A model generated the notes under the pieces. It searched no databases. It was not told the origin of the DNA and was given only the letters and a program-made list of their open reading frames with translations. Positions 1 through 64,000 of a stretch of DNA of 64,000 bases are shown here, one piece after another. Location of the stretch: the NCBI RefSeq assembly GCF_025457605.1, contig NZ_JAMZFY010000001.1:558001-622000 (forward strand), read 5' to 3'. The DNA is from Haloarcula laminariae. Its GTDB lineage: Archaea; Halobacteriota; Halobacteria; Halobacteriales; Haloarculaceae. Every line of letters begins with the position of its first letter. Within the stretch, counting starts at the first letter, position 1. The position numbers were made by a program, and so were the translations under genes.

Positions 1-437
1 AAGTGAACCTGTTCAACCGGACCGAGGAGCGCATCGAGCGCATCGCCGACCACCTCCGCGAACACGGCGCCGAGGCAGTGAAGGGGCTGACCGCCGACGG
101 CCGGATTCCGGGGCTGGACCACGAGCGCGCGAAGGTCGACGCCGACGGCATCGGCGACGCCGACGTGGTGCTGGTCCCCCTGGAGGACGGTGACCGCGCC
201 GAGGCCCTCGGCGAGATGGGCAAGACCGAACTCGTGGTCGACCTCAACCCCCTCTCGCGGTCGGCGCAGGTGGCGACGGTGCCTATCGTCGACAACATCA
301 TCCGCGCCATCCCGGGCATCACCGAGCACGCCCGTGACCTCCGGGGCGACCCCGACGGCCAGCAGGCGGCCATCGATGGCTTCGACGCCGAGACGGCCCT
401 GACCGACGCCGAGGCGGCGATTCGCGGGGACTCCTGA
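1..437 (+). CDS. 4-phosphopantoate--beta-alanine ligase (phosphopantothenate synthetase), C-terminal part, 5' truncated by window edge
   Basis: This enzyme joins 4-phosphopantoate and beta-alanine in the archaeal route to coenzyme A. About 144 C-terminal residues are present; family members are usually about 250 residues. The reading frame is open at the window start, so the real start lies upstream. Recognisable family blocks are FNRTEERIERIADHLREHGA, IPGLDHERAKVDADGI, ADVVLVPLEDGDRAEAL, MGKTELVVDLNPLSRSAQ and VDNIIRAIPGITEHA, the last being typical of the archaeal family. The stop lies one base before the start of the AAA ATPase gene, suggesting co-transcription. The family is known; this assignment is by recognition of the motifs. 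Confidence 0.85.
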   Translation, partial: VNLFNRTEERIERIADHLREHGAEAVKGLTADGRIPGLDHERAKVDADGIGDADVVLVPLEDGDRAEALGEMGKTELVVDLNPLSRSAQVATVPIVDNIIRAIPGITEHARDLRGDPDGQQAAIDGFDAETALTDAEAAIRGDS

Positions 438-438
438 G

Positions 439-3006
439 ATGGGGCTTTCCCCGTACATCTACGCCGACCGCCGGCTCCCCGACGAGGCGACGGTCCGTGA
501 GACGCTGGCCGACCGAGCGCTGACGAAGTTCGGCGACGACGAGCGGCTGGAGCGGCTCCACCGGGTGTTTTACCCGGTCTTCCGCGTCGAGTACCGCTAC
601 GAGACCGGCGAGGGGAAGCTGTTCGGCACCGAGGAGCGGACGGCCGCCGCGTTGCTCGACGGGCTGTGGGAGGACAACGACGACGCGCTGGCCCGGTACA
701 CCGACGGTACCGACGACCTCGTGCGCCGAGCGACCGGCGACTACGACTTCGGCGCCGACAGGCCGACGCTCGGCCGCTCGGTGCTCATGCAGTTCCAGGT
801 GCCGACCGACGAGGCCGAGTCCCTGCTCCCCCGGCGCATCGAGGAGTACCGAAAGCAGCGGGGCAACACGGCGAACGTCTTCCTGCGGAAGCTCCGGGAG
901 TCCTACGGCCTGCCGGGCGATTTCGACCCCGACGGGTTCGACGCGGTCACCGATATCGAGCGCTGTTACCTGCCGTTCTGGCTGGCAGAGTTCCACGGCC
1001 CCCGTTCCGACGATGTCGCGCTGGTCGCCCTCCGGGACCCCGGGGCGCCGGCCGACGAGCTGCGCCGGCACGGCTGGCTTTCGACCTTCGTCAGCGAACA
1101 GCCCCGGCGGCTGGCCGCCTTCGGCTACGAGGCCGACCCCGACCGCGTCGAGCGGGCGATTCGCGAACGCATCGGGCAGTCGGACGAGGGCGCTGCTGGC
1201 GGGAGCGGCGATAGCGACACGGGTGGCGAGCCGACGCGAGGGGAGTCCTCGGACGCGCCGACTATCAACCGCCAGGGGTCCGACGACGGCCGACCGGAGG
1301 ACGAACCGGCGGTCGTCCAGCCCGACGGCGTCGAGATGCAGGCCGAGAGCGTCGTCGAGCCGAACCCCGACCGGAGCTTCGCCGACGTGGGCGGGATGAG
1401 CGAGCTGCTGGACACGCTCAACCACAAGGTCGTCCGCCCGCTGGCAGACCCCGAGGCCTTCGAGGAGTACGGCATCGGCGTCGTCAACGGCGTCCTGCTG
1501 CACGGGCCGCCGGGCTGTGGGAAGACCCACGTCGCCGGCGCGCTGGCCGGCGAGATAGACCACGCCCTCGTCGAGGTCGGCCCCGCCGACGTGACGAGCA
1601 AGTACATGGGCGAACCGGCACAGAAGGTCGAGGAGCTGTTCGACATCGCGCGGGCCAACGCCCCCTGCGTCCTGTTCATCGACGAGATAGACGGCATCGC
1701 CGGCGACCGCGACGGCGACTCCAACATGAACTCGAGCGAGCAACAGCTGGTCAATCAGCTCCTGACCGAGCTTGAGGGCATCGCCGAGGAGGACGTGGTC
1801 GTCGTCGGCGCGACGAACCTCGTCGAGGACGTCGACGGCGCCATCCGCCGGTCGGGCCGCTTCGACGAGCGCGTCGAGGTGCCCCCGCCCGACGCCGAGG
1901 CCCGCCGGGCGATTCTCAAGCTCCACCTGGCCGGCCGGCCCACCGCCGAGGACCTCGCCCTCGAACCCGTCGTCGAGGCGACGGCGGGCTACGCCGCCAG
2001 CGACCTCGAGCTGCTGGCCGAGAACGCCGCCCGGCAGGCCCTGCGCGAGGACGCCCCCATCGGGACCGCCCACCTCCAGGCGGCCGCCGACGACTCGCAG
2101 ACGAGCATCCCGGACTGGATAGACCCCGCGGACGCCGCCGAGGGTGGGGTGGTCCAGCCCGACGGCGTCGACCTGCAGGCGACGACCCTGGTCGAGCCCG
2201 ACCCGGGCCGGGACTTCACTTCTGTCGGGGGGATGGACGAGCTGAAAGAGCGGCTTCGGAACACCGTCATCGAGCCGGTCCGCAACAGCGAGACGTACGA
2301 CGAGTACGGCATCGACGTGCTCTCGGGCCTGCTGCTGTACGGCCCGCCGGGCTGTGGGAAGACCCACCTCGCCGGCGCGCTCGCGGGCGAACTCGGCCAC
2401 AGCTTCATCGAGGTGACGCCGGCGGACCTCTCCAGCAAGTGGATGGGCGAGCCCGCCAGCAACGTCGCCGACCTGTTCGAAATCGCGCGGGCCAACGCCC
2501 CCTGTGTCCTCTTCATCGACGAAATAGACGGCGTCGCCGGCTCCCGGCGCGGGTCGACCAGCGACAACCAGCAACAGCTCGTCAACCAGCTGTTGACCGA
2601 GGTCGAGGGGGCCGCCGAACACGACGTGGTGACGGTGGGCGCGACCAACTTCGTCGAGGACGTCGACGGCGCCCTGCGCCGGTCGGGCCGCTTCGACGAG
2701 CGCGTGGAGGTCCCGCCGCCCGACACCAGCGCTCGCCGCGAGATTCTCGAAATCCACCTCTCGGAGCGCCCCATCGCCGACGACATCGACTGGGACGCCG
2801 TGGTCGACCCGACCGAGGGCTACGCCGCCAGCGACATCGAGCTGCTGGCCGAGGACGCCGCCCGCCACGCTCTGCGGGACGGCTCCGAAATCCGCCAGGA
2901 CCACCTGGAGACGGCGGTCTGGGAGACCCACTCCAGCATCGAGGACTGGGGCGAGAAAGAGCGCTACGCCGAGAACGACCTGACCTCACAGCTCGGCCGT
3001 CAGTAG
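439..3006 (+). CDS. CDC48-type AAA ATPase with two AAA modules
   Basis: An 855-residue protein with a haloarchaeal N-terminal region (about 1-285, not recognised) and two AAA+ modules. Walker A motifs GPPGCGKTH start near residues 356 and 635. Walker B motifs CVLFIDEIDG lie near 411 and 691, and RRSGRFDERVEV is present in both. Each module is preceded by the same linker, VVQPDGV followed by VEP and VGGM, so the second half looks like an internal duplication. The double-psi-barrel N domain of canonical Cdc48 is not evident, so the substrate-binding front end differs. The family remodels or unfolds proteins using ATP; the substrate is unknown. It follows the PPS gene by one base and overlaps the end of the opposing ABC permease by 7 bases. 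Confidence 0.9.
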   Translation: MGLSPYIYADRRLPDEATVRETLADRALTKFGDDERLERLHRVFYPVFRVEYRYETGEGKLFGTEERTAAALLDGLWEDNDDALARYTDGTDDLVRRATGDYDFGADRPTLGRSVLMQFQVPTDEAESLLPRRIEEYRKQRGNTANVFLRKLRESYGLPGDFDPDGFDAVTDIERCYLPFWLAEFHGPRSDDVALVALRDPGAPADELRRHGWLSTFVSEQPRRLAAFGYEADPDRVERAIRERIGQSDEGAAGGSGDSDTGGEPTRGESSDAPTINRQGSDDGRPEDEPAVVQPDGVEMQAESVVEPNPDRSFADVGGMSELLDTLNHKVVRPLADPEAFEEYGIGVVNGVLLHGPPGCGKTHVAGALAGEIDHALVEVGPADVTSKYMGEPAQKVEELFDIARANAPCVLFIDEIDGIAGDRDGDSNMNSSEQQLVNQLLTELEGIAEEDVVVVGATNLVEDVDGAIRRSGRFDERVEVPPPDAEARRAILKLHLAGRPTAEDLALEPVVEATAGYAASDLELLAENAARQALREDAPIGTAHLQAAADDSQTSIPDWIDPADAAEGGVVQPDGVDLQATTLVEPDPGRDFTSVGGMDELKERLRNTVIEPVRNSETYDEYGIDVLSGLLLYGPPGCGKTHLAGALAGELGHSFIEVTPADLSSKWMGEPASNVADLFEIARANAPCVLFIDEIDGVAGSRRGSTSDNQQQLVNQLLTEVEGAAEHDVVTVGATNFVEDVDGALRRSGRFDERVEVPPPDTSARREILEIHLSERPIADDIDWDAVVDPTEGYAASDIELLAEDAARHALRDGSEIRQDHLETAVWETHSSIEDWGEKERYAENDLTSQLGRQ

Positions 3007-3833
3007 TCGCCCAGTACGCCAAGCCGGCGGGCCCGTCGCGTCGAGACCCGGAAGATCAGGTAGCCGCCGACGAGATAGCCAGCGGCAACCCCGACCAGCA
3101 GCGCGAGGTCCGGAACGGAGAACTCCCAGAGGCGGGTCCCCTCGACCATCGCCCGCTGGAGGAGCGCGCTGCCGTGGGCCAGCGGCAGCAGTCGGGTCCA
3201 CCCGAGGTCGAACGCCGGCGCCGAGATGAGCACGATGAAGCCGAACTGGAGCAGGTTCAGCCAGTTACCCACCCGCTTGTAGAGGACGGTGATGCCCCCG
3301 GCGGCGAAGCCGAGTCCGAGCACCGAGACCACCGTGAGCGCGGCCACGGTGGCGACGGTGAGGACGTTCAGGCTGAGTGTGGTCCCCGTCATCACGAGCA
3401 TCACGGCGAGGATGAGCGCCGACGTGAGAAACGTGCGGATAAGCTTCGCGACGCCTTTCAACAGCGCGACGGGCGCGAAGCCAAACGGCGTCATGACGTG
3501 GCGCTCCAGGGTACCCCACTGGACCTCGCTCCCGATGTCGTTGGAGATAGCGGAGTACGCCCCGACCGACAGCGTCCAGAGGAAGTAGCCGACAACGATG
3601 CCCTCGATGGAGTCAGTCAGCGCCTGTCCGGCGACCATTCGGCCGCCGTAGAACAGGACGCCAAAGAAAAACAGCGCGACGACGACGCCGCCGATAGCGT
3701 TGGCCGGGTAGCGGACGAATACGAGGTACTCCCGGTAGAGGACCGCCCGCATCAGGTGTCGGTAACCGGCCCGCTGCGGGGTCCCGTCGGCGGCTCCGGC
3801 AGCCGACTCAGCCCCGCGTCTCTCGGCGCTCAT
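3000..3833 (-). CDS. ABC-2 type transporter permease
   Basis: A 277-residue integral membrane protein with about six hydrophobic segments, the first near residues 45-65 (NAIGGVVVALFFFGVLFYGG). It has the layout of ABC-2 permeases used for drug, lipid or polysaccharide export. The motif WGTLERHVMTPFG in the first cytoplasmic loop is typical of the coupling region. The start ATG overlaps the stop of the ATPase gene (ATGA), so the two are translationally coupled and form one exporter. The substrate cannot be inferred. The last 7 bases overlap the convergent AAA ATPase gene. Confidence 0.88.
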   Translation of the reverse strand: MSAERRGAESAAGAADGTPQRAGYRHLMRAVLYREYLVFVRYPANAIGGVVVALFFFGVLFYGGRMVAGQALTDSIEGIVVGYFLWTLSVGAYSAISNDIGSEVQWGTLERHVMTPFGFAPVALLKGVAKLIRTFLTSALILAVMLVMTGTTLSLNVLTVATVAALTVVSVLGLGFAAGGITVLYKRVGNWLNLLQFGFIVLISAPAFDLGWTRLLPLAHGSALLQRAMVEGTRLWEFSVPDLALLVGVAAGYLVGGYLIFRVSTRRARRLGVLGDY

Positions 3834-4852
3834 GGCTCGCCCGTCCCGGTGAGATCCACGAAGACGCTTTCGAGGTCCCGCTCGACGCTTCGCACGTCGT
3901 CGAGCGTGACGCCGCGGTCGTCGAGGGCGGCCAGCAGCGCGTAGAGCTCGTCGCTGTCGGCGCTGACCTCGACGCGCCCGCCGCCGTCGAACCGCTCGGT
4001 TCCGACGACCGCCCCCCGCTCGGACAGTACCGCGAGCAGGTCGCTGTCGAAGTCGGCGCTGGCGAGTTCGAGGCGGTGGCTGTCGTCGGTCCCCAGTAGC
4101 GCGTCGACGCTGTCGTCGGCGACGACCCGGCCGTCGGCCATGACGACGACCCGGTCACAGACGCGCTCGACGACGTCCATGTCGTGGCTGCTGAGAACCA
4201 CGGTGAGGTCCTCCTCGGCGACGAGCCGTCGCAGCTCCCGCTGGAGCGTTCTGGAGCTCTCCACGTCGAGCCCCAGCGTCGGCTCGTCGAGAAAGACCAC
4301 GCCGGCCCCGCCGGCCAGCACGCTCGCGAGCGAGACCTTCTGTTTCATCCCCCGCGAGAGGTCACGCACCGGCACGTCGGCCTTCGCCGCGAGGTCCAGC
4401 CGGTCAAGCAGGCGGTCGTGGCGGGCCGCGACCGAGTCGGGGTCGACGCCGCTGACGGTGGCGAAGTAGCGGAGGTTCTCCCGGACGGTGAGGCGCCAGT
4501 AGTCGTTGCGCGCCCCTTCGAGCATCGCGTCGACGTCCGCGTAGGCGGCTCGGGGCGACGCCCGGGCGTCGACACCGCCGATACGCACCTCGCCCTCGTC
4601 GGGGAGGACCATCCCAAGTACCGACTTGATGAGCGTCGTCTTGCCGGCCCCGTTGGGGCCCAGCAGACCGACTACCGACCCCCGCTCGATCTCGAAGGCG
4701 ACGCCGTCGACCGCTGTCACCGCGCCTTCGCCAGTCCCGAAGGTCTTCCGCAGGCCGTCGACGGCGACGGCCGGCTCCCCGCTCGCTGCGCTGGGCCCAG
4801 ACTCGGCTGCCCGCTCCGCGGACGCCTCTGCCACCGACTCGCTCGCTGTCAT
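3830..4852 (-). CDS. ABC transporter ATP-binding protein
   Basis: A 340-residue ATPase partner of the adjacent permease. Walker A is GLLGPNGAGKTTLIKSVLG near residues 60-80, the ABC signature is LSRGMKQKVSLASVLAGG, Walker B is VVFLDEPTLGLD, and the switch is LSSHDMDVVERV. An extra C-terminal region of about 90 residues after the nucleotide-binding domain is common in ABC-2 ATPases. It is first in a two-gene operon with the permease. Confidence 0.92.
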   Translation of the reverse strand: MTASESVAEASAERAAESGPSAASGEPAVAVDGLRKTFGTGEGAVTAVDGVAFEIERGSVVGLLGPNGAGKTTLIKSVLGMVLPDEGEVRIGGVDARASPRAAYADVDAMLEGARNDYWRLTVRENLRYFATVSGVDPDSVAARHDRLLDRLDLAAKADVPVRDLSRGMKQKVSLASVLAGGAGVVFLDEPTLGLDVESSRTLQRELRRLVAEEDLTVVLSSHDMDVVERVCDRVVVMADGRVVADDSVDALLGTDDSHRLELASADFDSDLLAVLSERGAVVGTERFDGGGRVEVSADSDELYALLAALDDRGVTLDDVRSVERDLESVFVDLTGTGEP

Positions 4853-4895
4853 CGCCGCCCCTAGGGGGGCGAGGAAGATAAGTTACAGCCGGCGA

Positions 4896-5072
4896 CTACT
4901 TGGCGAAGTAGCTGGTGAAAAAGCCCGAGAAGAACCCGGAGACGCCGGCGGTCAGGGCCATGTCCGAGAGATCCCACGGACCGCCGTCGTCGTCGGCCAT
5001 CCAGACCGTGACGGCGACGCTGATGACGAGCGAGACGACTCCGTTGACGAGGTGTGTCTTCCACTGACCCAT
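4896..5072 (-). CDS. Small membrane protein, 58 residues, unknown function
   Basis: An open frame from ATG at 5072 to TAG at 4896. It begins MGQWKTHLVNGVVSLVISVA and ends SGFFSGFFTSYFAK. It has two hydrophobic helices separated by an acidic WMADDDGGPWD loop. Amino-acid use is coherent and halophile-like, and it sits in an otherwise empty gap of about 280 bases. It lies upstream of the ABC ATPase on the same strand, 43 bases away. I believe similar short proteins occur in other haloarchaea but could not verify this. Confidence 0.65.
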   Translation of the reverse strand: MGQWKTHLVNGVVSLVISVAVTVWMADDDGGPWDLSDMALTAGVSGFFSGFFTSYFAK

Positions 5073-5137
5073 ATCAGCGTCGTAGGGAATGGTCCCTATA
5101 GACAGTTACGCCGACTCAATTGCTAAACGAACCCGTC

Positions 5138-5455
5138 TCAGCCGTCACAGCAGACCGTGTACCGAACGTCGCTGTCCAGCAGCGTCCGGACCCGTTCGGT
5201 CACGCCCGCGACGGTCTCGAACGGGCCGGACTTGCTCACGGTCGCCCCATCGGCCGCGAGTTCGACCGTCCAGTGGTCGGCGCCGTCGGGGCCGTCCCGG
5301 CGCCGGACGACCAGTTCGCGGTCCGGGAGCGTCACGCTGACGCGGTCGGCGGTGTCGGCACTGACGGCCCACTCGCCGCTCTCGCCGACCCGCTCCGCCA
5401 CCGCCGTTTCGACCGCGGTGTTGAGTTCCCCACCGGTCGCCGCATCGTCAGTCAT
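5138..5455 (-). CDS. Hypothetical acidic haloarchaeal protein, 105 residues
   Basis: ATG at 5455 (MTDDAATGGELNTAVETAV) is preferred over an in-frame upstream start whose extra residues are basic and would overlap the divergent promoter region. The body reads like an alternating beta-strand domain (VSVTLPDRELVVRRRDG, HWTVELAADGATVSKSG) followed by a helix and a C-terminal strand ending TVCCDG. No family is recognised. The gene is divergent from the hypothetical gene starting at 5536. Confidence 0.7.
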   Translation of the reverse strand: MTDDAATGGELNTAVETAVAERVGESGEWAVSADTADRVSVTLPDRELVVRRRDGPDGADHWTVELAADGATVSKSGPFETVAGVTERVRTLLDSDVRYTVCCDG

Positions 5456-5535
5456 ACACCCGGATTCGGCGCTCGCGCGGCTAAAATGTCGCGGTGGGAT
5501 GCCTTCTTGTCCGCTGGGCCCGTCCGGTCGGACGA

Positions 5536-6330
5536 ATGCCCGTCTATCCATCGGTCCGCGACCACGCCGTCTCCCTGTGTGAGCGGGCCGGCTACGAGGT
5601 GACGGTCCGGCCCGAGCGGAGCCTCGACGGCCCGCCGGCGCTGGCCGACCCGACCGACGACGCCGTCGGGCTCGTCGAGCCCGAGCGACCGCGACCCGTC
5701 GCTATCGAACCGCTGACCGAAGCCGACATCGGCCCGTCGGGGCTCGTCCCCCGATTTGCCGACGCGCTGCGGGAGGACCGGGACTGCCTCTTCGTCGTCC
5801 CCTCCACCGAGGACACCGGGACGACGCTCACACAGGTGGTCGCGACCGTCCTGGGCGACCCGGCCTGTGTCGCCGCCGACGAGCCCGACGGCCGGCAGTT
5901 CTACACGGGGCCCGACCGGGTGCCGCTGTCGGACGGCAGCTATGCCTGTGCCCGCGCCCCCGCGTCGGACCTCCAGTGGCGCGAGGTCCGCGTCGACGAG
6001 GGCCGGCCGCGGCTCGAACTGAGCGTCGGCACCGAAATCGTCGCCGTCTTCGAACACGTCGACGCGCTGGCGGCGCCGGAACGCCACGCCTTCCAGTTCG
6101 CCTACCGCCGGGCCGACGACGGCCGCTTCGAGGTGACCGAGAACGGCGAGGTCGTCGAGCGGTTCCCCGGCCCGACGGCGATGCGCCGGGGCGGGTTCGC
6201 GCCGGTGCCGATGCCCATCGTCCCCGAACACCTCCTGCCCGAGGGCGCCGACCGCGCTCGCTGGGCCGTCTGCCAGCCGGACGGCGGCCCGGACGTCCTG
6301 ACCGAGGCCGGACTGCACGCCTGGGCGTAG
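5536..6330 (+). CDS. Hypothetical haloarchaeal protein, 264 residues
   Basis: The start chosen is ATG at 5536 ([20 protein letters not shown]). An in-frame start 42 bases upstream would add basic residues unlike the rest. The protein is acidic and soluble, without membrane segments. Visible blocks include [18 protein letters not shown], which resembles a short nucleotide-handling motif without a true P-loop, and [16 protein letters not shown] do not recognise the family. It precedes thi4 by 107 bases, with its own promoter region between. Confidence 0.72.
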
Positions 6331-6404
6331 GCCGCTACAGTCGACTGGCGCCGTCTCCGGACTGCTCGGAACGAGACCACTCCGCTAGTCACGACATCGC
6401 AACG

Positions 6405-6439
6405 ACTAATTACCACGCTAGAATACCACCTAGTGGTAT
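6405..6439 (+). promoter_or_regulatory. thi4 promoter with palindrome over the start codon
   Basis: A TATA-like CTAATTA lies at 6406-6412, about 26 bases before the ATG at 6438, so the transcript is probably leaderless. A perfect inverted repeat with 7-bp arms (ATACCAC at 6423-6429, GTGGTAT at 6433-6439, 3-bp spacer) overlaps the predicted transcription start and the start codon. An extra half-site TACCAC lies at 6411-6416. This position suits a repressor operator. The nearby ThiR gene supplies an obvious candidate regulator, but that link is inference. Confidence 0.6.
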
Positions 6440-7361
6440 GAAGGACTTCGACCAGTTCAGCGACGTCGGCGAGGCGGAAGTCACCCGTGCTATCGGCCAG
6501 GAGTGGACCGAGGAGTTCATGGACTACTCCGACACGGAGGTCATCATCATCGGCGGCGGTCCCTCCGGGCTGATGGCCGCCAAGGAGCTCTCCGAGCGCG
6601 GCGTCGAGGTGATGGTGGTCGAGAAGAACAACTACCTCGGCGGCGGCTTCTGGCTCGGCGGCTTCCTGATGAACAAGGTCACTGTGCGCGACCCGGCCCA
6701 GGAGATTCTGGACGACCTCGATGTGGACTACCTCCAGTCCGAGGAGAGCGACGGCCTCTACGTCGCCAACGGGCCCGAGGCCTGCTCGGGGCTCATCAAG
6801 GCCGCCTGCGACGCGGGCGCGAAGATGCAGAACATGACGGAGTTCACGGACATCGTCATCCGCGAGGACCACCGCGTCGGCGGCATCGTGATGAACTGGA
6901 CGCCGGTCCACGCGCTGCCCCGGGAGATCACCTGCGTCGACCCCATCGCCGTCGAGTCCGAGCTCGTCATCGACGCGACGGGCCACGACGCGATGGCGGT
7001 CAAGAAGCTCGACGAGCGCGGCGTCCTGGAGGGCGAGGGGCCCGAGGCCGGCGACACCGGGATGGACCAGACCGGCGGCGACACCTACGGCGCCCCCGGC
7101 CACGACTCGCCCGGTCACGACTCGATGTGGGTCGGCGAGAGCGAGGACGCCGTCGTCGAACACACCGGCAAGGTCCACGACGGCCTCATCGCGACCGGCA
7201 TGGCCACGGCGACGACCCACGGCCTCCCGCGCATGGGTCCGACCTTCGGCGCCATGCTCGTCTCGGGCAAGAAGGCTGCACAGGCCGCCTTGGACGAACT
7301 CCAGGTCGACGCGCCCGACGTGTCGCTGTCGACGAGCGGACCCGCGCCGGCCGACGACTAG
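6438..7361 (+). CDS. thi4: Thiamine thiazole synthase Thi4
   Basis: This 307-residue enzyme makes the adenylated thiazole precursor of thiamine from NAD and glycine. It shows the dinucleotide-binding motif [20 protein letters not shown] (about 37-56), the [13 protein letters not shown] block, and the C-terminal [20 protein letters not shown]. Residue 166 is Cys in PREITCVDP, the site of the sulfur-donating cysteine in suicide-type Thi4. Methanogen enzymes have His there and use free sulfide. The cysteine at this site has been reported essential for Thi4 in Haloferax volcanii. The start is fixed by ATG at 6438, inside a palindrome. Confidence 0.95.
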
Positions 7362-7533
7362 CGAGGTTCCTCGGTACAGTCGAGCGGGCCTAACCCGCGA
7401 GACACCCCTCAACCGCTGCCCCAGCGTTCGCCCCGTCTGCCGCGGATGCCATTATTCCCCTTGTAACTCCTATACCACGGTAATACGCACACTTTTTGGG
7501 TTCTAGGGGCAACCACTGTGTGTTTGTTACACA

Positions 7534-8046
7534 ATGACGAACGAAAGCGAACAGCTGAACGAACGACCTGTGTGTGACGACACCGACGGCTTCGTCGTCG
7601 ACCTCTGGGTCAGGCGGCCGGTGTGCGGGCCCCGGACGACGGTCATCGACCGGCTGAGTACGCTGCGAGGGGCCGATGTACTCGACGACTTCGACGTGAC
7701 GACCTGGCCGGAGGAGATTCCCCTGACCGGCGACAACGGCCAGGCGGAGCTACTGGAGACCATCGAGGCCTACGAGGCGTGGGCCGCCGACCGCGGGCTG
7801 AGCCTGCGGCCGCCCTTCGAGACGCGGACGGCGTCGCTGCTTGTCGGCGACAGCGAGGACGTGCTGAAGACGCCGATGCTGCTCGCGGCCGCCCACGAGG
7901 ACGGCGACCTGGTCGGCATCTACCCCTGTACCGACGGAACGGAGACGTGGACCGTCCCGGAGTTCCTCGACGCGCTGGAGGCCGACGCCGAGCGCCCGCC
8001 GGGCCTGGACGACGGCTCGCCGCTATCGGAAGGGACGACGAGTTGA
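7534..8046 (+). CDS. Conserved haloarchaeal hypothetical protein, 170 residues
   Basis: The start ATG at 7534 is preceded by a small inverted repeat (TGTGT and ACACA arms, about 7516-7532). The protein has an N-terminal VVDLWVRRPVCGPRTTVIDRL, a central helix EAYEAWAADRGLSL, a block FETRTASLLVGD and a C-terminal GDLVGIYPCTDGTETWTV. This arrangement matches a recurring haloarchaeal family of about 150-170 residues that I recall being annotated loosely as an HTH-domain protein, but no clear helix-turn-helix is visible here. Function is unknown. It lies between thi4 and thiR and has a sequence resembling part of the thi4 palindrome at 7472-7484. Confidence 0.72.
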   Translation: MTNESEQLNERPVCDDTDGFVVDLWVRRPVCGPRTTVIDRLSTLRGADVLDDFDVTTWPEEIPLTGDNGQAELLETIEAYEAWAADRGLSLRPPFETRTASLLVGDSEDVLKTPMLLAAAHEDGDLVGIYPCTDGTETWTVPEFLDALEADAERPPGLDDGSPLSEGTTS

Positions 8047-8088
8047 GCGTCCGGTACGTCCCGACGCTGACGCTCCCCTCGGCCCCGT

Positions 8089-8985
8089 TCACAGAACGTC
8101 GCGGGCCCACTCCGCGACGGTCACCGCGTCCGGACCGAGCAAGTAGACGACCGGCTCGACGCCCATCCCGCCGGTCTGGTACACCACGTCGACCTCGGGG
8201 TCGTCCGCGAGCGCCGCCGCTATGGCCGGTTCGAGGGCTTCCTCCGCGTCGAACTCGACGGCTGTGTGGCCAGCCGCTTCGAGCGACTCGACGACGGACT
8301 CGTCGTAACGGACGTTCAGGGCCGCGAGCGCCGGGCTACCGGCCTTGCGGGCGGCCAGGACGACCGAGGCGACGTGTTCGCTCACGCCGAACTCCGGCTC
8401 GGCCGGGATGGTCGCCCGCCCCTTCACGTCCAGAATCCGTCCCGGGACGGCGGCCACGTCGTCGATGCCCTCGCCGTCGGGCAGGGCCTGGACGAGGTTC
8501 GAGCCGACCGCCGGGATGAGCGTCGCGAAGCCGCTGGTGTTCTCCAGGACGCTGAGGCCCCGCCGGACCGACGACAGCGTCCGCTCGGCGGCCCGTAGCC
8601 GGGAATCGGGGTCGTGGACCGTGAACTCCCCGTCGTAATCCGCCAGCTCGGGAACGGCCTCCTCGTGGAGCCGGGCGAGCACACCGCCCTGTTCGAGTTC
8701 CCGGACGAACACCTCCGTCTCGACGAGGGCCTGTACGGAGCTCATCTCACCGCCCGCCAGCCCCTCGGCGATGCGCTCGACCAGCTCGGCCAGGCCGCGG
8801 TGGTCGAGCAGTTGCTCGTTGCGCTCGACCTCGCCGTGGACGTACTTCGAGACGGCGCTCTGGCTGATACCGAGCAGGTCGGCGACCTCCGACTGGGTAA
8901 GCCCGTGGTCCCGGAGCGCCTCGGCCAGCAGCGACCGGTACGTCGGCAGGAACTCGTCGACGACGACCTCTTCGATGAACCGCAT
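8089..8985 (-). CDS. thiR: ThiR-like regulator: HTH plus ThiN domain
   Basis: A 298-residue protein with an N-terminal helix-turn-helix (GLTQSEVADLLGISQSAVSK, about residues 25-45) and a C-terminal ThiN, thiamine-phosphate-synthase-like domain (about 135-298; blocks LIPAVGSNLVQALP, DVAAVPGRILDVKGR, FGVSEHVASVVLAARK, YQTGGMGVEPVVYLLGPDA). This fusion is the architecture of ThiR, a thiamine-phosphate-sensing repressor of thiamine genes in archaea. The start ATG at 8985 follows GAGGGGTGG on the coding strand and is preferred to a GTG 12 bases upstream. Its proximity to thi4 supports the role. Whether the ThiN domain keeps enzyme activity is not visible. Confidence 0.85.
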   Translation of the reverse strand: MRFIEEVVVDEFLPTYRSLLAEALRDHGLTQSEVADLLGISQSAVSKYVHGEVERNEQLLDHRGLAELVERIAEGLAGGEMSSVQALVETEVFVRELEQGGVLARLHEEAVPELADYDGEFTVHDPDSRLRAAERTLSSVRRGLSVLENTSGFATLIPAVGSNLVQALPDGEGIDDVAAVPGRILDVKGRATIPAEPEFGVSEHVASVVLAARKAGSPALAALNVRYDESVVESLEAAGHTAVEFDAEEALEPAIAAALADDPEVDVVYQTGGMGVEPVVYLLGPDAVTVAEWARDVL

Positions 8986-8998
8986 GCTATCGCCCACC

Positions 8999-9084
8999 CC
9001 TCATTGGTCGCCTCCGAACGCCACCGAGTGTCTCGCCGATACCGTACTGACACGCGAAGCGGTCCTCATTGGTCGCCTCCGAAC
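8999..9084. repeat. 21-bp direct repeat flanking 44 bp between thiR and dcd
   Basis: The same 21-bp block, beginning CCTCATTGGTCGCC, occurs at 8999-9019 and 9064-9084, offset by 65 bp. The right copy encodes the last residues and stop of dcd. The left copy lies just upstream of thiR. It looks like a short duplication of the dcd 3' end. Confidence 0.85.
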
Positions 9085-9653
9085 TCGCGGTCTCCCTGTA
9101 TCTTGCTCGCCTGCGGTCCGGACTGGTCCTGGTACTTCGAGCCCCGCTCGGCGCCGTAGGGGCGGTCGGCGGGCGTCTTCAGCTCGGTGAACGTGAGCTG
9201 TGAGATGCGCATCCCGGGCGTGAGCGCGACCGGCGCGGTGCCTAGATTGGAGAGTTCCAGCGTAATCTGGCCTTTGTAGCCGGGGTCACACAGCCCCGCA
9301 GTGGCGTGGACCACAATCGCCAGACGGCCGAGCGATGACCGCCCCTCCACGTGGGCGATGAGGTCGTCGGGAATCTCGACGCGCTCGTGTGTCGTCCCCA
9401 GCACGAAGTCCCCGGGGTGGAGGATGTACTCGCCGTCGTCGTCTATCTCGGTCAGCTCGACGTACTCGTCGACCTCGGCCTCGGCGTTGGGGTGGATACA
9501 GGGGATGTTGGCGTGCTGGAACTCCAGGAACTCCCGGCCGAGCCGGAGGTCGACGCTGGCGGGCTGAATCTGGATGTCGGGGTCGTCGAGGGGTTCGACC
9601 ACGAGGTCCCCCGCTTCGAGCCGCCGCAGGATGTCCGCATCGGAGAGTATCAT
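9066..9653 (-). CDS. dcd: dCTP deaminase
   Basis: A 195-residue enzyme that converts dCTP to dUTP for thymidylate synthesis. It starts [20 protein letters not shown]. Conserved features are [14 protein letters not shown], the active-site region [19 protein letters not shown] and the trimer-fold motif [15 protein letters not shown]. The usual family length is about 190-200. The last residues, EFGGDQ, and the stop lie in the 21-bp direct repeat. It lies upstream of thiR on the same strand, 80 bases away. Confidence 0.95.
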
Positions 9654-9805
9654 TGTCCGTGTTAGCGACGTGGGGGACCTAAAGCATCGTGTCTCGACCC
9701 GGGCTGTCCGACCCCGTTGCTCGCCCGACCGGTAAGTGCCCTGTGGTACGTGCAACCGCGGCGGGACTCCGACGGGGGTTTATGTACCGGTCGCTATGTA
9801 TGGGT

Positions 9806-10144
9806 ATGAAGCAGGCCATCGTGGCGCGGGCCGACATCGGCATGGGCGAGGGGAAACTCGCCGCCCAGGTCGCCCACGCATCGCTGTCGGCCTACGAGGA
9901 CACCGGCCGACAGGCCCGCAAAGCCTGGAAGGGCTCGGGCCAGAAGAAGGTCGTCCTCAAGGCCTCGGGCGAGTCCGAGCTGTTCGAACTCGCCGACGCG
10001 GCCGAGCGCGCTGGCCTGCCACATGCTGTCGTCAGAGACGCCGGCCACACGCAACTCGAACCGGGTACCGTCACCGCCCTCGCGGTGGGACCGGGCGAGG
10101 AAGACGTCGTGGACCGGATTACTGGCGACCTCTCGCTGTACTGA
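9806..10144 (+). CDS. pth2: Peptidyl-tRNA hydrolase, archaeal type (Pth2)
   Basis: A 112-residue enzyme that releases tRNA from peptidyl-tRNA lost by the ribosome. The start chosen is ATG at 9806, giving [19 protein letters not shown] and then QVAHASL, the classic Pth2 opening. An upstream in-frame ATG would add eight atypical residues. Further motifs are [32 protein letters not shown] and the C-terminal ITGDLSLY. It precedes psmA but has its own spacing, with a psmA promoter between. Confidence 0.95.
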
Positions 10145-10164
10145 GGGTAGCGAGGGGCGGTGTG

Positions 10165-10172
10165 TTTATATA
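10165..10172 (+). promoter_or_regulatory. TATA box of psmAB
   Basis: TTTATATA lies 42 bases before the psmA start, predicting transcription from about 10195 and a short leader. It is one of the best archaeal TATA boxes in the window, as expected for a highly expressed proteasome operon. Confidence 0.7.
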
Positions 10173-10213
10173 CCAAAGACACTAACCTCAGGTGAACAAC
10201 AGAGTACACCACA

Positions 10214-10948
10214 ATGCAAGGAAACGAACAGCAGGCCTACGACCGCGGGATAACCATCTTCTCCCCGGACGGACGTCTCTATCAGGTCGAGTACGCGCGC
10301 GAGGCAGTCAAACGCGGCACCGCGAGCGTCGGTGTCAGAACTGCGGACGGCGTGGTGCTGGCCGCGGACCGACACGCCCGGTCGCCGCTCATCGAGCGCG
10401 ACAGCATCGAGAAGATTCACGAGATAGACGACCACGTCGGCGTCGCGAGCGCCGGCCACGTCGCCGACGCCCGCCAGCTCATCGACGTGGCCCGTCGACA
10501 GGCCCAGGTCAACCGCCTGCGCTACGACGAGCCCGCGAGCGTCGAGTCGCTGACCAAGGAGGTCACCGACTACATCCAGCAGTACACCCAGACCGGCGGC
10601 GCGCGCCCGTTCGGCGTCGCCCTGCTGGTCGGCGGCATCGAGGACGGCGAACCGCGCCTCTTCGAGACCGACCCGTCGGGGACCCCCTACGAGTGGCAGG
10701 CAGTCGCCATCGGCGGCTCCCGCGAGGACATCCAGACGTACCTCGAAGACGAGTACGCCGAGGAGATGGACCTCGAAGCCGGCGTCGAGCTGGCGCTGCG
10801 GGCACTGGCCTCGGTCAACGAGGACGGGCTCGACGCCACGGGCGTCGACATCGCCACCATCGACGTCGAGGACCAGCAGTTCAGCAAGCTCGACGAGGAC
10901 GACATCGCCGAGCGGCTGGCCGAGTTCGAACTCGGAGGTGACGAATAA
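10214..10948 (+). CDS. psmA: Proteasome alpha subunit
   Basis: A 244-residue subunit of the outer rings of the 20S proteasome, forming the gated entry pore. It has the alpha-type N-terminal helix and signature AYDRGITIFSPDGRLYQVEY, then EYAREAVKRGTASVGVR. The catalytic N-terminal threonine is absent, as expected for alpha. The C-terminus is highly acidic (FELGGDE). Its stop overlaps the psmB start by one base (TAATG), indicating coupled expression. Confidence 0.97.
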   Translation: MQGNEQQAYDRGITIFSPDGRLYQVEYAREAVKRGTASVGVRTADGVVLAADRHARSPLIERDSIEKIHEIDDHVGVASAGHVADARQLIDVARRQAQVNRLRYDEPASVESLTKEVTDYIQQYTQTGGARPFGVALLVGGIEDGEPRLFETDPSGTPYEWQAVAIGGSREDIQTYLEDEYAEEMDLEAGVELALRALASVNEDGLDATGVDIATIDVEDQQFSKLDEDDIAERLAEFELGGDE

Positions 10949-11640
10949 TGTACGACCCAGAGAACCGACTCACCGACGCCTACGAGCCCGATGTCGGCAC
11001 CATCCCGTCGGACGACGAGGGCCGAGACGAGGAGAACGTCACCAAGACCGGGACGACCACCGTCGGCATCTCCACCGAGGACGGCGTCGTCATCGCGACG
11101 GACCGGCGCGCCTCGCTGGGCGGCCGCTTCGTCTCGAACAAGAACGTCCAGAAGGTCGAGCAGATTCATCCGACTGCGGCCATGACGCTGGTCGGCAGCG
11201 TCGGCGGGGCCCAGTCCTTTATCCGCTCGCTCCGCTCGGAGGCGAACCTCTACGAGGTCCGCCGCGACGAGCCCCTGTCGATTCACGCACTGGCGACGCT
11301 CGCGGGTAACTTCGCCCGCGGCGGCCCCTTCTTCGCCATCAACCCCATCATCGGCGGGGTCGACGAGGACGGCAGCCACGTCTACAGCGTCGACCCGGCC
11401 GGCGGCGTCCTGCAGGACGACTACACCGTCACCGGCTCCGGGACGATGGTCGCCACCGGGACCATCGAGGGCAACTACGACCCCGAGATGAGCGTCGAGG
11501 AGGCCCGCGCGCTGGCTATCCGCGCCGTCGAGGCCGCGGCCGAGCGCGACACCGGCTCCGGAAACGGCATCGTGCTGGCCGAAATCACCGCCGACGGCGT
11601 CGATATCGACCGGTTCGACGACTACGACTCGGCGGAGTAG
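10948..11640 (+). CDS. psmB: Proteasome beta subunit (threonine peptidase)
   Basis: A 230-residue catalytic subunit of the 20S core. An acidic propeptide of about 35 residues is followed by VTKTG and TTTVGISTEDG; by family rule, cleavage after Gly35 exposes Thr36 as the nucleophile. Asp and Lys of the active site fall in VVIATDRRASLGG and NKNVQKVEQI. It is translationally coupled to psmA. Confidence 0.97.
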   Translation: MYDPENRLTDAYEPDVGTIPSDDEGRDEENVTKTGTTTVGISTEDGVVIATDRRASLGGRFVSNKNVQKVEQIHPTAAMTLVGSVGGAQSFIRSLRSEANLYEVRRDEPLSIHALATLAGNFARGGPFFAINPIIGGVDEDGSHVYSVDPAGGVLQDDYTVTGSGTMVATGTIEGNYDPEMSVEEARALAIRAVEAAAERDTGSGNGIVLAEITADGVDIDRFDDYDSAE

Positions 11641-11663
11641 TCGACCCGTTCGTTTTCGCCGCG

Positions 11664-11816
11664 CTAGCGAGGCACGTCGACCCAGCCGGATATCCACGCG
11701 TCGTCGGCCGCCGGCAGATGCGCGACTCTGATGCCGCCGAACTCCTCTATCTCGACCTCGGTTCGCTTCCACCTGTCGGTCGGTTCGCCGTGTCGTTCGC
11801 TGTCGCGCTCGGCCAC
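11664..11816 (-). CDS. Small acidic haloarchaeal protein, 50 residues (DUF7331-like?)
   Basis: An open frame from GTG at 11816 to TAG at 11664. The C-terminal half reads RTEVEIEEFGGIRVAHLPAA and then DDAWISGWVDVPR. The pattern of a short strand, a gap and AWI resembles the small haloarchaeal DUF7331-type proteins that I recall, but the match is loose. No ATG start is available in frame. A longer overlapping frame on the same strand runs antisense through psmB and is rejected. Confidence 0.5.
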   Translation of the reverse strand: MAERDSERHGEPTDRWKRTEVEIEEFGGIRVAHLPAADDAWISGWVDVPR

Positions 11817-11973
11817 CTGATGACACCTATCCGACGCTCTTCGCGGGGTCGCCCTCGTTATGCTCCGCCTAAGCCGAGCCCTTAGAGCGGTTCATATCGC
11901 CCCATAGCTCTCTATAGCTTCGCTCGACCCGTCGCTGGTAGGTATAAGTGGGTGCCGTCACTTGGCTCCGACA

Positions 11974-13320
11974 ATGGCCACCGACCGAGCCGACGAGGAG
12001 GTCGACCCCCTCGACTCGTTCCGCCAGTTCTTCGCGCTGGAGCGGGACGTGCTGGTCCTCTCGCTGTCGATGCTCGCGTTCTCGCTCGCCTTCCAGATGA
12101 CGAGCCGCTACCTCCCGGAGTACATGCGCGTGCTGGGCGCGAGCGCCGGCGTCATCGGCCTCTACGGCAGCGTCGGCAACCTCATCAGCGCCGTCTACCC
12201 CTATCCGGGGGGCGCGGTCTCGGACCGGCTGGGTTCGCGGTTCGCGCTGACGGCCTTCGGCGTGCTGGCGACCCTGGGGTTCGGCATCTGGTATCTCGCC
12301 GCCGCCGTGGGCGATATCGCCGTCGGCTCGGTGACACTGCCCGCGTGGACGTTCGTCTTCGTCGGGCTCTTCCTGGCCCAGGCCTGGAAGTCCTTCGGGC
12401 TGGGCGCGACCTTCGCCATCGTCAAGCAGAGCGTGCCGCCCGACCGGCTGGCGATGGGCTTTGCCAGCACCGAAGTGTTCCGCAGGTTGGGATTCCTCGT
12501 CGGCCCGCTCATCGCCGCGGGGCTGCTCGCCGCCACCGCGACGTTCGTCGGCGGCTTTCAGGCCGTGTTGCTCGTGGCCATCGGCTTCGGCGCGGTCGCG
12601 ACGGTCGCCCAGCACTACCTCTACGACGCCAGCGAGGACACGCTCGGCAAGTCCTTCGAGGGCGTCTCCCAGGTGCTCACGGACCTCCGGGAGCTGCCCG
12701 AGCCGCTGCGCCCGCTGCTGGTCGCCGACACGCTCGTTCGCTTCGCCAACGGGATGGTGTACGTCTTCTTCGTCATCGTCGTCACGGACTTCCTCTCGGT
12801 CGGCTTCACCGGTTTCGGCTTCGATTTGCGGCCCGACGCGTTCTTCGGCGTCCTGCTCGGCGTCGAGATGGTCGTCGCCATCCTCTCGATGGCGCCGGTC
12901 TCGAAACTCGCCGAGTACGCCGGGCTCAAGCCCGCCGTCGCGCTGGGGTTTTCGGTGTATGCCCTGTTCCCGCTCTTGCTCATCTTCGCGCCGGCGAACC
13001 AGTGGGTCCTGCTGCTCCTGTTTGCCTACTCCGGCCTGCGTTTCGCCGGTCTCCCGGCCCACAAGGCGCTCATCGTCGGCCCCGCACAGCGCGACGCCGG
13101 CGGCCGCGTCACCGGGAGCTACTACCTCGTCCGGAACACGCTCGTGATTCCCAGCGCCGCCCTGGGGGGGTGGCTCTACGGCGCTGACTGGGTGGTCGAT
13201 GTCGGCGGCTTCGTGCTGCGGGCCGGCCCGCAACTGGCCTTCGCGGTCGCGACCGCCGTCGGCGTCGTCGGGGTCGCGTACTTCGCCGTCTTCGGACGGG
13301 AGTTCGAACCGTACGAGTGA
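11974..13320 (+). CDS. Major facilitator superfamily transporter
   Basis: A 448-residue membrane protein with about 12 hydrophobic helices in two halves. The MFS A-motif appears in the loop after helix 2 as GGAVSDRLGSRFA. The substrate is not inferable; the second half has an unusual Phe-rich loop near FTGFGFDLRPDAFFG. The start ATG at 11974 follows a TATA-like GGTATAAG at 11940-11947, so the message is probably nearly leaderless. It stands alone between psmB and a small membrane protein. Confidence 0.88.
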   Translation: MATDRADEEVDPLDSFRQFFALERDVLVLSLSMLAFSLAFQMTSRYLPEYMRVLGASAGVIGLYGSVGNLISAVYPYPGGAVSDRLGSRFALTAFGVLATLGFGIWYLAAAVGDIAVGSVTLPAWTFVFVGLFLAQAWKSFGLGATFAIVKQSVPPDRLAMGFASTEVFRRLGFLVGPLIAAGLLAATATFVGGFQAVLLVAIGFGAVATVAQHYLYDASEDTLGKSFEGVSQVLTDLRELPEPLRPLLVADTLVRFANGMVYVFFVIVVTDFLSVGFTGFGFDLRPDAFFGVLLGVEMVVAILSMAPVSKLAEYAGLKPAVALGFSVYALFPLLLIFAPANQWVLLLLFAYSGLRFAGLPAHKALIVGPAQRDAGGRVTGSYYLVRNTLVIPSAALGGWLYGADWVVDVGGFVLRAGPQLAFAVATAVGVVGVAYFAVFGREFEPYE

Positions 13321-13366
13321 GCGACATCCGATAAATTAAGTACGGAAAACACGACAACCCGTCTAT

Positions 13367-13651
13367 ATGACGTGGCGTCGGGCCGTTCGCTCACGATTTC
13401 CGCCCGTCCGCGTCGGGCCGCTCCAGCTACTGCTCGGCGCCGCTGGCTGGGCAGTTCTCACGGTTGTGGGGGTCGTCTCACTCAGGGCGGCGCTCTGGGA
13501 CTCTCTGTCTCCGGTCGGAGGCGCGCTGGGACTTGAGTCTCTCACTCCGCTCACGCTCGTTTTGCTCCAGTTCGTGCTCGCCGCCGTGGCCGGTCTCGTC
13601 GCTGTCACACTCGCTTCGACCGCCTGGCGCCGGATGGAACGCCAACCCTAA
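13367..13651 (+). CDS. Small two-helix membrane protein, 94 residues
   Basis: The protein has a basic N-terminus ([17 protein letters not shown]) and two hydrophobic helices, about 20-42 and 62-85, ending RRMERQP. This follows the positive-inside rule at both ends. A TATA-like ATAAATTA at about 13331-13338 lies 30 bases before the ATG. Function is unknown. It ends 25 bases before truD and may be co-transcribed with it. Confidence 0.65.
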
Positions 13652-13676
13652 GCGCCGAGCCACGAACCATCAGGTA

Positions 13677-15038
13677 ATGCGCGAGGCCCACCCCATCGAG
13701 CGGACCGTCGGCATGGAGTACTACGTCAGCGACGCCGACGGCGTAGGCGGGCACCTGCGGGCGAGCCCCGAGGACTTCCGCGTCACCGAACTGGAGGCGT
13801 TCGAGACCGCGCCGGTCGACGCCGACACGGGCGGCTACCCACACGTCGTCATGCGGGTCGAACTCCGCGACTGGGACACCAACGACTTCGCCAGCGCGCT
13901 CTCGGACCGGCTGGGCATCTCCCGCGAGCGGGTCTCCTGGGCCGGGACGAAGGACAAGCGCGCGGTCACCCGCCAGCTGTTCTCGGTGAAGGGCATCGAC
14001 CCCGACGACCTGCCCGACCTCGACGGCACCGACATCGAGGTCGTCGGCCGCGCGGGCCGCCCGATTCTGTTCGGGGACCTCGCCGGCAACGCCTTCGAAA
14101 TCGCCGTCCGGGACACCGACGCGCCCGAGAACGCCGCCGCCGTGGTCGCGGCCCTCCGCGGCTTCGCCGGCGACGCGGCCGGGGCCGACAGCGACCTGCC
14201 GGACGAACCGGTCACCGTCGCCGTCCCGAACTACTTCGGCCAGCAGCGGTTCGGTTCGCGCCGGCCGGTCACCCACGAGGTCGGGCTGGCAATCGCCCGC
14301 GAGGCGTGGAAAGAAGCCGTGCTCGCCTACGTTGGTAACCCACACGAGCGCGAGCCCGAGGACACACAGGCCGCCCGCGCGTACGTCGACGACACCGAGG
14401 ACTGGCAGGGCGCGCTGGAGCGGCTCCCGCGGGCGCTGGGCTACGAGCGGTCGATGTGTCACACGCTCGTGGAGAACGGCGCCGAGGACCCCGCGGACTT
14501 CCGCGAGGCCGTCGAGACGCTCCCGAGCAACCTCCAGACGCTCTTTGTCAACGCCGCCCAGTCGTACGTCTTCAACCTGATTTGCTCCGAGCGGCTGGAA
14601 CGCGGTCTGCCCTTCGACAGACCCGTGGAGGGCGATGTGGTCTGTTTCAGAGACAGCGAGGCGCCGGGGGACCTCCCGCTGCCCGACACCGACCGAACCC
14701 AGCGGGTCACAGAGAAACGTCTCCGGACCGTCGAGCGTCACTGCGAGCGCGGCCGCGCGTTCGTCACCGCGCCGCTTGTGGGCACCGAGACGGAGCTGGC
14801 CGACGGCGAGCCCGGCGAAATAGAGCGCGAGGTGCTCGACGAGGTGGGCATCGAACCGGGCGACTTCGACCTGCCCGGCGAGTTCGATAGCTCCGGTACG
14901 CGACGAGCGGTGCAGGTCCGGACAGAGCTGGGGGTCCAGCGGGACGGCGACGCTCTCACCTTCGAGTTCTCGCTCCCGAAGGGGAGCTACGCGACGGTGC
15001 TGCTGCGGGAGTTCCGCAAGAACGACCCGGAGACATAG
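13677..15038 (+). CDS. truD: tRNA pseudouridine synthase D (tRNA U13)
   Basis: A 453-residue TruD/Pus7-family enzyme that makes pseudouridine 13 in tRNA. The catalytic motif [12 protein letters not shown] places the nucleophilic aspartate at residue 93. Other TruD blocks are [29 protein letters not shown] (about 280-300) and the C-terminal [20 protein letters not shown]. The start ATG at 13677 ([20 protein letters not shown]) matches the usual archaeal N-terminus. Length is normal for archaea. Confidence 0.95.
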
Positions 15039-15350
15039 TCTTCAGCGTCACTTGCAGTGCTCTGGGTGTCGGCGGCACGGCTATAGACTTCGAGAGCCAG
15101 AAAGCCCCCGCGCTCTGGACTCCCACGACTCGCTGCGCGCCTCGGCCTCCGGCCTCCGGTGCTTGCGTCGTCGGGGTTCGTCCAGAGCGCGGCCCCTTTC
15201 AGTCCCGCCCGTGCGGTTGGTCAATCGGCTACGGATAGGACTGAAAGAGGCCGGGGGCTTTCTGGCTGCGCTTGCTTCTGTTCACAACCCCGGTACGCCA
15301 ACGACTGAGAACCGCCTCGCTTATCCGCCACAGAGCACCAACCACTCAGT
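15039..15350. other. Gene-free interval holding repeat copy A
   Basis: No credible protein-coding frame or tRNA is visible between truD and the DUF2103-like gene. Most of the interval (15095-15267) is the nested palindromic element described separately. The last 80 bases should hold the promoter of the downstream gene, but no strong TATA box is apparent. Confidence 0.7.
15095..15267. repeat. Nested-stem dispersed element, copy A
   Basis: The outer arms are a perfect 16-bp inverted repeat: 15095-15110 (AGCCAGAAAGCCCCCG) with 15252-15267. Inside, stem 1 pairs 15108-15120 with 15180-15192 (13 bp, perfect). Stem 2 pairs 15191-15205 with 15238-15252 (15 bp, one mismatch; GGCCCCTTTCAGTCC). The loop of stem 1 carries CGACTCGCTGCGC and CGGTGCTTGC, shared with copy B at 31709-31969. 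The fold is an outer stem closing two hairpins. Stem boundaries share a few bases, so the exact junction is uncertain. Confidence 0.85.
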
Positions 15351-16082
15351 ATGGACTGTCGGCAGTGTGCGAGCGAACTCGACCGGCCGGGCGACTACTG
15401 CCTGGTCTGTCGCACTGCCAACGCGGATGCCGTGGTGCTGGAACTCGAACGCGAGCGCGCGACGATTACCACGCTCCTCGACGGCGAGGTGGTCGGCGAG
15501 CGGACGGTGACGACCACGCCGGAGGGCGAGGGCAGCGAGGAGCTGGTCGTGGTCGAGCTCCGGAACTTCGCCGGTCTCGTCGCCGACGAAGTGCGACGCA
15601 AGCGCCCCGAGGAGGTGTACGTCACCGGCGAGCGCGAGGTCATCAGCGCCGTCCGGGGGCAACTGCACCACGAGTTCTTCCGGGTGAAAGGCGACGACCC
15701 CGTCCAGCGGGTCATCGACCGCCAGGGCGAGCCCGCCCTCGAAGTCGTCGATGCGGCCCCGGAGTCGAAGCTGGGCGGGAGTCACTCGACGCTCATCGGG
15801 GGGCGGGCGGGCCAGCGGGTCATCTACACCGTCGCCGGCCATCCCCACGTCAAGAAGGTGATTCCGGGCCCCATCGACGCCGGCGGGGCGTCCTCGCCGA
15901 CGGGCGTGCGGGCGAAGGCGACGCGGGCCGACGCCAACGGCAACGTCCGCGTGCTCATCCGGGACGGGTCGAGCGTACAGGAGAACCGCGTCGTCACCAC
16001 GGCGGGCGACCGCGAACTCGGCGAGCACGTCCGGGCGGACCTCAACGAGGCGCTGGTCGAGGCCGAGTTACAGGACGAGTGA
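15351..16082 (+). CDS. DUF2103-like putative metal-binding protein
   Basis: A 243-residue protein that opens with a Cys cluster, MDCRQCASELDRPGDYCLVC (CxxC twice). A central region is of unknown fold. A C-terminal domain carries KLGGSHSTLIGGRAGQRVIY and HPHVKKVIPGPIDAGG, which I associate with the archaeal DUF2103 family of predicted metal-binding proteins. Function is unknown. Position immediately upstream of rpl37ae-rpoP-pcc1 suggests a link with translation or RNA metabolism, but this is only context. Confidence 0.7.
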   Translation: MDCRQCASELDRPGDYCLVCRTANADAVVLELERERATITTLLDGEVVGERTVTTTPEGEGSEELVVVELRNFAGLVADEVRRKRPEEVYVTGEREVISAVRGQLHHEFFRVKGDDPVQRVIDRQGEPALEVVDAAPESKLGGSHSTLIGGRAGQRVIYTVAGHPHVKKVIPGPIDAGGASSPTGVRAKATRADANGNVRVLIRDGSSVQENRVVTTAGDRELGEHVRADLNEALVEAELQDE

Positions 16083-16211
16083 GTCAGCCCACGAGGGGAC
16101 GACGCGGCCGTGGTCGACCTGTCGGGCGCCGCCCGAGATTGTGAGGGAGCCCCACGGCGAAGCCCACGTCTCGAAGGGCTTATGTGGTCGCTGGGCCGAC
16201 CAATTGGTACT

Positions 16212-16490
16212 ATGGCTAGCAAGAGCGGAAAGACCGGTAGCTCCGGCCGATTCGGGGCTCGCTACGGTCGCGTCTCCCGGCGCCGCGTCGCAGAGATAGA
16301 GGCCGAGATGAACGAGGACCACACCTGTCCGAACTGCGGCGAGGACAAGGTCGACCGCAAGGGGACCGGCATCTGGCAGTGTGGCTACTGCGACTACAAG
16401 TACACCGGCGGGAGCTACAAGCCCGAGACGCCCGGTGGCAAGACGGTCCGTCGCTCCATCCGCGCCGCCCTCGCCGAAGACGAGGAGTAA
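16212..16490 (+). CDS. rpl37ae: 50S ribosomal protein L37Ae
   Basis: A 92-residue zinc-ribbon ribosomal protein: [19 protein letters not shown], then the zinc site CPNC...CGYC in [20 protein letters not shown] and [11 protein letters not shown]. Length and motif order are standard. The start ATG at 16212 sits behind an AT-poor leader. It is followed 26 bases later by rpoP. Confidence 0.97.
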
Positions 16491-16516
16491 AGCGTCCCGA
16501 ACCCCATCTCCCAGCT

Positions 16517-16651
16517 ATGAGCTACAAGTGTTCACGCTGTAAGCGCGACGTAACACTCGACGAGTACGGTGGCGTCCGCTGTCCGTACTGCGGCCACCGC
16601 GTGCTGCTGAAGGAGCGTTCGCCCGACGTCAAAGAAATCGACGTCCAGTGA
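16517..16651 (+). CDS. rpoP: DNA-directed RNA polymerase subunit P (Rpo12)
   Basis: A 44-residue zinc-binding RNA polymerase subunit homologous to Rpb12. The sequence [20 protein letters not shown] and then [16 protein letters not shown] has both CxxC pairs. It lies between rpl37ae and pcc1, a common archaeal gene order. Confidence 0.96.
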
Positions 16652-16721
16652 GGCGCCCCGTTGTAGCTCGGTTCCGGACGGCGCCGACGGCACGTACCGG
16701 GACAGCACTGCAACGACCCGC

Positions 16722-16970
16722 ATGACGCCGCCCCATCGAACCGTTTTCGAGCTCGACTACCCCGACGAGTCCCTGGCCCGTCGCGTCGAGCGGAGCCTCC
16801 GCCCGGAGGTCGGCGACATCGAGGGGGACCGCACGACTGCGGAGCTGGCCCGCGAGGGCGCGACGCTGCGCGTGACCGTCGCGGCCGAGGACCTCGTCGC
16901 GCTGCGGGCGGGGTGTAACACGTGGTTGACGCTGGCGTCGGTCGCCGAGGCGGCCTCTCAGCGCCGATAG
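16722..16970 (+). CDS. pcc1: KEOPS complex subunit Pcc1
   Basis: An 82-residue dimerisation subunit of the KEOPS complex, which makes t6A37 in tRNA. It has the family blocks HRTVFELDYPDESLARRVER, SLRPEVGDIEGDRTTAEL and then RAGCNTWLTLASVAE. Position after rpoP is the usual archaeal arrangement. Confidence 0.93.
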   Translation: MTPPHRTVFELDYPDESLARRVERSLRPEVGDIEGDRTTAELAREGATLRVTVAAEDLVALRAGCNTWLTLASVAEAASQRR

Positions 16971-17026
16971 TCACCGATACGCTATAGTTCGTCGGCGCTG
17001 TCGGTACTGCCATCACCGGACGACGG

Positions 17027-20000
17027 ATGACGAACGATGCCACGAGCCGCGAACTGGTCGTCGGCGGCGCGGACATGCCCGTGCCGAGCGGCGCCATCGA
17101 AGTACTGTACGTCGACGCCGACGCGGCGGTCCGCGAGCGGACGCGGGCCGCGATGGCGGACCAGCGCGAGGGCCTCTCGGTAGCGAGTGTCGGTACCGTC
17201 GAGGCCGCCCGCGAGGTCGCGGCGGCGACGCCGCCGGCCTGCCTGGTCGTAGACCCCGCCGGACTCGCCGACGTCGAGTCGCTGTTGGGCGCCGTCGACG
17301 CGCCGGTCATCGTCTACACGGACCGGGACCCGACGGCGCTGAGCGACGCGCTCGCCGGCGCGATGCGGACGGTCGTCGAGAAGGGGTCGACGAACCGCGG
17401 CGCCTTCCTCGCGGAGAAGGTCATCAGCGCGGTCGACACCCCGACCACACGGAGCGAATACGCGCTCCAGCAGGCCCTGGCCGGCGTCAGGCGGCAGGCC
17501 GAGACCGGCCAGGCGGTGTTTCTCGTCGACGACGGCGATATCGTCTGGTCCAGTACGTCGCTGGTCGCGCTGGTCGGCACCAGCGACCCGCCGGCGAGCG
17601 ACGACATCTACGAGCGACTCGCCGCGCTCTGTGCGGACCGGAGCGGTGTCACCGCCGTCGAGCAGTTCGCCAGCGACCCGCCGGAGCCGGCGACCGTCCG
17701 GACCGGGACCGCGGCCAACGAGCGCCACCTCCTCCTGCAGCGGTATCCGCTGCCCGAGATGTCGGGGGCGACGACGCTCGTCCTGGTCAGGGACGTCACC
17801 GAGACCGCAGGCCGGGACGCCCGGCTCTCGATGCTGGAGCTGCTGACCGAGCAGGCACAGGACGGGCTGTACACCCTCGACGAGCGGGGCGTCATCGACT
17901 TCTGCAACGAGTCGTTCGCGCGGACGCTCGGCTACGAGCCGTCGGAACTGCGGGGCGAACACGCCCAGCGGACGCTCGCGGCCGGCGAACTGGAGAAGGG
18001 CCAGCGGACCATCGCGGAGCTGCTTTCCTCCGGGGCCGACAGCACGACGGTCGACCTGACCTTCCAGCGCAAGGACGGCACCGAGCTGGAGATGTCCATC
18101 CACTACACGCTCCTGTACGACCGAAACGGCGACTACAGCGGCCTGATGGGCGTCTCCCGCGACATCACCGACCGGATAGAGCGCGAGCGGGAACTGGAGC
18201 GGCGCAAGGAGCTGTTCGACGGGCTGGTCGACCACTTCCCCAACGGCGCGGTCTTCCTGTTCGACGACGAGCTGCGGTACACGATGGCCGGCGGGGACGA
18301 ATTCGAACGGCTCGGTAGCGACCCCGACGCGGTGCTCGGGGAGTCCCCCTCGGAGGCGTTCCCGCCGGAGAACGCGGACCGGCTGGAACGGGCCCAGCAG
18401 GCGGCCCTGTCGGGCGAGAAGCGCTCGTTTCACGTGACCCTCAGCCCGTCGGACGGCGCCGAGCGACACTACGAGGTCCAGACCATCCCAATACGGGACG
18501 GCGACGGCGCGGTCGTCTCCGGGATGGCCCTCGTCCAGAACGTCACCGAGCGCATCCGGCGGGAACGGGAGCTCGAACAGTCGAACACGCTGCTGTCGAC
18601 GCTGTTCGACGCGCTCCCGGTCGGCGTCCTCGTCGAGGACAGCGACCGGAGTGTCCTCACCGCGAACCAGCGGTTCGTCGACCTGTTCGACATCCCGGCG
18701 TCCCCCGACGACCTCGTCGGGACGCACAGCCCCGACACCGCCGAGGCCGTCGCCGACCAGTTCGCCGACCGGACGGCGTTCCTGACGGCGTTCGACCGGC
18801 TCGCCGACCGCCGCCGTCGCCGGCTCAACGAACACCTCGAACTGGCCGACGGGCGCGTCGTCCAGCGCAGTTACCTCCCGGTCGACCTCCCGACGGGGCC
18901 GGCGAACATCTGGCTCTACCGGGACATCACCGACCGCATCGAGCGCCAGCGGGAGCTCGAACAGACGACCGAGCGGCTCGAACTCGCCCTCCAGGGGGCC
19001 GAGCTCGGCGTCTGGGACTGGAACGTCGAGACCGGCGACGTCACGTTCGACGAGCGCTGGGCCGGGATGCTCGGCTACGATGCCTCGGAACTCGACCACC
19101 GCCTCGAGACGTGGGAGGAGCTCGTCCACCCCGAGGACTTCGAGCGGGCCTGGAGTACTATCGACGCCCACCTGGCCGGCGAGACCGACATCTACCACTG
19201 CGAGTACCGGATGCGGACCAGGGACGGCGACTACCGCTGGATTCGCGATATCGGCCGCGCCGTCGACCGCGACGACGGGCGGCCCCTGCGTGCCGTCGGT
19301 ATCCACCGGGACATCACCGAGCGAAAGGAGCGCCAGCGCGAACTCGAGACACAGCGCGACGAACTGGCGACGCTCGCGCAGGTCCACGGCCTCATCCACG
19401 ACGTCATCGGCGCGCTGGGGTCGGCGGCGACCCGGTCCGACATCGAGGAGACGGTGTGTGACCGCCTCGTCGAGTCCGACCTCTACCAGTTCGCGTGGAT
19501 TGGCGAGCGCGAGGGGGCGAGCGCGCGACTCGGGGCCGAGACCGTCGCCGGGGACGACGACGGCTACCTCGATATCGTCTCCCAGCGCTCCACGGCCGGC
19601 GACGAGACCCCCGGGGCGGAAGCGATTCGGACCGGCGAGACCCAGGTCGTCCACGACATCGAAACCGACGAGCGGGTCGCGCCCTGGCGCGACGCGGCGC
19701 TGGCCCGGGAGTTCCGCTCGGCGCTCATGGTTCCGCTGTGCCACGACGAGGCCATCCACGGGGTCCTCGCGGTGTACGCGAACCGCCCCGAGGCGTTCAG
19801 CGAGCGGGCCGTCGAGGCCTTCACCGTGCTCGGCGAGATGGTCGGGTTCGCGTACACGGCCGTCCAGAACCGGCAGCTGCTGGTCCACGACCGCGTCGTC
19901 GAGATGGAGTTCCGGTCGACGTCGCCCGACGCCTACCCGCTGGGCGTGGCCGCCGCCCACGACTGCGTCCTCCGGGGGTCCGGCAGCGTCGACCTCGGTG

Positions 20001-20539
20001 ATGAGGTCCTGGTCTACCTCTCCGTCGAGGGGGCGTCCCCGGCGGACGTGCTGGCCGACCTCCGTGACCACGAACTGATTCTGGACGGGCGCGTCATCCG
20101 CGCTGACGGGGACAGCGGCGTCGTCGAACTCAGCGCGACGCGCTCGTATCACTCCGTCCTGCTCGACGTCGGCGTCAGGCCTCTCGCCCTCGTGGCCGAC
20201 GGCGAGGAACTCAGCGTCACCGTCGAAGCGCCCCTCGACGCCGAACCCCGGGCCATACTCGATACGCTGTCGGAGCACGCACCCGGCTTCGAGCTGGTGG
20301 TCAAGCAGGCCCGCGAGCGCAAGCCGACAGTTGCGGACGACAGCGTGTCCCTGCGAGCGGAACTGACCGACCGACAACGGGACGTGCTCCGCTCGGCGTA
20401 CCTCGCGGGGTACTACGAGTGGCCCCGGGACACGACCGCCGAAGAGCTGGCCGAAACGCTCGATATCGCCTCGTCGACGCTGCACCAGCATCTCCGGCGG
20501 GCCGAGCGCAACCTGCTGGACAGGATACTTGAGAACTGA
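17027..20539 (+). CDS. Bat-like multi-PAS/GAF sensor with HTH_10 domain (bacterio-opsin activator family)
   Basis: A 1170-residue soluble sensor-transcription factor. Domains in order: a receiver-like domain (about 24-115) that has lost obvious phosphorylation residues; a degenerate PAS-like segment (about 130-250); four PAS domains (about 265-385, 391-505, 519-640, 646-765), three of them closed by DITDR or DITER-type ends; a GAF domain (about 785-935); the Bat-specific domain (about 957-1100); and a C-terminal helix-turn-helix (about 1113-1165, LTDRQRDVLRSAYLAGYYEW and AETLDIASSTLHQHLRRAER). There is no histidine kinase domain, so it probably binds DNA itself in response to light, oxygen or redox. 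It lies upstream of halorhodopsin, whose promoter carries a Bat-like site. It is much longer than Halobacterium Bat. Confidence 0.9.
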   Translation: MTNDATSRELVVGGADMPVPSGAIEVLYVDADAAVRERTRAAMADQREGLSVASVGTVEAAREVAAATPPACLVVDPAGLADVESLLGAVDAPVIVYTDRDPTALSDALAGAMRTVVEKGSTNRGAFLAEKVISAVDTPTTRSEYALQQALAGVRRQAETGQAVFLVDDGDIVWSSTSLVALVGTSDPPASDDIYERLAALCADRSGVTAVEQFASDPPEPATVRTGTAANERHLLLQRYPLPEMSGATTLVLVRDVTETAGRDARLSMLELLTEQAQDGLYTLDERGVIDFCNESFARTLGYEPSELRGEHAQRTLAAGELEKGQRTIAELLSSGADSTTVDLTFQRKDGTELEMSIHYTLLYDRNGDYSGLMGVSRDITDRIERERELERRKELFDGLVDHFPNGAVFLFDDELRYTMAGGDEFERLGSDPDAVLGESPSEAFPPENADRLERAQQAALSGEKRSFHVTLSPSDGAERHYEVQTIPIRDGDGAVVSGMALVQNVTERIRRERELEQSNTLLSTLFDALPVGVLVEDSDRSVLTANQRFVDLFDIPASPDDLVGTHSPDTAEAVADQFADRTAFLTAFDRLADRRRRRLNEHLELADGRVVQRSYLPVDLPTGPANIWLYRDITDRIERQRELEQTTERLELALQGAELGVWDWNVETGDVTFDERWAGMLGYDASELDHRLETWEELVHPEDFERAWSTIDAHLAGETDIYHCEYRMRTRDGDYRWIRDIGRAVDRDDGRPLRAVGIHRDITERKERQRELETQRDELATLAQVHGLIHDVIGALGSAATRSDIEETVCDRLVESDLYQFAWIGEREGASARLGAETVAGDDDGYLDIVSQRSTAGDETPGAEAIRTGETQVVHDIETDERVAPWRDAALAREFRSALMVPLCHDEAIHGVLAVYANRPEAFSERAVEAFTVLGEMVGFAYTAVQNRQLLVHDRVVEMEFRSTSPDAYPLGVAAAHDCVLRGSGSVDLGDEVLVYLSVEGASPADVLADLRDHELILDGRVIRADGDSGVVELSATRSYHSVLLDVGVRPLALVADGEELSVTVEAPLDAEPRAILDTLSEHAPGFELVVKQARERKPTVADDSVSLRAELTDRQRDVLRSAYLAGYYEWPRDTTAEELAETLDIASSTLHQHLRRAERNLLDRILEN

Positions 20540-20564
20540 GGGGACACCGTCTGTTCGAAGGAAA

Positions 20565-20580
20565 ACCTAGTTATCTAGGT
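20565..20580. promoter_or_regulatory. Palindromic Bat-site-like element upstream of the DUF7344-like gene
   Basis: ACCTAG (20565-20570), TTAT, CTAGGT (20575-20580) is a perfect inverted repeat. Its first 15 bases read ACC-N7-CT-A-GG, one base away from the ACC-N7-TTnGG core reported for the bacterio-opsin upstream activating sequence. It lies 44 bases before the ATG of the small HTH gene. It could alternatively be part of the 3' end of the bat-like transcript. Confidence 0.45.
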
Positions 20581-20623
20581 GTGCTGTTGATACCCCCGAC
20601 GGGCGTTGACACGACATGCGAGC

Positions 20624-21028
20624 ATGAGCGACCAGCAAAACAGCCCGCGCGGCGACCAGTGGCGCGGGATGACTCCCCAGAACCGCGGCCTCGACACCCC
20701 GATGATAGACGACGTGTTCGAGGCGCTGTCGGACTGGCGGCGGCGAGCGGTCTGTCGCTATCTGGTGACCTGCGAGGACACCGGTGTCGACGTCGAGACG
20801 CTCTCGACAGCCGTCGCCCGACAGGGGCAAGCCAGCGGGGTCACCGACTCGGAGACCACCGTCGACTCCGTCGAGCGGGCCCTGGTCGAGACCCACCTGC
20901 CCGAACTGGACCGGCTCGGCCTGCTCGACTTCGACGAGCGGAGCCGCGCCGTTCACTACTGGGGCCAGGCCACCGTCGAGAAGTGGGCCGAACACGCCGA
21001 GACCGTCAGCCGGGACGGAGAGTTCTGA
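20624..21028 (+). CDS. Small winged-helix-like regulator (DUF7344-type), 134 residues
   Basis: The start ATG at 20624 gives MSDQQNSPRGDQWRGMTPQN. The core is LDTPMIDDVFEALSDWRRRA, then VCRYLV and a helix-strand unit ending ETHLPELDRLGLLDFDERSR. This is the layout of the haloarchaeal DUF7344 winged-helix family. It is placed between the Bat-like sensor and halorhodopsin, which makes it a candidate accessory regulator of phototrophy, but no function is established. Confidence 0.75.
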   Translation: MSDQQNSPRGDQWRGMTPQNRGLDTPMIDDVFEALSDWRRRAVCRYLVTCEDTGVDVETLSTAVARQGQASGVTDSETTVDSVERALVETHLPELDRLGLLDFDERSRAVHYWGQATVEKWAEHAETVSRDGEF

Positions 21029-21165
21029 CCACCGCCGGGTTCCCGCCGACCCTCCACCACCTACGGACCCGAACCGATGGGTACTGCGGTATCGAGCACT
21101 TCAGTGGGAGTGGTGCCGATTCCGGACTGGTACGGCCGTTATCGAATCGGATGTCCGACGGCCGC

Positions 21166-21198
21166 ACCTATAGAGTTGGGGTAGGCGGATTTACGTAC
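21166..21198 (+). promoter_or_regulatory. Halorhodopsin promoter with Bat-type upstream activating sequence
   Basis: At 21166-21180 the sequence is ACC-TATAGAG-TTGGG, which fits the ACC-N7-TTnGG core recalled from the Halobacterium bop regulon (consensus ACCcnactagTTnGG). Ten bases later, ATTTACGT (21190-21197) is a TATA-like element about 22-29 bases before the ATG at 21219. This predicts a nearly leaderless transcript, as for bop. Confidence 0.6.
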
Positions 21199-21218
21199 TC
21201 GCCGTCATATTCAGGCGC

Positions 21219-22022
21219 ATGTCAGCACTAACCGCGGCACTGCTTCAGGCCACCCAGGCCGAGGCCGTAGACGCGATACAGAGTGACGTGTTGCTGTCGT
21301 CGTCTCTCTGGGTCAACATCGCGCTCGCCGGCTTCTCGGCGCTCCTGTTCGTGTACATGGGTCGAAACGTGACCGACTCCCGGGCGAAGTTCATTTTCGC
21401 CGCGACGCTGCTGATTCCGCTGGTCTCCATCTCCAGTTACACCGGGCTCGTCTCGGGGTTGACGGTCGGGTTCATCGAGATGCCGGCTGGCCACGCGCTG
21501 GCCGGCGAGGAAGTGATGAGCCAGTGGGGCCGCTACCTGACCTGGGCGCTGTCGACGCCGATGATACTGCTGGCGCTCGGACTGCTGGCGAAGGTCGACA
21601 CCCCCGATCTCTTTACCGTCATCGCGGCCGATATCGGGATGTGTATCACCGGGCTCGCGGCCGCGCTCGTCACCTCGTCGTACGCTCTCCGGTGGGTCTT
21701 CTATCTCATCAGCTGTGCCTTTTTCGTCGTGGTGCTGTACGCCGTCCTCATCGAGTGGCCCGAGGCCGCTGCCGCGGCCGGGACCGACGAGATATTCGGC
21801 ACCCTCCGAGCCCTGACCGTCGTGCTGTGGCTCGGCTACCCGATCATCTGGGCGCTGGGCGTCGAGGGACTCGCACTCGTCCAGAGCGTGGGTATCACCT
21901 CGTGGGGCTACTCGGCGCTGGACATCGGCGCGAAGTACGTCTTCGCGTACCTGCTCCTGCGCTGGGTCGCGGCCAACGAGGAGGTCGTCTCCGAGGCGCG
22001 CACCGCTCCGGTCGACGACTGA
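21219..22022 (+). CDS. hop: Halorhodopsin, light-driven chloride pump
   Basis: A 267-residue seven-helix retinal protein. Helix C reads RYLTWALSTPMILLALGLL: Arg105, Thr108, Ser112 and Ala119 replace bacteriorhodopsin Arg82, Asp85, Thr89 and Asp96. This is the halorhodopsin pattern and rules out a proton pump. Retinal would attach to Lys239, with Asp235 as part of the counter-ion (ALDIGAKYVFAYLLLRW). The halorhodopsin loop EMPAGHALAGEEVMSQWG is present. No brp/blh or carotenoid genes lie in the window, so retinal must be made from elsewhere. The promoter carries a Bat-like site and the Bat-like gene is upstream. Confidence 0.96.
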   Translation: MSALTAALLQATQAEAVDAIQSDVLLSSSLWVNIALAGFSALLFVYMGRNVTDSRAKFIFAATLLIPLVSISSYTGLVSGLTVGFIEMPAGHALAGEEVMSQWGRYLTWALSTPMILLALGLLAKVDTPDLFTVIAADIGMCITGLAAALVTSSYALRWVFYLISCAFFVVVLYAVLIEWPEAAAAAGTDEIFGTLRALTVVLWLGYPIIWALGVEGLALVQSVGITSWGYSALDIGAKYVFAYLLLRWVAANEEVVSEARTAPVDD

Positions 22023-22180
22023 CTGGGCCGCTCTCCGGGCGACGACTCGTCCGGTGGCGGATACAGAACAGCCCTCCGACGGTCTCGAACCGCTGCGAGA
22101 CAGAGCGACGCTACGGGGAGAGTCGCTGGCGGTCCTGCGACGCTCGCTTCGCTCCCGTCGCTGGCTCTCAGGTCTTCGCC

Positions 22181-23485
22181 CTACGGGCTCAGACGCTGAC
22201 GATCTCGCGGGAAGAGGACAGCCTCGCGGATGTTCTCCAGCCCGAGCATCGTCATGACAAGCCGTTCGCCGCCGAGCCCCCAGCCCGCGTGGGGCGGCAT
22301 GCCGTACCTGAACATCTTGGTGTAGTAGTCGAACGCTTCGGGGTCCAGTCCCTGCTGTTCGAACCCTTCGACGAGGCGGTCGAAGCGGTGTTCGCGCTGG
22401 CCGCCGGAGACCAGTTCCATCGACGGGTGCATCATGTCGAAGCCCGTCGATATCTCTTCGTCGTCGTCGTGGTCCTTGATGTAGAACGGCTTGATCTCGC
22501 TCGGCCAGTCGGTGATGAAGTAGTGTTCGCCGACCTCCTGGCCGAGGACGTGTTCGGCCTCCGTCGAGAGGTCGTCGCCCCAGACCAGCGGCTCGTCCAG
22601 CTCGCCGGTGGCGTTGATCTCATCGAGGGCCTCCTGGTAGCTCAGACGCGGGAAGTCGCCCTCGGGCGCCGAGAACTCCTCGTCGAGCCCGAGCGCTTCG
22701 AGTTCGTCCTGACAGTTCTGTGCGACGCCCTCATAGGCCGCCTTCACGACGTGTTCGCAGGCGTCCATCGCCTCCGTGTGGTCGTAGAAGGCCGACTCGA
22801 AGTCGATGCTGGTGGCCTCGTTGAGGTGCCGGGGCGTGTTGTGTTCCTCGGCGCGGAAGATCGGCCCGATTTCGAAGACCCGCTCCAGGCCGGAGCCGAC
22901 CATCAGCTGCTTGAACAGCTGCGGGCTCTGGTTCATGAACGCTTCCTGACCGAAGTAGGTGATGGGGAACAGCTCGGTGCCGCCTTCCGTCCCCGTGGCG
23001 ACGATTTTCGGCGTGTTGATCTCCGTACCGCCCAGCTCCCGGAACGCCTCCCGGACCGAGCGAAGCACTTCGGCGCGGATCTCGAAGATGGCCTTGACCT
23101 CCTCCTTCCGGAGGTCGAGGGTGCGGTTGTCGAGCCGCGTCGGCAGCTCGGCGTCGACCTTGCCGGATGGGTCGAGGGGCAGTTCGGGGTCGGCCTCGGA
23201 GATCACGTCGACGCTCTCGGGCGTGACCTCGACGCCGGTCGGGGCGCGCGGCTCCTCCTCGACATCGCCCGTGACCGAGATGACCGATTCACGCTGGACG
23301 TTCAGCCCCGTCTCGACCAGCTCGTCGTCCATCTCGTCTTTCTCGAACTTGACCTGAATCTTGCCGGTCGTGTCCCGGAGGATGAGGAAGGCGATACCAC
23401 CGAGGTCGCGGATCTCGTGGACCCAGCCGGCGGCGGTGACGGTGTCGCCCGGCTCGGCGTCTGCGGTGTAGGTTCGGTCGTCCAT
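22181..23485 (-). CDS. aspS: Aspartyl-tRNA synthetase (archaeal type)
   Basis: A 434-residue class II synthetase. The N-terminal OB-fold anticodon domain (about 1-105) opens [20 protein letters not shown]. The catalytic core has motif 2 [20 protein letters not shown] and motif 3 [19 protein letters not shown]. Length fits archaeal AspRS. In archaea without AsnRS this enzyme also charges tRNA-Asn for amidation by GatCAB, whose GatB is encoded at 30073-31587; whether this one is non-discriminating is inferred only. Confidence 0.95.
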
Positions 23486-23524
23486 GGGGGTGGATTCTGA
23501 GTCCCCGGACTTAAGGACAGTCTT

Positions 23525-23665
23525 TCTGTGCGAGACGCCGAACGCAGTGAGGCGTCTCGTAATTGCGAGCGGGAGCGAAGCGACACGCGAGCAGGGAGTC
23601 GTTCTGTGGCCTCGAAAGCGAGTGCCACGGCAGGGGTGACCTCGAAAACGAGCGCCACGGCGTCG
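23525..23665. repeat. Hairpins and a 30-bp-period tandem duplication between aspS and the GGGP synthase gene
   Basis: A hairpin with 8-bp arms (GAGACGCC and GGCGTCTC) lies near 23532-23558. Two near-identical blocks, CTCGAAAGCGAGTGCCACGG at 23611-23630 and the same with two changes at 23641-23660, repeat with a 30-bp period. Each block contains its own short inverted repeat (CTCG and CGAG). No coding frame is convincing here. Confidence 0.6.
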
Positions 23666-23739
23666 GCAACCGCCGCTTCGCAGGGACAACGAGAATATCG
23701 GCTTCGCTGTGCCGGCGGACGCGTCTAAAACGCGGTCGC

Positions 23740-24459
23740 TTACTCGGTCGGCGTGGCCGCTTTGGCGTCCTGTGCGCCCTCGACGGTCTCGCGGACCGCC
23801 TCGCTCCCCTCGTCGTGGACCAGGTCGCCGACGACGATGGTGTCGGCGTGTTGGGCCATCGTATGGGCCGACTCGTAGTCGTGGATGCCGCCGCCGTAGA
23901 ACAGCGTCGCGTCGTCGAGGATGTCGGCCGCGGCGGCGACCTTCTCGGTGTCGCCCAGCATGCCCGAGTACTCGACGTAGACGATCTCCTGGCCGAGCAG
24001 GTGTTCGGCGGCCTCGGCGTAGGCGGCGACCTCGTCGGCCTCCAGGTCGCAGTTGGCCTGCGTGTACGTGGCCACGGAGGCGTCGGGGTTCATCACGATG
24101 TAGGCCTCGGTGAAGGTCCGGGACCAGTCTATCTCGTCGTCGATACGAATCCACTCCTTGTGGGCGCCGGTGACCCAGGTCACGTCGCCGGCGTTCATCA
24201 CCACCGGAATCAGGTAGCCGTCGTGGCGGTCGCTGTGGACGACCGACGCCGGGTTCGACGGTTCGATGTAGACGGGGATGTCGTGTTTGCCACACGCGTC
24301 GACGACCCGCTTCATCTTCTCCTCGGTCATCCCGGTCGTGCCGCCGACCTCGATGGCGTCGGTGCCCGTGGCGGCCACGTCCTCGTAGGTCTCGTCGGCG
24401 TACAGTGTCTTGTCCGGGTCGATTTTGGTGATGTGGTCCCAGTCCGCCCAGTCGCTCAT
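23740..24459 (-). CDS. Geranylgeranylglyceryl phosphate synthase (PcrB-type)
   Basis: A 239-residue TIM-barrel prenyltransferase that forms the first ether bond of archaeal membrane lipids from glycerol 1-phosphate and geranylgeranyl diphosphate. It starts [19 protein letters not shown]. Family motifs are [25 protein letters not shown] and [13 protein letters not shown], ending with [11 protein letters not shown]. Upstream in-frame starts exist, but their extra residues are basic and low in complexity. Confidence 0.93.
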
Positions 24460-24589
24460 ACGGATGGGACGTTTGCCTGTCGGCATAACGGCTTCGGATG
24501 GGCGAACCCGACGCCCCGGTGGTCCGCCGACCCGTGCAGGCGGCCGGCTGACCGTCACGGCTTAGCCGCTCCCGGTACTGTCCCGACAC

Positions 24590-24988
24590 ATGCACCAGCT
24601 GACCACTGTCGAGCAGGTCCACGAGGAGGGGTCGTACCTGTTCACCGCCGCGGACCCCTACGGCGACCCGGAGGAGATAATCGTGGTGCCCTGCGGGGAC
24701 GGCGTCGAGGCGTGGGTCAACCGCTGTACCCACGAGAACCAGCGGTTCGACACCGGCCGCGGGGTGCCGATGCGCGACGGCGAGATAATCTGTCCCCGCC
24801 ACGGCTCGCTGTTCGACGCCTGCGGGGGCGACTGCGACAACGGCGAGGCGGCCGGGACGACGCTGCCCGACATCGATATCGCCGAGCGTCACGGTACCGT
24901 CTTCCTCATCGACGACGACTACGAGTTCTCCCACGAGGGCGGTATCGACGACGACGGCCCGAGTTCCACGTCGCATCTGCAGCTGTAG
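24590..24988 (+). CDS. Rieske [2Fe-2S] domain protein
   Basis: A 132-residue soluble ferredoxin-like protein. The two cluster-binding boxes are CTHENQRF (C-x-H) and [13 protein letters not shown] (C-x2-H). There is no membrane anchor, unlike respiratory Rieske proteins. Such small Rieske proteins usually pass electrons to oxygenases or other redox enzymes; no partner is adjacent. The gene is divergent from the GGGP synthase gene. Confidence 0.9.
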
Positions 24989-24996
24989 CGGTCGGT

Positions 24997-25019
24997 GTGA
25001 ATACGATGGGTCTATTCAC
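24997..25019. terminator. Hairpin downstream of the Rieske gene
   Basis: GTGAATA (24997-25003) and TATTCAC (25013-25019) form a 7-bp stem with a 9-base loop, starting 8 bases after the Rieske stop codon. No strong T-run follows, so termination is plausible rather than shown. Confidence 0.35.
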
Positions 25020-25150
25020 GGAAGCTCTGACAGTCACTTGGTCAGTGTAGCGATACAGTGAACGACGAGGTCTACCAGCTGTCGGAGAACGACTAGAACC
25101 GTCATGCAAAACTTCTGTCTCGCGCCGCAGTCGCGCGCTTTATACAGTAT

Positions 25151-25687
25151 TCACCGGAGTGTTACGTTCTCGACGAGGATTATCTTCACACCTTGAATCT
25201 CGCCGATCTTCTCGACCGTTCCCTCGAAACTGATTCGTTCACCGTCGTGGAATTCGTCTACGTCACCTCTCGGCTGAGCGTTCTTCAACATAAACGGACG
25301 CGAGCCCGATGCGTCGTCGTAGAATACACGAAAGCCCTCGTACTCTTCCTGATAGGGCTCGTAATATTTCACATCGTTCGCCGCAATCTGCTTGCCTACC
25401 CACTCGTTAGGGTTCTCAGTAACCGTACGATAATCCGAAAGCGAGTCGATTAGATACCCTGACGCTGGCTCGGTGGTCGCAGTCGGCTTTTCGGACCCAG
25501 AGTCCGCATCTGTGGGCGTTGTCTCCCCGTCAGTGTCCGCACTCTCCTCCCCTGGCGGAGTCGGTGAGTCTGCATCAGCTGAGGTCGAGTTCCCCTCGCC
25601 GCCAGAGCATCCCGCTAGACCGGTCACCACGGCACTCCCGCCGAGTGCGATGAATCGTCGCCGATTGAGCTGGCTTCTACCCGACAT
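25151..25687 (-). CDS. Tat-exported lipoprotein with OB-fold-like C-terminal domain
   Basis: A 178-residue protein. The N-terminus has a twin-arginine signal (NRRRFIALGGSAVVTGLAGC) ending in a lipobox, so it is predicted to be exported by Tat and lipid-anchored. A Thr/Ser/Asp-rich linker (about 30-75) is followed by a folded domain (about 80-178; WVGKQIAANDVKYYEP, GERISFEGTVEKIGEIQGVK) resembling small OB folds. Base composition is lower in GC than the neighbours. Function is unknown. Confidence 0.78.
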   Translation of the reverse strand: MSGRSQLNRRRFIALGGSAVVTGLAGCSGGEGNSTSADADSPTPPGEESADTDGETTPTDADSGSEKPTATTEPASGYLIDSLSDYRTVTENPNEWVGKQIAANDVKYYEPYQEEYEGFRVFYDDASGSRPFMLKNAQPRGDVDEFHDGERISFEGTVEKIGEIQGVKIILVENVTLR

Positions 25688-25825
25688 AAAAGCCTCCGAG
25701 CACCGTCGAGATTAAAAGCGCTCCGAAAGTGCAGTGATGGGGACGAGCCAGCCATCTTCTGTACCGATTGGTATCGTATCTACGACGGAATTGACGACCA
25801 CGACAAAAATGGGGCAATCTCGCCT

Positions 25826-26302
25826 TTACCCTTCGACCGTGAGTGTCGTTGTCCTTGAATTGACTCCCTCTTGAACAACCTGGATTTCTTCAACGGCATC
25901 CCCTTCAGTCGTGAATATGAGGCGGTAGCCGACGTCTTGTTCCGCTTTCGTACACTCCTCCTCGGTTGTCTCTTTCGTGCCAATCATCGCGTTGACCGTG
26001 GGCGGGTCCGACCCCTCAACCACGGTAACCGAGCCAAGTTCAATTGTCGTACAACCGTCTTTGACTGCAACAGTTCCTTCGACGATGTACTCACCGTTCT
26101 CGGCCTTTGAGATGTAGTGTTCTGCAGCAGCACTACCGATAACTTCGAACGAGTGGTCAGTCACCGTTGCGCTCTTTTCAGGAGTTTGGTTCGGTGTTTC
26201 AGTCGGACTCGATTCATCACTGTTCTCTGAGTCGCTTGAACACCCCGCTACCGCTATCGCGCCGCTCGCAAAGGCGCTCGTGAGAAACCGGCGTCTATCC
26301 AT
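25826..26302 (-). CDS. Tat-exported lipoprotein, unknown function
   Basis: A 158-residue protein. The start ATG at 26302 gives MDRRRFLTSAFASGAIAVAG and then a lipobox cysteine (Cys21). A Ser/Thr/Glu linker is followed by a beta-rich domain (about 45-158) with two cysteines that could form a disulfide (KDGCTTIEL, TEEECTKAEQ). A 60-base sample inside the gene (25861-25920) has 28 G or C, far below the surroundings. No known family is recognised. Confidence 0.75.
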   Translation of the reverse strand: MDRRRFLTSAFASGAIAVAGCSSDSENSDESSPTETPNQTPEKSATVTDHSFEVIGSAAAEHYISKAENGEYIVEGTVAVKDGCTTIELGSVTVVEGSDPPTVNAMIGTKETTEEECTKAEQDVGYRLIFTTEGDAVEEIQVVQEGVNSRTTTLTVEG

Positions 26303-26428
26303 ACCGTAAACAGGATAGGACCATCTGATTAGTGTTCCGTTGATAACGCCTCCGGGAGTGGCTGAGAACACGTATCGTTTGGGTAACGTTCAGAACATCC
26401 GAACGCAGTAATTTTCGCTAAAGGGAAC

Positions 26429-26629
26429 TCACGAGGTGCTTTTACCGTATCGTGACCGGAGAAATAAATACAAGAGAGCGAAGGCGGTCCCTAGAAAGAT
26501 TCCTCGCAACAGCCCCGCTCTGATGTTACCAGTTAGTAGGAACACTTCTGCCCCGACGGTAAAAAGAGTGTAAGTGGTAATCAGAATCGCTCCGAGAATC
26601 CACGGATTGTCGAAATCTATGTCAGCCAT
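26429..26629 (-). CDS. Small membrane protein, 66 residues
   Basis: Two hydrophobic helices (PWILGAILITTYTLFTVGAE; GIFLGTAFALLYLFL) separated by GNIRAGLLR, ending with basic residues RSRYGKSTS. A TATA-like ATATTTATG on the coding strand lies about 30 bases upstream of the ATG, consistent with a leaderless message. It is part of the lower-GC patch. Function is unknown. Confidence 0.62.
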   Translation of the reverse strand: MADIDFDNPWILGAILITTYTLFTVGAEVFLLTGNIRAGLLRGIFLGTAFALLYLFLRSRYGKSTS

Positions 26630-26886
26630 TGGAAAGGTATCTGCAGACGCTCACATAAATATTGGCCAATCTGTGCGTCTACTGACCGGCTGTATCAGCC
26701 ACTTACGTGGATTAAGAAACCGAACCCACACCAACTGATGGGGAGCCCGGTCTCGTACGGGAGTTCCTGTCTGTGAGCCGGTATCGAGCGAACACTCGCG
26801 GCCGCCAGCGGGACACGCTGGAACGGGACCCAGGCTGCTAGCCGTGTGCAACCGCCGTCGTGGCGGCGACTGCCTCTCTCACACCA

Positions 26887-29370
26887 TCAGGCTTCCAGTT
26901 CGGTCTGCCAGTCACGGACCTGGCTCGCGCTGACGCCCTGGACCTCGGTGGCGACGACGTCGGCGTCCGCCTCCCGGAGCGCGTCCAGGGAGTCCACGCC
27001 GGCGGCTTCCAGCTTCTCGGCGGTCGCCCCGCCGATGCCGCTCAGGTCCTCCAGCTCCTCGACGGCGTTTCTGGCGCGGTACTCCTCGAAGTTACAGATG
27101 GGACAGCCAAGCTCCCACGGGTCGTCGCTGTCGGGGTCGACGACGAGTTCGGGGAGGTCGTGCTCGTCGCAGAACTCGTCGGTCACCTCGATGTCGCCGT
27201 TGCGGGGCAGGGGCAGCGAGTACTCGCAGTCGGGGTAGCGCGTACAGCCGACCAGCCGGGAGCCCGAACGGAGGTGTTTGATAGCGAGTTCGCCGCCCTC
27301 GCTGTCGTGGCAGTCGGGGCACGGGCCGATGACTTCGTCCTCGCTCTCGTCGGCCTTCTCGGCCTCACAGCGGGGACAGCCGTGGACGAAGGTGTCCCGG
27401 CCGGCGAGCATCTTCACGTGGTGCATCTCGTGTTCCTCGCACTCGTCCTCCAGGACGAGCGGCTCGCCGGTCGAGGGGAGCGGGAGCGTGTTGCGACACT
27501 CGGGGAAGCCGTCACAGCCGACGAAGTACGACCCCTGTCGGGACCGCCGGACGAGCATCGCCTCGCCACACTGGGGGCACGGGCCCAGCGTCTTGTCGGC
27601 TTTCAGGGACTCCTGGAGGTGTTCGCCGATCTCCTCGCGGGAGTCGGCCAGCTCGTCGAACACCCGCTGGAGCATCTCGCGGGACTCGTCGGTCACCTCG
27701 TCCAGGGTGGCCTCGCCGTTGGCGATGCGGGTCATGTCCTGCTCTAACTGGGCGGTCATGTCGTCGCTGACGACGCGGTCGGCGAACTCCTCGGCGGCCT
27801 CGACGACGGCCATCGCCAGCGTCGTCGGCCGGGGCGGGTCCCCCTCGATGTAGCCGCGGTCGTACAGCTTCTCGATGGAGTTGTGCCGCGTGCTCTTCGT
27901 TCCCAGCCCCTTCTTCTCCATGGTCTCGATGAGCCGCGACTGGCCGTAGCGTCGGGGCGGCTGGGTCTGTTTGTCCTCCAGACGCACGTCGCTCATCGCC
28001 AGCTCCTCGCCCTCCTCGACGTCGGGGACGTGGTTCTCGCTGGCGCTGGAGTACGGATAGACGGCGTGATAGCCCGGTTCGACGAGGCGCTTGCCGTTTG
28101 CCTTCAGCGACCGGCCGGCGGCCTCGGCGACCACGCGCAGACGCTCCCAGGTGGCGGGCTCGGCGACCGTCGCGAAGAAGCGCCGGACGACGAGTTCGTA
28201 CACCTCCCACTCGTCCTCGGAGAGTTCGGACTTCGAGGGGAGCTCCCCGGTCGGGTGGATGGGCGGGTGGTCGGTGGTCTCCTCGTCGCCCTCTGTGGCG
28301 ACGATGTCGTCCTGTTCGAGCAGCGCCTCGGCGTCCTCGCCGAAGTCCGAGGAGCTGACGAAGGCGTCGAGCAGTTCGTCCTCCTCTAGGTCCTCGGGGT
28401 AGACGGTGTTGTCCGTGCGCGGGTAGGTCATGTAGCCCGCGGTGTACAGCTCCTCGGCGATGGACATCGCCCGCTGGGCGGAGTAGCCCAGCGAGCTGGC
28501 CGCCGAGATAAAGGCCGTCGTGTTGAACGGCGTCGGGGGGCTGTCGGTGCGGCTGCGCCGCCGGACGCCCGTGACCGTCGCCGCGTCGACGCCGCTGAGG
28601 TCGGCGTAGGCCGCGTCGGCGCTGTCCTCGTCCCAGACGCGCTCGGCCTCTTTCCCGTCGTCGTCGTAGAAGTACTGGGCCTCGAATTTCGAGTCGTCCT
28701 TCGTGAGGTCGGCGAATATCTCCCAGTAGTCCTCCGGGTCGAAAGCCTGAATCTCGCGCTCGCGGTCGACGATGAGCTTCAGCGTCGGCGACTGGACACG
28801 GCCAACGGAGATGAAGTCGTCGCCGAGCTGGCGGGCCGAAAGCGAGAGAAAGCGGGTCAGCGCCGCGCCCCAGACGAGGTCGATAATCTGGCGGGCCTCG
28901 CCCGCGGCCGCGAGGTCGAAGTCTATCTCGTCGGGCTCGGCGAAGGCCTCCCGGACCTCGCGTTCGGTGATAGAGGAAAAGCGCACGCGGGAGACAGGCA
29001 CGTCGGTCACCTCGCGGATGAGCTCGTAGGCCTCCTTGCCGATGAGCTCCCCCTCGCGGTCGTAGTCCGTGGCGATGACGGCGCTCTCGGCCTTGCGGGC
29101 GAGCTGTTTGAGCGTCGTGACGATGTTCTCCTGGGTCGCCTCCTTCGTGACCTCGGCGTCGATGAGCTCGACCGGCTCGACGTCGCGCCAGTCGTTGTAC
29201 TCGGGCGGGAAGTCGACGCCGACGACGTGTCCCGACAGGCCGACGACGCGCTTGGTCCCCCACCGGTAGACGTTGACCCCGTTTCGCCGCTCGGCCTCGG
29301 CGCTCCCCTCCGAGAGGATTTCGGCGATGCGGCGGGCGGCGTTGTCCTTCTCCGTGATTATCAGCTCCAT
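26887..29370 (-). CDS. topA: DNA topoisomerase I (type IA)
   Basis: An 827-residue type IA topoisomerase that relaxes negative supercoils. The N-terminal Toprim domain starts MELIITEKDNAARRIAEIL and contains ATDYDREGELIGKE. The active-site tyrosine is Tyr316 in GYMTYPRTDN. The C-terminus has three or four zinc-ribbon modules with CxxC pairs (for example CPQCGEAMLVRRSRQGSYFV) and then a helix-hairpin-helix-like domain (LEDLSGIGGATAEKLEAAGV). The start is the only one that gives the canonical Toprim beginning. It is a single-gene unit. Confidence 0.95.
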   Translation of the reverse strand: MELIITEKDNAARRIAEILSEGSAEAERRNGVNVYRWGTKRVVGLSGHVVGVDFPPEYNDWRDVEPVELIDAEVTKEATQENIVTTLKQLARKAESAVIATDYDREGELIGKEAYELIREVTDVPVSRVRFSSITEREVREAFAEPDEIDFDLAAAGEARQIIDLVWGAALTRFLSLSARQLGDDFISVGRVQSPTLKLIVDREREIQAFDPEDYWEIFADLTKDDSKFEAQYFYDDDGKEAERVWDEDSADAAYADLSGVDAATVTGVRRRSRTDSPPTPFNTTAFISAASSLGYSAQRAMSIAEELYTAGYMTYPRTDNTVYPEDLEEDELLDAFVSSSDFGEDAEALLEQDDIVATEGDEETTDHPPIHPTGELPSKSELSEDEWEVYELVVRRFFATVAEPATWERLRVVAEAAGRSLKANGKRLVEPGYHAVYPYSSASENHVPDVEEGEELAMSDVRLEDKQTQPPRRYGQSRLIETMEKKGLGTKSTRHNSIEKLYDRGYIEGDPPRPTTLAMAVVEAAEEFADRVVSDDMTAQLEQDMTRIANGEATLDEVTDESREMLQRVFDELADSREEIGEHLQESLKADKTLGPCPQCGEAMLVRRSRQGSYFVGCDGFPECRNTLPLPSTGEPLVLEDECEEHEMHHVKMLAGRDTFVHGCPRCEAEKADESEDEVIGPCPDCHDSEGGELAIKHLRSGSRLVGCTRYPDCEYSLPLPRNGDIEVTDEFCDEHDLPELVVDPDSDDPWELGCPICNFEEYRARNAVEELEDLSGIGGATAEKLEAAGVDSLDALREADADVVATEVQGVSASQVRDWQTELEA

Positions 29371-29535
29371 CGGCCACCACCTCTCGTACTCATTAGGGGT
29401 CGCTACGCTCGGAGGCGTCCTAAAGACTTTCGGGGAATCGAACGACAGCGCGGGCGTGCAGCCGCACGCGGGCGCTCTCGCCGCGCACGTCGGCGCCATC
29501 CGATGGGCTCTTGGGCGCCCGGACGAACCCCCACT

Positions 29536-30066
29536 ATGGACAGACGGACTGCCCGCATCCTCCGTGGGGTCGCCGCCGCGCTCGTCTTCGTCACGGCGGC
29601 GTATCACCTCTGGTGGGGGTTCCCGCGGAGCCTCGTCTATCTCAACGCCTTCGGCACCGGCGTCCCGCCGGACCCGCGTCCGTTCCTCTTCGTCGCACTC
29701 GGCGCGGTTCTGCTCGCGGGCCCGTATCTCGTCTCCTTTGACGTCGTGAGCCTGCGGACCGCGTACGCCGGGGCCGCGCTCCTGCTCGTCGGCTCCATCG
29801 CGGCCTGGGTCACGTGGCATGCCACCGGCCACGGCGCCTTCCTCGTCGACGGGTTCTCAGCCCCTGCATCGGGTGGCGGCCACAGCCACGGGGAGCGAAA
29901 CACCGTGTTGCTCATCCTCGACCACTTCAACACCGAGCCGGTCGAGGCCGCTATCAAGCTGGTCGAGACCGCCGCCGTCGCCATCTTCCTGGCGCTGTTC
30001 CGGATGGACCCGGCGGTCGTGACCCAGACACAGCAGGACGGTAGGAGCGACGCCAGCGAGACGTAG
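29536..30066 (+). CDS. Membrane protein, 176 residues, unknown function
   Basis: Four predicted hydrophobic helices (about 10-28, 47-67, 78-96, 137-155), with a His/Ser-rich loop SGGGHSHGERN between helices 3 and 4. The start ATG at 29536 (MDRRTARILRGVAAALVFVT) gives the expected positive-inside N-terminus. The stop lies 6 bases from the end of convergent gatB. No known family is recognised. Confidence 0.75.
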   Translation: MDRRTARILRGVAAALVFVTAAYHLWWGFPRSLVYLNAFGTGVPPDPRPFLFVALGAVLLAGPYLVSFDVVSLRTAYAGAALLLVGSIAAWVTWHATGHGAFLVDGFSAPASGGGHSHGERNTVLLILDHFNTEPVEAAIKLVETAAVAIFLALFRMDPAVVTQTQQDGRSDASET

Positions 30067-30072
30067 TCGCCG

Positions 30073-31587
30073 TTACTCGTCCAGTGCCTCGCGCAACAGC
30101 CCGTTGACCTCGCCGGGGTCGGCGCTCCCGCCGGTCTTTTGCATCACCTGGCCGACGAGGAAGTTCAGCGCGTTGTCCTCGCCGTCGTGGTAGTCCTCGA
30201 CGGTGTCGGGGTTCTCCTCGATGGCTTCCTCGACGGCGCCCTGGACCTCGTCGCCGGAGGTCTTGCCGAGCCCCTCCCGCTCGACGACGGTGTCGGGGTC
30301 GTCGCACTCGTCGAGCATCTCACGCAGCACCGTCTCGCGGGCGTTCTTGGCGGTAATCTCGTCCTCGGCGACGAGTTCGACGAGCCGGGTCACCTCCTCG
30401 AAGCGGTCGTCGATGTCCGTGACAGACATGTCGCGGTAGTTGAGTTCGCCAAGCAGGTTGTCGGCGACCCACGTCGAGGCGAGGTCGGCGTCGAACTCCT
30501 CGGCGACGCTCTCGAAGAAGTCAGCGACCTGCTTCGTGCTCGTCAGCTTGGAGGCGGCCTCGTCGCTGAGCCCGTATTCCTCGACGAACCGCTCGCGGCG
30601 GGCGTCGGGCAGTTCCGGGATGTCGATTTCGTCTTTCCAGTCCGACACCTGCAGCGGCGGGATGTCGGCCTCGCGGAAGTAGCGGTAGTCCTTCTCCTCC
30701 TCCTTCGAGCGCATCGAGACCGTATTGCCGTGGGTCTCGTTGAAGTGGCGCGTCTCCTGTTCGACAGCCCGGCCTGACTGGACGAGCTTGCGCTGGCGTG
30801 ACTCCTCGAATGCCAGGGCCGTCTCGGCGCCCTTGTGGCTGGAGATGTTCTTGACCTCCGTGCGGTTGGCGTCTTCGAGCACTTCGTCGTCGATGTGGCC
30901 GTCCTCGCCGACCTCGTCGGCGTCGACCATCGAGAGGTTCGCGTCGATGCGGAGGCTCCCGTCGCGGGTCGCGTCGAAGACACCCAGATACTCCAGTACC
31001 TCCTCCAGCTTTTCGAGGAACGCCCGGACCTCGCCCGGGGCGCGGAAGTCCGGCTCGGTGACGATCTCCATCAGCGGCGTCCCCGCGCGGTTGTAGTCGA
31101 CGAGCGTGTAGTCGGCCCGCTCGATGGACGTGGTGCGTGATTCGAGGGGCCCGCTGCCGTCACGGACGTGTTTGATGGAGCCGGGGTCTTCCTCCAGGTG
31201 CGCGCGGCGGATGTCGACCGCCCGCCGGTCGCCCTCGACGGCGAACTCCAACCGGCCGTCCTGACAGATGGGGGAGTCGTACTGCGTTATCTGGAAGTTC
31301 TTGGGCAGGTCGGGGTAGTAGTAGTTCTTCCGGTGGAAGGCGGTCTCCTCGGGGATGTCGGCGTCGATGGCCTTGCCAACCTTGACGGCGGCCTCGACGG
31401 CCCCCTCGTTGACGACCGGCAGCGCCCCGGGCAGCCCCAGACAGACCGGGCAGGTGTTGGTGTTTGGCTCCTCGCTGGGCTCGGTCGAACAGCCACAGAA
31501 TATCTTCGTCTCCGTCTCCAGCTGGACGTGGACCTCCAGCCCGATGACGGCCGCGAGTTCGCGGGACTCGGCGGCTTGTGCAGTCAT
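30073..31587 (-). CDS. gatB: Asp-tRNA(Asn)/Glu-tRNA(Gln) amidotransferase subunit B
   Basis: A 504-residue kinase and tRNA-binding subunit of GatCAB. It has the signature IGLEVHVQLETETKIFCGCS, TNTCPVCLGLPGALPVVN and KNYYYPDLPKNFQITQYDSP, and the C-terminal YqeY-like tail ending VNGLLREALDE. The start ATG at 31587 (MTAQAAESRELAAVIG) follows a GTG six bases upstream. GatA and GatC are not in the window. Confidence 0.96.
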   Translation of the reverse strand: MTAQAAESRELAAVIGLEVHVQLETETKIFCGCSTEPSEEPNTNTCPVCLGLPGALPVVNEGAVEAAVKVGKAIDADIPEETAFHRKNYYYPDLPKNFQITQYDSPICQDGRLEFAVEGDRRAVDIRRAHLEEDPGSIKHVRDGSGPLESRTTSIERADYTLVDYNRAGTPLMEIVTEPDFRAPGEVRAFLEKLEEVLEYLGVFDATRDGSLRIDANLSMVDADEVGEDGHIDDEVLEDANRTEVKNISSHKGAETALAFEESRQRKLVQSGRAVEQETRHFNETHGNTVSMRSKEEEKDYRYFREADIPPLQVSDWKDEIDIPELPDARRERFVEEYGLSDEAASKLTSTKQVADFFESVAEEFDADLASTWVADNLLGELNYRDMSVTDIDDRFEEVTRLVELVAEDEITAKNARETVLREMLDECDDPDTVVEREGLGKTSGDEVQGAVEEAIEENPDTVEDYHDGEDNALNFLVGQVMQKTGGSADPGEVNGLLREALDE

Positions 31588-32181
31588 TACCACTGATTCG
31601 GCGTCCCCCGGCTAAAGCGTAACGACCCCTAGCTGTGGTGGTCGATTGAGGGACTGGGCTTCGTATCAGCCAGAACGCCCCGCTAGCAGAACGGCGTGAC
31701 GGACTGCCAACAGCCAGAAAGCCCCCGACCGTTCGACGGCTGCGACTCGCTGCGCTCCTCACTACGTTGCGGTGCTTGCTTCGTCTCGCTCGTCGAACGG
31801 TCGGCCCCTTTCAGTCCCACCCGTAGCCGGTTGGTCAAACAGCGCTGGGTGGGACTGAAAGGGGCGGCTGGCTCCGGGAAGGCGGGCGAAATAAGCACTG
31901 GACTGAGCGTAGCGAAGGAAGGGCGCAACGAGCCCCCCGACCGGAGCCCGCCGGGGCTTTCTAGCTGTTTGAGGTCTCCTCGTAGCAGCGAGTGGATCCC
32001 ACATCATCAACCACCACTACTAGCCCCGCGTTTCCACTCCAGATGGCGACAGTATCCGGCCATCGGCTCACCGGCCGCGACTCCCCGATACGTCCGCCAG
32101 CGCGCGCGAACACCCTATCTATCGGAATCCGAACTGTTGTCTGACGCACGTTTATGTGGACGGATAGTCACTGTATAGCAT
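31588..32181. other. Gene-free interval of about 590 bases with repeat copy B and promoters
   Basis: This divergent intergenic region lies between gatB and the coiled-coil/smc operon. Bases 31709-31969 form the large nested element. The remaining right part (31970-32181) is non-coding, and CGTTTATGTGG near 32147-32157 is a candidate TATA element for the operon starting at 32182. Short frames across the interval have erratic composition and are not accepted as genes. Confidence 0.7.
31709..31969. repeat. Nested-stem dispersed element, copy B, with extra stem module
   Basis: The outer arms, 31709-31725 (AACAGCCAGAAAGCCCC) with 31953-31969, pair over 17 bp with one G-T wobble. Stem 1 pairs 31725-31738 with 31791-31804 (14 bp, perfect) but has a sequence unrelated to stem 1 of copy A. 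Stem 2 pairs 31804-31822 with 31847-31865 (19 bp, perfect; GCCCCTTTCAGTCCCACCC). A third stem, 31870-31877 with 31941-31948 (GGCTCCGG and CCGGAGCC), sits in an insert absent from copy A. Shared loop blocks are CGACTCGCTGCGC, CGGTGCTTGC and GGTTGGTCAA. Confidence 0.85.
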
Positions 32182-32586
32182 ATGTGTGGTAACCGCGTCG
32201 AGGAACTGGAAACGCGCGTTCAGGAACTGGAAGCCTCCGTCGAGGGACTGACCGACGAGCTCGTCGAGTGCAAGGTCCGCATCCGCGAGCTCGAAAACAC
32301 CGTCGACGAGCAAAACGGGTTCAGCCGGGCGCCGCCCGAGCAGGCGGGCGAGGAGCGGGCCGAACGACAGCCCGAGGAGTCGGAGCCGTCGGCGGCCGAC
32401 GCCGCGGACTCTTCCTCGACCGAGAGCGAGATTCTGGTCCCCGAAGCCGGGAGCGATACGGCGACGCCCGAGGCCGGTACATCTAACACCGAGGCTCCCG
32501 AGGGGTCTGACAACACCGCCGACCCCGAGGCCGACGCGGAGTCGGAGACCGACGAGGAGTCGGGCTCCGACATCATCGTGGCCTAG
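32182..32586 (+). CDS. Coiled-coil acidic protein upstream of smc (DUF7518-like)
   Basis: A 134-residue protein. The N-terminal coiled coil is about 1-45 (ELETRVQELEASVEGLTDEL, heptad-like), followed by a long disordered acidic tail rich in Glu, Asp, Ser and Thr (about 55-134). It lies 21 bases before smc and is almost certainly co-transcribed. I recall a haloarchaeal DUF7518 family with this layout next to smc. Whether it acts with the SMC complex is inference. Confidence 0.75.
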   Translation: MCGNRVEELETRVQELEASVEGLTDELVECKVRIRELENTVDEQNGFSRAPPEQAGEERAERQPEESEPSAADAADSSSTESEILVPEAGSDTATPEAGTSNTEAPEGSDNTADPEADAESETDEESGSDIIVA

Positions 32587-32607
32587 ACGGGCGGCCCCCC
32601 TCATCGT

Positions 32608-35600
32608 ATGCACATCAAAGAGCTCGTCCTCGACAACTTCAAGAGCTTCGGGCGGAAGACCCGAATCCCGTTCTACGAGGACTTTACCACTATCTCGGGC
32701 CCGAACGGGTCGGGCAAGTCGAACATCATCGACGCCGTCCTCTTCGCGCTCGGGCTGGCCCGCACGTCGGGTATCCGGGCGGAGAAGCTGACAGACCTCA
32801 TCTACAACCCCGGCCACGCCGACGAGGACGTGGAGTACAGCGGCGAGCGCGAGGCCAGCGTCGAGGTCATCCTCGACAACGCGGACCGCACCGTCTCCCG
32901 CGCGCAGGTCGTCAACGCCGCGGGAACCGAGGACGTCGGCGACGTCGACGAGATATCTATCAAACGCCGCGTCAAGGAGACCGAGGACAACTACTACTCC
33001 TACTACTACATCAACGGTCGCTCGGTCAATCTCTCTGACATCCAGGACCTGCTGGCACAGGCCGGCGTCACGCCGGAGGGGTACAACGTCGTGATGCAGG
33101 GCGACGTGACCGAGATAATCAACATGACCGCCGGCTCCCGGCGGGAGATAATCGACGAGATAGCCGGGGTCGCGCAGTTCGACGCCAAGAAGGCCGACGC
33201 CTTCGAGGAGCTCGAGGTCGTCCAGGAACGCATCGACGAGGCCGAGCTCCGCATCGAGGAGAAACAGGACCGGCTCGACCAGCTGGAAGACGAGCGCGAG
33301 ACCGCCCTCCAGTACCAGGAGCTCCGCGACGAGAAGGAGGAGTACGAGGGCTACCGGAAGGCGGCCGAACTGGAGGACAAGCGCGAGGAACTGGCCGAGA
33401 CCGAGGCGGAAATCGACGAGCTGGAGAGCGACCTCGCCGAACTCCGGGCGGAGCTCGACAGCCGGCAGGGCAAGGTCGTCCGGCTGGAGGACGAGCTCCA
33501 CGAGCTCAACAACGAAATCGAGCGCAAGGGCGAGGACGAGCAGCTCGCCATCAAGCGCGACATCGAGGAGATAAAGGGCGACATCTCGCGGCTGGAGGAC
33601 AAGATAGCCGGCGCGGAGGAGGCCGTCGAGGACGCCGAAAACGAGCGCCGGCAGGCGTTCGTCCAGATAGACCGAAAGCAGGAGACCATCGACGAACTGG
33701 AAGGCGACATCCGCGAGACGAAAGTCGAGAAATCGAACGTCAAAGCGGACATCGCGAGCGAGGAGAGCGAGCTCGCCGACGTACAGAGCCGCATCGACGA
33801 CATCGGCGAGGAGTTCGAGGAGATAAAGGACGAACTGGAGGACAAACGCGAGACGCTCGAGGAAAAGAAGACCGAGCGCAACGACCTCCAGCGCGAGCAG
33901 GACCGCCTGCTCGACGAGGCCCGCCGGCGCTCCAACGAGGAAGACGAGAAACGGGAGACCATCGAGGAGCTGGATGCCGGGATTCCCGACCTCGAAGCCG
34001 AAATCGAGGACCTGGAGACGGAACTGGAGAAGGCCGAGAAGAACAAGGCGACCATCGGCGAGGTCGTCGACGACCTGCGCGCGGAGAAACGGGAGCTCCA
34101 GTCGGACCTCGACGGCCTGGAAGACGAGATAAGCGCGAAACAACAGGAGTACGCCGAACTCGAAGCGAAGGCGGGCCAGGACGGCGACTCCTCGTACGGC
34201 CGCGCGGTCACCGCCATCCTGAACGCCGGCCGCGAGGGCGTCCACGGCACCGTCGGCCAACTGGGCGGGGTCGACCCCGAATACGCGACCGCCTGCGAGA
34301 CCGCCGCCGGCGGCCGCCTCGCCCACGTCGTCGTCGACGACGACGGCGTGGGCCAGTCCTGTATCGAGTACCTCAAGTCGCGCAACGCCGGTCGGGCGAC
34401 GTTCCTGCCGATTACGCAGATGCAGAACCGCTCGCTGCCGTCGCTGCCGGACGAGGAGGGCGTCATCGACTTCGCGTACAACCTCGTCGACTTCGACCCC
34501 GAGTACGCGGGCGTCTTCTCGTACGTGCTGGGCGATACGGTCATCGTCGACCGGATGGAGACCGCCCGCGACCTGATGGGCGACTACCGGATGGTCACCC
34601 TGGAGGGCGACCTGGTCGAGAAGAGCGGCGCGATGACCGGGGGGTCCTCCTCGGGCACCCGCTACTCCTTCTCGGGCGGGGCCGGCCAGCTCGAACGGGT
34701 CGCGACCCGAATCCAGGAGCTCGAGGACGAACGAGCCGACGTGCGCGAGGAACTGCGGGACGTGGAGGAGCGCCTCGACGACGCCCGCGACCGCGAGTCC
34801 GACGCGACCGAGCAGGTCCGTGACATCGAGGCGGACATCGAGCGCAAGCGGGCCGAGCTGGAACAGACCGGCGAACGCATCGACGACCTCGAAGCGGCCA
34901 TCGAGGAGATAGCTGCCGAACGGGAGTCCGTCGCCGACGAGATGGACGAGCTGGAGGCCGACATCGAAGCGGCCAACGAGACTATCGCCGCCATCGAGGC
35001 CGATATCGAGGAACTCGAAGCGGAGGTCCAGGACTCCGAACTGCCGGACCTGACAGACGAACGCGAGGCGATACGGGAGGAGATAGACGCGCTGGAGGAC
35101 CGCGGGGACGACCTCGACGCGAAGCTCAACGAGTTGCAACTCGAAAAGCAGTACGCCGAGGACGCCATCGAGGAGCTCCACGACGACATCGAGGCCGCCC
35201 AGAACCGCAAGGCGGAGAAGGAAGAGCGCATCGCCGAGCTGGAGACACAGGTCGAGGAGAAACGCGAGCTGAAGGCCGAGAAAGAGCAGGCGGTCGAGGA
35301 GCTCGAAAGCGAGCTCGCCGAGCTCAAAGGCGAGCGCGAGGAGCTGCGCGAGGAGCTCCAGGCGGCCAAGGAGGCCCGCGACGAGCAGCAGGCGAAGGTC
35401 ACCGACGTCGAGCGCGACCTCGACGACGAGCGCGAGGACAGCGAGCGCCTGGAGTGGGAGATAGACGAACTCGAAGCGCAGGTCGGCGACTACGACCCCG
35501 AGGACGTCCCCGACCACGAGACCGTCGAGTCAGAAATCGAGCGCCTGACCGGCGAGATGGAGGCGCTGGAGCCGGTCAACATGCGCGCCATCGAGGAGTA

Positions 35601-36192
35601 CGACCGGGTGGCCGACGAGCTGGCCGACCTGGAGGACAAGAAGGGGACCCTGGTCGAGGAGGCCGACGGGATACGGGACCGCATCGACAGCTACGAACAG
35701 AAGAAGAAGGCGACGTTCATGGACGCCTTCGACGAGATCAACGAGCAGTTCCAGAACATCTTCGAGCGGCTCTCGAACGGCACCGGCCACCTCCATCTGG
35801 AGAACGAGGACGACCCCTTCGAGGGCGGTCTGACGATGAAGGCCCAGCCCGGCGACAAGCCCATCCAGCGGCTGGCGGCGATGTCCGGCGGCGAGAAGTC
35901 GCTGACGGCGCTCGCCTTTATCTTCGCCATCCAACGGCACAACCCCGCGCCGTTCTACGCCCTGGACGAGATAGACGCCTTCCTCGACGCGAAAAACGCC
36001 GACCTCGTGGGCGAACTCGTCGACGAGCTCGCCGGCGACGCCCAGTTCGTCGTCGTCTCGCACCGCTCTGCCATGCTGGAGCGGTCCGAGCGGGCCATCG
36101 GCGTGATGATGCAGGGCGACAACGTCTCGGCCGTGACCGGTATCGACCTCTCCGAGGAGGAGCCGGACGAGGAGGTGCCCGCGGATGACTAG
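32608..36192 (+). CDS. smc: Chromosome segregation protein SMC
   Basis: An 1194-residue SMC ATPase that organises and segregates chromosomes. Walker A is GPNGSGKSNIIDAVLFALGL (about 32-51). A first coiled coil runs about 165-515. The hinge (about 530-660) includes VHGTVGQLGGVDPEYATACE. A second coiled coil runs about 680-1020. The C-terminal signature is LAAMSGGEKSLTALAFIFAI and Walker B is PAPFYALDEIDAFLD. Length is typical. It is followed by the kleisin gene scpA. Confidence 0.97.
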   Translation: MHIKELVLDNFKSFGRKTRIPFYEDFTTISGPNGSGKSNIIDAVLFALGLARTSGIRAEKLTDLIYNPGHADEDVEYSGEREASVEVILDNADRTVSRAQVVNAAGTEDVGDVDEISIKRRVKETEDNYYSYYYINGRSVNLSDIQDLLAQAGVTPEGYNVVMQGDVTEIINMTAGSRREIIDEIAGVAQFDAKKADAFEELEVVQERIDEAELRIEEKQDRLDQLEDERETALQYQELRDEKEEYEGYRKAAELEDKREELAETEAEIDELESDLAELRAELDSRQGKVVRLEDELHELNNEIERKGEDEQLAIKRDIEEIKGDISRLEDKIAGAEEAVEDAENERRQAFVQIDRKQETIDELEGDIRETKVEKSNVKADIASEESELADVQSRIDDIGEEFEEIKDELEDKRETLEEKKTERNDLQREQDRLLDEARRRSNEEDEKRETIEELDAGIPDLEAEIEDLETELEKAEKNKATIGEVVDDLRAEKRELQSDLDGLEDEISAKQQEYAELEAKAGQDGDSSYGRAVTAILNAGREGVHGTVGQLGGVDPEYATACETAAGGRLAHVVVDDDGVGQSCIEYLKSRNAGRATFLPITQMQNRSLPSLPDEEGVIDFAYNLVDFDPEYAGVFSYVLGDTVIVDRMETARDLMGDYRMVTLEGDLVEKSGAMTGGSSSGTRYSFSGGAGQLERVATRIQELEDERADVREELRDVEERLDDARDRESDATEQVRDIEADIERKRAELEQTGERIDDLEAAIEEIAAERESVADEMDELEADIEAANETIAAIEADIEELEAEVQDSELPDLTDEREAIREEIDALEDRGDDLDAKLNELQLEKQYAEDAIEELHDDIEAAQNRKAEKEERIAELETQVEEKRELKAEKEQAVEELESELAELKGEREELREELQAAKEARDEQQAKVTDVERDLDDEREDSERLEWEIDELEAQVGDYDPEDVPDHETVESEIERLTGEMEALEPVNMRAIEEYDRVADELADLEDKKGTLVEEADGIRDRIDSYEQKKKATFMDAFDEINEQFQNIFERLSNGTGHLHLENEDDPFEGGLTMKAQPGDKPIQRLAAMSGGEKSLTALAFIFAIQRHNPAPFYALDEIDAFLDAKNADLVGELVDELAGDAQFVVVSHRSAMLERSERAIGVMMQGDNVSAVTGIDLSEEEPDEEVPADD

Positions 36193-36271
36193 CGGGGCGC
36201 CGGCGGAGCGCCGCGCCGGGGGCGCCTCGGGAACGCGTGGGGGCGACACGACCCGGAGGCGTGTGCCATGA
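36185..36271 (+). CDS. Possible 28-residue ORF linking smc and scpA
   Basis: An ATG at 36185 overlaps the last codons of smc, and the TGA at 36269-36271 overlaps the scpA start (ATGA). The frame fills the 75-base gap exactly. The product (MTSGAPAERRAGGASGTRGG...) is basic and low in complexity, unlike halophilic proteins. It may only carry ribosomes across the gap rather than make a functional peptide. Confidence 0.25.
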   Translation: MTSGAPAERRAGGASGTRGGDTTRRRVP

Positions 36272-37206
36272 CGGACGACGTTCCGCTCGATATCACGGGC
36301 CACGACGACAGGGAGCCGCCGGGCGACCGGTCCGACATGGACCTACTGACCGGCGACGCGGGAGTCGACGACGGCGCCGAGGTGGCCGGGACCCCGGAGT
36401 CCGACGCCGACGGCGAGCCGGAGACGGCCGACGACGCCCCGGTCGAGGTGCTGGTGCAACTCGCGGACGACGGCGAGATAGACCCGTGGGACATCGACGT
36501 GGTGCAGGTCACGGACAAGTTCCTCGACGCCATCGACGGGAGCGACCTGCGCACGTCCGGTCGGGCGCTGTTTTACGCCTCCGTGCTGGTGCGGATGAAG
36601 AGCGACGCGATGCTCGGGGCCGACGAGCCGGCGGAGGAGACCGTCGAGCCCTGGGAGCGGGCGATGTCCGGCGACGACCCCATCGAGGAGCCCGACCCCT
36701 TCGCGGCCCTGGAGTCGGAGATGGATCGCCGGCTGGAGCGCCGGCGGGCCCGCGGGATGCCACAGACTCTGGACGAACTCGTCCGGGACCTACGGGAGGC
36801 CGAGCGGGACAACTGGTGGAAGGAGTCCCGCGAGTACGACACCAGCGGTTCGCCGAAGGGGTTCCAGCGGGGCACCCAGGAACTGGACTACCGCGGGGCC
36901 GACGACATGCGGCTGGACGACGAGCCCTCCGCCGCGGACGTGACCGGCACCGCCCACGGCGAGCAGATAGACGACACCATCGAGGACGTCTACGCCGCCG
37001 TCCGCGAGCAGTACGACCAGGGCCGCGAGGAAGTGCTCTACCGCGAGGTCGAGTCGGCGGGCGGCTCCCGCGTCGAGACGTTCCTGGGCCTGCTCTTTCT
37101 GGCCCATCGGGGCCGCGTCGTCCTCCAGCAGGACGACCTCTTTGGCGACCTCTGGATTCAGGACCCCAGCGCCGCCACCGGCTCCGGGGAAGCCATCGCG
37201 GACTAG
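36268..37206 (+). CDS. scpA: Segregation and condensation protein A (kleisin)
   Basis: A 312-residue ScpA. It has an acidic N-terminal extension (about 1-50), then VEVLVQLADDGEIDPWDIDV and VQVTDKFLDAI, the typical kleisin start, and SGRALFYASVLVRMKSD. The C-terminal winged-helix-like part contains VETFLGLLFLAHRGRVVLQQ. It bridges SMC heads. The partner ScpB is not in the window. Confidence 0.92.
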   Translation: MTDDVPLDITGHDDREPPGDRSDMDLLTGDAGVDDGAEVAGTPESDADGEPETADDAPVEVLVQLADDGEIDPWDIDVVQVTDKFLDAIDGSDLRTSGRALFYASVLVRMKSDAMLGADEPAEETVEPWERAMSGDDPIEEPDPFAALESEMDRRLERRRARGMPQTLDELVRDLREAERDNWWKESREYDTSGSPKGFQRGTQELDYRGADDMRLDDEPSAADVTGTAHGEQIDDTIEDVYAAVREQYDQGREEVLYREVESAGGSRVETFLGLLFLAHRGRVVLQQDDLFGDLWIQDPSAATGSGEAIAD

Positions 37207-37258
37207 CCGACTCGGACCGCAAACAGGTTCAAAACGCTCGCCGCCCTACGTGTCGGTG

Positions 37259-38359
37259 ATGAGTCAGGAGTCGGCTCAGTCACCGCCGGGTCCCGAGCGC
37301 CTCGCCGACGTCTTCAGCGTCCGTGATATCGACCTCGCGGAGGGGGACATCCGGTACTACGGCGACCCGGTGACCGACGCCGCCCAGGTCGTTCGGCAGG
37401 TCGGTCCCACCTTCCGACAGCACGGCTACCGCGTGCGCCTGCAAAGCGAGGCCGGCGAGCACGTGCTGGTGGCGACCGAGCGGTCGCTGGGCGTCGACGG
37501 GGTCCCGTGGCTCAACGTCGCGCTCGCGGCGGCGACGCTGCTCTCGACGCTGTACGCGGGGACGCGGTGGTACGGGCTCTCGGTGGTCACAGAGCCGGCG
37601 GCCATCCTGCGGGCGTGGCCCTTCGCGGCCGCCGTCATGGGCATCCTCGCGGTCCACGAGTTCGGCCACTACGCCCTCTCGCGGTACCACGAGGTCCAGG
37701 CCAGTCTGCCCTACTTCATCCCGCTGCCGTTCAACGTCATCGGGACCCTGGGCGCGGTCATCCGGATGCAGGACAACATCCCCGACCGGCGGGCGCTGTT
37801 CGACATCGGCGTCGCCGGGCCGCTCGCGGGGCTCGTCGCGACCGTCGCCGTCACGGCCGTCGGCGTGACGCTCGACCCGATATACGTCGCCGGCGGCCTC
37901 ATCGCCAGAATCGAACTGGGGTATCCGCCGCTGATACAGGGCATCGCCGCCCTGCTCGGCGAGCCGCTCACCTACGAGGACCCCAACCTGTTGCCCAACC
38001 CGGTGGTCATCGGCGGCTGGGTCGGCGCCTTCGTCACCTTTCTCAACCTCATCCCGGTCGGGCAACTCGACGGGGCCCACATCAGCCGCTCGCTGGTCGG
38101 CGAGCGCATGGACGCCGTCCAGCTCGTCGTGCCGCTCCTCCTCTTCGGGCTGGCAGGCTATCTCGTCGCCTTCGAGGGCGGCCGGGCCGCCCCACTGTGG
38201 GGGTTCTGGGGCATCATCGCGCTTGTCTTCTCCAGAGCGGGCACGGCCACGCCGCTCGTCGAGACGCCGCTTGGCCCCGGTCGCCGGGCGCTGGGCGTCC
38301 TGACGCTCGTCCTCGGCGCGCTCTGTTTCGTACCGGTCCCGATTACCATCTCCGTCTAG
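37259..38359 (+). CDS. Site-2-type intramembrane metalloprotease (M50 family)
   Basis: A 366-residue membrane protein. The zinc motif HEFGH is at residues 133-137, and a second motif NLIPVGQLDGAH supplies the third ligand aspartate. About seven hydrophobic segments are present. The N-terminal 75 residues form a cytosolic domain. Family members cleave membrane-bound regulators or process membrane proteins; the substrate here is unknown. It follows scpA by 52 bases on the same strand. Confidence 0.92.
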   Translation: MSQESAQSPPGPERLADVFSVRDIDLAEGDIRYYGDPVTDAAQVVRQVGPTFRQHGYRVRLQSEAGEHVLVATERSLGVDGVPWLNVALAAATLLSTLYAGTRWYGLSVVTEPAAILRAWPFAAAVMGILAVHEFGHYALSRYHEVQASLPYFIPLPFNVIGTLGAVIRMQDNIPDRRALFDIGVAGPLAGLVATVAVTAVGVTLDPIYVAGGLIARIELGYPPLIQGIAALLGEPLTYEDPNLLPNPVVIGGWVGAFVTFLNLIPVGQLDGAHISRSLVGERMDAVQLVVPLLLFGLAGYLVAFEGGRAAPLWGFWGIIALVFSRAGTATPLVETPLGPGRRALGVLTLVLGALCFVPVPITISV

Positions 38360-39006
38360 ATGCCGTAGGGGTCGTACTCCGGCCGGCTATCGGCGTCGGG
38401 GTCGATGTCGTAGGCGGCGTAGAACTCCTCGCGCAGCCGGTCACCGGCCGCGCTGAAGAAGACGACAGCGCCGAAGGGCCGGGAGTAGCGGTCGGCGTCC
38501 GGCCGGTCCGGGTCGACGAAGAGCGCGTCGGTCACCGGCTCGCCGACCGACGAAAGCTCGCCGAGCCGCCCCTCCATCGGGACCAGCCCGGTGAGGACGC
38601 TGGGGACGAACGCGCCGCCGGGCAGCGGCGCTCGGGGCTGGACCGCGAGCTCGGCGACCGGCTCGCCTTCCGACTCCAGGACGGTCGTCGACGGTCGCTC
38701 CTGGCCGTCGGTCCACAGCTCCTCGGCGACGGCCGGCGGGTCGGCGCCGACGGCGAAGGCCATCCGGACCCCGCCGACGCGCTCGACCGACTGGATGGAC
38801 CACGCCTCGTCGGGGTCGTCGGCGTCGCCGCCGAGCGTCGCCTCGACGAGGTCGCCGGTCCGGAGCGCGTCGATGTCATCCTGCCGGTCACCGTAGCCCG
38901 ACTGGTAGGCGGTGTAGAGTCGCGTCCCCTCGGTGTCGAACAGGTTGATGTGGGGAACCGACTCGACGACGCGGTACACCCGGAACCGGCCCGCGTGTGT
39001 TTCCAT
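38356..39006 (-). CDS. Haloarchaeal protein of unknown function (DUF6663-like?)
   Basis: A 216-residue protein. The start METHAGRFRVYRVVESVPHI at 39006 is preferred over an upstream in-frame start. It begins with a strand-rich domain (NLFDTEGTRLYTAYQSGYGD, LRTGDLVEATLGGDADDPDE) that recalls haloarchaeal DUF6663, though I cannot confirm this. A region rich in Pro and Gly follows, then a C-terminal helix ending RPEYDPYGI. The stop overlaps the end of the convergent site-2 protease gene by four bases. Confidence 0.7.
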   Translation of the reverse strand: METHAGRFRVYRVVESVPHINLFDTEGTRLYTAYQSGYGDRQDDIDALRTGDLVEATLGGDADDPDEAWSIQSVERVGGVRMAFAVGADPPAVAEELWTDGQERPSTTVLESEGEPVAELAVQPRAPLPGGAFVPSVLTGLVPMEGRLGELSSVGEPVTDALFVDPDRPDADRYSRPFGAVVFFSAAGDRLREEFYAAYDIDPDADSRPEYDPYGI

Positions 39007-39086
39007 GCCCGGCCCGAGGGGCTCGGGCGTGAAGACTCCGTGGGTCGGGGGAAACAAACAGATAGGTGGGACTGTTACCCGTCTGT

Positions 39087-39362
39087 ATGAGCCAGCGTAC
39101 GGGGTTGCCGGAACCGGACGCCGAGGAGCTACAGGCCGCCGTCGAGCGCCTGCTCGACGAGACGGTCGACCGCGAGGACTCCCTCGACGTCGCGGTCGAG
39201 GACCTCGAAGTCGACATTCCGATTTACTTCGGCGAGGACTCCCCGCGGGCGAAGTGGCGGTTCAACGGCGACGTCACCGTCACGTTCGACGGGGTTCGCG
39301 GCCCGCTGCGGGAGTGGTTCGACCTCCACGGCGAACGGCCCGAGGGGCCGGACCGGGACTGA
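39087..39362 (+). CDS. Hypothetical acidic protein, 91 residues
   Basis: The start ATG at 39087 gives MSQRTGLPEPDAEELQAAVE. A helical N-terminal half is followed by strands VDIPIYFGEDSPRAKWRFNG and VTVTFDGVRGPLREWFDLHG. It looks like a compact alpha-beta domain and is likely conserved in haloarchaea. No family is recognised. It is divergent from the gene at 38356-39006. Confidence 0.68.
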   Translation: MSQRTGLPEPDAEELQAAVERLLDETVDREDSLDVAVEDLEVDIPIYFGEDSPRAKWRFNGDVTVTFDGVRGPLREWFDLHGERPEGPDRD

Positions 39363-39389
39363 GACCGCCGATTGCGTCGACCGGCCGTC

Positions 39390-40082
39390 TCAGTCGAGGA
39401 GTCGCCACCCGCCGTCGGTCGCCGCCGCCTGGTCCCGACGGACCATCTCGGCCATGACCTCCCCGAGCCGGTCGGGCTGTGCTATCTCCAGCGACGTGGG
39501 GTTCAGGTCGTGGTACGACCGCAGGAGCGACCGGATGTCGGCGATCGAGTGGCGCTCCTGGTCGCTCTTTTCCATGACGCCGGAGACGAGTTCCGTCATG
39601 TCCTCGATGAAGTTCCACGGGTAGACGACCCACGTCCACTCGTCCAGCCGCTCGCCGACGAAGTCCGGCTCGTGGTCGCTGGTGTCGAGCAACTGCAGCG
39701 TCGCCGTCCGCACGCTCGCCGGGTTCCGGTCGGCGACGCAGCCGGCGGCGGTCTGGAGCGACTGGCCCGTGTCGGCGATGTCGTCGACGACGAGCACGTC
39801 CTTGCCCTCGACCGCGCCGTCGGCCAGGGGGTAGCGGACCTCGGGCTCGTCGCTCTGCTGTGCGGTGCCGACGTAGTGTTCTATCTTCAGGCTCGCGAGG
39901 TCGTCGAGGCCCAGGAAGTCACAGAGACAGCGGCCGGCGAACCAGCCGCCCCGGGCCAGCGCGACGACCACGTCGGGTTCGAACTCGGCCGCTTTCACCT
40001 CGTCGGCCACGTCGCGACAGAGGTCGTAGATGTACTCCCAGTTCGTGACGGTGCAGGGAAACTCCGCCGGTAACTCGCCCAT
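39390..40082 (-). CDS. Phosphoribosyltransferase, probably purine (Gpt/Hpt-like)
   Basis: A 230-residue type I phosphoribosyltransferase. The PRPP-binding motif is VLVVDDIADTGQSLQTA (about 95-111). The upstream loop FEPDVVVALARGGWFAGRCL is typical of xanthine/guanine phosphoribosyltransferase relatives. The extra C-terminal part (about 160-230) resembles haloarchaeal versions whose base specificity has not been settled. A role in purine salvage is likely. Confidence 0.85.
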   Translation of the reverse strand: MGELPAEFPCTVTNWEYIYDLCRDVADEVKAAEFEPDVVVALARGGWFAGRCLCDFLGLDDLASLKIEHYVGTAQQSDEPEVRYPLADGAVEGKDVLVVDDIADTGQSLQTAAGCVADRNPASVRTATLQLLDTSDHEPDFVGERLDEWTWVVYPWNFIEDMTELVSGVMEKSDQERHSIADIRSLLRSYHDLNPTSLEIAQPDRLGEVMAEMVRRDQAAATDGGWRLLD

Positions 40083-40173
40083 ATCTGGACAGACGGGCCC
40101 GGAGGCTTAACGGTTTCATCACGGGGTCGCCGTTCCAGCAACTGTTATCCGGGGGCTGGCACAACAGGTGGCC

Positions 40174-41079
40174 ATGGACACACGGGACGTGTTACTCGCC
40201 AACGGGTTCGCCGTGGAGCCGATGGCCGGGGCGCCGGCGGGGCTCGTGCTGGAGGCCGACGGACTGAGCGACGACCAGATGGCGGCCATCGCGGGGGAAC
40301 TGGGCGCGAGCGCGACGGCGTTCGTCCGCGAGAGCGACCGGGCCGACCGGCGACTGCGGTTTTTCGCGCCGACCGGCGAGCTCGACCGGAGCGACCACGC
40401 GACCGTCGCCGCCTACGGCGCACTGTTCGAACGGGGCGAACTCGACGCGGGCGAGTACGCGATGGAGACCGTCGGGCGGACCCGCGACGTGGAGGTGAAG
40501 CCCGACGGGACGGTGTGGGTCGAGCAGGGCGAGGCCGACATCCGAACGGTCTCGCTCGACTACGACGAGGTGGCCGACGCGCTGGGTATCGACGCGGCGA
40601 CCCTGCGGGACGTGGGCGCGGACATGCCGCTGGCCGTCGCCGACACCGGCGAGCCGTGGCTGCTGGTTCCGGTCAACTACTTCGAGCACGTCAGCCGCGT
40701 CGAGGCGGACCTGCCGGCCATTCGGGCGCTGTGTGACCGCGTCGACGCGGTGGGACTGTACGCCTTCACCTTCGACACCATCGCCGGCGAGGCGACGCTG
40801 CACGGCCGCGGGTTCGCGCCCTCTCGCGCCGTCGGCGAGGTGCCCGTCACCGGCGCCGCCGCCGGCGCCTGTGGGGCCTACGTCCGCCGCGAGGGCGCGC
40901 TCGACGACACCATCGACCAGATAGTCGTCGAGGGGGGTCACTTCCTCGACAGGCCCGGCACGGTCAGGGTCGACACCGACGGGCTGGAGGCGTGGGTCGG
41001 CGGGCGAGCGGTGACCACGATGGACGGGTCGCTGACCATCCCCGAGGCCGACGGCGACGACGACATCATCGAGGTCTAG
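40174..41079 (+). CDS. PhzF-family protein with altered catalytic motif
   Basis: A 301-residue protein of the PhzF/diaminopimelate-epimerase fold. N-terminal landmarks are LLANGFAVEPMAGAPAGLVL and RFFAPTGELDRSDHATVAAY; C-terminal ones are GRGFAPSRAVGEVPVTGAAA and GACGAYVRR. In active PhzF the segment reads Ser-Glu-Thr, with Glu as the acid-base. Here it is Ser46-Ala47-Thr48 (ELGASATAFV), so the general acid-base seems lost. The usual Gly before His-Ala-Thr is also Asp. Enzyme activity is therefore doubtful, or the substrate differs. The start ATG at 40174 is preferred over a GTG six bases upstream. Confidence 0.82.
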   Translation: MDTRDVLLANGFAVEPMAGAPAGLVLEADGLSDDQMAAIAGELGASATAFVRESDRADRRLRFFAPTGELDRSDHATVAAYGALFERGELDAGEYAMETVGRTRDVEVKPDGTVWVEQGEADIRTVSLDYDEVADALGIDAATLRDVGADMPLAVADTGEPWLLVPVNYFEHVSRVEADLPAIRALCDRVDAVGLYAFTFDTIAGEATLHGRGFAPSRAVGEVPVTGAAAGACGAYVRREGALDDTIDQIVVEGGHFLDRPGTVRVDTDGLEAWVGGRAVTTMDGSLTIPEADGDDDIIEV

Positions 41080-41112
41080 CTGCTCTTTACCGACCGGTAG
41101 ACCGCAAGGAAC

Positions 41113-41130
41113 ATAATAGTAGTTAATTAA
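41113..41130 (+). promoter_or_regulatory. AT-rich promoter of ppsA
   Basis: ATAATAG at 41113-41119 and TTAATTAA at 41123-41130 lie in an AT-rich block directly before the gene. The first element is about 27-33 bases upstream of the ATG at 41146, as expected for a leaderless message. Confidence 0.5.
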
Positions 41131-41145
41131 AGAACGGATGAGTCC

Positions 41146-43452
41146 ATGCACACACTGTGGCTCGCGGAGATCGGAGCCGACGACCTCGACCGGGTCGGCG
41201 GCAAGGCAGCATCCCTGGGAGAACTGGCCGGCGCTGGGTTGCCGGTCCCGTCGGCGTTCGTCGTCTCTGCCGGGACGTACCGGGCGTTCATCGAGGATAC
41301 CGGCATCGCCGAGGCGCTGTTCGACGCAGTCGACGTCGACAGCGACGACTCGACGGCGCTCGCAGGGGCGGCCGAGCGCGCTCAGGAGCTGATTCTCGAA
41401 ACGGAGGTCCCGCCGGCGGTACGCGAGGACGTGCTCGCGGCCTACGACGAGATGGGGGACGGCCCCGTCGCCGTGCGGTCCTCGGCGACGGCGGAGGACC
41501 TCCCCGACGCCTCCTTCGCCGGCCAGCAGGACACGTATCTCAACGTCGAGCGTCCGGACCTGCTCGACCGGGTCAAGGAGTGCTGGGCGTCGCTTTTCAC
41601 CCAGCGGGCCATCTACTACCGCAACGAGCAGGAGTTCGCACACGACGCCGTCGACATCGCCGTCGTCGTCCAGGAGATGGTCGACGCCGAGAAGTCGGGC
41701 GTCCTCTTCACCAGCCACCCCTCGACCGGCGAGCCGACGACCATCGTCGAGGCCGCCTGGGGGCTGGGCGAGGCCGTCGTCTCCGGGACCGTCTCCCCCG
41801 ACAACTACGTCATCGACCGTGAGAGCGGCGAGGTGACGGAGGTGTCGGTGGCCGAAAAGCGGGTGATGTGCGTCCGCGGCGAGGACGGGCAGACGGTCGA
41901 GCGGTCGGTTCCCGACGAGAAACGCGACGCGCAGGTCCTCGACGAGGACGAGCTCGGCCGGTTACTCGAACTGGGCGAGCGGGTCGAGGCCCACTACGGC
42001 TCCCCACAGGACGTGGAGTGGGCCATCTACGACGGCGAGCTCTACCTGCTGCAGTCCCGGCCCATCACGACCATCGACGACCCGGTCGAGGCCGCGGGAA
42101 GCGCCGCGTCGGCTGACGGCGGCGCCATGGAGGGCCAGAGCGACGATGTCCGGCTCTCGGGTATCGGCTCCAGTCCCGGCACGGCGACCGGGGCGGTCCG
42201 CGTCGTCGACAAGCTGGACAACCTCGACAAGGTCGAGGACGGCGACGTCATCGTCACGGAGATGACCACGCCCGACATGGTGCCGGCGATGAAGCGCGCG
42301 GCGGGGCTGGTCACCGACCAGGGCGGGATGACGAGCCACGCCGCCATCGTCTCCCGCGAACTCGGCGTCCCCGCCGTGGTCGGCACCGACGACGCCACCG
42401 ACCGGCTCCGGGACGGCCAGACCGTCACCATCGACGGCGACATGGGTACGGTCCAGGTCGGCGAACACGAGGGGGCGACCGACGAGTCGGGCGGCGGAGC
42501 GACGGGCGCGTCGTCGCCAGACGCGCGTGCCGCGCCGACGGACTCCCAGCACTCGCCGGTCAAGCCGATGACCGGTACCGAGGTGAAGGTCAACGTCTCC
42601 ATCCCCGAGGCGGCCGAGCGGGCCGCGGCGACCGGCGCCGACGGCGTGGGCCTGTTGCGCATGGAGCACATGATTCTCTCGACGGACAAGACGCCGGCCC
42701 GCTACGTGGAAGACCACGGCGAGCGGGCCTACGTCGACGAGATAGTCGAGGGCGTTCGCGGGGTCGCCGAGGCCTTTTACCCCCGACCGGTGCGGGTCCG
42801 CACGCTCGATGCGCCCTCCGACGAGTTCCGACAGCTCCAGGGCGGCGAGGACGAGCCGGCCGAGCACAACCCGATGCTGGGCTACCGCGGCGTCCGCCGC
42901 TCGCTGGACCGGCCCGACGAGTTCGAACTCGAACTGCGCGCGTTCGCCCGGCTGTACGAACTGGGCTACGACAACGTCGAGCTAATGCTCCCGCTCGTGA
43001 CAGACGCCGAGGACGCGCTGCGGGCGAAGTCGCTGATGGAGGCGGCGGGCATCGACCCCGAGAAACGGAACTGGGGCGTGATGGTCGAGACCCCCGCGAG
43101 TGCGCTCGGCATCGAGGCGCTCTGCGAGGCGGGCATCGACTTCGCCTCCTTCGGGACGAACGACCTCACGCAGTACACCCTCGCCGTCGACCGCAACAAC
43201 ACGAACGTCGCGGACCGGTTCGACGAGCTCCACCCCGCCGTCCTGGAGCTGATGGGGCAGGTCGTCGCCACCTGCCGCGACCACGGCGTGGCGACGAGCA
43301 TCTGCGGGCAGGCGGCCTCGAAACCCGAGATGGTCAAGTTCCTCGTCGACGAGGGCGTCAGCTCCATCTCGGCGAACATCGACGCGGTGCGGGACGTCCA
43401 ACACGAGGTCAAGCGGGTCGAACAGCGGCTACTGCTCGAATCGGTGCGCTGA
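41146..43452 (+). CDS. ppsA: Phosphoenolpyruvate synthase
   Basis: A 768-residue enzyme making PEP from pyruvate and ATP, used in gluconeogenesis. The N-terminal ATP-grasp domain has GGKAASLGELAGAGLPVPSA and VAVRSSATAEDLPDASFAGQ. The swivelling phosphohistidine is His398 in GGMTSHAAIVSRELGVPAVV. The C-terminal PEP-binding barrel has GVGLLRMEHMIL and the active-site Cys720 in TSICGQAASKPEM. An acidic insert of about 30 residues (about 445-475) separates the swivel and barrel domains. Confidence 0.95.
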   Translation: MHTLWLAEIGADDLDRVGGKAASLGELAGAGLPVPSAFVVSAGTYRAFIEDTGIAEALFDAVDVDSDDSTALAGAAERAQELILETEVPPAVREDVLAAYDEMGDGPVAVRSSATAEDLPDASFAGQQDTYLNVERPDLLDRVKECWASLFTQRAIYYRNEQEFAHDAVDIAVVVQEMVDAEKSGVLFTSHPSTGEPTTIVEAAWGLGEAVVSGTVSPDNYVIDRESGEVTEVSVAEKRVMCVRGEDGQTVERSVPDEKRDAQVLDEDELGRLLELGERVEAHYGSPQDVEWAIYDGELYLLQSRPITTIDDPVEAAGSAASADGGAMEGQSDDVRLSGIGSSPGTATGAVRVVDKLDNLDKVEDGDVIVTEMTTPDMVPAMKRAAGLVTDQGGMTSHAAIVSRELGVPAVVGTDDATDRLRDGQTVTIDGDMGTVQVGEHEGATDESGGGATGASSPDARAAPTDSQHSPVKPMTGTEVKVNVSIPEAAERAAATGADGVGLLRMEHMILSTDKTPARYVEDHGERAYVDEIVEGVRGVAEAFYPRPVRVRTLDAPSDEFRQLQGGEDEPAEHNPMLGYRGVRRSLDRPDEFELELRAFARLYELGYDNVELMLPLVTDAEDALRAKSLMEAAGIDPEKRNWGVMVETPASALGIEALCEAGIDFASFGTNDLTQYTLAVDRNNTNVADRFDELHPAVLELMGQVVATCRDHGVATSICGQAASKPEMVKFLVDEGVSSISANIDAVRDVQHEVKRVEQRLLLESVR

Positions 43453-43469
43453 ACGGGCCGCTCGACCCG

Positions 43470-44510
43470 TTACAGTTCGCTGTCGGGCACGACGACGACC
43501 TTTCCGAAGCCCTCGCGCTCCTCGATGAGCCGGTGTGCCTCGGCGATGTCGCTCATCGGGAGCGTCTCGCGGATGCGCGGCTCGAAGGTCCCGTCCCACA
43601 CCAGTTCGAGCGCCTCCTCAGCCTGTCCGTGGGTCGCCATCGTCGAGCCGATGACCTGTAGCTGGTTCCAGAAGATGCGGTTGATGTCCGTCTCCGGCGT
43701 CCCGCCGGTCGTCGCCCCGCAGGTGACGACGCGGCCGCCCTTCACGAGGCTCTTGAGCGAGTCCTGCCAGGTCTGGGCGCCGATGTGGTCGACCACCATG
43801 TCGACGCCGCGGCCGTCGGTCAGCGACCGGACCTCGCTCGCGAAGTCGTCCTCCTCGTAGTTGATGGTGTGGTCGGCGCCCAGCTCCGCCGCGTAGGTGA
43901 GCTTCTCGTCGGTACTCGCCGTCGCGAACACCTCCGCGCCGGCCTCGGCGGCCACCTGTACCGCCGCGTGGCCGACCCCGCCCGACGCCCCGAGCACGAG
44001 CACCGACTCGCCGACCTGTAACTCGCCGCGGTCACGGAGCATCCGCCAGGCGGTCTGGAAGACGAGCGGCGCGGCGGCGGCCGTCTCCCAGTCGACCCCC
44101 TCCGGGACGGGCGTGAGGTTCGCCTCGGGGACGGCGGCGAACTCGCTGTGGACCCCTCTGACGTGTTCGCCGATGATGTGGTAGTCCGGGGCGAGCGTCG
44201 GGTCCCCCTTGCGGCTGAACTCGTCATCGCCGCCGCTCGTGCCGGCCAGCAGCGCGACGCGGTCGCCGGGTTCGAACCGCGTGACCTCGTGGCCGACTTC
44301 CGTTACGACCCCGGCCGCGTCACTCCCCGGAACGTGTGGCATTTCGAGGTCCATTCCCGGCAGGCCGCGCCGCGTGTGGATGTCGAGGTGGTTCAGCGAG
44401 GCCGCCTTGACGTCGACCAGCGCCTCCCGAGGGCCACACTCCGGGTCGGGGAACTCGTCGTAGGTGAGCACGTCTCTGCCGCCGTGGGCGTCGAACTGAA
44501 CTGCGTGCAT
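43470..44510 (-). CDS. Medium-chain alcohol dehydrogenase / quinone oxidoreductase-like protein
   Basis: A 346-residue oxidoreductase. A GroES-like N-terminal domain ([40 protein letters not shown]) is followed by a Rossmann domain with [20 protein letters not shown] (about 171-190), typical of NADPH binding. The four-cysteine structural zinc loop is missing and the usual catalytic-zinc cysteine is Asn39 (LNHLD), so it is closer to zinc-free quinone oxidoreductases. A TATA-like GATATAAC lies about 27 bases upstream of the ATG on its strand. The substrate is unknown. Confidence 0.88.
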
Positions 44511-44605
44511 CGTCTAAATATCCCGCCCCATCCTGTTATATCCGCTCACCGCGGCGACACACTCCGCTGTCGGCGCGCCGCCCGTGCTTGGTCCCACCTC
44601 GCCCA

Positions 44606-44716
44606 CTACCCCTCGGGACCGACGCCCGCCTCGCGCATGTACTCGTCGAGTTTCTCGGCGAGCGCCGCCGCGAACGCCTCGTCGTTGATGTCCTCCTCGT
44701 GCGTGAACGCTATGTG
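44606..44716 (-). pseudogene. Truncated 3' remnant of an unknown gene
   Basis: A 36-codon stretch reads [20 protein letters not shown], then [16 protein letters not shown] and a stop. It has halophile-like composition, but a stop codon lies directly before it and no start codon occurs before an internal Met close to the end. It looks like the C-terminus of a real protein whose 5' part has been replaced by the AT-richer sequence at 44717-44760. The family is not recognised. Confidence 0.5.
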
Positions 44717-44923
44717 TTAGCGTACCGAAAGTATACGCTTCAGATTTTCCCGACCGATGAGTATCGTTCGGCGGGGCGCTCGATACGGAGCACTGGACCG
44801 CCTTCGAGTCCCTCGTCTCCCGCCGGGCGAAAGCGACGAAGAATATCGGCCCCTCAGACGGGTGACCGCTCGACCCCGGGGAGCAAAACGGCTAAACCGG
44901 TCGCCCACTACGTATCGGACAGG

Positions 44924-45976
44924 ATGCAACAGCGGGCCGAGCCACAGGATTTCGAACGGGTCCTCTCGTCGATGTGTACCGACCCCCACCCGGCGGCCCG
45001 CGAGGCGGCCGAGCGGTTCCTGGCGACGAACCCCGGCGACCCGGGGACCTACGAGACCGTCGCCGACCTCGAACGGGAGGCGGTCGACGCGCTGGGCGAA
45101 CTCACGGGTCTGACAGACCCGGCGGGCTACGTCGCCTCCGGCGGGACGGAGGCGAACATCCAGGCGCTCCGCATCGCTCGCAACCGGGCCGACACCGACG
45201 ACCCCAACGTCGTCGCGCCGGTCCACGCCCACTTCTCCTTCACCAAGGCGGCGGACGTACTCGACCTCGAACTCCGGACCGCGCCCGCCGACGAGTACCG
45301 CGCGAACACCGACGCCGTGGCCGAGCTGATAGACGACGACACCGTCTGTGTGGTCGGCGTCGCCGGCTCGACGGAGTACGGCTTCGTCGACCCGATTCCC
45401 GCGCTTGCCGACCTCGCGAGCGAAGTCGACGCGCTCTGTCACGTCGACGCCGCCTGGGGCGGCTTCTACCTCCCCTTTACCGACCACGACTGGCACTTCG
45501 GCCACGCCGCCGTCGACACGATGACTATCGACCCCCACAAGGTCGGCCAGGCCGCGGTTCCCGCCGGCGGGCTACTCGCCCGTGAGGAGACGCTGCTGGA
45601 CGAGCTGGCCGTGGAGACCCCCTACCTCGAATCGACGAGCCAGCTCACGCTCACCGGCACGCGCTCGGGCGCCGGCGTCGCCTCGGCCGTCGCCGCGATG
45701 GACGCACTCTGGCCCGAGGGTTATCGCGAGCAGTACGAGCGCTCGATGGACAACGCCGAGTGGCTGGCCGACCAGCTGCGCAGTCGGGGCCACGACGTGG
45801 TCGGGCCGGAACTCCCGCTCGTGGCCGCCGACCTCTCCGTGCCGATGACCGACGAACTCCGCGAGCGGGGCTGGCGCGTCTCCAAGACCGGCAACGGCGA
45901 GATGCGTGTGGTCTGTATGCCCCACGTGACGCGGTCGATGCTGCGGTCGTTCGTGGCGGACCTGGACTGGTACTGA
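44924..45976 (+). CDS. mfnA: MfnA-type L-aspartate/L-tyrosine decarboxylase (PLP-dependent)
   Basis: A 350-residue group II decarboxylase. PLP would bind Lys206 in [16 protein letters not shown]. Other landmarks are [32 protein letters not shown] and the C-terminal [20 protein letters not shown]. In archaea without methanofuran this protein most likely decarboxylates aspartate to beta-alanine for CoA synthesis, fitting the PPS gene at the window start. The last 14 residues are duplicated downstream. Confidence 0.92.
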
Positions 45977-46003
45977 TATCCGTACACAGTGACGCGCGGT
46001 TCA

Positions 46004-46033
46004 CGCGAATCGCGACGCGATTCGCGCTTTTTC
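46004..46033 (+). terminator. Terminator-like hairpin after mfnA
   Basis: CGCGAATCGCG (46004-46014) and CGCGATTCGCG (46016-46026) form a long GC-rich stem, with the central bases making the loop. It is followed at once by CTTTTTC. It lies 27 bases after the mfnA stop and before the duplicated tail. This is the clearest intrinsic-terminator shape in the window. Confidence 0.65.
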
Positions 46034-46074
46034 ACGCACGTTTTTCGAGGAGCGGTCGCCCCGGCGACCCGACG

Positions 46075-46146
46075 ATGAAAAAGGTGCTGTCCCAGGTGAC
46101 GCGGTCGATGCTGCGGTCGTTCGTGGCGGACCTAGACTGGTACTGA
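46075..46146 (+). CDS. 23-residue ORF carrying a copy of the MfnA C-terminus
   Basis: ATG at 46075 opens [20 protein letters not shown] and then DWY, with the stop at 46144-46146. The last 14 residues equal the MfnA C-terminus in the same frame. It lies beyond the likely mfnA terminator. Probably a duplication by-product; a real micropeptide cannot be excluded. Confidence 0.25.
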   Translation: MKKVLSQVTRSMLRSFVADLDWY

Positions 46147-46270
46147 TTCCGCATGAAGCGACGCGCGGTTCACGGTCCCGAGCGGCGTGAGAGACGCCTT
46201 TCGACCGCCTCGATATCGCTCCGGAGCGAACATATCAAGCTTTAGTACCCGCTGTTTGCTAACGAGTCGT

Positions 46271-46855
46271 GTGAGTTTCCCCCTCCCGTATCCGTTGCCC
46301 GTCGCCTTCCTGAGCGAGTGTGGGACCGCCGACGGCTCGCTCGCCCTCCTTGAACAGGCCGTCTGTACGGCGACCGGACCGACGGGACTGGGTATCATCG
46401 CCGTCTACTCCTTTCTCATCGCCTTCATCCTGCCCCTGCCCAGCGAGGTCGTCCTCGTCCCGGCCGAGACGCTCCGGCTGGGGCTGTCGACGAACGGGAA
46501 CCTCGCCGCCATCATCCTCTTCAGCGCCTTCGGCAAGGCGCTCGGGAGCCTCTTCGCGTTCCACATCGGCCAGGAGGCAAAGGAGTACGGGCCGCTGGTC
46601 CGGCGAATCAAGGAGTCGCGGTTCGACCTCATCGAGTGGTCCGAGCGCAAGACCGTCCAGATAGCGAAGAAGTACGGCTACGTCGGGCTCGCGCTGGCCC
46701 TGTGTGTGCCCTTCTTCCCCGACACCCTCTCCATCTACGCTTTCACCGTCTTAGAGGAGGACTACTTCCGGTTTGGCGCGGCGACCTTCTTCGGTAGCGC
46801 GGGCCGCCTGCTGGTGACGCTCGGGCTGGCCGGCGGGACGCTGGCGCTGCTGTAG
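46271..46855 (+). CDS. VTT-domain (DedA/YqaA-like) membrane protein
   Basis: A 194-residue membrane protein. The start is placed at GTG 46271 (VSFPLPYPLPVAFLSECG), since longer in-frame versions add basic residues and cross a TATA-like CTTTAGTA near 46241. The core has IIAVYSFLIAFILPLPSEVV, then LFSAFGKALGSLFAF and ALALCVPFFPDTLSIYAF. The paired re-entrant helices and Pro-rich turns resemble VTT/SNARE-associated family proteins, thought to act in lipid scrambling or transport. The exact role is unknown. Confidence 0.75.
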   Translation: MSFPLPYPLPVAFLSECGTADGSLALLEQAVCTATGPTGLGIIAVYSFLIAFILPLPSEVVLVPAETLRLGLSTNGNLAAIILFSAFGKALGSLFAFHIGQEAKEYGPLVRRIKESRFDLIEWSERKTVQIAKKYGYVGLALALCVPFFPDTLSIYAFTVLEEDYFRFGAATFFGSAGRLLVTLGLAGGTLALL

Positions 46856-46872
46856 CGCTATCGCTGGCAACA

Positions 46873-46952
46873 TTTAATAGGCCGTCATCGCTGGAACCGG
46901 TATGCATCGCTGTGTCGCCGATGCCGCCGACCACTGTTGGGAGCCCCGATAG
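46873..46952 (+). promoter_or_regulatory. Promoter and 16-codon upstream ORF before the arylsulfotransferase-like gene
   Basis: TTTAATA at 46873-46879 predicts transcription from about 46902. An ATG at exactly 46902 opens MHRCVADAADHCWEPR and stops at 46950-46952, one base before the main ATG at 46954. The geometry suits a leaderless leader peptide followed by reinitiation. Confidence 0.4.
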
Positions 46953-46953
46953 C

Positions 46954-48312
46954 ATGCGACGACGGACGCTGCTTCGAGCGGGGTTTGCCGCCGTGATACT
47001 CGTCGCTTCGGTGACGCTGTTGGTCTCCTGGGTCCAGACGCCGCCGGACGCCGCCGCGGCGGCGGCGAACCAGACCGAAACGCCGCTGTCCGAGCGCGAG
47101 TCGGTGGTCCCGGAGCGGCCGAACGCCACCGTGGTGACGACGGACCCGCCCGGGGGCAACAGCGGGACCGCCGCCATCGTCGCCTTCACCGACGACGGCC
47201 GGACGCTGTATCACAACGACACGTACGGGAACTACTTCGACGTGGACCCGGACCCGCCCGGGTCCCGGACTGTCCTCTACGTCGCGGGGTCCCGGTACGA
47301 CGACTGCCCCGACGCGCTCGCCGCCCGGGGGAACGGCTCGTACGAGGACGGTTGTGCGAAGGTAGTCATCGAACGCGCCAACCTCACCACCGGCGAGACC
47401 GAGCGAATCCACACGGCGGTGACGGCGTGGGACATCTGGCACGACGTGGACCGCCTGAGCGAGGACCGGCTCGTCGTGGCCGACATCGCACAGGACCGCG
47501 TGTTCACGCTCAACACCACGACCGGCGCCGTCGAGTGGGAGTGGCGCGCCGACGAGGACTTCGACCGCGGGGAGAGCGGCGGCCAGCCGGGCGACTGGAC
47601 CCACGTCAACGACGTGGAGATACTGGACGACGGCCGCGTCATGGCGAGTCTCCGCAACCACGACAGGGTCGTCTTCATCGAGCCCGGTAGCGGCGTCCAG
47701 CACAACTGGACGCTCGGCGCCGAGGACGCCTACGGTATCCTCTACGAGCAACACACCCCCGACTACATCCCCGAAGCCCGGGGCGGCCCGGCCGTCGTCG
47801 TCTCCGACTCGGAGAACAACCGGGTCGTCGAGTACCAGCGCGTCGACGGCCAGTGGCGACAGGCGTGGACGTGGAGCGACGACCAGCTCCGCTGGGCCCG
47901 CGACGCGGACCGGCTTCCCGACGGTCACACCCTGGTGACGGACTCACAGGGCGACCGGGTGCTCGAAGTCGACGTTGACGGCGACGTCGTCTGGAGCATC
48001 TCCGTTCCGACCCCCTACGAGGCCGAGCGTCTCGGAACGGGCGACGAGAGCGCGGGCGGGCGGAGCCGGCAGGCACTGACCAACGGGACCGGCGGCGGCT
48101 CGGCGACCGGGGAGCAGACGACCGGGCTCGCCTGGGTCGTCGCCTTCGTCACTGGCCCCGCGGTCAACGGACTGCTGTACGTCGCGCCCGGGTGGATGCG
48201 CTTTGGCGACCTGCTGGTCGCGCTGGGGCTCGCCGGCGCGGCGCTCTCCTGGCTCCTCGCGGAGCTGTACTGGCGCGAGACACACCGGCGGCTGGTCGCG
48301 AGAGTGCGCTGA
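46954..48312 (+). CDS. Membrane-anchored arylsulfotransferase-like beta-propeller protein
   Basis: A 452-residue protein. The start at ATG 46954 (MRRRTLLRAGFAAVILVASV) puts a transmembrane anchor first. An extracellular repeat-rich region (about 50-370) follows, with propeller-like motifs WDIWHDVDRLSEDRLVVADI, DRVFTLNTTTGAVEWEW, WTHVNDVEILDDGRVMASLR and GHTLVTDSQGDRVLEVDVDG. Two further hydrophobic helices near the end (about 385-440) complete the protein. The repeats match arylsulfotransferase (ASST) family proteins; whether it transfers sulfate is not shown. Confidence 0.8.
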   Translation: MRRRTLLRAGFAAVILVASVTLLVSWVQTPPDAAAAAANQTETPLSERESVVPERPNATVVTTDPPGGNSGTAAIVAFTDDGRTLYHNDTYGNYFDVDPDPPGSRTVLYVAGSRYDDCPDALAARGNGSYEDGCAKVVIERANLTTGETERIHTAVTAWDIWHDVDRLSEDRLVVADIAQDRVFTLNTTTGAVEWEWRADEDFDRGESGGQPGDWTHVNDVEILDDGRVMASLRNHDRVVFIEPGSGVQHNWTLGAEDAYGILYEQHTPDYIPEARGGPAVVVSDSENNRVVEYQRVDGQWRQAWTWSDDQLRWARDADRLPDGHTLVTDSQGDRVLEVDVDGDVVWSISVPTPYEAERLGTGDESAGGRSRQALTNGTGGGSATGEQTTGLAWVVAFVTGPAVNGLLYVAPGWMRFGDLLVALGLAGAALSWLLAELYWRETHRRLVARVR

Positions 48313-48362
48313 GGGGCCGACCCGACCAACAGCGACGCTCGCCGTCAGTCCACCGTAGCGGC

Positions 48363-48707
48363 TCAGTAGACCCGCGTTCCCAGCGGTACGTCCCGCTCGG
48401 TCGTCAGGTGGACCACGCCGTCGTCGCCGTCGACGCCGGTGACGAGACACTCGCTCTCGAAGCCGGCGACGGTGACGGTCCCCAGGTTCACGACGGCGAT
48501 GACCTGGTTGCCGACGAGTTCCTCGCGGTCGTACACGTCGGTCAGCCCGGCCGCCGACTGGAGCGTCTGGTCGCCGAAGTCGACGGTCAGTTTGTACACG
48601 TCCTTGCGTGCCTCCGGGAACGGTTCAGCGTCGACTATCTCGCCGACGCGCATCTCGACGTCCTCAAGAAACGCCGCGGGGTCGATTCGGTCCTCGCTGA
48701 ATCCCAT
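48363..48707 (-). CDS. Stand-alone tRNA-binding domain protein (CsaA/MetRS-C-like)
   Basis: A 114-residue OB-fold protein. Landmarks are DVEMRVGEIVDAEPFPEARK, VYKLTVDFGDQTLQSAAGLT and PLGTRVY at the end. The same order occurs in the C-terminal domain of the neighbouring MetRS (DMRVGEI...PLGTRVQ), so the two are paralogues. It is divergent from metG with an 88-base gap. It may bind tRNA or act as an export chaperone like bacterial CsaA; the role here is unproven. Confidence 0.88.
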   Translation of the reverse strand: MGFSEDRIDPAAFLEDVEMRVGEIVDAEPFPEARKDVYKLTVDFGDQTLQSAAGLTDVYDREELVGNQVIAVVNLGTVTVAGFESECLVTGVDGDDGVVHLTTERDVPLGTRVY

Positions 48708-48795
48708 GGTTCCGTCTCCGTGTCCACGGGCCTAAGGGCTGTGTCTCCGACGCGAAACCGCCCTCCTTTTGACCCGCCGGTGGCACAGAACGGGT

Positions 48796-50931
48796 ATGAG
48801 CCACGACGACTTTCCCACGGACCGCCCCGCGGTGGTCACCTGTGGGCTCCCCTACGCCAACGGCGACCTCCACGTCGGGCACCTCCGGACGTACGTCGCC
48901 GGCGACGCCCTCTCCCGAGGGCTGCGCCGCATCGGCCAGCAGACCGCCTTCGTCTCCGGGTCCGACATGCACGGGACGCCCGTCGCCGTCAACGCCGCCG
49001 AAGAGGGGGTCGAACCCCGCGAGTTCGCGCTCGACTACCACGAGACGTACGCCGAGACGTTCCCGCAGTTCAACGTCGAGTTCGACAACTACGGCCACAC
49101 CGACGACGAGACCAACACCGAACTCACCCAGGAGTTCGTCCGCTCGTGGGTCGACCAGGACCACGTCCACGAGAAGGAGATTCAGGTCGCGTGGGACACC
49201 GAGGAGGACCAGCCTCTCCCCGACCGCTACGTCGAGGGGACCTGTCCCTACTGCGGCGAACAGGCCCGCGGCGACGAGTGCGACGAGGGGTGTCAGCGCC
49301 ACCTCGAACCCGGCGAGATAGAAGACCCCGTCTCGACGCTGACGGGCAACCCCGCCGAGTACCGCACGCGCGAGCACAAGTTCCTCCGGCTGTCGGACTT
49401 CCAGGCGTACCTCCAAGAGTTCCTCTCCCGCATCGAGGGCACCGACAACGCGAAGAACCAGCCCCGCGAGTGGGTCGACGGCGAGCTCCAGGACCTCTGT
49501 ATCACCCGGGATATGGACTGGGGCATCGACTATCCGGCCGACGAGGGTGAAACTGCCGGAGCGGAGGACCTGGTGCTGTACGTCTGGGTCGACGCCCCAA
49601 TCGAGTACGTCGCCGCGACGAAGCAGTACTCCGAGCGCGTCGGCAGCGACGAGTACGACTGGGAGCGGGTCTGGAAGTTCGACGGCGAGACGCGCCACGG
49701 CACCGAGTGGAACGACGACTGGACCGACGAGGGCGGCGAAATCGTCCACGTCATCGGTCGGGACATCATCCAGCACCACGCCGTCTTCTGGCCCGCGATG
49801 TTGCGCGGGGCGGGCTACAACGAGCCCCGCTCGATTCTGGCGACCGGCTTCGTCGGCATCGACGGCAAGGCCCTCTCGACCTCCCGGAACCGGGCGGTGT
49901 GGGCCGACGAGTACTTAGACGCCGGCTTCCACCCCGACCTCTTCCGGTACTACATCGCCACGGGCGCCGGGCTCGAGACCGACGTGGACTTCTCCTGGGA
50001 CCGCTTCGCCGAGCGGGTCAACGGCGAGCTCGTCGGCAACGTCGGCAACTTCGCCAACCGCGCGCTGCTCTTTGCCCACCGCAACTACGACGGCACGCCC
50101 GACGCCGAGGTCAGCGACGACGTCCGCGACCGCATCGAGGAGACGCTCGACGAGTTCGAAGCGGCGGTGCGGGCGTACGACGTTCGCAGGCTCGCGGGGC
50201 TCGCGACCGAGCTCTCCGACTACGGCAACGAGTACATCCAGCGCACCGAGCCGTGGCATCTCGTCGAGGAGTCGCCCGACGAGGCCGCCCAGGTCATCCG
50301 CGACTGCGTCCAGCTGGTCAAAGCCGTCTCCGTCGTCATGCAGCCCGTGTTGCCCGGCAAGGCCGAGCGGCTGTGGGGACAGCTCGGCGAGGCCGGCTCC
50401 GTCGCCGACGTCTCCCTCTCGACGGCGCTCGAAGCGCCGCCCGAGACCTTCGACGAGCCGGCCCAGCTGTTCGAGCAAGTCGAGGACGACCACATCGCGG
50501 AGCTGAACGCGGAACTGCAGGACCGCGTGGAAAGCGCGGCCACAGACGACGCTGACGGAGCGGACGAAGACGATGCCGACGCCGACGACGTCGACCTCGA
50601 ACCGCTCGAAACCGACCGCATCGGCTTCGAGGACTTCGAGGGCGTGGACATGCGCGTGGGCGAAATCCTCACCGCAGAGCCCGTCGAGGACGCCGACAAG
50701 CTCCTCAAACTCGAAGTCGACATCGGCCACGAGGTCCGTCAGGTCGTCGCCGGCCTGGCCGAGCTACACGACGTCGACGACCTCCCCGGCACGCGGGTCA
50801 TCCTGCTGGCCAACATGGAGCAGGCGACCATCTTCGGCATCGAGTCCAACGGGATGGTGCTCGCCGCCGGCGACGAGGCCGACCTGCTGACAACCCACGA
50901 GGACGCGCCGCTGGGGACTCGCGTGCAGTAA
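48796..50931 (+). CDS. metG: Methionyl-tRNA synthetase with C-terminal tRNA-binding domain
   Basis: A 711-residue class I synthetase. The HIGH-type motif is in CGLPYANGDLHVGHLRTYVA. A zinc-binding insert has CPYCGEQARGDECDEGCQ. The KMSKS-type motif is GKALSTSRN. After the anticodon domain, an acidic linker (about 575-600) leads to a fused EMAP/CsaA-like domain (about 612-711; GVDMRVGEILTAEPVEDADK). ATG at 48796 (MSHDDFPTDRPAVVTCGLPY) is preferred over a longer basic N-terminus. Confidence 0.96.
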   Translation: MSHDDFPTDRPAVVTCGLPYANGDLHVGHLRTYVAGDALSRGLRRIGQQTAFVSGSDMHGTPVAVNAAEEGVEPREFALDYHETYAETFPQFNVEFDNYGHTDDETNTELTQEFVRSWVDQDHVHEKEIQVAWDTEEDQPLPDRYVEGTCPYCGEQARGDECDEGCQRHLEPGEIEDPVSTLTGNPAEYRTREHKFLRLSDFQAYLQEFLSRIEGTDNAKNQPREWVDGELQDLCITRDMDWGIDYPADEGETAGAEDLVLYVWVDAPIEYVAATKQYSERVGSDEYDWERVWKFDGETRHGTEWNDDWTDEGGEIVHVIGRDIIQHHAVFWPAMLRGAGYNEPRSILATGFVGIDGKALSTSRNRAVWADEYLDAGFHPDLFRYYIATGAGLETDVDFSWDRFAERVNGELVGNVGNFANRALLFAHRNYDGTPDAEVSDDVRDRIEETLDEFEAAVRAYDVRRLAGLATELSDYGNEYIQRTEPWHLVEESPDEAAQVIRDCVQLVKAVSVVMQPVLPGKAERLWGQLGEAGSVADVSLSTALEAPPETFDEPAQLFEQVEDDHIAELNAELQDRVESAATDDADGADEDDADADDVDLEPLETDRIGFEDFEGVDMRVGEILTAEPVEDADKLLKLEVDIGHEVRQVVAGLAELHDVDDLPGTRVILLANMEQATIFGIESNGMVLAAGDEADLLTTHEDAPLGTRVQ

Positions 50932-51061
50932 CGGCCTCTGCCTTGACCTAACGCGCCCCTATAGAGCGCCCGAGCGTTCCCTTCGAGTCCGCTCTCAGAC
51001 GGGCACGGAAGACCGCGACCATCGCCGTCCCTTTTTGTAGTTCCCCGTCTTAGCGACGCCC

Positions 51062-51418
51062 ATGTCCGCCGACGGGAGCGACGAGAGAGACGAGTTCGTC
51101 GCGGAGTACGAGAACGCGACCGCGGCCGATGTCATCGAGGAGGCCGAGCCGGCGGCTACCGCCGACGGGGAGCGGCCCGGCGAGGGCGAGGAGGGGGCCG
51201 TCGCGGGCTCGTTGGCCCCCGACATCGAGGTGACGCCGCAGGCGCCCACCCCGGAGAACACCCTGTTCGTGGCCCTGGGCGTCTGTCTCACGATACTCGC
51301 GCTCGCGGACACGGTCGTGGGGCTGAGCCTAGTACTGGTTGCCACCGTCGTCGCCGCCGTCGGCCTCGGGGCCGCCGTCTGCTACGGCGTTCTCGTCCGG
51401 ACCACCCCCGACACTTAA
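51062..51418 (+). CDS. Small membrane protein with acidic N-terminus (DUF7312-like?)
   Basis: A 118-residue protein. The first 70 residues are acidic and low in complexity, followed by two hydrophobic helices (NTLFVALGVCLTILALADTV; VLVATVVAAVGLGAAVCYGV). It lies 25 bases before the NfeD gene and is likely in one operon with it. I recall such proteins as haloarchaeal DUF7312 but am not sure. Function is unknown. Confidence 0.7.
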   Translation: MSADGSDERDEFVAEYENATAADVIEEAEPAATADGERPGEGEEGAVAGSLAPDIEVTPQAPTPENTLFVALGVCLTILALADTVVGLSLVLVATVVAAVGLGAAVCYGVLVRTTPDT

Positions 51419-51443
51419 TCAGTCAGCGGCCCTAGACGGCGGT

Positions 51444-52043
51444 ATGTACGTTCCCGTGGGTCCGCTCGCTCTCGTGCCCGCCCAGCTCGAACCGCTGTTC
51501 GGTACGACGATATCGGCGATTCTCTTCCTAGCCGGTGCGGGGCTCATCGTCGCCGAGGCGTTCGCGCCGGGGGCACACTTCTTCGTGCTCGGGGCCGCCC
51601 TGCTGGTCGCCGGGCTGGTCGGCTTCTTCATCCCGCCCGGGCTCGGGATTCTCGCGCCGCTCGTCCTCGCGGCCGCCGTCCTCATCACGACGGCCGTCAC
51701 GCTGTGGGGCTACCGGAAGATAGACTTCTCGGCGCCCGGCCGGGGCCAGTCGCTCTCGTCGAGTTCCCTCCAGGGGCAGTTCGGCACGGTCACCGAGCGG
51801 GTCACCAAGAGCGCTGGACAGGTCAAGCTGGAAGACGGCGGCTTCAACCCCTACTACGAGGCCCGCAGCGTCAGCGGCGACATCGAGGCGGGGACCGAGG
51901 TGCTCGTCGTCGACCCCGGCGGCGGCAACGTCCTCAAGGTCGAGGCGACGGCGACGGCCGACGACAACATCGACCGGGCCCTGGAGCAGGACCGCGAGGA
52001 GAGCCCGACCCCGGAGACCGAGACCGAGTCCGACACCGCGTGA
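51444..52043 (+). CDS. NfeD family membrane protein
   Basis: A 199-residue protein. Four hydrophobic helices (about 20-100) with LIVAEAFAPGAHFFVLGAAL are followed by a soluble OB-fold domain (about 115-180; GQFGTVTERVTKSAGQVKLE, GTEVLVVDPGGGNVLKV). This is the NfeD layout. NfeD proteins pair with SPFH/stomatin proteins in membrane microdomains, and the SPFH gene follows directly. Confidence 0.9.
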   Translation: MYVPVGPLALVPAQLEPLFGTTISAILFLAGAGLIVAEAFAPGAHFFVLGAALLVAGLVGFFIPPGLGILAPLVLAAAVLITTAVTLWGYRKIDFSAPGRGQSLSSSSLQGQFGTVTERVTKSAGQVKLEDGGFNPYYEARSVSGDIEAGTEVLVVDPGGGNVLKVEATATADDNIDRALEQDREESPTPETETESDTA

Positions 52044-52048
52044 GCCGG

Positions 52049-52098
52049 CCGATATTGAATATCGGTAGTTTGTGACACAGTCACCGAAGGCTTTTATT
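52049..52098. promoter_or_regulatory. Hairpin, inverted repeat and TATA box between NfeD and SPFH genes
   Basis: CCGATAT-TGA-ATATCGG (52049-52065) starts six bases after the NfeD stop and may terminate that transcript. GTGAC-ACA-GTCAC (52072-52084) directly precedes a TATA-like TTTTATTT (52091-52098), which is about 30 bases before the SPFH start. The second repeat is a candidate operator. Confidence 0.5.
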
Positions 52099-52123
52099 TC
52101 GGCGCTCCGGAGTTTCGTCTGTC

Positions 52124-53341
52124 ATGACAGCCCCGCTAATACCGCTACAGGGTTTCCTCGCCGGCAGCGTCTTCGTGTTCGTCACGATGGTGTTGCTGGT
52201 GCTGGCCATCGCTGTAGCGTACTCCAGCGTCGTCATCATCCGCCCGTACCAGAAAGGTGCCTACACCGTCCTGGGGACCTACCGCGGCATCCTCGACCAG
52301 GGGATTCACTTCATCTACCCCTTCGTCTCGGATGTCACCCGCTTCGACATGCGGACCCAGACGCTGGACGTGCCCCGACAGGAAGCTATCACCCGCGACA
52401 ACTCGCCCGTCACCGCCGACGCCGTCGTCTACATCAAGGTGATGGACCCCAAGAAGGCGTTCCTCGAAGTCGACAACTACGAGCGCGCCGTCTCCAACCT
52501 CGCCCAGACCACCCTCCGCGCCGTCCTGGGCGACATGGAGCTCGACGACACGCTCAACAAACGAGGGGAGATAAACTCCCGTATCCGACGAGAGCTGGAC
52601 GAGCCCACCGACGAGTGGGGTGTCCGGGTCGAGAGCGTGGAGGTCCGCGAGGTCAACCCCTCGAAGGACGTCCAGCAGGCGATGGAGCAACAGACCTCCG
52701 CCGAGCGGAAACGCCGCGCCATGATTCTGGAAGCGCAGGGTGAACGCCGCTCCGCCATCGAGACCGCCGAAGGTGACAAGCAGTCCAACATCATCCGCGC
52801 CCAGGGTGAGAAGCAGAGCCAGATTCTGGAAGCGCAGGGTGACGCTATCTCGACCGTCCTCCGTGCCAAATCCGCCGAATCGATGGGCGAGCGCGCCATC
52901 ATCGACAAGGGGATGGAGACGCTGGAAGGGATGGGTCAGTCCGAATCGACGACGTTTGTCCTGCCCCAGGAGCTCACCTCGCTGGTGGGCCGCTACGGCA
53001 AGCACCTCCAGGGGTCGGACGTCAAGGAGAACGGCCACGCCCTCGAAGCCCTCGATTTCACCGAGGAGACCCGGGAGATGCTCGGGCTCGACGACATCGA
53101 GGAGATACTCGGCCAGATAGACGAGGAGGCCGAGGTCGACGTCGAGGCCATGGAGGAGGAGGCCCAGAAGATAAAACACGGGAAAGACGCCGGTGTCGAC
53201 AGCGCCGACGAGATGATAGAGCAGATGGACGCCGAGATAGACGGCGGCGTCGGCGGCGAGACGGACATCGCCGGCGGCCCGGACGACACCGGTGGCGACG
53301 GCGATACCGGCGGCGACGGTGACAGCGAAACTGGTACATAA
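52124..53341 (+). CDS. SPFH/band 7 (stomatin-prohibitin) family protein
   Basis: A 405-residue protein. One N-terminal membrane helix (about 12-35) is followed by the band 7 domain (about 38-210): IIRPYQKGAYTVLGTYRGIL, RTQTLDVPRQEAITRDNSPV and RRELDEPTDEWGVRVESVEV. A repetitive helical region follows (about 200-260), in which SQILEAQGD-type units recur (AMILEAQGERRSAIETAEGD; QGEKQSQILEAQGDAIS). The C-terminus is very acidic and Gly-rich (about 330-405). Such proteins assemble into membrane cages; the NfeD partner is upstream. Confidence 0.92.
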   Translation: MTAPLIPLQGFLAGSVFVFVTMVLLVLAIAVAYSSVVIIRPYQKGAYTVLGTYRGILDQGIHFIYPFVSDVTRFDMRTQTLDVPRQEAITRDNSPVTADAVVYIKVMDPKKAFLEVDNYERAVSNLAQTTLRAVLGDMELDDTLNKRGEINSRIRRELDEPTDEWGVRVESVEVREVNPSKDVQQAMEQQTSAERKRRAMILEAQGERRSAIETAEGDKQSNIIRAQGEKQSQILEAQGDAISTVLRAKSAESMGERAIIDKGMETLEGMGQSESTTFVLPQELTSLVGRYGKHLQGSDVKENGHALEALDFTEETREMLGLDDIEEILGQIDEEAEVDVEAMEEEAQKIKHGKDAGVDSADEMIEQMDAEIDGGVGGETDIAGGPDDTGGDGDTGGDGDSETGT

Positions 53342-53385
53342 ACGGACCCGAAGCCGTTTTATAGCGTAACTCCCTGACAAGACGT

Positions 53386-53991
53386 ATGACCGGCGACGAG
53401 GGGGTCGACGAGGACAAGCGAGCGACGTTACGCCGCTTTGCCGCCCTCGGCGCCGCCAGCCCCTTCGTCGGTCTGGCCAGCGGTGACAGCCAGAGCGACA
53501 CCCCGGACGCCATCGCGGGCTACGTCTCGGCCCGCCCGGGGACGCACTTCTCGAAGCTTCGGGACGACCTCCAACTGGGCACCGGCGAGGCCCAGCACCA
53601 CCTCCACCGGCTGGAGACGGAGGGCGCGGTCGCCTCCCGGAAGGACGGCGACTACCGCCGCTACTTCCCGGCCGACCAGTTCAGCGAGTTCGAGCAGGTG
53701 ACGCTTGGCTACCTGCGACGGTCGACTCCCCGCGGGATGCTCGTCGCCCTCCTCCGGGACCCCTCGGTGACGGCCTCGGAGCTTGCGACCGGGCTCTCGG
53801 TGTCCCGGCCCACGATAAGTAAACACGCGAACGACCTGGAGGCGGCGGGGCTCCTCTCGCGGGACGACGGCTACGCCGTCGCCGAGCCCGAGACCGTCCT
53901 GACGCTGCTGATTCGGTACGCCGACTCCTTCGGCGACGGCGCCGCACAGCTCGCCGCCGACGCCGATTCCTTGCTGCGCTACGACCCCTGA
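53386..53991 (+). CDS. Winged-helix transcriptional regulator with two HTH domains
   Basis: A 201-residue protein. The first wHTH is about 45-105 (GTHFSKLRDDLQLGTGEAQH, HLHRLETEGAVASRKDGDYR) and the second about 115-175 (DPSVTASELATGLSVSRPTI, SKHANDLEAAGLLSRDDGYA). The tandem layout is common in haloarchaeal MarR/ArsR-like regulators. A short moderately hydrophobic N-terminus (FAALGAASPFVGLA) may be a membrane-associated segment or just a helix. It is downstream of the SPFH gene; TTTTATAG near 53356 may be its own TATA box. Confidence 0.82.
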   Translation: MTGDEGVDEDKRATLRRFAALGAASPFVGLASGDSQSDTPDAIAGYVSARPGTHFSKLRDDLQLGTGEAQHHLHRLETEGAVASRKDGDYRRYFPADQFSEFEQVTLGYLRRSTPRGMLVALLRDPSVTASELATGLSVSRPTISKHANDLEAAGLLSRDDGYAVAEPETVLTLLIRYADSFGDGAAQLAADADSLLRYDP

Positions 53992-54013
53992 ACCGGCTGT
54001 TACGGCCGCGTCT

Positions 54014-54256
54014 TCAGGCCTCGACCATCCACGTCGTCGACGAGGAGTAGCCCCACTTCTCCACGTCGACGCTGTAGTCCCCGTCCGCGATGGTGGTCAT
54101 GTTCGTCCCCACTTCCTTGGCCGAGAGGCCCAGCTCCTCCCCGATGAGCCGCGACTTGAAGTAGGTCTGCTCGTCGGCGTTTGCCTGCAGGTACTCGAGG
54201 ATGCGTCGCTGTTTCTCCGAGAGCGGGGTGTCGGTCGCCTGTGCAGTTGCGCTCAT
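54014..54256 (-). CDS. Small winged-helix protein (DUF7123-like), 80 residues
   Basis: It opens MSATAQATDTPLSEKQRRIL. The core EYLQANADEQTYFKSRLIGE and ELGLSAKEVGTNM is a helix-turn-helix-like unit, and the end DVEKWGYSSSTTWMV forms a wing. This matches a small haloarchaeal family that I recall as DUF7123. The role is probably regulatory. It is convergent with the HTH gene at 53386-53991. Confidence 0.8.
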   Translation of the reverse strand: MSATAQATDTPLSEKQRRILEYLQANADEQTYFKSRLIGEELGLSAKEVGTNMTTIADGDYSVDVEKWGYSSSTTWMVEA

Positions 54257-54468
54257 GTACGCAGTAGTTCGAGCGAAACTCCCTTAGGGGGTTTGGTACG
54301 GTGGGTTAACCGGCCGTTGTCTTGCGGTTTGGTCACCCTACTGCCCGCGTATGCGGTGACAGCCAGGGCCGTCAGGCCCCGGTTGGTACAGCGGGGAAAC
54401 GGCCGCGGGACCCCGTCCGGCAGTTCTTTAATCGTGGCCGGTAGTATGGGAAATAGAGGTCTATCACT

Positions 54469-54870
54469 ATGGAAATCTCGGACGAACTGCTGTGTCTGTT
54501 CAGTGCTGACGTGACTGTCGAGGACGACCGGTATCTCGTCGAGGTGCCGCGGCGCGAGGTCGAGACGGGCGCCGTCGAGGCAGGCGGGACATACCGGGTC
54601 GCTCTTATCTCCGCGGATATCGACGACGAGGCAGACGAGAGCGCCGAGACCGAGACGCCGCCGGACCAGCCACAGCCGCCGGTCGAACCGGGCGAGACCC
54701 GCTACGTCGAGATAGAGGACATCGGCAAGCAGGGCGACGGCATCGCCCGCGTCGAGCGGGGGTACGTCATCATCGTCCCCGGGGCCGACATCGGCGAGCG
54801 CGTGAAAATCGAAGTGACGGAAGTGAAGTCCAACTTCGCCGTCGGCGAGATAATCGACGAGGACCTGTAG
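54469..54870 (+). CDS. TRAM domain RNA-binding protein
   Basis: A 133-residue protein. The C-terminal TRAM domain (about 75-133; VEIEDIGKQGDGIARVERGY, VIIVPGADIGERVKIEVTEV) is preceded by an acidic linker and an N-terminal strand-rich region. Small TRAM proteins act as RNA chaperones in archaea, some in cold response. TTTAAT at 54427-54432 is the likely TATA region. The 212-base region before it contains only short hairpins. Confidence 0.92.
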   Translation: MEISDELLCLFSADVTVEDDRYLVEVPRREVETGAVEAGGTYRVALISADIDDEADESAETETPPDQPQPPVEPGETRYVEIEDIGKQGDGIARVERGYVIIVPGADIGERVKIEVTEVKSNFAVGEIIDEDL

Positions 54871-54952
54871 CGGGTCAGACGGTCCCGTCCCGACCGCCGG
54901 CCACAGCAGTGGCTGTCATCGCATTTCGCGACTCGCAATGGCTCTCGCCCGC

Positions 54953-55633
54953 TCACAGCTCGGTGCCGTCGGGCCGCTTCTGTCCCTCGGAGTCGTGGAC
55001 GACGACGCCCTCGACGTCTGTCGGCTCGTAGTTCTCCCTGACGCCTATCGCCTCCTGTAGTTCTCTGACCGCCCGCTCTTTCAGCGCCGCGGCCAGGTCC
55101 TCGGCGTCGTCCCGGGAGACGTCCCGGCCTAATCCCTCACACTCGTGGGCGCGAACCATCCCCTCGCTGTCGACCGCCTCGCCCATCGGCTGGCTGGTCC
55201 CGCCAAGCGCGACGGAGAAGGGATACGTCTCACAGATGAGCGGCCGGTCCTCGTGGACGGTACAGGCCCCGGTGCCGTCGGTTTCCTCGTAGAACGTGCA
55301 GTCGCCGCAGGCGTCGGTCTGGAGCGCCCACTCGAAGGTCTCGCCCTGAGGGCCGTCGGGTGTCGCCTCTATCCCGTAAGGCATCGGCCGGGCCACGTCG
55401 CGGAAGTCGTAGTCGCCGGCTTCCTGGAGGCGGCGAATCTCGTCGGGGAAGACGGTGGCCGTGTGTGGCTCGGGGTCGCTCTCATCGGTCGACGACCCGT
55501 CCCCACACCCGTCCTCGCTCTTACAGCAGGCCCCACAGCGCGTACACTCGAAGCCGATGGCCTCGATGGCGTCCGCGAGCTCGCCCACGTCCAGCTCGCG
55601 GGCGCGGTCGAGTTCGGTTTCGAGCGAGTCCAT
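54953..55633 (-). CDS. YkgJ-family zinc/iron-chelating cysteine cluster protein
   Basis: A 226-residue protein. The N-terminal Cys cluster is ECTRCGACCKSEDGCGDGSS (about 30-49); the central part has CGDCTFYEETDGTGACTVHE and DRPLICETYPF. This CxxCxxCC and CxxYPF arrangement is the YkgJ/UPF0153 signature, binding a metal or Fe-S cluster. An Asp/Ser-rich insert interrupts the first cluster. The function of the family is unsettled. Confidence 0.9.
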   Translation of the reverse strand: MDSLETELDRARELDVGELADAIEAIGFECTRCGACCKSEDGCGDGSSTDESDPEPHTATVFPDEIRRLQEAGDYDFRDVARPMPYGIEATPDGPQGETFEWALQTDACGDCTFYEETDGTGACTVHEDRPLICETYPFSVALGGTSQPMGEAVDSEGMVRAHECEGLGRDVSRDDAEDLAAALKERAVRELQEAIGVRENYEPTDVEGVVVHDSEGQKRPDGTEL

Positions 55634-55669
55634 ACCCGTTCCAGAGCGCGGACGGACAAAAGGCGTGTG

Positions 55670-56455
55670 TCACGCCCGGCGGCCGCCGGGCTCCGCCCGC
55701 TCGCCGTCCCACTGGACCGCGCCCTCGACAGCGAGTTTCTCCAGGTGGGCGACGACCGTGGCCAGCGCGAGGTCCCGCACGCCGGTCAGGTCCTTCTCGT
55801 AGGCCCGGTCGAGAACCCCGTCCGCCGTCGCGGCGCCCGACTCGACGGCCGCCAGGACCCGCTCCTCGCGGCGGTAGCGATGGTCGAGCAGCCGTCGGCA
55901 AACGGCCCGGGGGGCGTCGATGGTCGGGCCGTGGCCGGGGTAGAGCCGCGTCGGGTCCCGTGCGTGGAGCCGGCGTAGCGACGAGCAGTAGGCCCGCATA
56001 TCGCCCTCTGGGGCGCCCACGACGACGCTCCCCTCGGCGACGGCCACGTCGCCGCTGACGACGCCGTCGGCGGCGGCAAAGCCCACGTGTTCGGGCGCGT
56101 GACCCGGCAGGTCCACTACCTCGACACCGCCGTCGGCCGGGACCGTCGTCCCGTCGGCGAACGTCCGGTCCGGCGCGACGCCGGTGGCGGCTTCGAACGA
56201 ATCAGTGCGACCGCGCCGGGCCCAGACTGTCGCGCCGGTCTCGCGGGCGTAGTCGGCGACGGCGCCGACGTGGTCCGGGTGGTGGTGGGTGACGGCGACG
56301 TGGGCGATATCGGCGGCCGCGACGGCGTCGTCGAGGGCGGCGGTCCGTCCCGCGGGGTCGACGAGCACGGCGTCGGGGCCGGCACTCAGATACGCGGCGG
56401 TCTCACCGGTCGGTGCGCGCGACTCGACGGGGACGTCTATCCGGCGCCAGTCCAT
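55670..56455 (-). CDS. Metallo-beta-lactamase fold hydrolase
   Basis: A 261-residue protein. The metal motif HHHPDHVG (HxHxDH type; VAVTHHHPDHVGAVADYARE) is near residue 57. Further ligands are in LPGHAPEHVGF, VVSGDVAV and LYPGHGPTI. The C-terminal helical domain (about 185-261) resembles the lactamase B2/glyoxalase-like C-terminus. The substrate is not evident. It is downstream of the small HTH gene on the same strand. Confidence 0.9.
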   Translation of the reverse strand: MDWRRIDVPVESRAPTGETAAYLSAGPDAVLVDPAGRTAALDDAVAAADIAHVAVTHHHPDHVGAVADYARETGATVWARRGRTDSFEAATGVAPDRTFADGTTVPADGGVEVVDLPGHAPEHVGFAAADGVVSGDVAVAEGSVVVGAPEGDMRAYCSSLRRLHARDPTRLYPGHGPTIDAPRAVCRRLLDHRYRREERVLAAVESGAATADGVLDRAYEKDLTGVRDLALATVVAHLEKLAVEGAVQWDGERAEPGGRRA

Positions 56456-56495
56456 CGACTGTCCGGTCGCGGGCGGCGCTCAAAATACCGGCGGG

Positions 56496-56765
56496 TTAGG
56501 CTGTGAGGAAGTAGACTTGCTTTCGCGCGTCGGTGAAGCTGTACCGGGAGTCGACGAGTTCGGACTCCTCCAGTCGGTTCAGCGCGTAGCGGACGGTGCG
56601 GTCGGGCAGCAGCGACGTCTCGGCGAGCTGGCCCTGCGAGAGCGGGGCCTCGTCCTCCAGTACCTTCGCGACGAGTTTCGCGCTCGGCGGCAGTTCGCGG
56701 AGCCGTTCCCGGAAGTCCTCCTGTGCGAACGGTGACGCCGACACGTCCTCGGTGGTCGTACTCAT
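56496..56765 (-). CDS. Small MarR/TrmB-like HTH regulator, 89 residues
   Basis: The start ATG at 56765 gives MSTTTEDVSASPFAQEDFRE. The winged helix SAKLVAKVLEDEAPLSQGQL, AETSLLPDRTVRYALNRLEE and SELVDSRYSF follows, which is a typical haloarchaeal single-domain regulator. An imperfect 12-bp palindrome and a TATA-like TTTTACC lie just upstream, suggesting autoregulation. Confidence 0.88.
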   Translation of the reverse strand: MSTTTEDVSASPFAQEDFRERLRELPPSAKLVAKVLEDEAPLSQGQLAETSLLPDRTVRYALNRLEESELVDSRYSFTDARKQVYFLTA

Positions 56766-56780
56766 ATTGGACGACAATCC

Positions 56781-56797
56781 ACTACCGGTGGTAAAAG
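56781..56797 (-). promoter_or_regulatory. Palindrome at the promoter of the small HTH gene
   Basis: ACTACCGGTGGT (56781-56792) is an imperfect palindrome centred on ACCGGT. It overlaps the TATA-like CTTTTACC on the minus strand, which lies about 27 bases upstream of the ATG. Candidate operator for the encoded regulator. Confidence 0.4.
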
Positions 56798-56965
56798 TTG
56801 GCTATATCCATGACCAAACAATACAGATACTATGGTGTGTTTAATATCTCCTTATACAACAGCCGGATTGCGAAGTTCTCTCCGCCGAGGGAGCGACGGG
56901 GCCGGGCCCGGTGGCGGAACGGCGATTCCAGTATCGTTTTATTCCCCCGGCGGGCACAATCGTGC

Positions 56966-57679
56966 GTGAAAGGGCAGGAGTGGTACCAGACCGACACCGT
57001 GGCCGAAGAGTACGAGGCCAAGCGGTTCTCCCGCGGCGGCCGGCTTATCGACCGCCGTGAGAAGGAGGCGGTGCTCGACGCCATCGGTCCGGTCGAGGAC
57101 AAGAAAGTGCTGGAGGTCGCCTGCGGTACCGGTCGGTTCACCACCATGCTCGCCGAGCGGGACGCAGACATTGTCGGGCTCGACATCTCGGGACCGATGC
57201 TCCAGCAGGGCCGCGAGAAGGCCCAGGCGGCCGGCGTCGACGACCACGTCGAGTTCATGCGCGGCGACGCCGCCCGCCTCCCGTTCCCGGACAACCACTT
57301 CGACACCGTGCTGGCGATGCGGTTCTTCCACCTGGCGGACACGCCCGCCGCCTTCCTCGCGGAGATGCGGCGGGTCGCGAAAGACCAGGTCTTCTTCGAC
57401 ACCTTCAACCGCTTCTCGACGCGGTCGCTGTACAACTGGGCGCTCCCGATGGGGTCGCGCCTGTACTCCCGCTGGGAGATAGACCGACTGCTCGACGGCG
57501 CCGACCTCGAACTCGCCGAGGAGTCACACGACTGGGTGCTCCCCTACGGTTTCTACCGGAAGATTCCCAACGAGCTGGCCGCGTCCTTCCGCTCTATCGA
57601 CACGGCCATCGGCGGGACGCCGCTGGGCGACAAGGTCGCGTCGGTCTCGTACTGGAACACGCGCGTCTCGCCCCAATAG
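56966..57679 (+). CDS. Class I SAM-dependent methyltransferase
   Basis: A 237-residue protein. The SAM motif I is VLEVACGTGRFTTMLAERDA (about 47-66). Motif II-like GLDISGPMLQQGREKA and DAARLPFPDNHFDTVLAMRF follow, as in UbiE/Coq5-like enzymes. The start is placed at GTG 56966 (VKGQEWYQTDTVAEEYEAKR); a TATA-like GTTTTATT near 56935 suggests a leaderless message. The substrate is unknown. The adjacent glycosyltransferase gene could mean cell-surface or lipid modification, but that is weak context. Confidence 0.88.
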   Translation: MKGQEWYQTDTVAEEYEAKRFSRGGRLIDRREKEAVLDAIGPVEDKKVLEVACGTGRFTTMLAERDADIVGLDISGPMLQQGREKAQAAGVDDHVEFMRGDAARLPFPDNHFDTVLAMRFFHLADTPAAFLAEMRRVAKDQVFFDTFNRFSTRSLYNWALPMGSRLYSRWEIDRLLDGADLELAEESHDWVLPYGFYRKIPNELAASFRSIDTAIGGTPLGDKVASVSYWNTRVSPQ

Positions 57680-57836
57680 CGGCTCGGGGCCTTCAGTCGT
57701 CTCCGTCGCTGATACCGCCGCTAACTGCTGTTCGAGCCCGCTGACCGTGTCGTCTATCCCGAGTGCCCTGCTGTCCCCTCCCACGGTGGTCCGTCGCCCG
57801 CGAGTTTTATGCGGCTCCGGGGTCGAATCGTGGACT

Positions 57837-58730
57837 ATGGAGCTATCGGTAGTGGTCCCGACGCTGAACGGCCGGGAGGAGCTGGCCGGCTGTCTGGACG
57901 CACTCGCCGAGCAGGTGCCCGACGCCGAGGTCATCGTCGTCAACGGGCCCTCTGCCGATGGCACGACCGGGATGGTCCAGGACCGGTCGGACGTCGACGT
58001 GCTGGTCGAAATCGCGGACCGCTCGGTCACCGTCGCCCGCAACGCCGGGCTGGACCGGGCGACGGGCGACATCGTGGCGCTGGTGAGTCACACTCTCTCC
58101 GTCGAGGACGGGTGGCGCGAGGCCGTCCGGACGGGGACCGAATCGCACGCGGTCGTTACCGGCCCGACCCACGAGCGACTCACCGCGGGGATGACGACCG
58201 AGTCCAAGGAGTCACGGACCATCGCCGGGCGCGAGGTGACGTATTTCAACGCCGGCAACGTCGCCTTCCGGCGCGAGGCACTCGACGCGCTCGACGGGTT
58301 CGACGAGTACCTGGAGATAGGGAGTTCCCGCGACGTGGCCCACCGGCTGGCCGAGCGGGAGTACAGCGTCGGGTGGAACAGCGGGATGTGCGTGCGGCGG
58401 GAGTTCGAGGCCGACGGCGGCATCCGGGAACGGGACTGGCACTGGAAGTACCGGTCGCTGGCCTACCGGATGGTGAAAAACTACGGGGTTCGGCCGACGG
58501 TCGTTCGGCGGCTGGTGACCCACGCCGGCGGCGACGCCGTCGAGGCCCTGAAAGGCGTCGCCCGGGGGGACACCGCCCCGTCGCAGTGGTTCTCGACCGG
58601 GCGGGACGTCGTCGGCGGCACCGGAGCAGGGAGCAAGGACGGCTTCCTCGCGCGGTACCGCGGCGGCGAGAACCCCAACGGCCGGTCGGTCCGGGCCGAC
58701 CGCGCCGTTACGGTGTACGACTGGCGGTAG
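57837..58730 (+). CDS. Family 2 glycosyltransferase
   Basis: A 297-residue GT2 enzyme. The GT-A fold begins MELSVVVPTLNGREELAGCL. The nucleotide-sugar binding part is VIVVNGPSADGTTGMV and SVTVARNAGLDRATGDIVAL. The usual DxD is replaced by SHT (VALVSHTLSVEDGW), which is odd. The acceptor region has YFNAGNVAFRREALDALDGF. There is no membrane helix. Substrates are unknown. Confidence 0.85.
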   Translation: MELSVVVPTLNGREELAGCLDALAEQVPDAEVIVVNGPSADGTTGMVQDRSDVDVLVEIADRSVTVARNAGLDRATGDIVALVSHTLSVEDGWREAVRTGTESHAVVTGPTHERLTAGMTTESKESRTIAGREVTYFNAGNVAFRREALDALDGFDEYLEIGSSRDVAHRLAEREYSVGWNSGMCVRREFEADGGIRERDWHWKYRSLAYRMVKNYGVRPTVVRRLVTHAGGDAVEALKGVARGDTAPSQWFSTGRDVVGGTGAGSKDGFLARYRGGENPNGRSVRADRAVTVYDWR

Positions 58731-58739
58731 CGACCCGCC

Positions 58740-59558
58740 TCAGAGCTGTCGGGGGGCGAGCGGCTCGACGACTCGCCCCGCGTTGTTCGAGAACACCTTC
58801 TTCATCGCGTCCTCGGGTACGTCCAGCGTGAGAATCTCCATCACCGCGACGTTCGGATGGGTGTGCGGGGCGCCGCTACCGAAGAGGACGCGGTCGGGAT
58901 GCTCCCGGATAGCCCGCTCCAGCAGGTCCCGATAGCGGACGACGCTCGTGTCCAGATACAGCCGGTCGTGGTCGTCCAGCAGGTCTATCGCCTCGTCCAT
59001 CAGGGAGACGCGGAGCGGGTGGCCCCCGAAGTGTGAGAGGACGACGGGGATGTCGTAGCCCAATAGCTCGTCGGCGACAGTCGAGGGGGGAACGTCGTCG
59101 CCGCCGTGGACCAGCACCGGCAGGTCGACGTCGGCCAGCTGCTCGAGCACCGGTTCGCTCGGCAGTCCGTCCTTGGCCGGGTGGAGCTTGAAGCCGTAGA
59201 AGCGGTCGTCGTACGCGTACTGCTCGATGTCCTCGGGGGTGGTGTGGTCGCCGTCGCCGCGGCCGGTCAGGTTCCGGAGCCGGGAGCCGGCCCCGCCGCC
59301 GGGCTCCCGGGCGCCGTCGATACGGGCGAACGCCACCAGCGGTCGGCCGACAGACATCCGGGCGACGGCGTTGTTGGCCTTCAGATACTCCCCTTCGCGG
59401 GCGTTCGGATAGACGACGGCCCGGACCACGCCGGCCTGGTGCATCTCCCGTTCGAGCTGTTCGGGGTCCCCCAGGCCGGGCCGGGGTCGGCGCTCCTCGT
59501 CCGGCTCCACGCGCGCGTGGACGTCGACCACTCGAAAGCCGTGCTCCAGCTCCAGCAT
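58740..59558 (-). CDS. Amidohydrolase-family metal-dependent hydrolase
   Basis: A 272-residue TIM-barrel hydrolase. The first metal motif is weak (RVVDVHARVEPDEE, HxR instead of HxH). Later landmarks are FYGFKLHPAKDGLPSEPVLE, LPVLVHGGDDVPPSTV, PVVLSHFGGHPLR and LDTSVVRYRDLLERAIREHP with DRVLFGSGAPH. This is typical of Amidohydro_2 proteins. The HxR change may alter metal binding. The reaction is unknown. Confidence 0.82.
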   Translation of the reverse strand: MLELEHGFRVVDVHARVEPDEERRPRPGLGDPEQLEREMHQAGVVRAVVYPNAREGEYLKANNAVARMSVGRPLVAFARIDGAREPGGGAGSRLRNLTGRGDGDHTTPEDIEQYAYDDRFYGFKLHPAKDGLPSEPVLEQLADVDLPVLVHGGDDVPPSTVADELLGYDIPVVLSHFGGHPLRVSLMDEAIDLLDDHDRLYLDTSVVRYRDLLERAIREHPDRVLFGSGAPHTHPNVAVMEILTLDVPEDAMKKVFSNNAGRVVEPLAPRQL

Positions 59559-59678
59559 CTATTTGACATGGGGTGAACCTGCTAATAAATCATCGGGACG
59601 TGCCAGCACGGATACCGGCCCGTCCGCGGCTGCGTCGGACTCTCCTCCGTCGGTCGGGGCGACCCCTCGACCGTTACA

Positions 59679-59686
59679 TTTATATA
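59679..59686 (+). promoter_or_regulatory. TATA box of the thermosome gene
   Basis: TTTATATA lies 45 bases before the ATG at 59724, predicting a leader of about 12-18 bases. It is preceded by purine-poor sequence CGACCGTTACA, which would be the BRE position. A strong promoter fits a chaperonin gene. Confidence 0.7.
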
Positions 59687-59723
59687 GAACCGCTTGCGAT
59701 GAATTAAGTGAGGCTACACAGCT

Positions 59724-61304
59724 ATGTCATCTGGCCAGCGACGCATGGGCGGCCAGCCCCTCTTCATTCTTGACGAGGACGCCCAGCGCACACACGGGAA
59801 GGACGCACAGTCGTCGAACATCTCCGCCGGTAAGGCCGTCAGCGAGTCCGTACGGACCACGCTCGGCCCGCGGGGAATGGACAAGATGCTCGTCTCCGAC
59901 AGCGGCGACGTCGTCATCACGAACGACGGCGCGACCATCCTCTCGGAGATGGACATCGAACACCCCGCCGCGCAGATGATCGTCGAGGTCGCCCAGACCC
60001 AGGAGGACGAGGTCGGCGACGGGACGACCACGGCGTCCGTGCTGGCCGGCGAACTGCTCGCGAAAGCCGAGGACCTGCTCGACGACGACGTCCACCCGAC
60101 GACCATCGTCGAGGGGTACCACGAGGCCGCGGCCCTCGCACAGGAAGCAATCGAGGCCGAAGTGCTGGACGTCGAACTCGACGACGACACGCTCGTCGAG
60201 GTCGCCGAGTCCTCGATGACCGGCAAGGGCACCGGCGACGTCGACGCCGAGCGCCTGGCCGAAGTCATCGTCGAGGCCGTCCGCCACGCCAAGACCGACG
60301 ACGGGGTCCTGCGGGAGAACATCGACGTCCACACCCAGACCGGCGCGGCCACCTCCGCGACCGAACTCGTCGAGGGCGTCATTATCGACGACACGCCCGT
60401 CCACGACAACATGCCCCGCTCGGTCGAGGACGCCGCCGTCGCCGTCCTCGACGCCGAGCTCGACGTCAAGGAGAGCAACGTCGACGCCCAGTACAACGTC
60501 ACCAACGTCGACCAGCTCAACGCCGCGCTCGACGCCGAGGAGTCCGAGCTGTCGGGCTACGCCGAAGCGGTCGTCGAGTCGGGCGCCGACGTCGTCTTCG
60601 TCACCGACGACGTCGCCGACCGCGTCGCCTCCCAGCTGGCGAAAGCCGGCGTACTCGCCGTCGAGTCCGTCAGTTCCTCGACCGCGAAGGACATCGTCGA
60701 GACCACCGGCGCCAAGCGCGTCGGCTCCGTCGAGGACCTCGGCGAGGACGCCCTGGGTCTCGCCGAGACCATCGGCGTCGAGAAGCACGGTGACGACGAA
60801 GTGACGTTCATCCAGGGCGGCGCGGCCGCCCAGAAGGTCACCGTCTTCGCTCGCGGCTCGACCGAACACGTCGTCGACGAGATCGAGCGCGCGCTCAACG
60901 ACGCGCTGGACGTGACCATCGCCGCCCTCGACGCCGGTGGTGTCGTCCCCGGCGCCGGTGCGACCGAAATCGCCGCCGCCGACCACATCCGCGACTCCGC
61001 GGCGTCCATCGAGGGCCGCAAACAGCTCGCCGTCGAGGCCTTCGCAGACGCCATCGACGTCCTCCCGCGCACGCTCGCGGAGAACACCGGCCTCGACGCC
61101 ATCGACGCCCTGGTCGACCTGCGCTCGCGCCACGAGAGCGAGGGCATCGCCGGCGTCATCAGCGAGGGCCAGACGGGCGTCGTCGACGACCCCGTCGACT
61201 ACGGCATCATCGACCCCGCCGCTGTCAAGCGCGAAGCCGTCGACTCGGCCACCGAGGCCGCGACGATGATCGTCCGCATCGACGACGTCATCTCGTCTAG
61301 TTAG
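59724..61304 (+). CDS. Thermosome subunit (group II chaperonin)
   Basis: A 526-residue chaperonin subunit. Landmarks are [20 protein letters not shown] (nucleotide site), VTNDGATIL-type [40 protein letters not shown] and the C-terminal [14 protein letters not shown] and [20 protein letters not shown]. It ends [10 protein letters not shown], without the Gly-Gly-Met tail found in major haloarchaeal subunits. It therefore resembles the shorter third subunit type (as in Haloferax CCT3), but that is inferred from length and tail only. Confidence 0.95.
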
Positions 61305-61360
61305 ACAACCGAGCGTCCCGTCGCGAGGTCCTGACTCGACGAGAGTTCGAGTCGAGCTAC

Positions 61361-61418
61361 CGAGGTCGCCACGCGACCTCGAACGAGCCGCGGGCCGGAG
61401 CCCGAGCGGTCCGGCCCG
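61361..61418 (+). terminator. Hairpin cluster after the thermosome gene
   Basis: CGAGGTCGC-CAC-GCGACCTCG (61361-61381) is a perfect 9-bp stem with a 3-base loop. CGGGCCGG (61391-61398) and CCGGCCCG (61411-61418) form a second stem. They lie 57-114 bases after the stop; CCGCTTTTA follows near 61438-61446. Probable 3' end structures. Confidence 0.45.
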
Positions 61419-61538
61419 TCGCCACCCCGAACTCACCCGCTTTTATCGGACAGCGCCACGTCTGGCTCAGTTTTCACGCACTGTCGCCCCTAGCGCCCCG
61501 CCACGCTGAAACCGCTGGCTCGCGAAGCGTACAGCCCA

Positions 61539-62891
61539 ATGGGCGACTCCGATCTCGGACTCACCGAGAGCGTCGCCATCGCCCTCGGTGGCATGATCGG
61601 CGGCGGTATCTACGCCGTCCTCGGTGTCGTGGCGGGAATCACGAAGGGGGCGACGTGGGCCGCGTTCGTGCTGGCCGGCGTCGTCGCCCTGGGCGCTGGG
61701 TACTCCTACAACCGGCTGAACGCTGACAGCGAGAGCCGCGGCGGGTCGGTGACGTTCGTTCAGGGGTATCTCGGCAACACGACGCTGGCGGGGATGGTCG
61801 GCTGGACGCTGCTCGTGGGCTATATCGGCTCGATGGCGATGTACGCCTTCGCGTTCGCGGAGTTTTCAATCGCGCTGGGACTGCCGGCGTCGCTCCTCGG
61901 CCTGCCGACCCGGCCGCTCGTCTCCGTCGCGACGGTCGGCGCGTTCGTCGGCCTGAACCTGCTCGGGGCGCGCTCGACCGGACTGGTCGAGAGCGTCCTG
62001 GTCGCGGCGAAAGTCGCGATACTCGTCGGGTTCGGCGCCATGGGGCTGGTGTACGCGTTCAGCTACAGCCCCGAGCCGCTGTCGCTGGGCCTCGGTCGGC
62101 TGACGACGCCCGGCCCCATCGTCGCCGCGGCCCTCTCCTTCGTCGCCTTTCAGGGGTGGCAGCTCCTCTTCTACGACCAGGAGCGCATCGAGAACCCGGT
62201 CGAGACCATCCGGAAAGCGGTGTACATCTCGATTCCGGTCGCGGTCGGTATCTACGTGCTCGTCGGCGTGGTGACGGTAACCCTCGCTCCGGGGGCGCTG
62301 GCGTCGCACCCACACGTCGCGCTGAAAGACGCCGCGCGGACGATGTTGACCCCCTACGGGCTCGGAACCCTGGGAGCGGTCCTGCTGTCGGTGTCGGCGC
62401 TGTTCTCGACGGGCAGCGCCATCAACGCGACGCTGTTCTCGGCGGCGCACTTCGCGAAGGGGATGCTCACCGACGACCTCCTGCCCGACAAGATAGGCGA
62501 CGCCGATGCCGAGGGGGCGCCCGACCGTACGATAGTCCTGGTCGGCGCCGTCACGGCCCTCTTCTCGGCGGTCGGCAGCCTCGGCGCCATCACCTCCTTC
62601 GCGTCGCTCGCATTCATCGTCGTCTTCGGTGCGATGAGCTATCTCGCCTTCCGCCGGCGGTCGGGGGCGGTCAGCGGCGCGCTGCCGGCGCTGGGGGTCG
62701 TCGGCGCCGCTACCTTCTTCCCGCTCATGCTGTGGAACCTCTACAACCGCGAGCCCAACACCTTCTTCACGGTGGTGGCGGTCGCCGCGGTCGTCGTCGC
62801 CGTCGAACTGGCGTACTTCGAGCGGGAGTTCCTCGAAGAGGCGGTCGAACGCGTCGAGCCCGACCGGGTTCCGTTCCCGGGTAGCTCGTAG
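61539..62891 (+). CDS. APC-family amino acid permease
   Basis: A 450-residue membrane protein with about 12 helices. The first helix contains the APC glycine motif ALGGMIGGGIYAVLGVVAGI. Helix 6 region has ALSFVAFQGWQLLFYDQERI and ENPVETIRKAV. The substrate is not evident. A gene-free stretch of about 500 bases follows. Confidence 0.9.
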   Translation: MGDSDLGLTESVAIALGGMIGGGIYAVLGVVAGITKGATWAAFVLAGVVALGAGYSYNRLNADSESRGGSVTFVQGYLGNTTLAGMVGWTLLVGYIGSMAMYAFAFAEFSIALGLPASLLGLPTRPLVSVATVGAFVGLNLLGARSTGLVESVLVAAKVAILVGFGAMGLVYAFSYSPEPLSLGLGRLTTPGPIVAAALSFVAFQGWQLLFYDQERIENPVETIRKAVYISIPVAVGIYVLVGVVTVTLAPGALASHPHVALKDAARTMLTPYGLGTLGAVLLSVSALFSTGSAINATLFSAAHFAKGMLTDDLLPDKIGDADAEGAPDRTIVLVGAVTALFSAVGSLGAITSFASLAFIVVFGAMSYLAFRRRSGAVSGALPALGVVGAATFFPLMLWNLYNREPNTFFTVVAVAAVVVAVELAYFEREFLEEAVERVEPDRVPFPGSS

Positions 62892-63266
62892 TGACCGACA
62901 GACTCCCAGCGAGGCGGACCGAGCCGCCGGCTATGGGACGTGGCGAACCGCAAGAAGGGACAGACACGAGTGGGACTCGTGGTGCGGCGACAGCGTCGGG
63001 GTAGCCGACGACCGTGCCCACGGTACGTCGCCGCGAAACAGATGGCACCGACGTTCGGGGACCGTCGTCCGGTGTTTCGGGCCGTGCCGACTGGGGACGG
63101 CGGTGGCCGGACGTGCGACGACGGTCCCGCGGAGACAGTGTCACTCCCGTCGGTTCCCACCTCCCGTGGCGTCCGGTGTGACCGGCGTCCGGCGAGCAGG
63201 CTGACCTCGGGCCGTCTCGGACTCGGCGCACGACAGCGGGAACACCTGTTCGGCCGGCATACATTG

Positions 63267-63317
63267 TTTTAGGTGTACCTAAAATACAAAAGAGTATCGA
63301 TTTTTGGCCAGCCTAAA
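63267..63317. promoter_or_regulatory. Two DtxR/SirR-type operator-like palindromes
   Basis: Site 1, TTTTAGGT-GT-ACCTAAAA (63267-63284), is a perfect palindrome containing TTAGG-N4-CCTAA, the spacing of iron- and manganese-dependent DtxR-family sites. Site 2, TTTGG-CCAG-CCTAA (63303-63316), matches with one change. Their centres are about 34 bp apart. The regulated transcript is unclear. Confidence 0.55.
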
Positions 63318-63362
63318 GAACGGGCGAGCTGGCGGATTTTCCATTCACCACCGCGCCAGAAA

Positions 63363-63371
63363 TATTATATA
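63363..63371 (+). promoter_or_regulatory. TATA box for the small zinc-ribbon membrane protein
   Basis: TATTATATA lies 26 to 34 bases before the ATG at 63397, the spacing expected of a leaderless archaeal gene. Confidence 0.6.
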
Positions 63372-63396
63372 CTCGCCTTCTGAACGCCCATCCGGA

Positions 63397-63594
63397 ATGT
63401 CAACAGAAGCTACTGAAACCACGTCGGAGTTCGCCGGAGAGATGGCCGTGCTGATAATCGGGCTGTTGGTGTGTCTTCCGGTCGGCATCTACTACTACTT
63501 CGCCAACAAGGAGGAGCGGAAAATCTGTCCGGAGTGTCGCGAGACGGCCGACATGAGCGCCTCCACCTGTCCGAACTGCAACGCCGACCTCTGA
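63397..63594 (+). CDS. Small membrane protein with zinc ribbon, 65 residues
   Basis: One hydrophobic helix (AVLIIGLLVCLPVGIYYYFA, about 17-36) is followed by a zinc-ribbon knuckle pair, CPECRETADMSASTCPNCNA (CxxC twice). ATG at 63397 is preferred to a longer in-frame version that starts within the AT-rich promoter. It is followed after five bases by the next gene, so the two are probably one operon. Confidence 0.8.
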   Translation: MSTEATETTSEFAGEMAVLIIGLLVCLPVGIYYYFANKEERKICPECRETADMSASTCPNCNADL

Positions 63595-63599
63595 CGGGG

Positions 63600-64000
63600 A
63601 TGGCCGACATCACCGGACGTATCGCCGGGGCGCTCGACGACATCGACCGGTTCGTCCTCGCCCACCATCCCAGCTGCGAGTACTACGCCCACCACACGTT
63701 CGAGCTGCGCGGCACCGAGCTGTGTATGGGCTGTTTCATCGTCTACCCGGTCGGGCTGGCGTCGCTGCTGGTTCTGTCGCTGCTTCATCTGGCTGTCCCG
63801 GCCATTGCGACGCTCGACGTGCTGGCGTTCTACGCCGTCGGCGTCGCCGCCATCGCCCCGATGGTGGGGTACAAACTGCTGTACCGGCGGGGGAGCCGGC
63901 TCCTGTACGAACTCATCTACCGGACGAGCGAGCACACGCTCCGGGTCGTCACCAAGGCCGTCCTCGCCGCGGGGCTGGCCTGTCTCGTGTACCCGGTCCT
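63600..64000 (+). CDS. DUF2085-like membrane protein, 3' truncated by window edge
   Basis: An open frame from ATG 63600 (after GACGGGG) continues past the window end; 133 codons are visible. The N-terminus MADITGRIAGALDDIDRFVL leads to HHPSCEYYAHHTFELRGTEL and LCMGCFIVYPVG. The conserved His/Cys pattern and the CxGC before the first helix resemble DUF2085 membrane proteins. At least two to three hydrophobic helices follow. Function is unknown. Confidence 0.75.
   Translation, partial: MADITGRIAGALDDIDRFVLAHHPSCEYYAHHTFELRGTELCMGCFIVYPVGLASLLVLSLLHLAVPAIATLDVLAFYAVGVAAIAPMVGYKLLYRRGSRLLYELIYRTSEHTLRVVTKAVLAAGLACLVYPV

What the first reader, a model, noticed from the sequence alone, without database searches (positions are those of the whole stretch)
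15095..15267. Dispersed nested-stem element conserved by base pairing (copy A, compare 31709-31969)
Copies A and B share outer arms (AGCCAGAAAGCCCC), stem 2 (GCCCCTTTCAGTCCC) and loop blocks (CGACTCGCTGCGC, CGGTGCTTGC). Stem 1 is perfectly paired in both (13 bp and 14 bp) with unrelated sequences. Pairing kept while sequence changes is strong evidence that the folded form, RNA or single-stranded DNA, matters. It could be a structured RNA family or a palindromic non-autonomous mobile element of the IS200/IS605 or RAYT-driven kind. The sequence and pairing are seen; the roles are inferred.
Basis: partly seen in the sequence, partly recalled or inferred. Interest (0 to 1): 0.78.

Follow-up and report, generated by a model that had tools for sequence, protein, structure and literature searches.

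The report
Haloarchaea-wide palindromic DNA repeat family
Copies A and B belong to a repeat family spread across the salt-loving archaea; its DNA hairpins keep near-perfect Watson-Crick stems while the stem sequences change completely, and some relatives have moved as miniature transposons, which makes it a striking, apparently undescribed case of DNA rather than RNA structure being preserved.

Summary
Copy A (15095-15267) and copy B (31712-31966) belong to a dispersed family. The host genome (Haloarcula group) has 18 such hairpins; the model hits 285 of 341 Halobacteria genomes (69 of 81 genera) and none of about 124 other genomes of the phylum. A full element is two-fold symmetric: outer arms, hairpin 1, central palindrome, inverted hairpin 3. 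B is full; A lacks hairpin 3.

Stem 1 is 12 bp wherever it occurs: pairing is 93-98% at positions 1-12 and 14% at position 13. Of 209 stems 141 are distinct; arms of different copies rarely pair. G-U pairs are almost absent, unlike in tRNAs, so DNA rather than RNA pairing is kept. At shared sites between species the stems are as different as random ones. The two stems of one element avoid resembling each other (0 of 62 pairs alike, 13 expected).

Some relatives carry IS6-type tips with 8-bp target duplications, and empty sites exist: they moved as MITEs. No IS200/IS605/RAYT transposase is present in this genome.

Best reading: a new family of non-autonomous palindromic DNA elements under DNA-level structural constraint. 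What recognises the hairpins, and how A and B arrived, remain unknown.

The parts
15095..15267 (.). Copy A, shortened element (hairpin 1 and central palindrome; hairpin 3 missing)
   Evidence: orthologous site occupied in G022, G027, G028, G031
15095..15108 (+). Copy A left outer arm AGCCAGAAAGCCCC, paired with 15254-15267
15109..15120 (+). Copy A stem 1, 5' arm CGCGCTCTGGAC (12-bp core of the stem)
15180..15191 (+). Copy A stem 1, 3' arm GTCCAGAGCGCG
15192..15251 (.). Copy A central palindrome GCCCCTTTCAGTCCC ... AGGACTGAAAGAGGC
31668..31681 (+). Outer-layer arm AGCCAGAACGCCCC outside copy B (nested-layer remnant), orthologous in G022 and G027
31683..31686 (.). CTAG box left of copy B (second one at 31629)
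31712..31966 (.). Copy B, full element
31726..31737 (+). Copy B stem 1, 5' arm CGACCGTTCGAC
31792..31803 (+). Copy B stem 1, 3' arm GTCGAACGGTCG
31804..31865 (.). Copy B central palindrome GCCCCTTTCAGTCCC ... GGGACTGAAAGGGGC
31857..31961 (-). Copy B hairpin 3, inverted member of the hairpin 1 family; stem arms 31866-31877 and 31941-31952, 11 of 12 pairs
   Evidence: model R1 match, 111.4 bits

Best explanation
A and B are old copies of a haloarchaea-wide family of non-autonomous palindromic DNA elements. Shown: the anatomy; the defined 12-bp stem that stays Watson-Crick paired while its sequence turns over; the mutual dissimilarity of the two stems within an element; and insertion of some relatives with IS6-type tips, 8-bp target duplications and empty sites. 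Inferred: the element works as DNA. Each hairpin must fold on itself (in single-stranded or cruciform DNA) and must not pair with its inverted partner, because matching partners would make one long palindrome that cells delete or cut. Changes therefore enter both arms together, by hairpin replacement from other copies and by arm-to-arm copying, and only independently folding hairpins survive. Copies that gained IS6-like tips were mobilised by an IS6-family transposase acting in trans. What reads the folded DNA, if anything does, is unknown.
For: Stem boundary: pairing 93-98% at positions 1-12, 14% at 13. G.T 10 and A.C 37 of 2292 stem cells, 14 and 44 in 177 distinct stems, against G.U at 4.9% of standard pairs and no other mismatch in 11 tRNAs from the same DNA. 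21 of 25 pairs changed on both sides, 202 two-sided and 2 one-sided cells. At orthologous sites stems match at 5-6 of 12 on the whole, the level of random pairs. Stems differ two-sidedly even when loops differ at only 1-4 of 47-63 sites. Within-element avoidance: mean identity 4.94 against 5.97 +/- 0.22 in within-genome shuffles; 0 against 12.9 stem pairs alike at 8 or more; same loop class 5 against 14.5. Mobility: 11 of 18 doubly tipped elements have 8-mers matching at 7 or more, 0.7 expected, one of them in another family (L272); empty sites; a 697-bp IS with the same tips and a weakly IS6-like transposase; archaeal IS6 size and 8-bp repeats per PMC7986276. Class-wide hits with none in about 124 genomes outside; the same perfect diverse stems in G147, another family.
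Against: A and B themselves have no IS6 tips and no target duplication, so their own insertion route is not shown. No protein that recognises the hairpin was identified. A.C exceeds G.T on the inward strand (p = 1e-4; 0.03 without position 11), which would be G-U on the outward strand and leaves a weak case for one functional strand, RNA or ssDNA. Young uniform copies in G153 do show one-sided mismatches (2 of 9), so mutations are not corrected at once. No population data show paired changes arising.
Confidence: 0.6

Rival explanations
1. A plain selfish palindromic repeat: pairing is a by-product of replication. Template switching between the arms (quasipalindrome correction) and gene conversion between copies keep arms identical; the fold itself has no use.
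For: Whole hairpins recur at different loci (CGCGTTCTCAGC four times in G000; two G031 elements 5 kb apart share both hairpins). Changes come two-sided with almost no intermediates.
Against: Correction should also erase the conserved mismatches just beyond position 12, which persist across the class. It does not predict that the two stems of an element avoid each other or the conserved internal loops.
Confidence: 0.22
2. A structured RNA family (ncRNA or UTR element) in which the four-way fold is the functional form.
For: Very strong covariation, conserved internal loops, G-U preferred over A-C if the outward strand is read.
Against: G-U is about ten times rarer than in tRNAs on the strand given and about a third as common on the other; the two-fold symmetric layout needs opposite strands for hairpins 1 and 3; no Rfam match.
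Confidence: 0.1
3. IS200/IS605- or RAYT-mobilised REP-like element.
For: Palindromic, no target duplication outside the CTAG box in CTAG-type copies.
Against: No Y1 transposase in G000, G028, G032 or G015, all carriers; mobile copies show IS6-type tips and 8-bp repeats.
Confidence: 0.04
4. A transcription terminator or mRNA 3'-end element.
For: GC-rich hairpins between genes.
Against: Of 26 elements 13 lie between divergent genes, 12 tandem, 1 convergent, against 25/58/17% of all gaps (simple gene caller).
Confidence: 0.04

Closest known systems
MITEs of haloarchaeal IS6-family elements (PMC7986276; MITE definition as in PMC3119063)
   Same: IS6-type tips, 8-bp target duplications, no room for a transposase, autonomous partner with the same tips
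   Different: Most copies, A and B included, lack tips and duplications; the core with two variable 12-bp hairpins is shared across the class independently of the tips
PATEs of Haloquadratum walsbyi (PMC3119063)
   Same: Short transposase-free palindromic mobile repeats of haloarchaea, many copies, heterogeneous
   Different: PATEs have IS605-related near-terminal palindromes, no inverted termini and no duplications; here termini are inverted, some copies have duplications, and no IS200 link was found
Small mobile repeats SMR-A (PMC3119063)
   Same: About 110 bp with inverted ends and no duplications, as a single 105-bp hairpin unit here; enigmatic mobilisation; insertion into palindromes resembles the nested layers
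   Different: Sequences could not be compared; the two genomes of the class that look low-GC give only about one match each
REP/REPIN/BIME elements with RAYT transposases in bacteria
   Same: Dispersed extragenic paired palindromes, DNA-level pairing
   Different: No tetranucleotide tag plus hairpin, no RAYT/Y1 gene, far longer hairpins with variable stems

Membership tests
IS6-family MITE | Terminal inverted repeats related to a known transposon | tested here: met
   GGTAGTGTTTAGTT-type tips on both sides of 18 elements in relatives; same tips on the 697-bp IS L263. Not met by copies A and B
IS6-family MITE | 8-bp target duplication | tested here: met
   11 of 18 with 7-8 of 8 matching, 0.7 expected. 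Not met by A and B
IS6-family MITE | Partner transposase of the family in the genome | tested here: inconclusive
   Weak PF13610 matches below the cut-off in G000, G028, G031
PATE | Near-terminal palindromes related to IS605-type ends | tested here: inconclusive
   Palindromes present, but sequences not compared with IS605 ends; no Y1 transposase in the genome
PATE | No terminal inverted repeats and no target duplications | tested here: not met
   Outer arms are inverted repeats; tipped copies have 8-bp repeats
RAYT/IS200-type REP element | Y1 (HUH) transposase in the carrier genome | tested here: not met
   PF01797 absent from G000, G028, G032, G015
Structured RNA family | Covariation including G-U wobble at RNA-like levels | tested here: not met
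   Covariation strong but G.U 0.4%, A.C more frequent; tRNA control 4.9%
Structured RNA family | Discrete transcript | not testable with these tools
   No RNA-seq available
Small mobile repeat SMR-A | Sequence match to HqIRS42/43/55 | not tested
   Sequences are in a supplement that was not available

The most novel reading that the evidence does not exclude
The stems are actively rewritten as pairs: a DNA-level process in haloarchaea replaces both arms of a 12-bp hairpin together and keeps the two hairpins of an element different, so that each element carries two unlike, self-matching stems read by an unknown DNA-hairpin-binding system.
Probability: 0.15. Interest if true: 0.85.

Novelty: new variant of a known kind. 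Interest (0 to 1): 0.62.

Why it matters
It is a large natural set, present in most sampled genera of a class of archaea, in which paired changes can be studied as a DNA rather than RNA phenomenon. It warns that covariation alone does not prove a structured RNA, and it offers a simple diagnostic: the share of G-U pairs and the strand symmetry of mismatches. The avoidance between the two stems of one element is a quantitative footprint of selection against long palindromes or for independent folding, and can be tested in genetically tractable haloarchaea. No description of this sequence family was found in the literature searched.

Tried and rejected
Structured RNA as the first choice (few G-U pairs, symmetric layout). 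IS200/IS605/RAYT (no Y1 gene). Terminator (gene-orientation test). Ordinary compensatory evolution through one-sided intermediates (almost none seen; stems at orthologous sites are at the random level). Simple cassette exchange alone (stems differ while loops stay nearly identical). Whether the spacer between CTAG box and arm codes for a peptide: triplet-periodic spacing and composition, but no start codon, 22 in-frame stops inward, and the boundary is specifically CTAG rather than any stop codon; left unexplained. Target duplication outside the CTAG box: none. Phages: no match. Literature searched by sequence and by concept: no description found.

Full report
OBSERVATION. Copies A and B are as described. 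Both fold far better than shuffled sequence as single-stranded DNA, z -8.5 and -6.2.

FAMILY IN THE GENOME. A BLAST of A against its own genome gave 23 matches at about a dozen loci (sequences). A full element is two-fold symmetric: outer arm AGCCAGAAAGCCCC, hairpin 1, central palindrome GCCCCTTTCAGTCCC...GGGACTGAAAGGGGC, hairpin 3 (hairpin 1 type on the other strand), outer arm. A is a shortened form without hairpin 3. A covariance model of the 105-nt hairpin unit finds 18 units in the genome, three of them in the window: one in A and two in B.

FAMILY IN OTHER GENOMES. A pattern scan gave 96 stretches in Haloarcula, Halomicroarcula, Halorussus, Haloarchaeobius, Halovenus and haloarchaeal MAGs. 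From matching contig lengths, G022 is Haloarcula rara SHR3 and G031 is MAG QS_6_64_34. In the genus, the 14-mer arm ranges from 0 to 147 copies per genome, both strands together. The model hits 285 of 341 Halobacteria genomes and 69 of 81 genera; counts per genome are capped, so they are minima. In a phylum-wide sample all 21 hits fall among the 24 genomes of the same order, with none in the other 124. Plasmids: 37 records, haloarchaeal as far as listed; phages: none. There is no Rfam match in the window.

THE STEM. In 191 well-formed units pairing is 93-98% at positions 1-12 and 14% at position 13. All four Watson-Crick pairs occur at several positions, while CT at positions 7-8 is nearly fixed. 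There are 141 distinct 5' arms among 209 units. Arms of different copies pair at 10 or more of 11 positions in 2.4%, true arms in 89%. RNAalifold and the pair counter give 21 of 25 pairs with two-sided changes and covariation 0.689 against 0.180 shuffled. A second helix beyond the internal loop covaries too. In a second family (G147) stems are equally diverse and mostly perfect over 12 bp; in a third genome (G153) a young uniform subfamily has one stem sequence, with one-sided mismatches in 2 of 9.

DNA RATHER THAN RNA. Standard pairs are almost only Watson-Crick: 10 G.T in 2292 cells, with A.C more frequent (37). In 177 distinct stems the numbers are 14 and 44. In 11 distinct tRNAs from the same DNA G.U makes up 4.9% of standard pairs with no other mismatches (small sample). 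RNA helices that drift normally pass through G-U (general knowledge); these do not. The excess of A.C over G.T means that, if one strand folds, it is the one read outward from the centre; much of the excess sits at position 11, so this is weak.

HOW STEMS CHANGE. Site A is occupied in G000, G022, G027, G028 and G031 with the same outer arms but different stems, each perfectly paired. Many other Haloarcula genomes have a short gap with no element there. Site B is occupied in G000, G022 and G027. Over 22 orthologous comparisons, stem identity centres on 5-6 of 12, the level of random pairs. One hairpin can stay identical while the other is replaced (G031 176296 against G000 772217), and two G031 elements 5 kb apart share both hairpins, which points to copying between loci. 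Some hairpins with nearly identical loops have stems that differ at several pairs, nearly all two-sided, so hairpin exchange alone does not explain the pattern.

STEMS WITHIN AN ELEMENT. In 62 elements with two good hairpins, the two stems match at 4.94 of 12 positions on average; within-genome shuffles give 5.97 +/- 0.22. None match at 8 or more (12.9 expected) and the internal-loop classes coincide 5 times (14.5 expected); 0 of 300 shuffles were as extreme. Each hairpin thus pairs with itself and is kept unlike its partner. The simplest reason is that similar partners would form one palindrome of over 200 bp; this is inferred.

MOBILITY. A subset, mainly in G031, carries GGTAGTGTTTAGTT-type tips about 31 nt outside the arms. 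Eighteen elements have such tips on both sides and 11 of them have flanking 8-mers matching at 7-8 of 8 (0.7 expected), including one in another family (L272). Orthologous sites without element exist (for example G031 254047, AAAAACGC duplicated, with no element at the diverged site in G022, G027 and G000). G028 carries a 697-bp IS with the same tips and a 219-aa protein with a weak match to the IS6-type transposase domain, in line with archaeal IS6 elements of 700-750 bp and 8-bp repeats (PMC7986276). The Y1 transposase of IS200/IS605/RAYT is absent from this genome and three other carriers. A and B are of another, older-looking type without tips or duplications.

CTAG BOXES. In tip-less copies a CTAG lies 34-58 nt outside the arm far more often than the base rate. 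Its distance is 1 modulo 3 in 83 of 91 cases, nested arm-to-arm distances are 0 modulo 3 in 22 of 26, and the spacer has a triplet-periodic composition. CTAG is the stop codon of an inward-reading frame in 28 of 77 cases. No target duplication lies outside it. I could not explain the triplet rule.

PLACEMENT. By a simple gene caller, elements lie between divergent (13), tandem (12) and convergent (1) genes, against 25/58/17% of all gaps, which speaks against a terminator role.

VERDICT. A new, class-wide family of palindromic, partly MITE-like DNA elements. The kind (non-autonomous palindromic repeats) is known; the invariant-length, sequence-hypervariable, Watson-Crick-only stems with avoidance inside an element are, to my knowledge, not described, and the literature searches found nothing. 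Limits: model E-values are rough, sequences are related so pair counts are not independent events, and no expression or binding data exist.

Noticed in passing
34-58 nt outside the arms of tip-less copies; window 31629, 31683, 32020: CTAG boxes at distances of 1 modulo 3 from the arm (83 of 91), with triplet-periodic spacer composition; not explained by an open frame
   Followed up: partly
L031 1499-1690, L098 398-602, L115 4034-4271 (Haloarcula rara): Tandem arrays of 5-6 nearly identical 45- or 48-nt units (arm plus spacer) on one side of an element
   Followed up: partly
L263 1208-1904 (G028): 697-bp IS with tips GGCGGTGTTTAGTTAAG / GGTCGTGTTTAGTTTGG and a 219-aa weakly IS6-like transposase; probable helper of the tipped copies
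   Followed up: partly
Site B, window 31629-32023 and L147, L148: Nested layers of arm plus spacer around the core, as if a new element had replaced the core of an older one
   Followed up: partly
G153 loci L306-L315: Young uniform subfamily (stem AGCCGGCTCCGG) in another haloarchaeal family, with CAAAGCCCC instead of GAAAGCCCC
   Followed up: no
Four 400-kb stretches of G000, G022, G027, G031: Elements lie mostly between divergent genes (13 of 26) and almost never between convergent ones
   Followed up: partly
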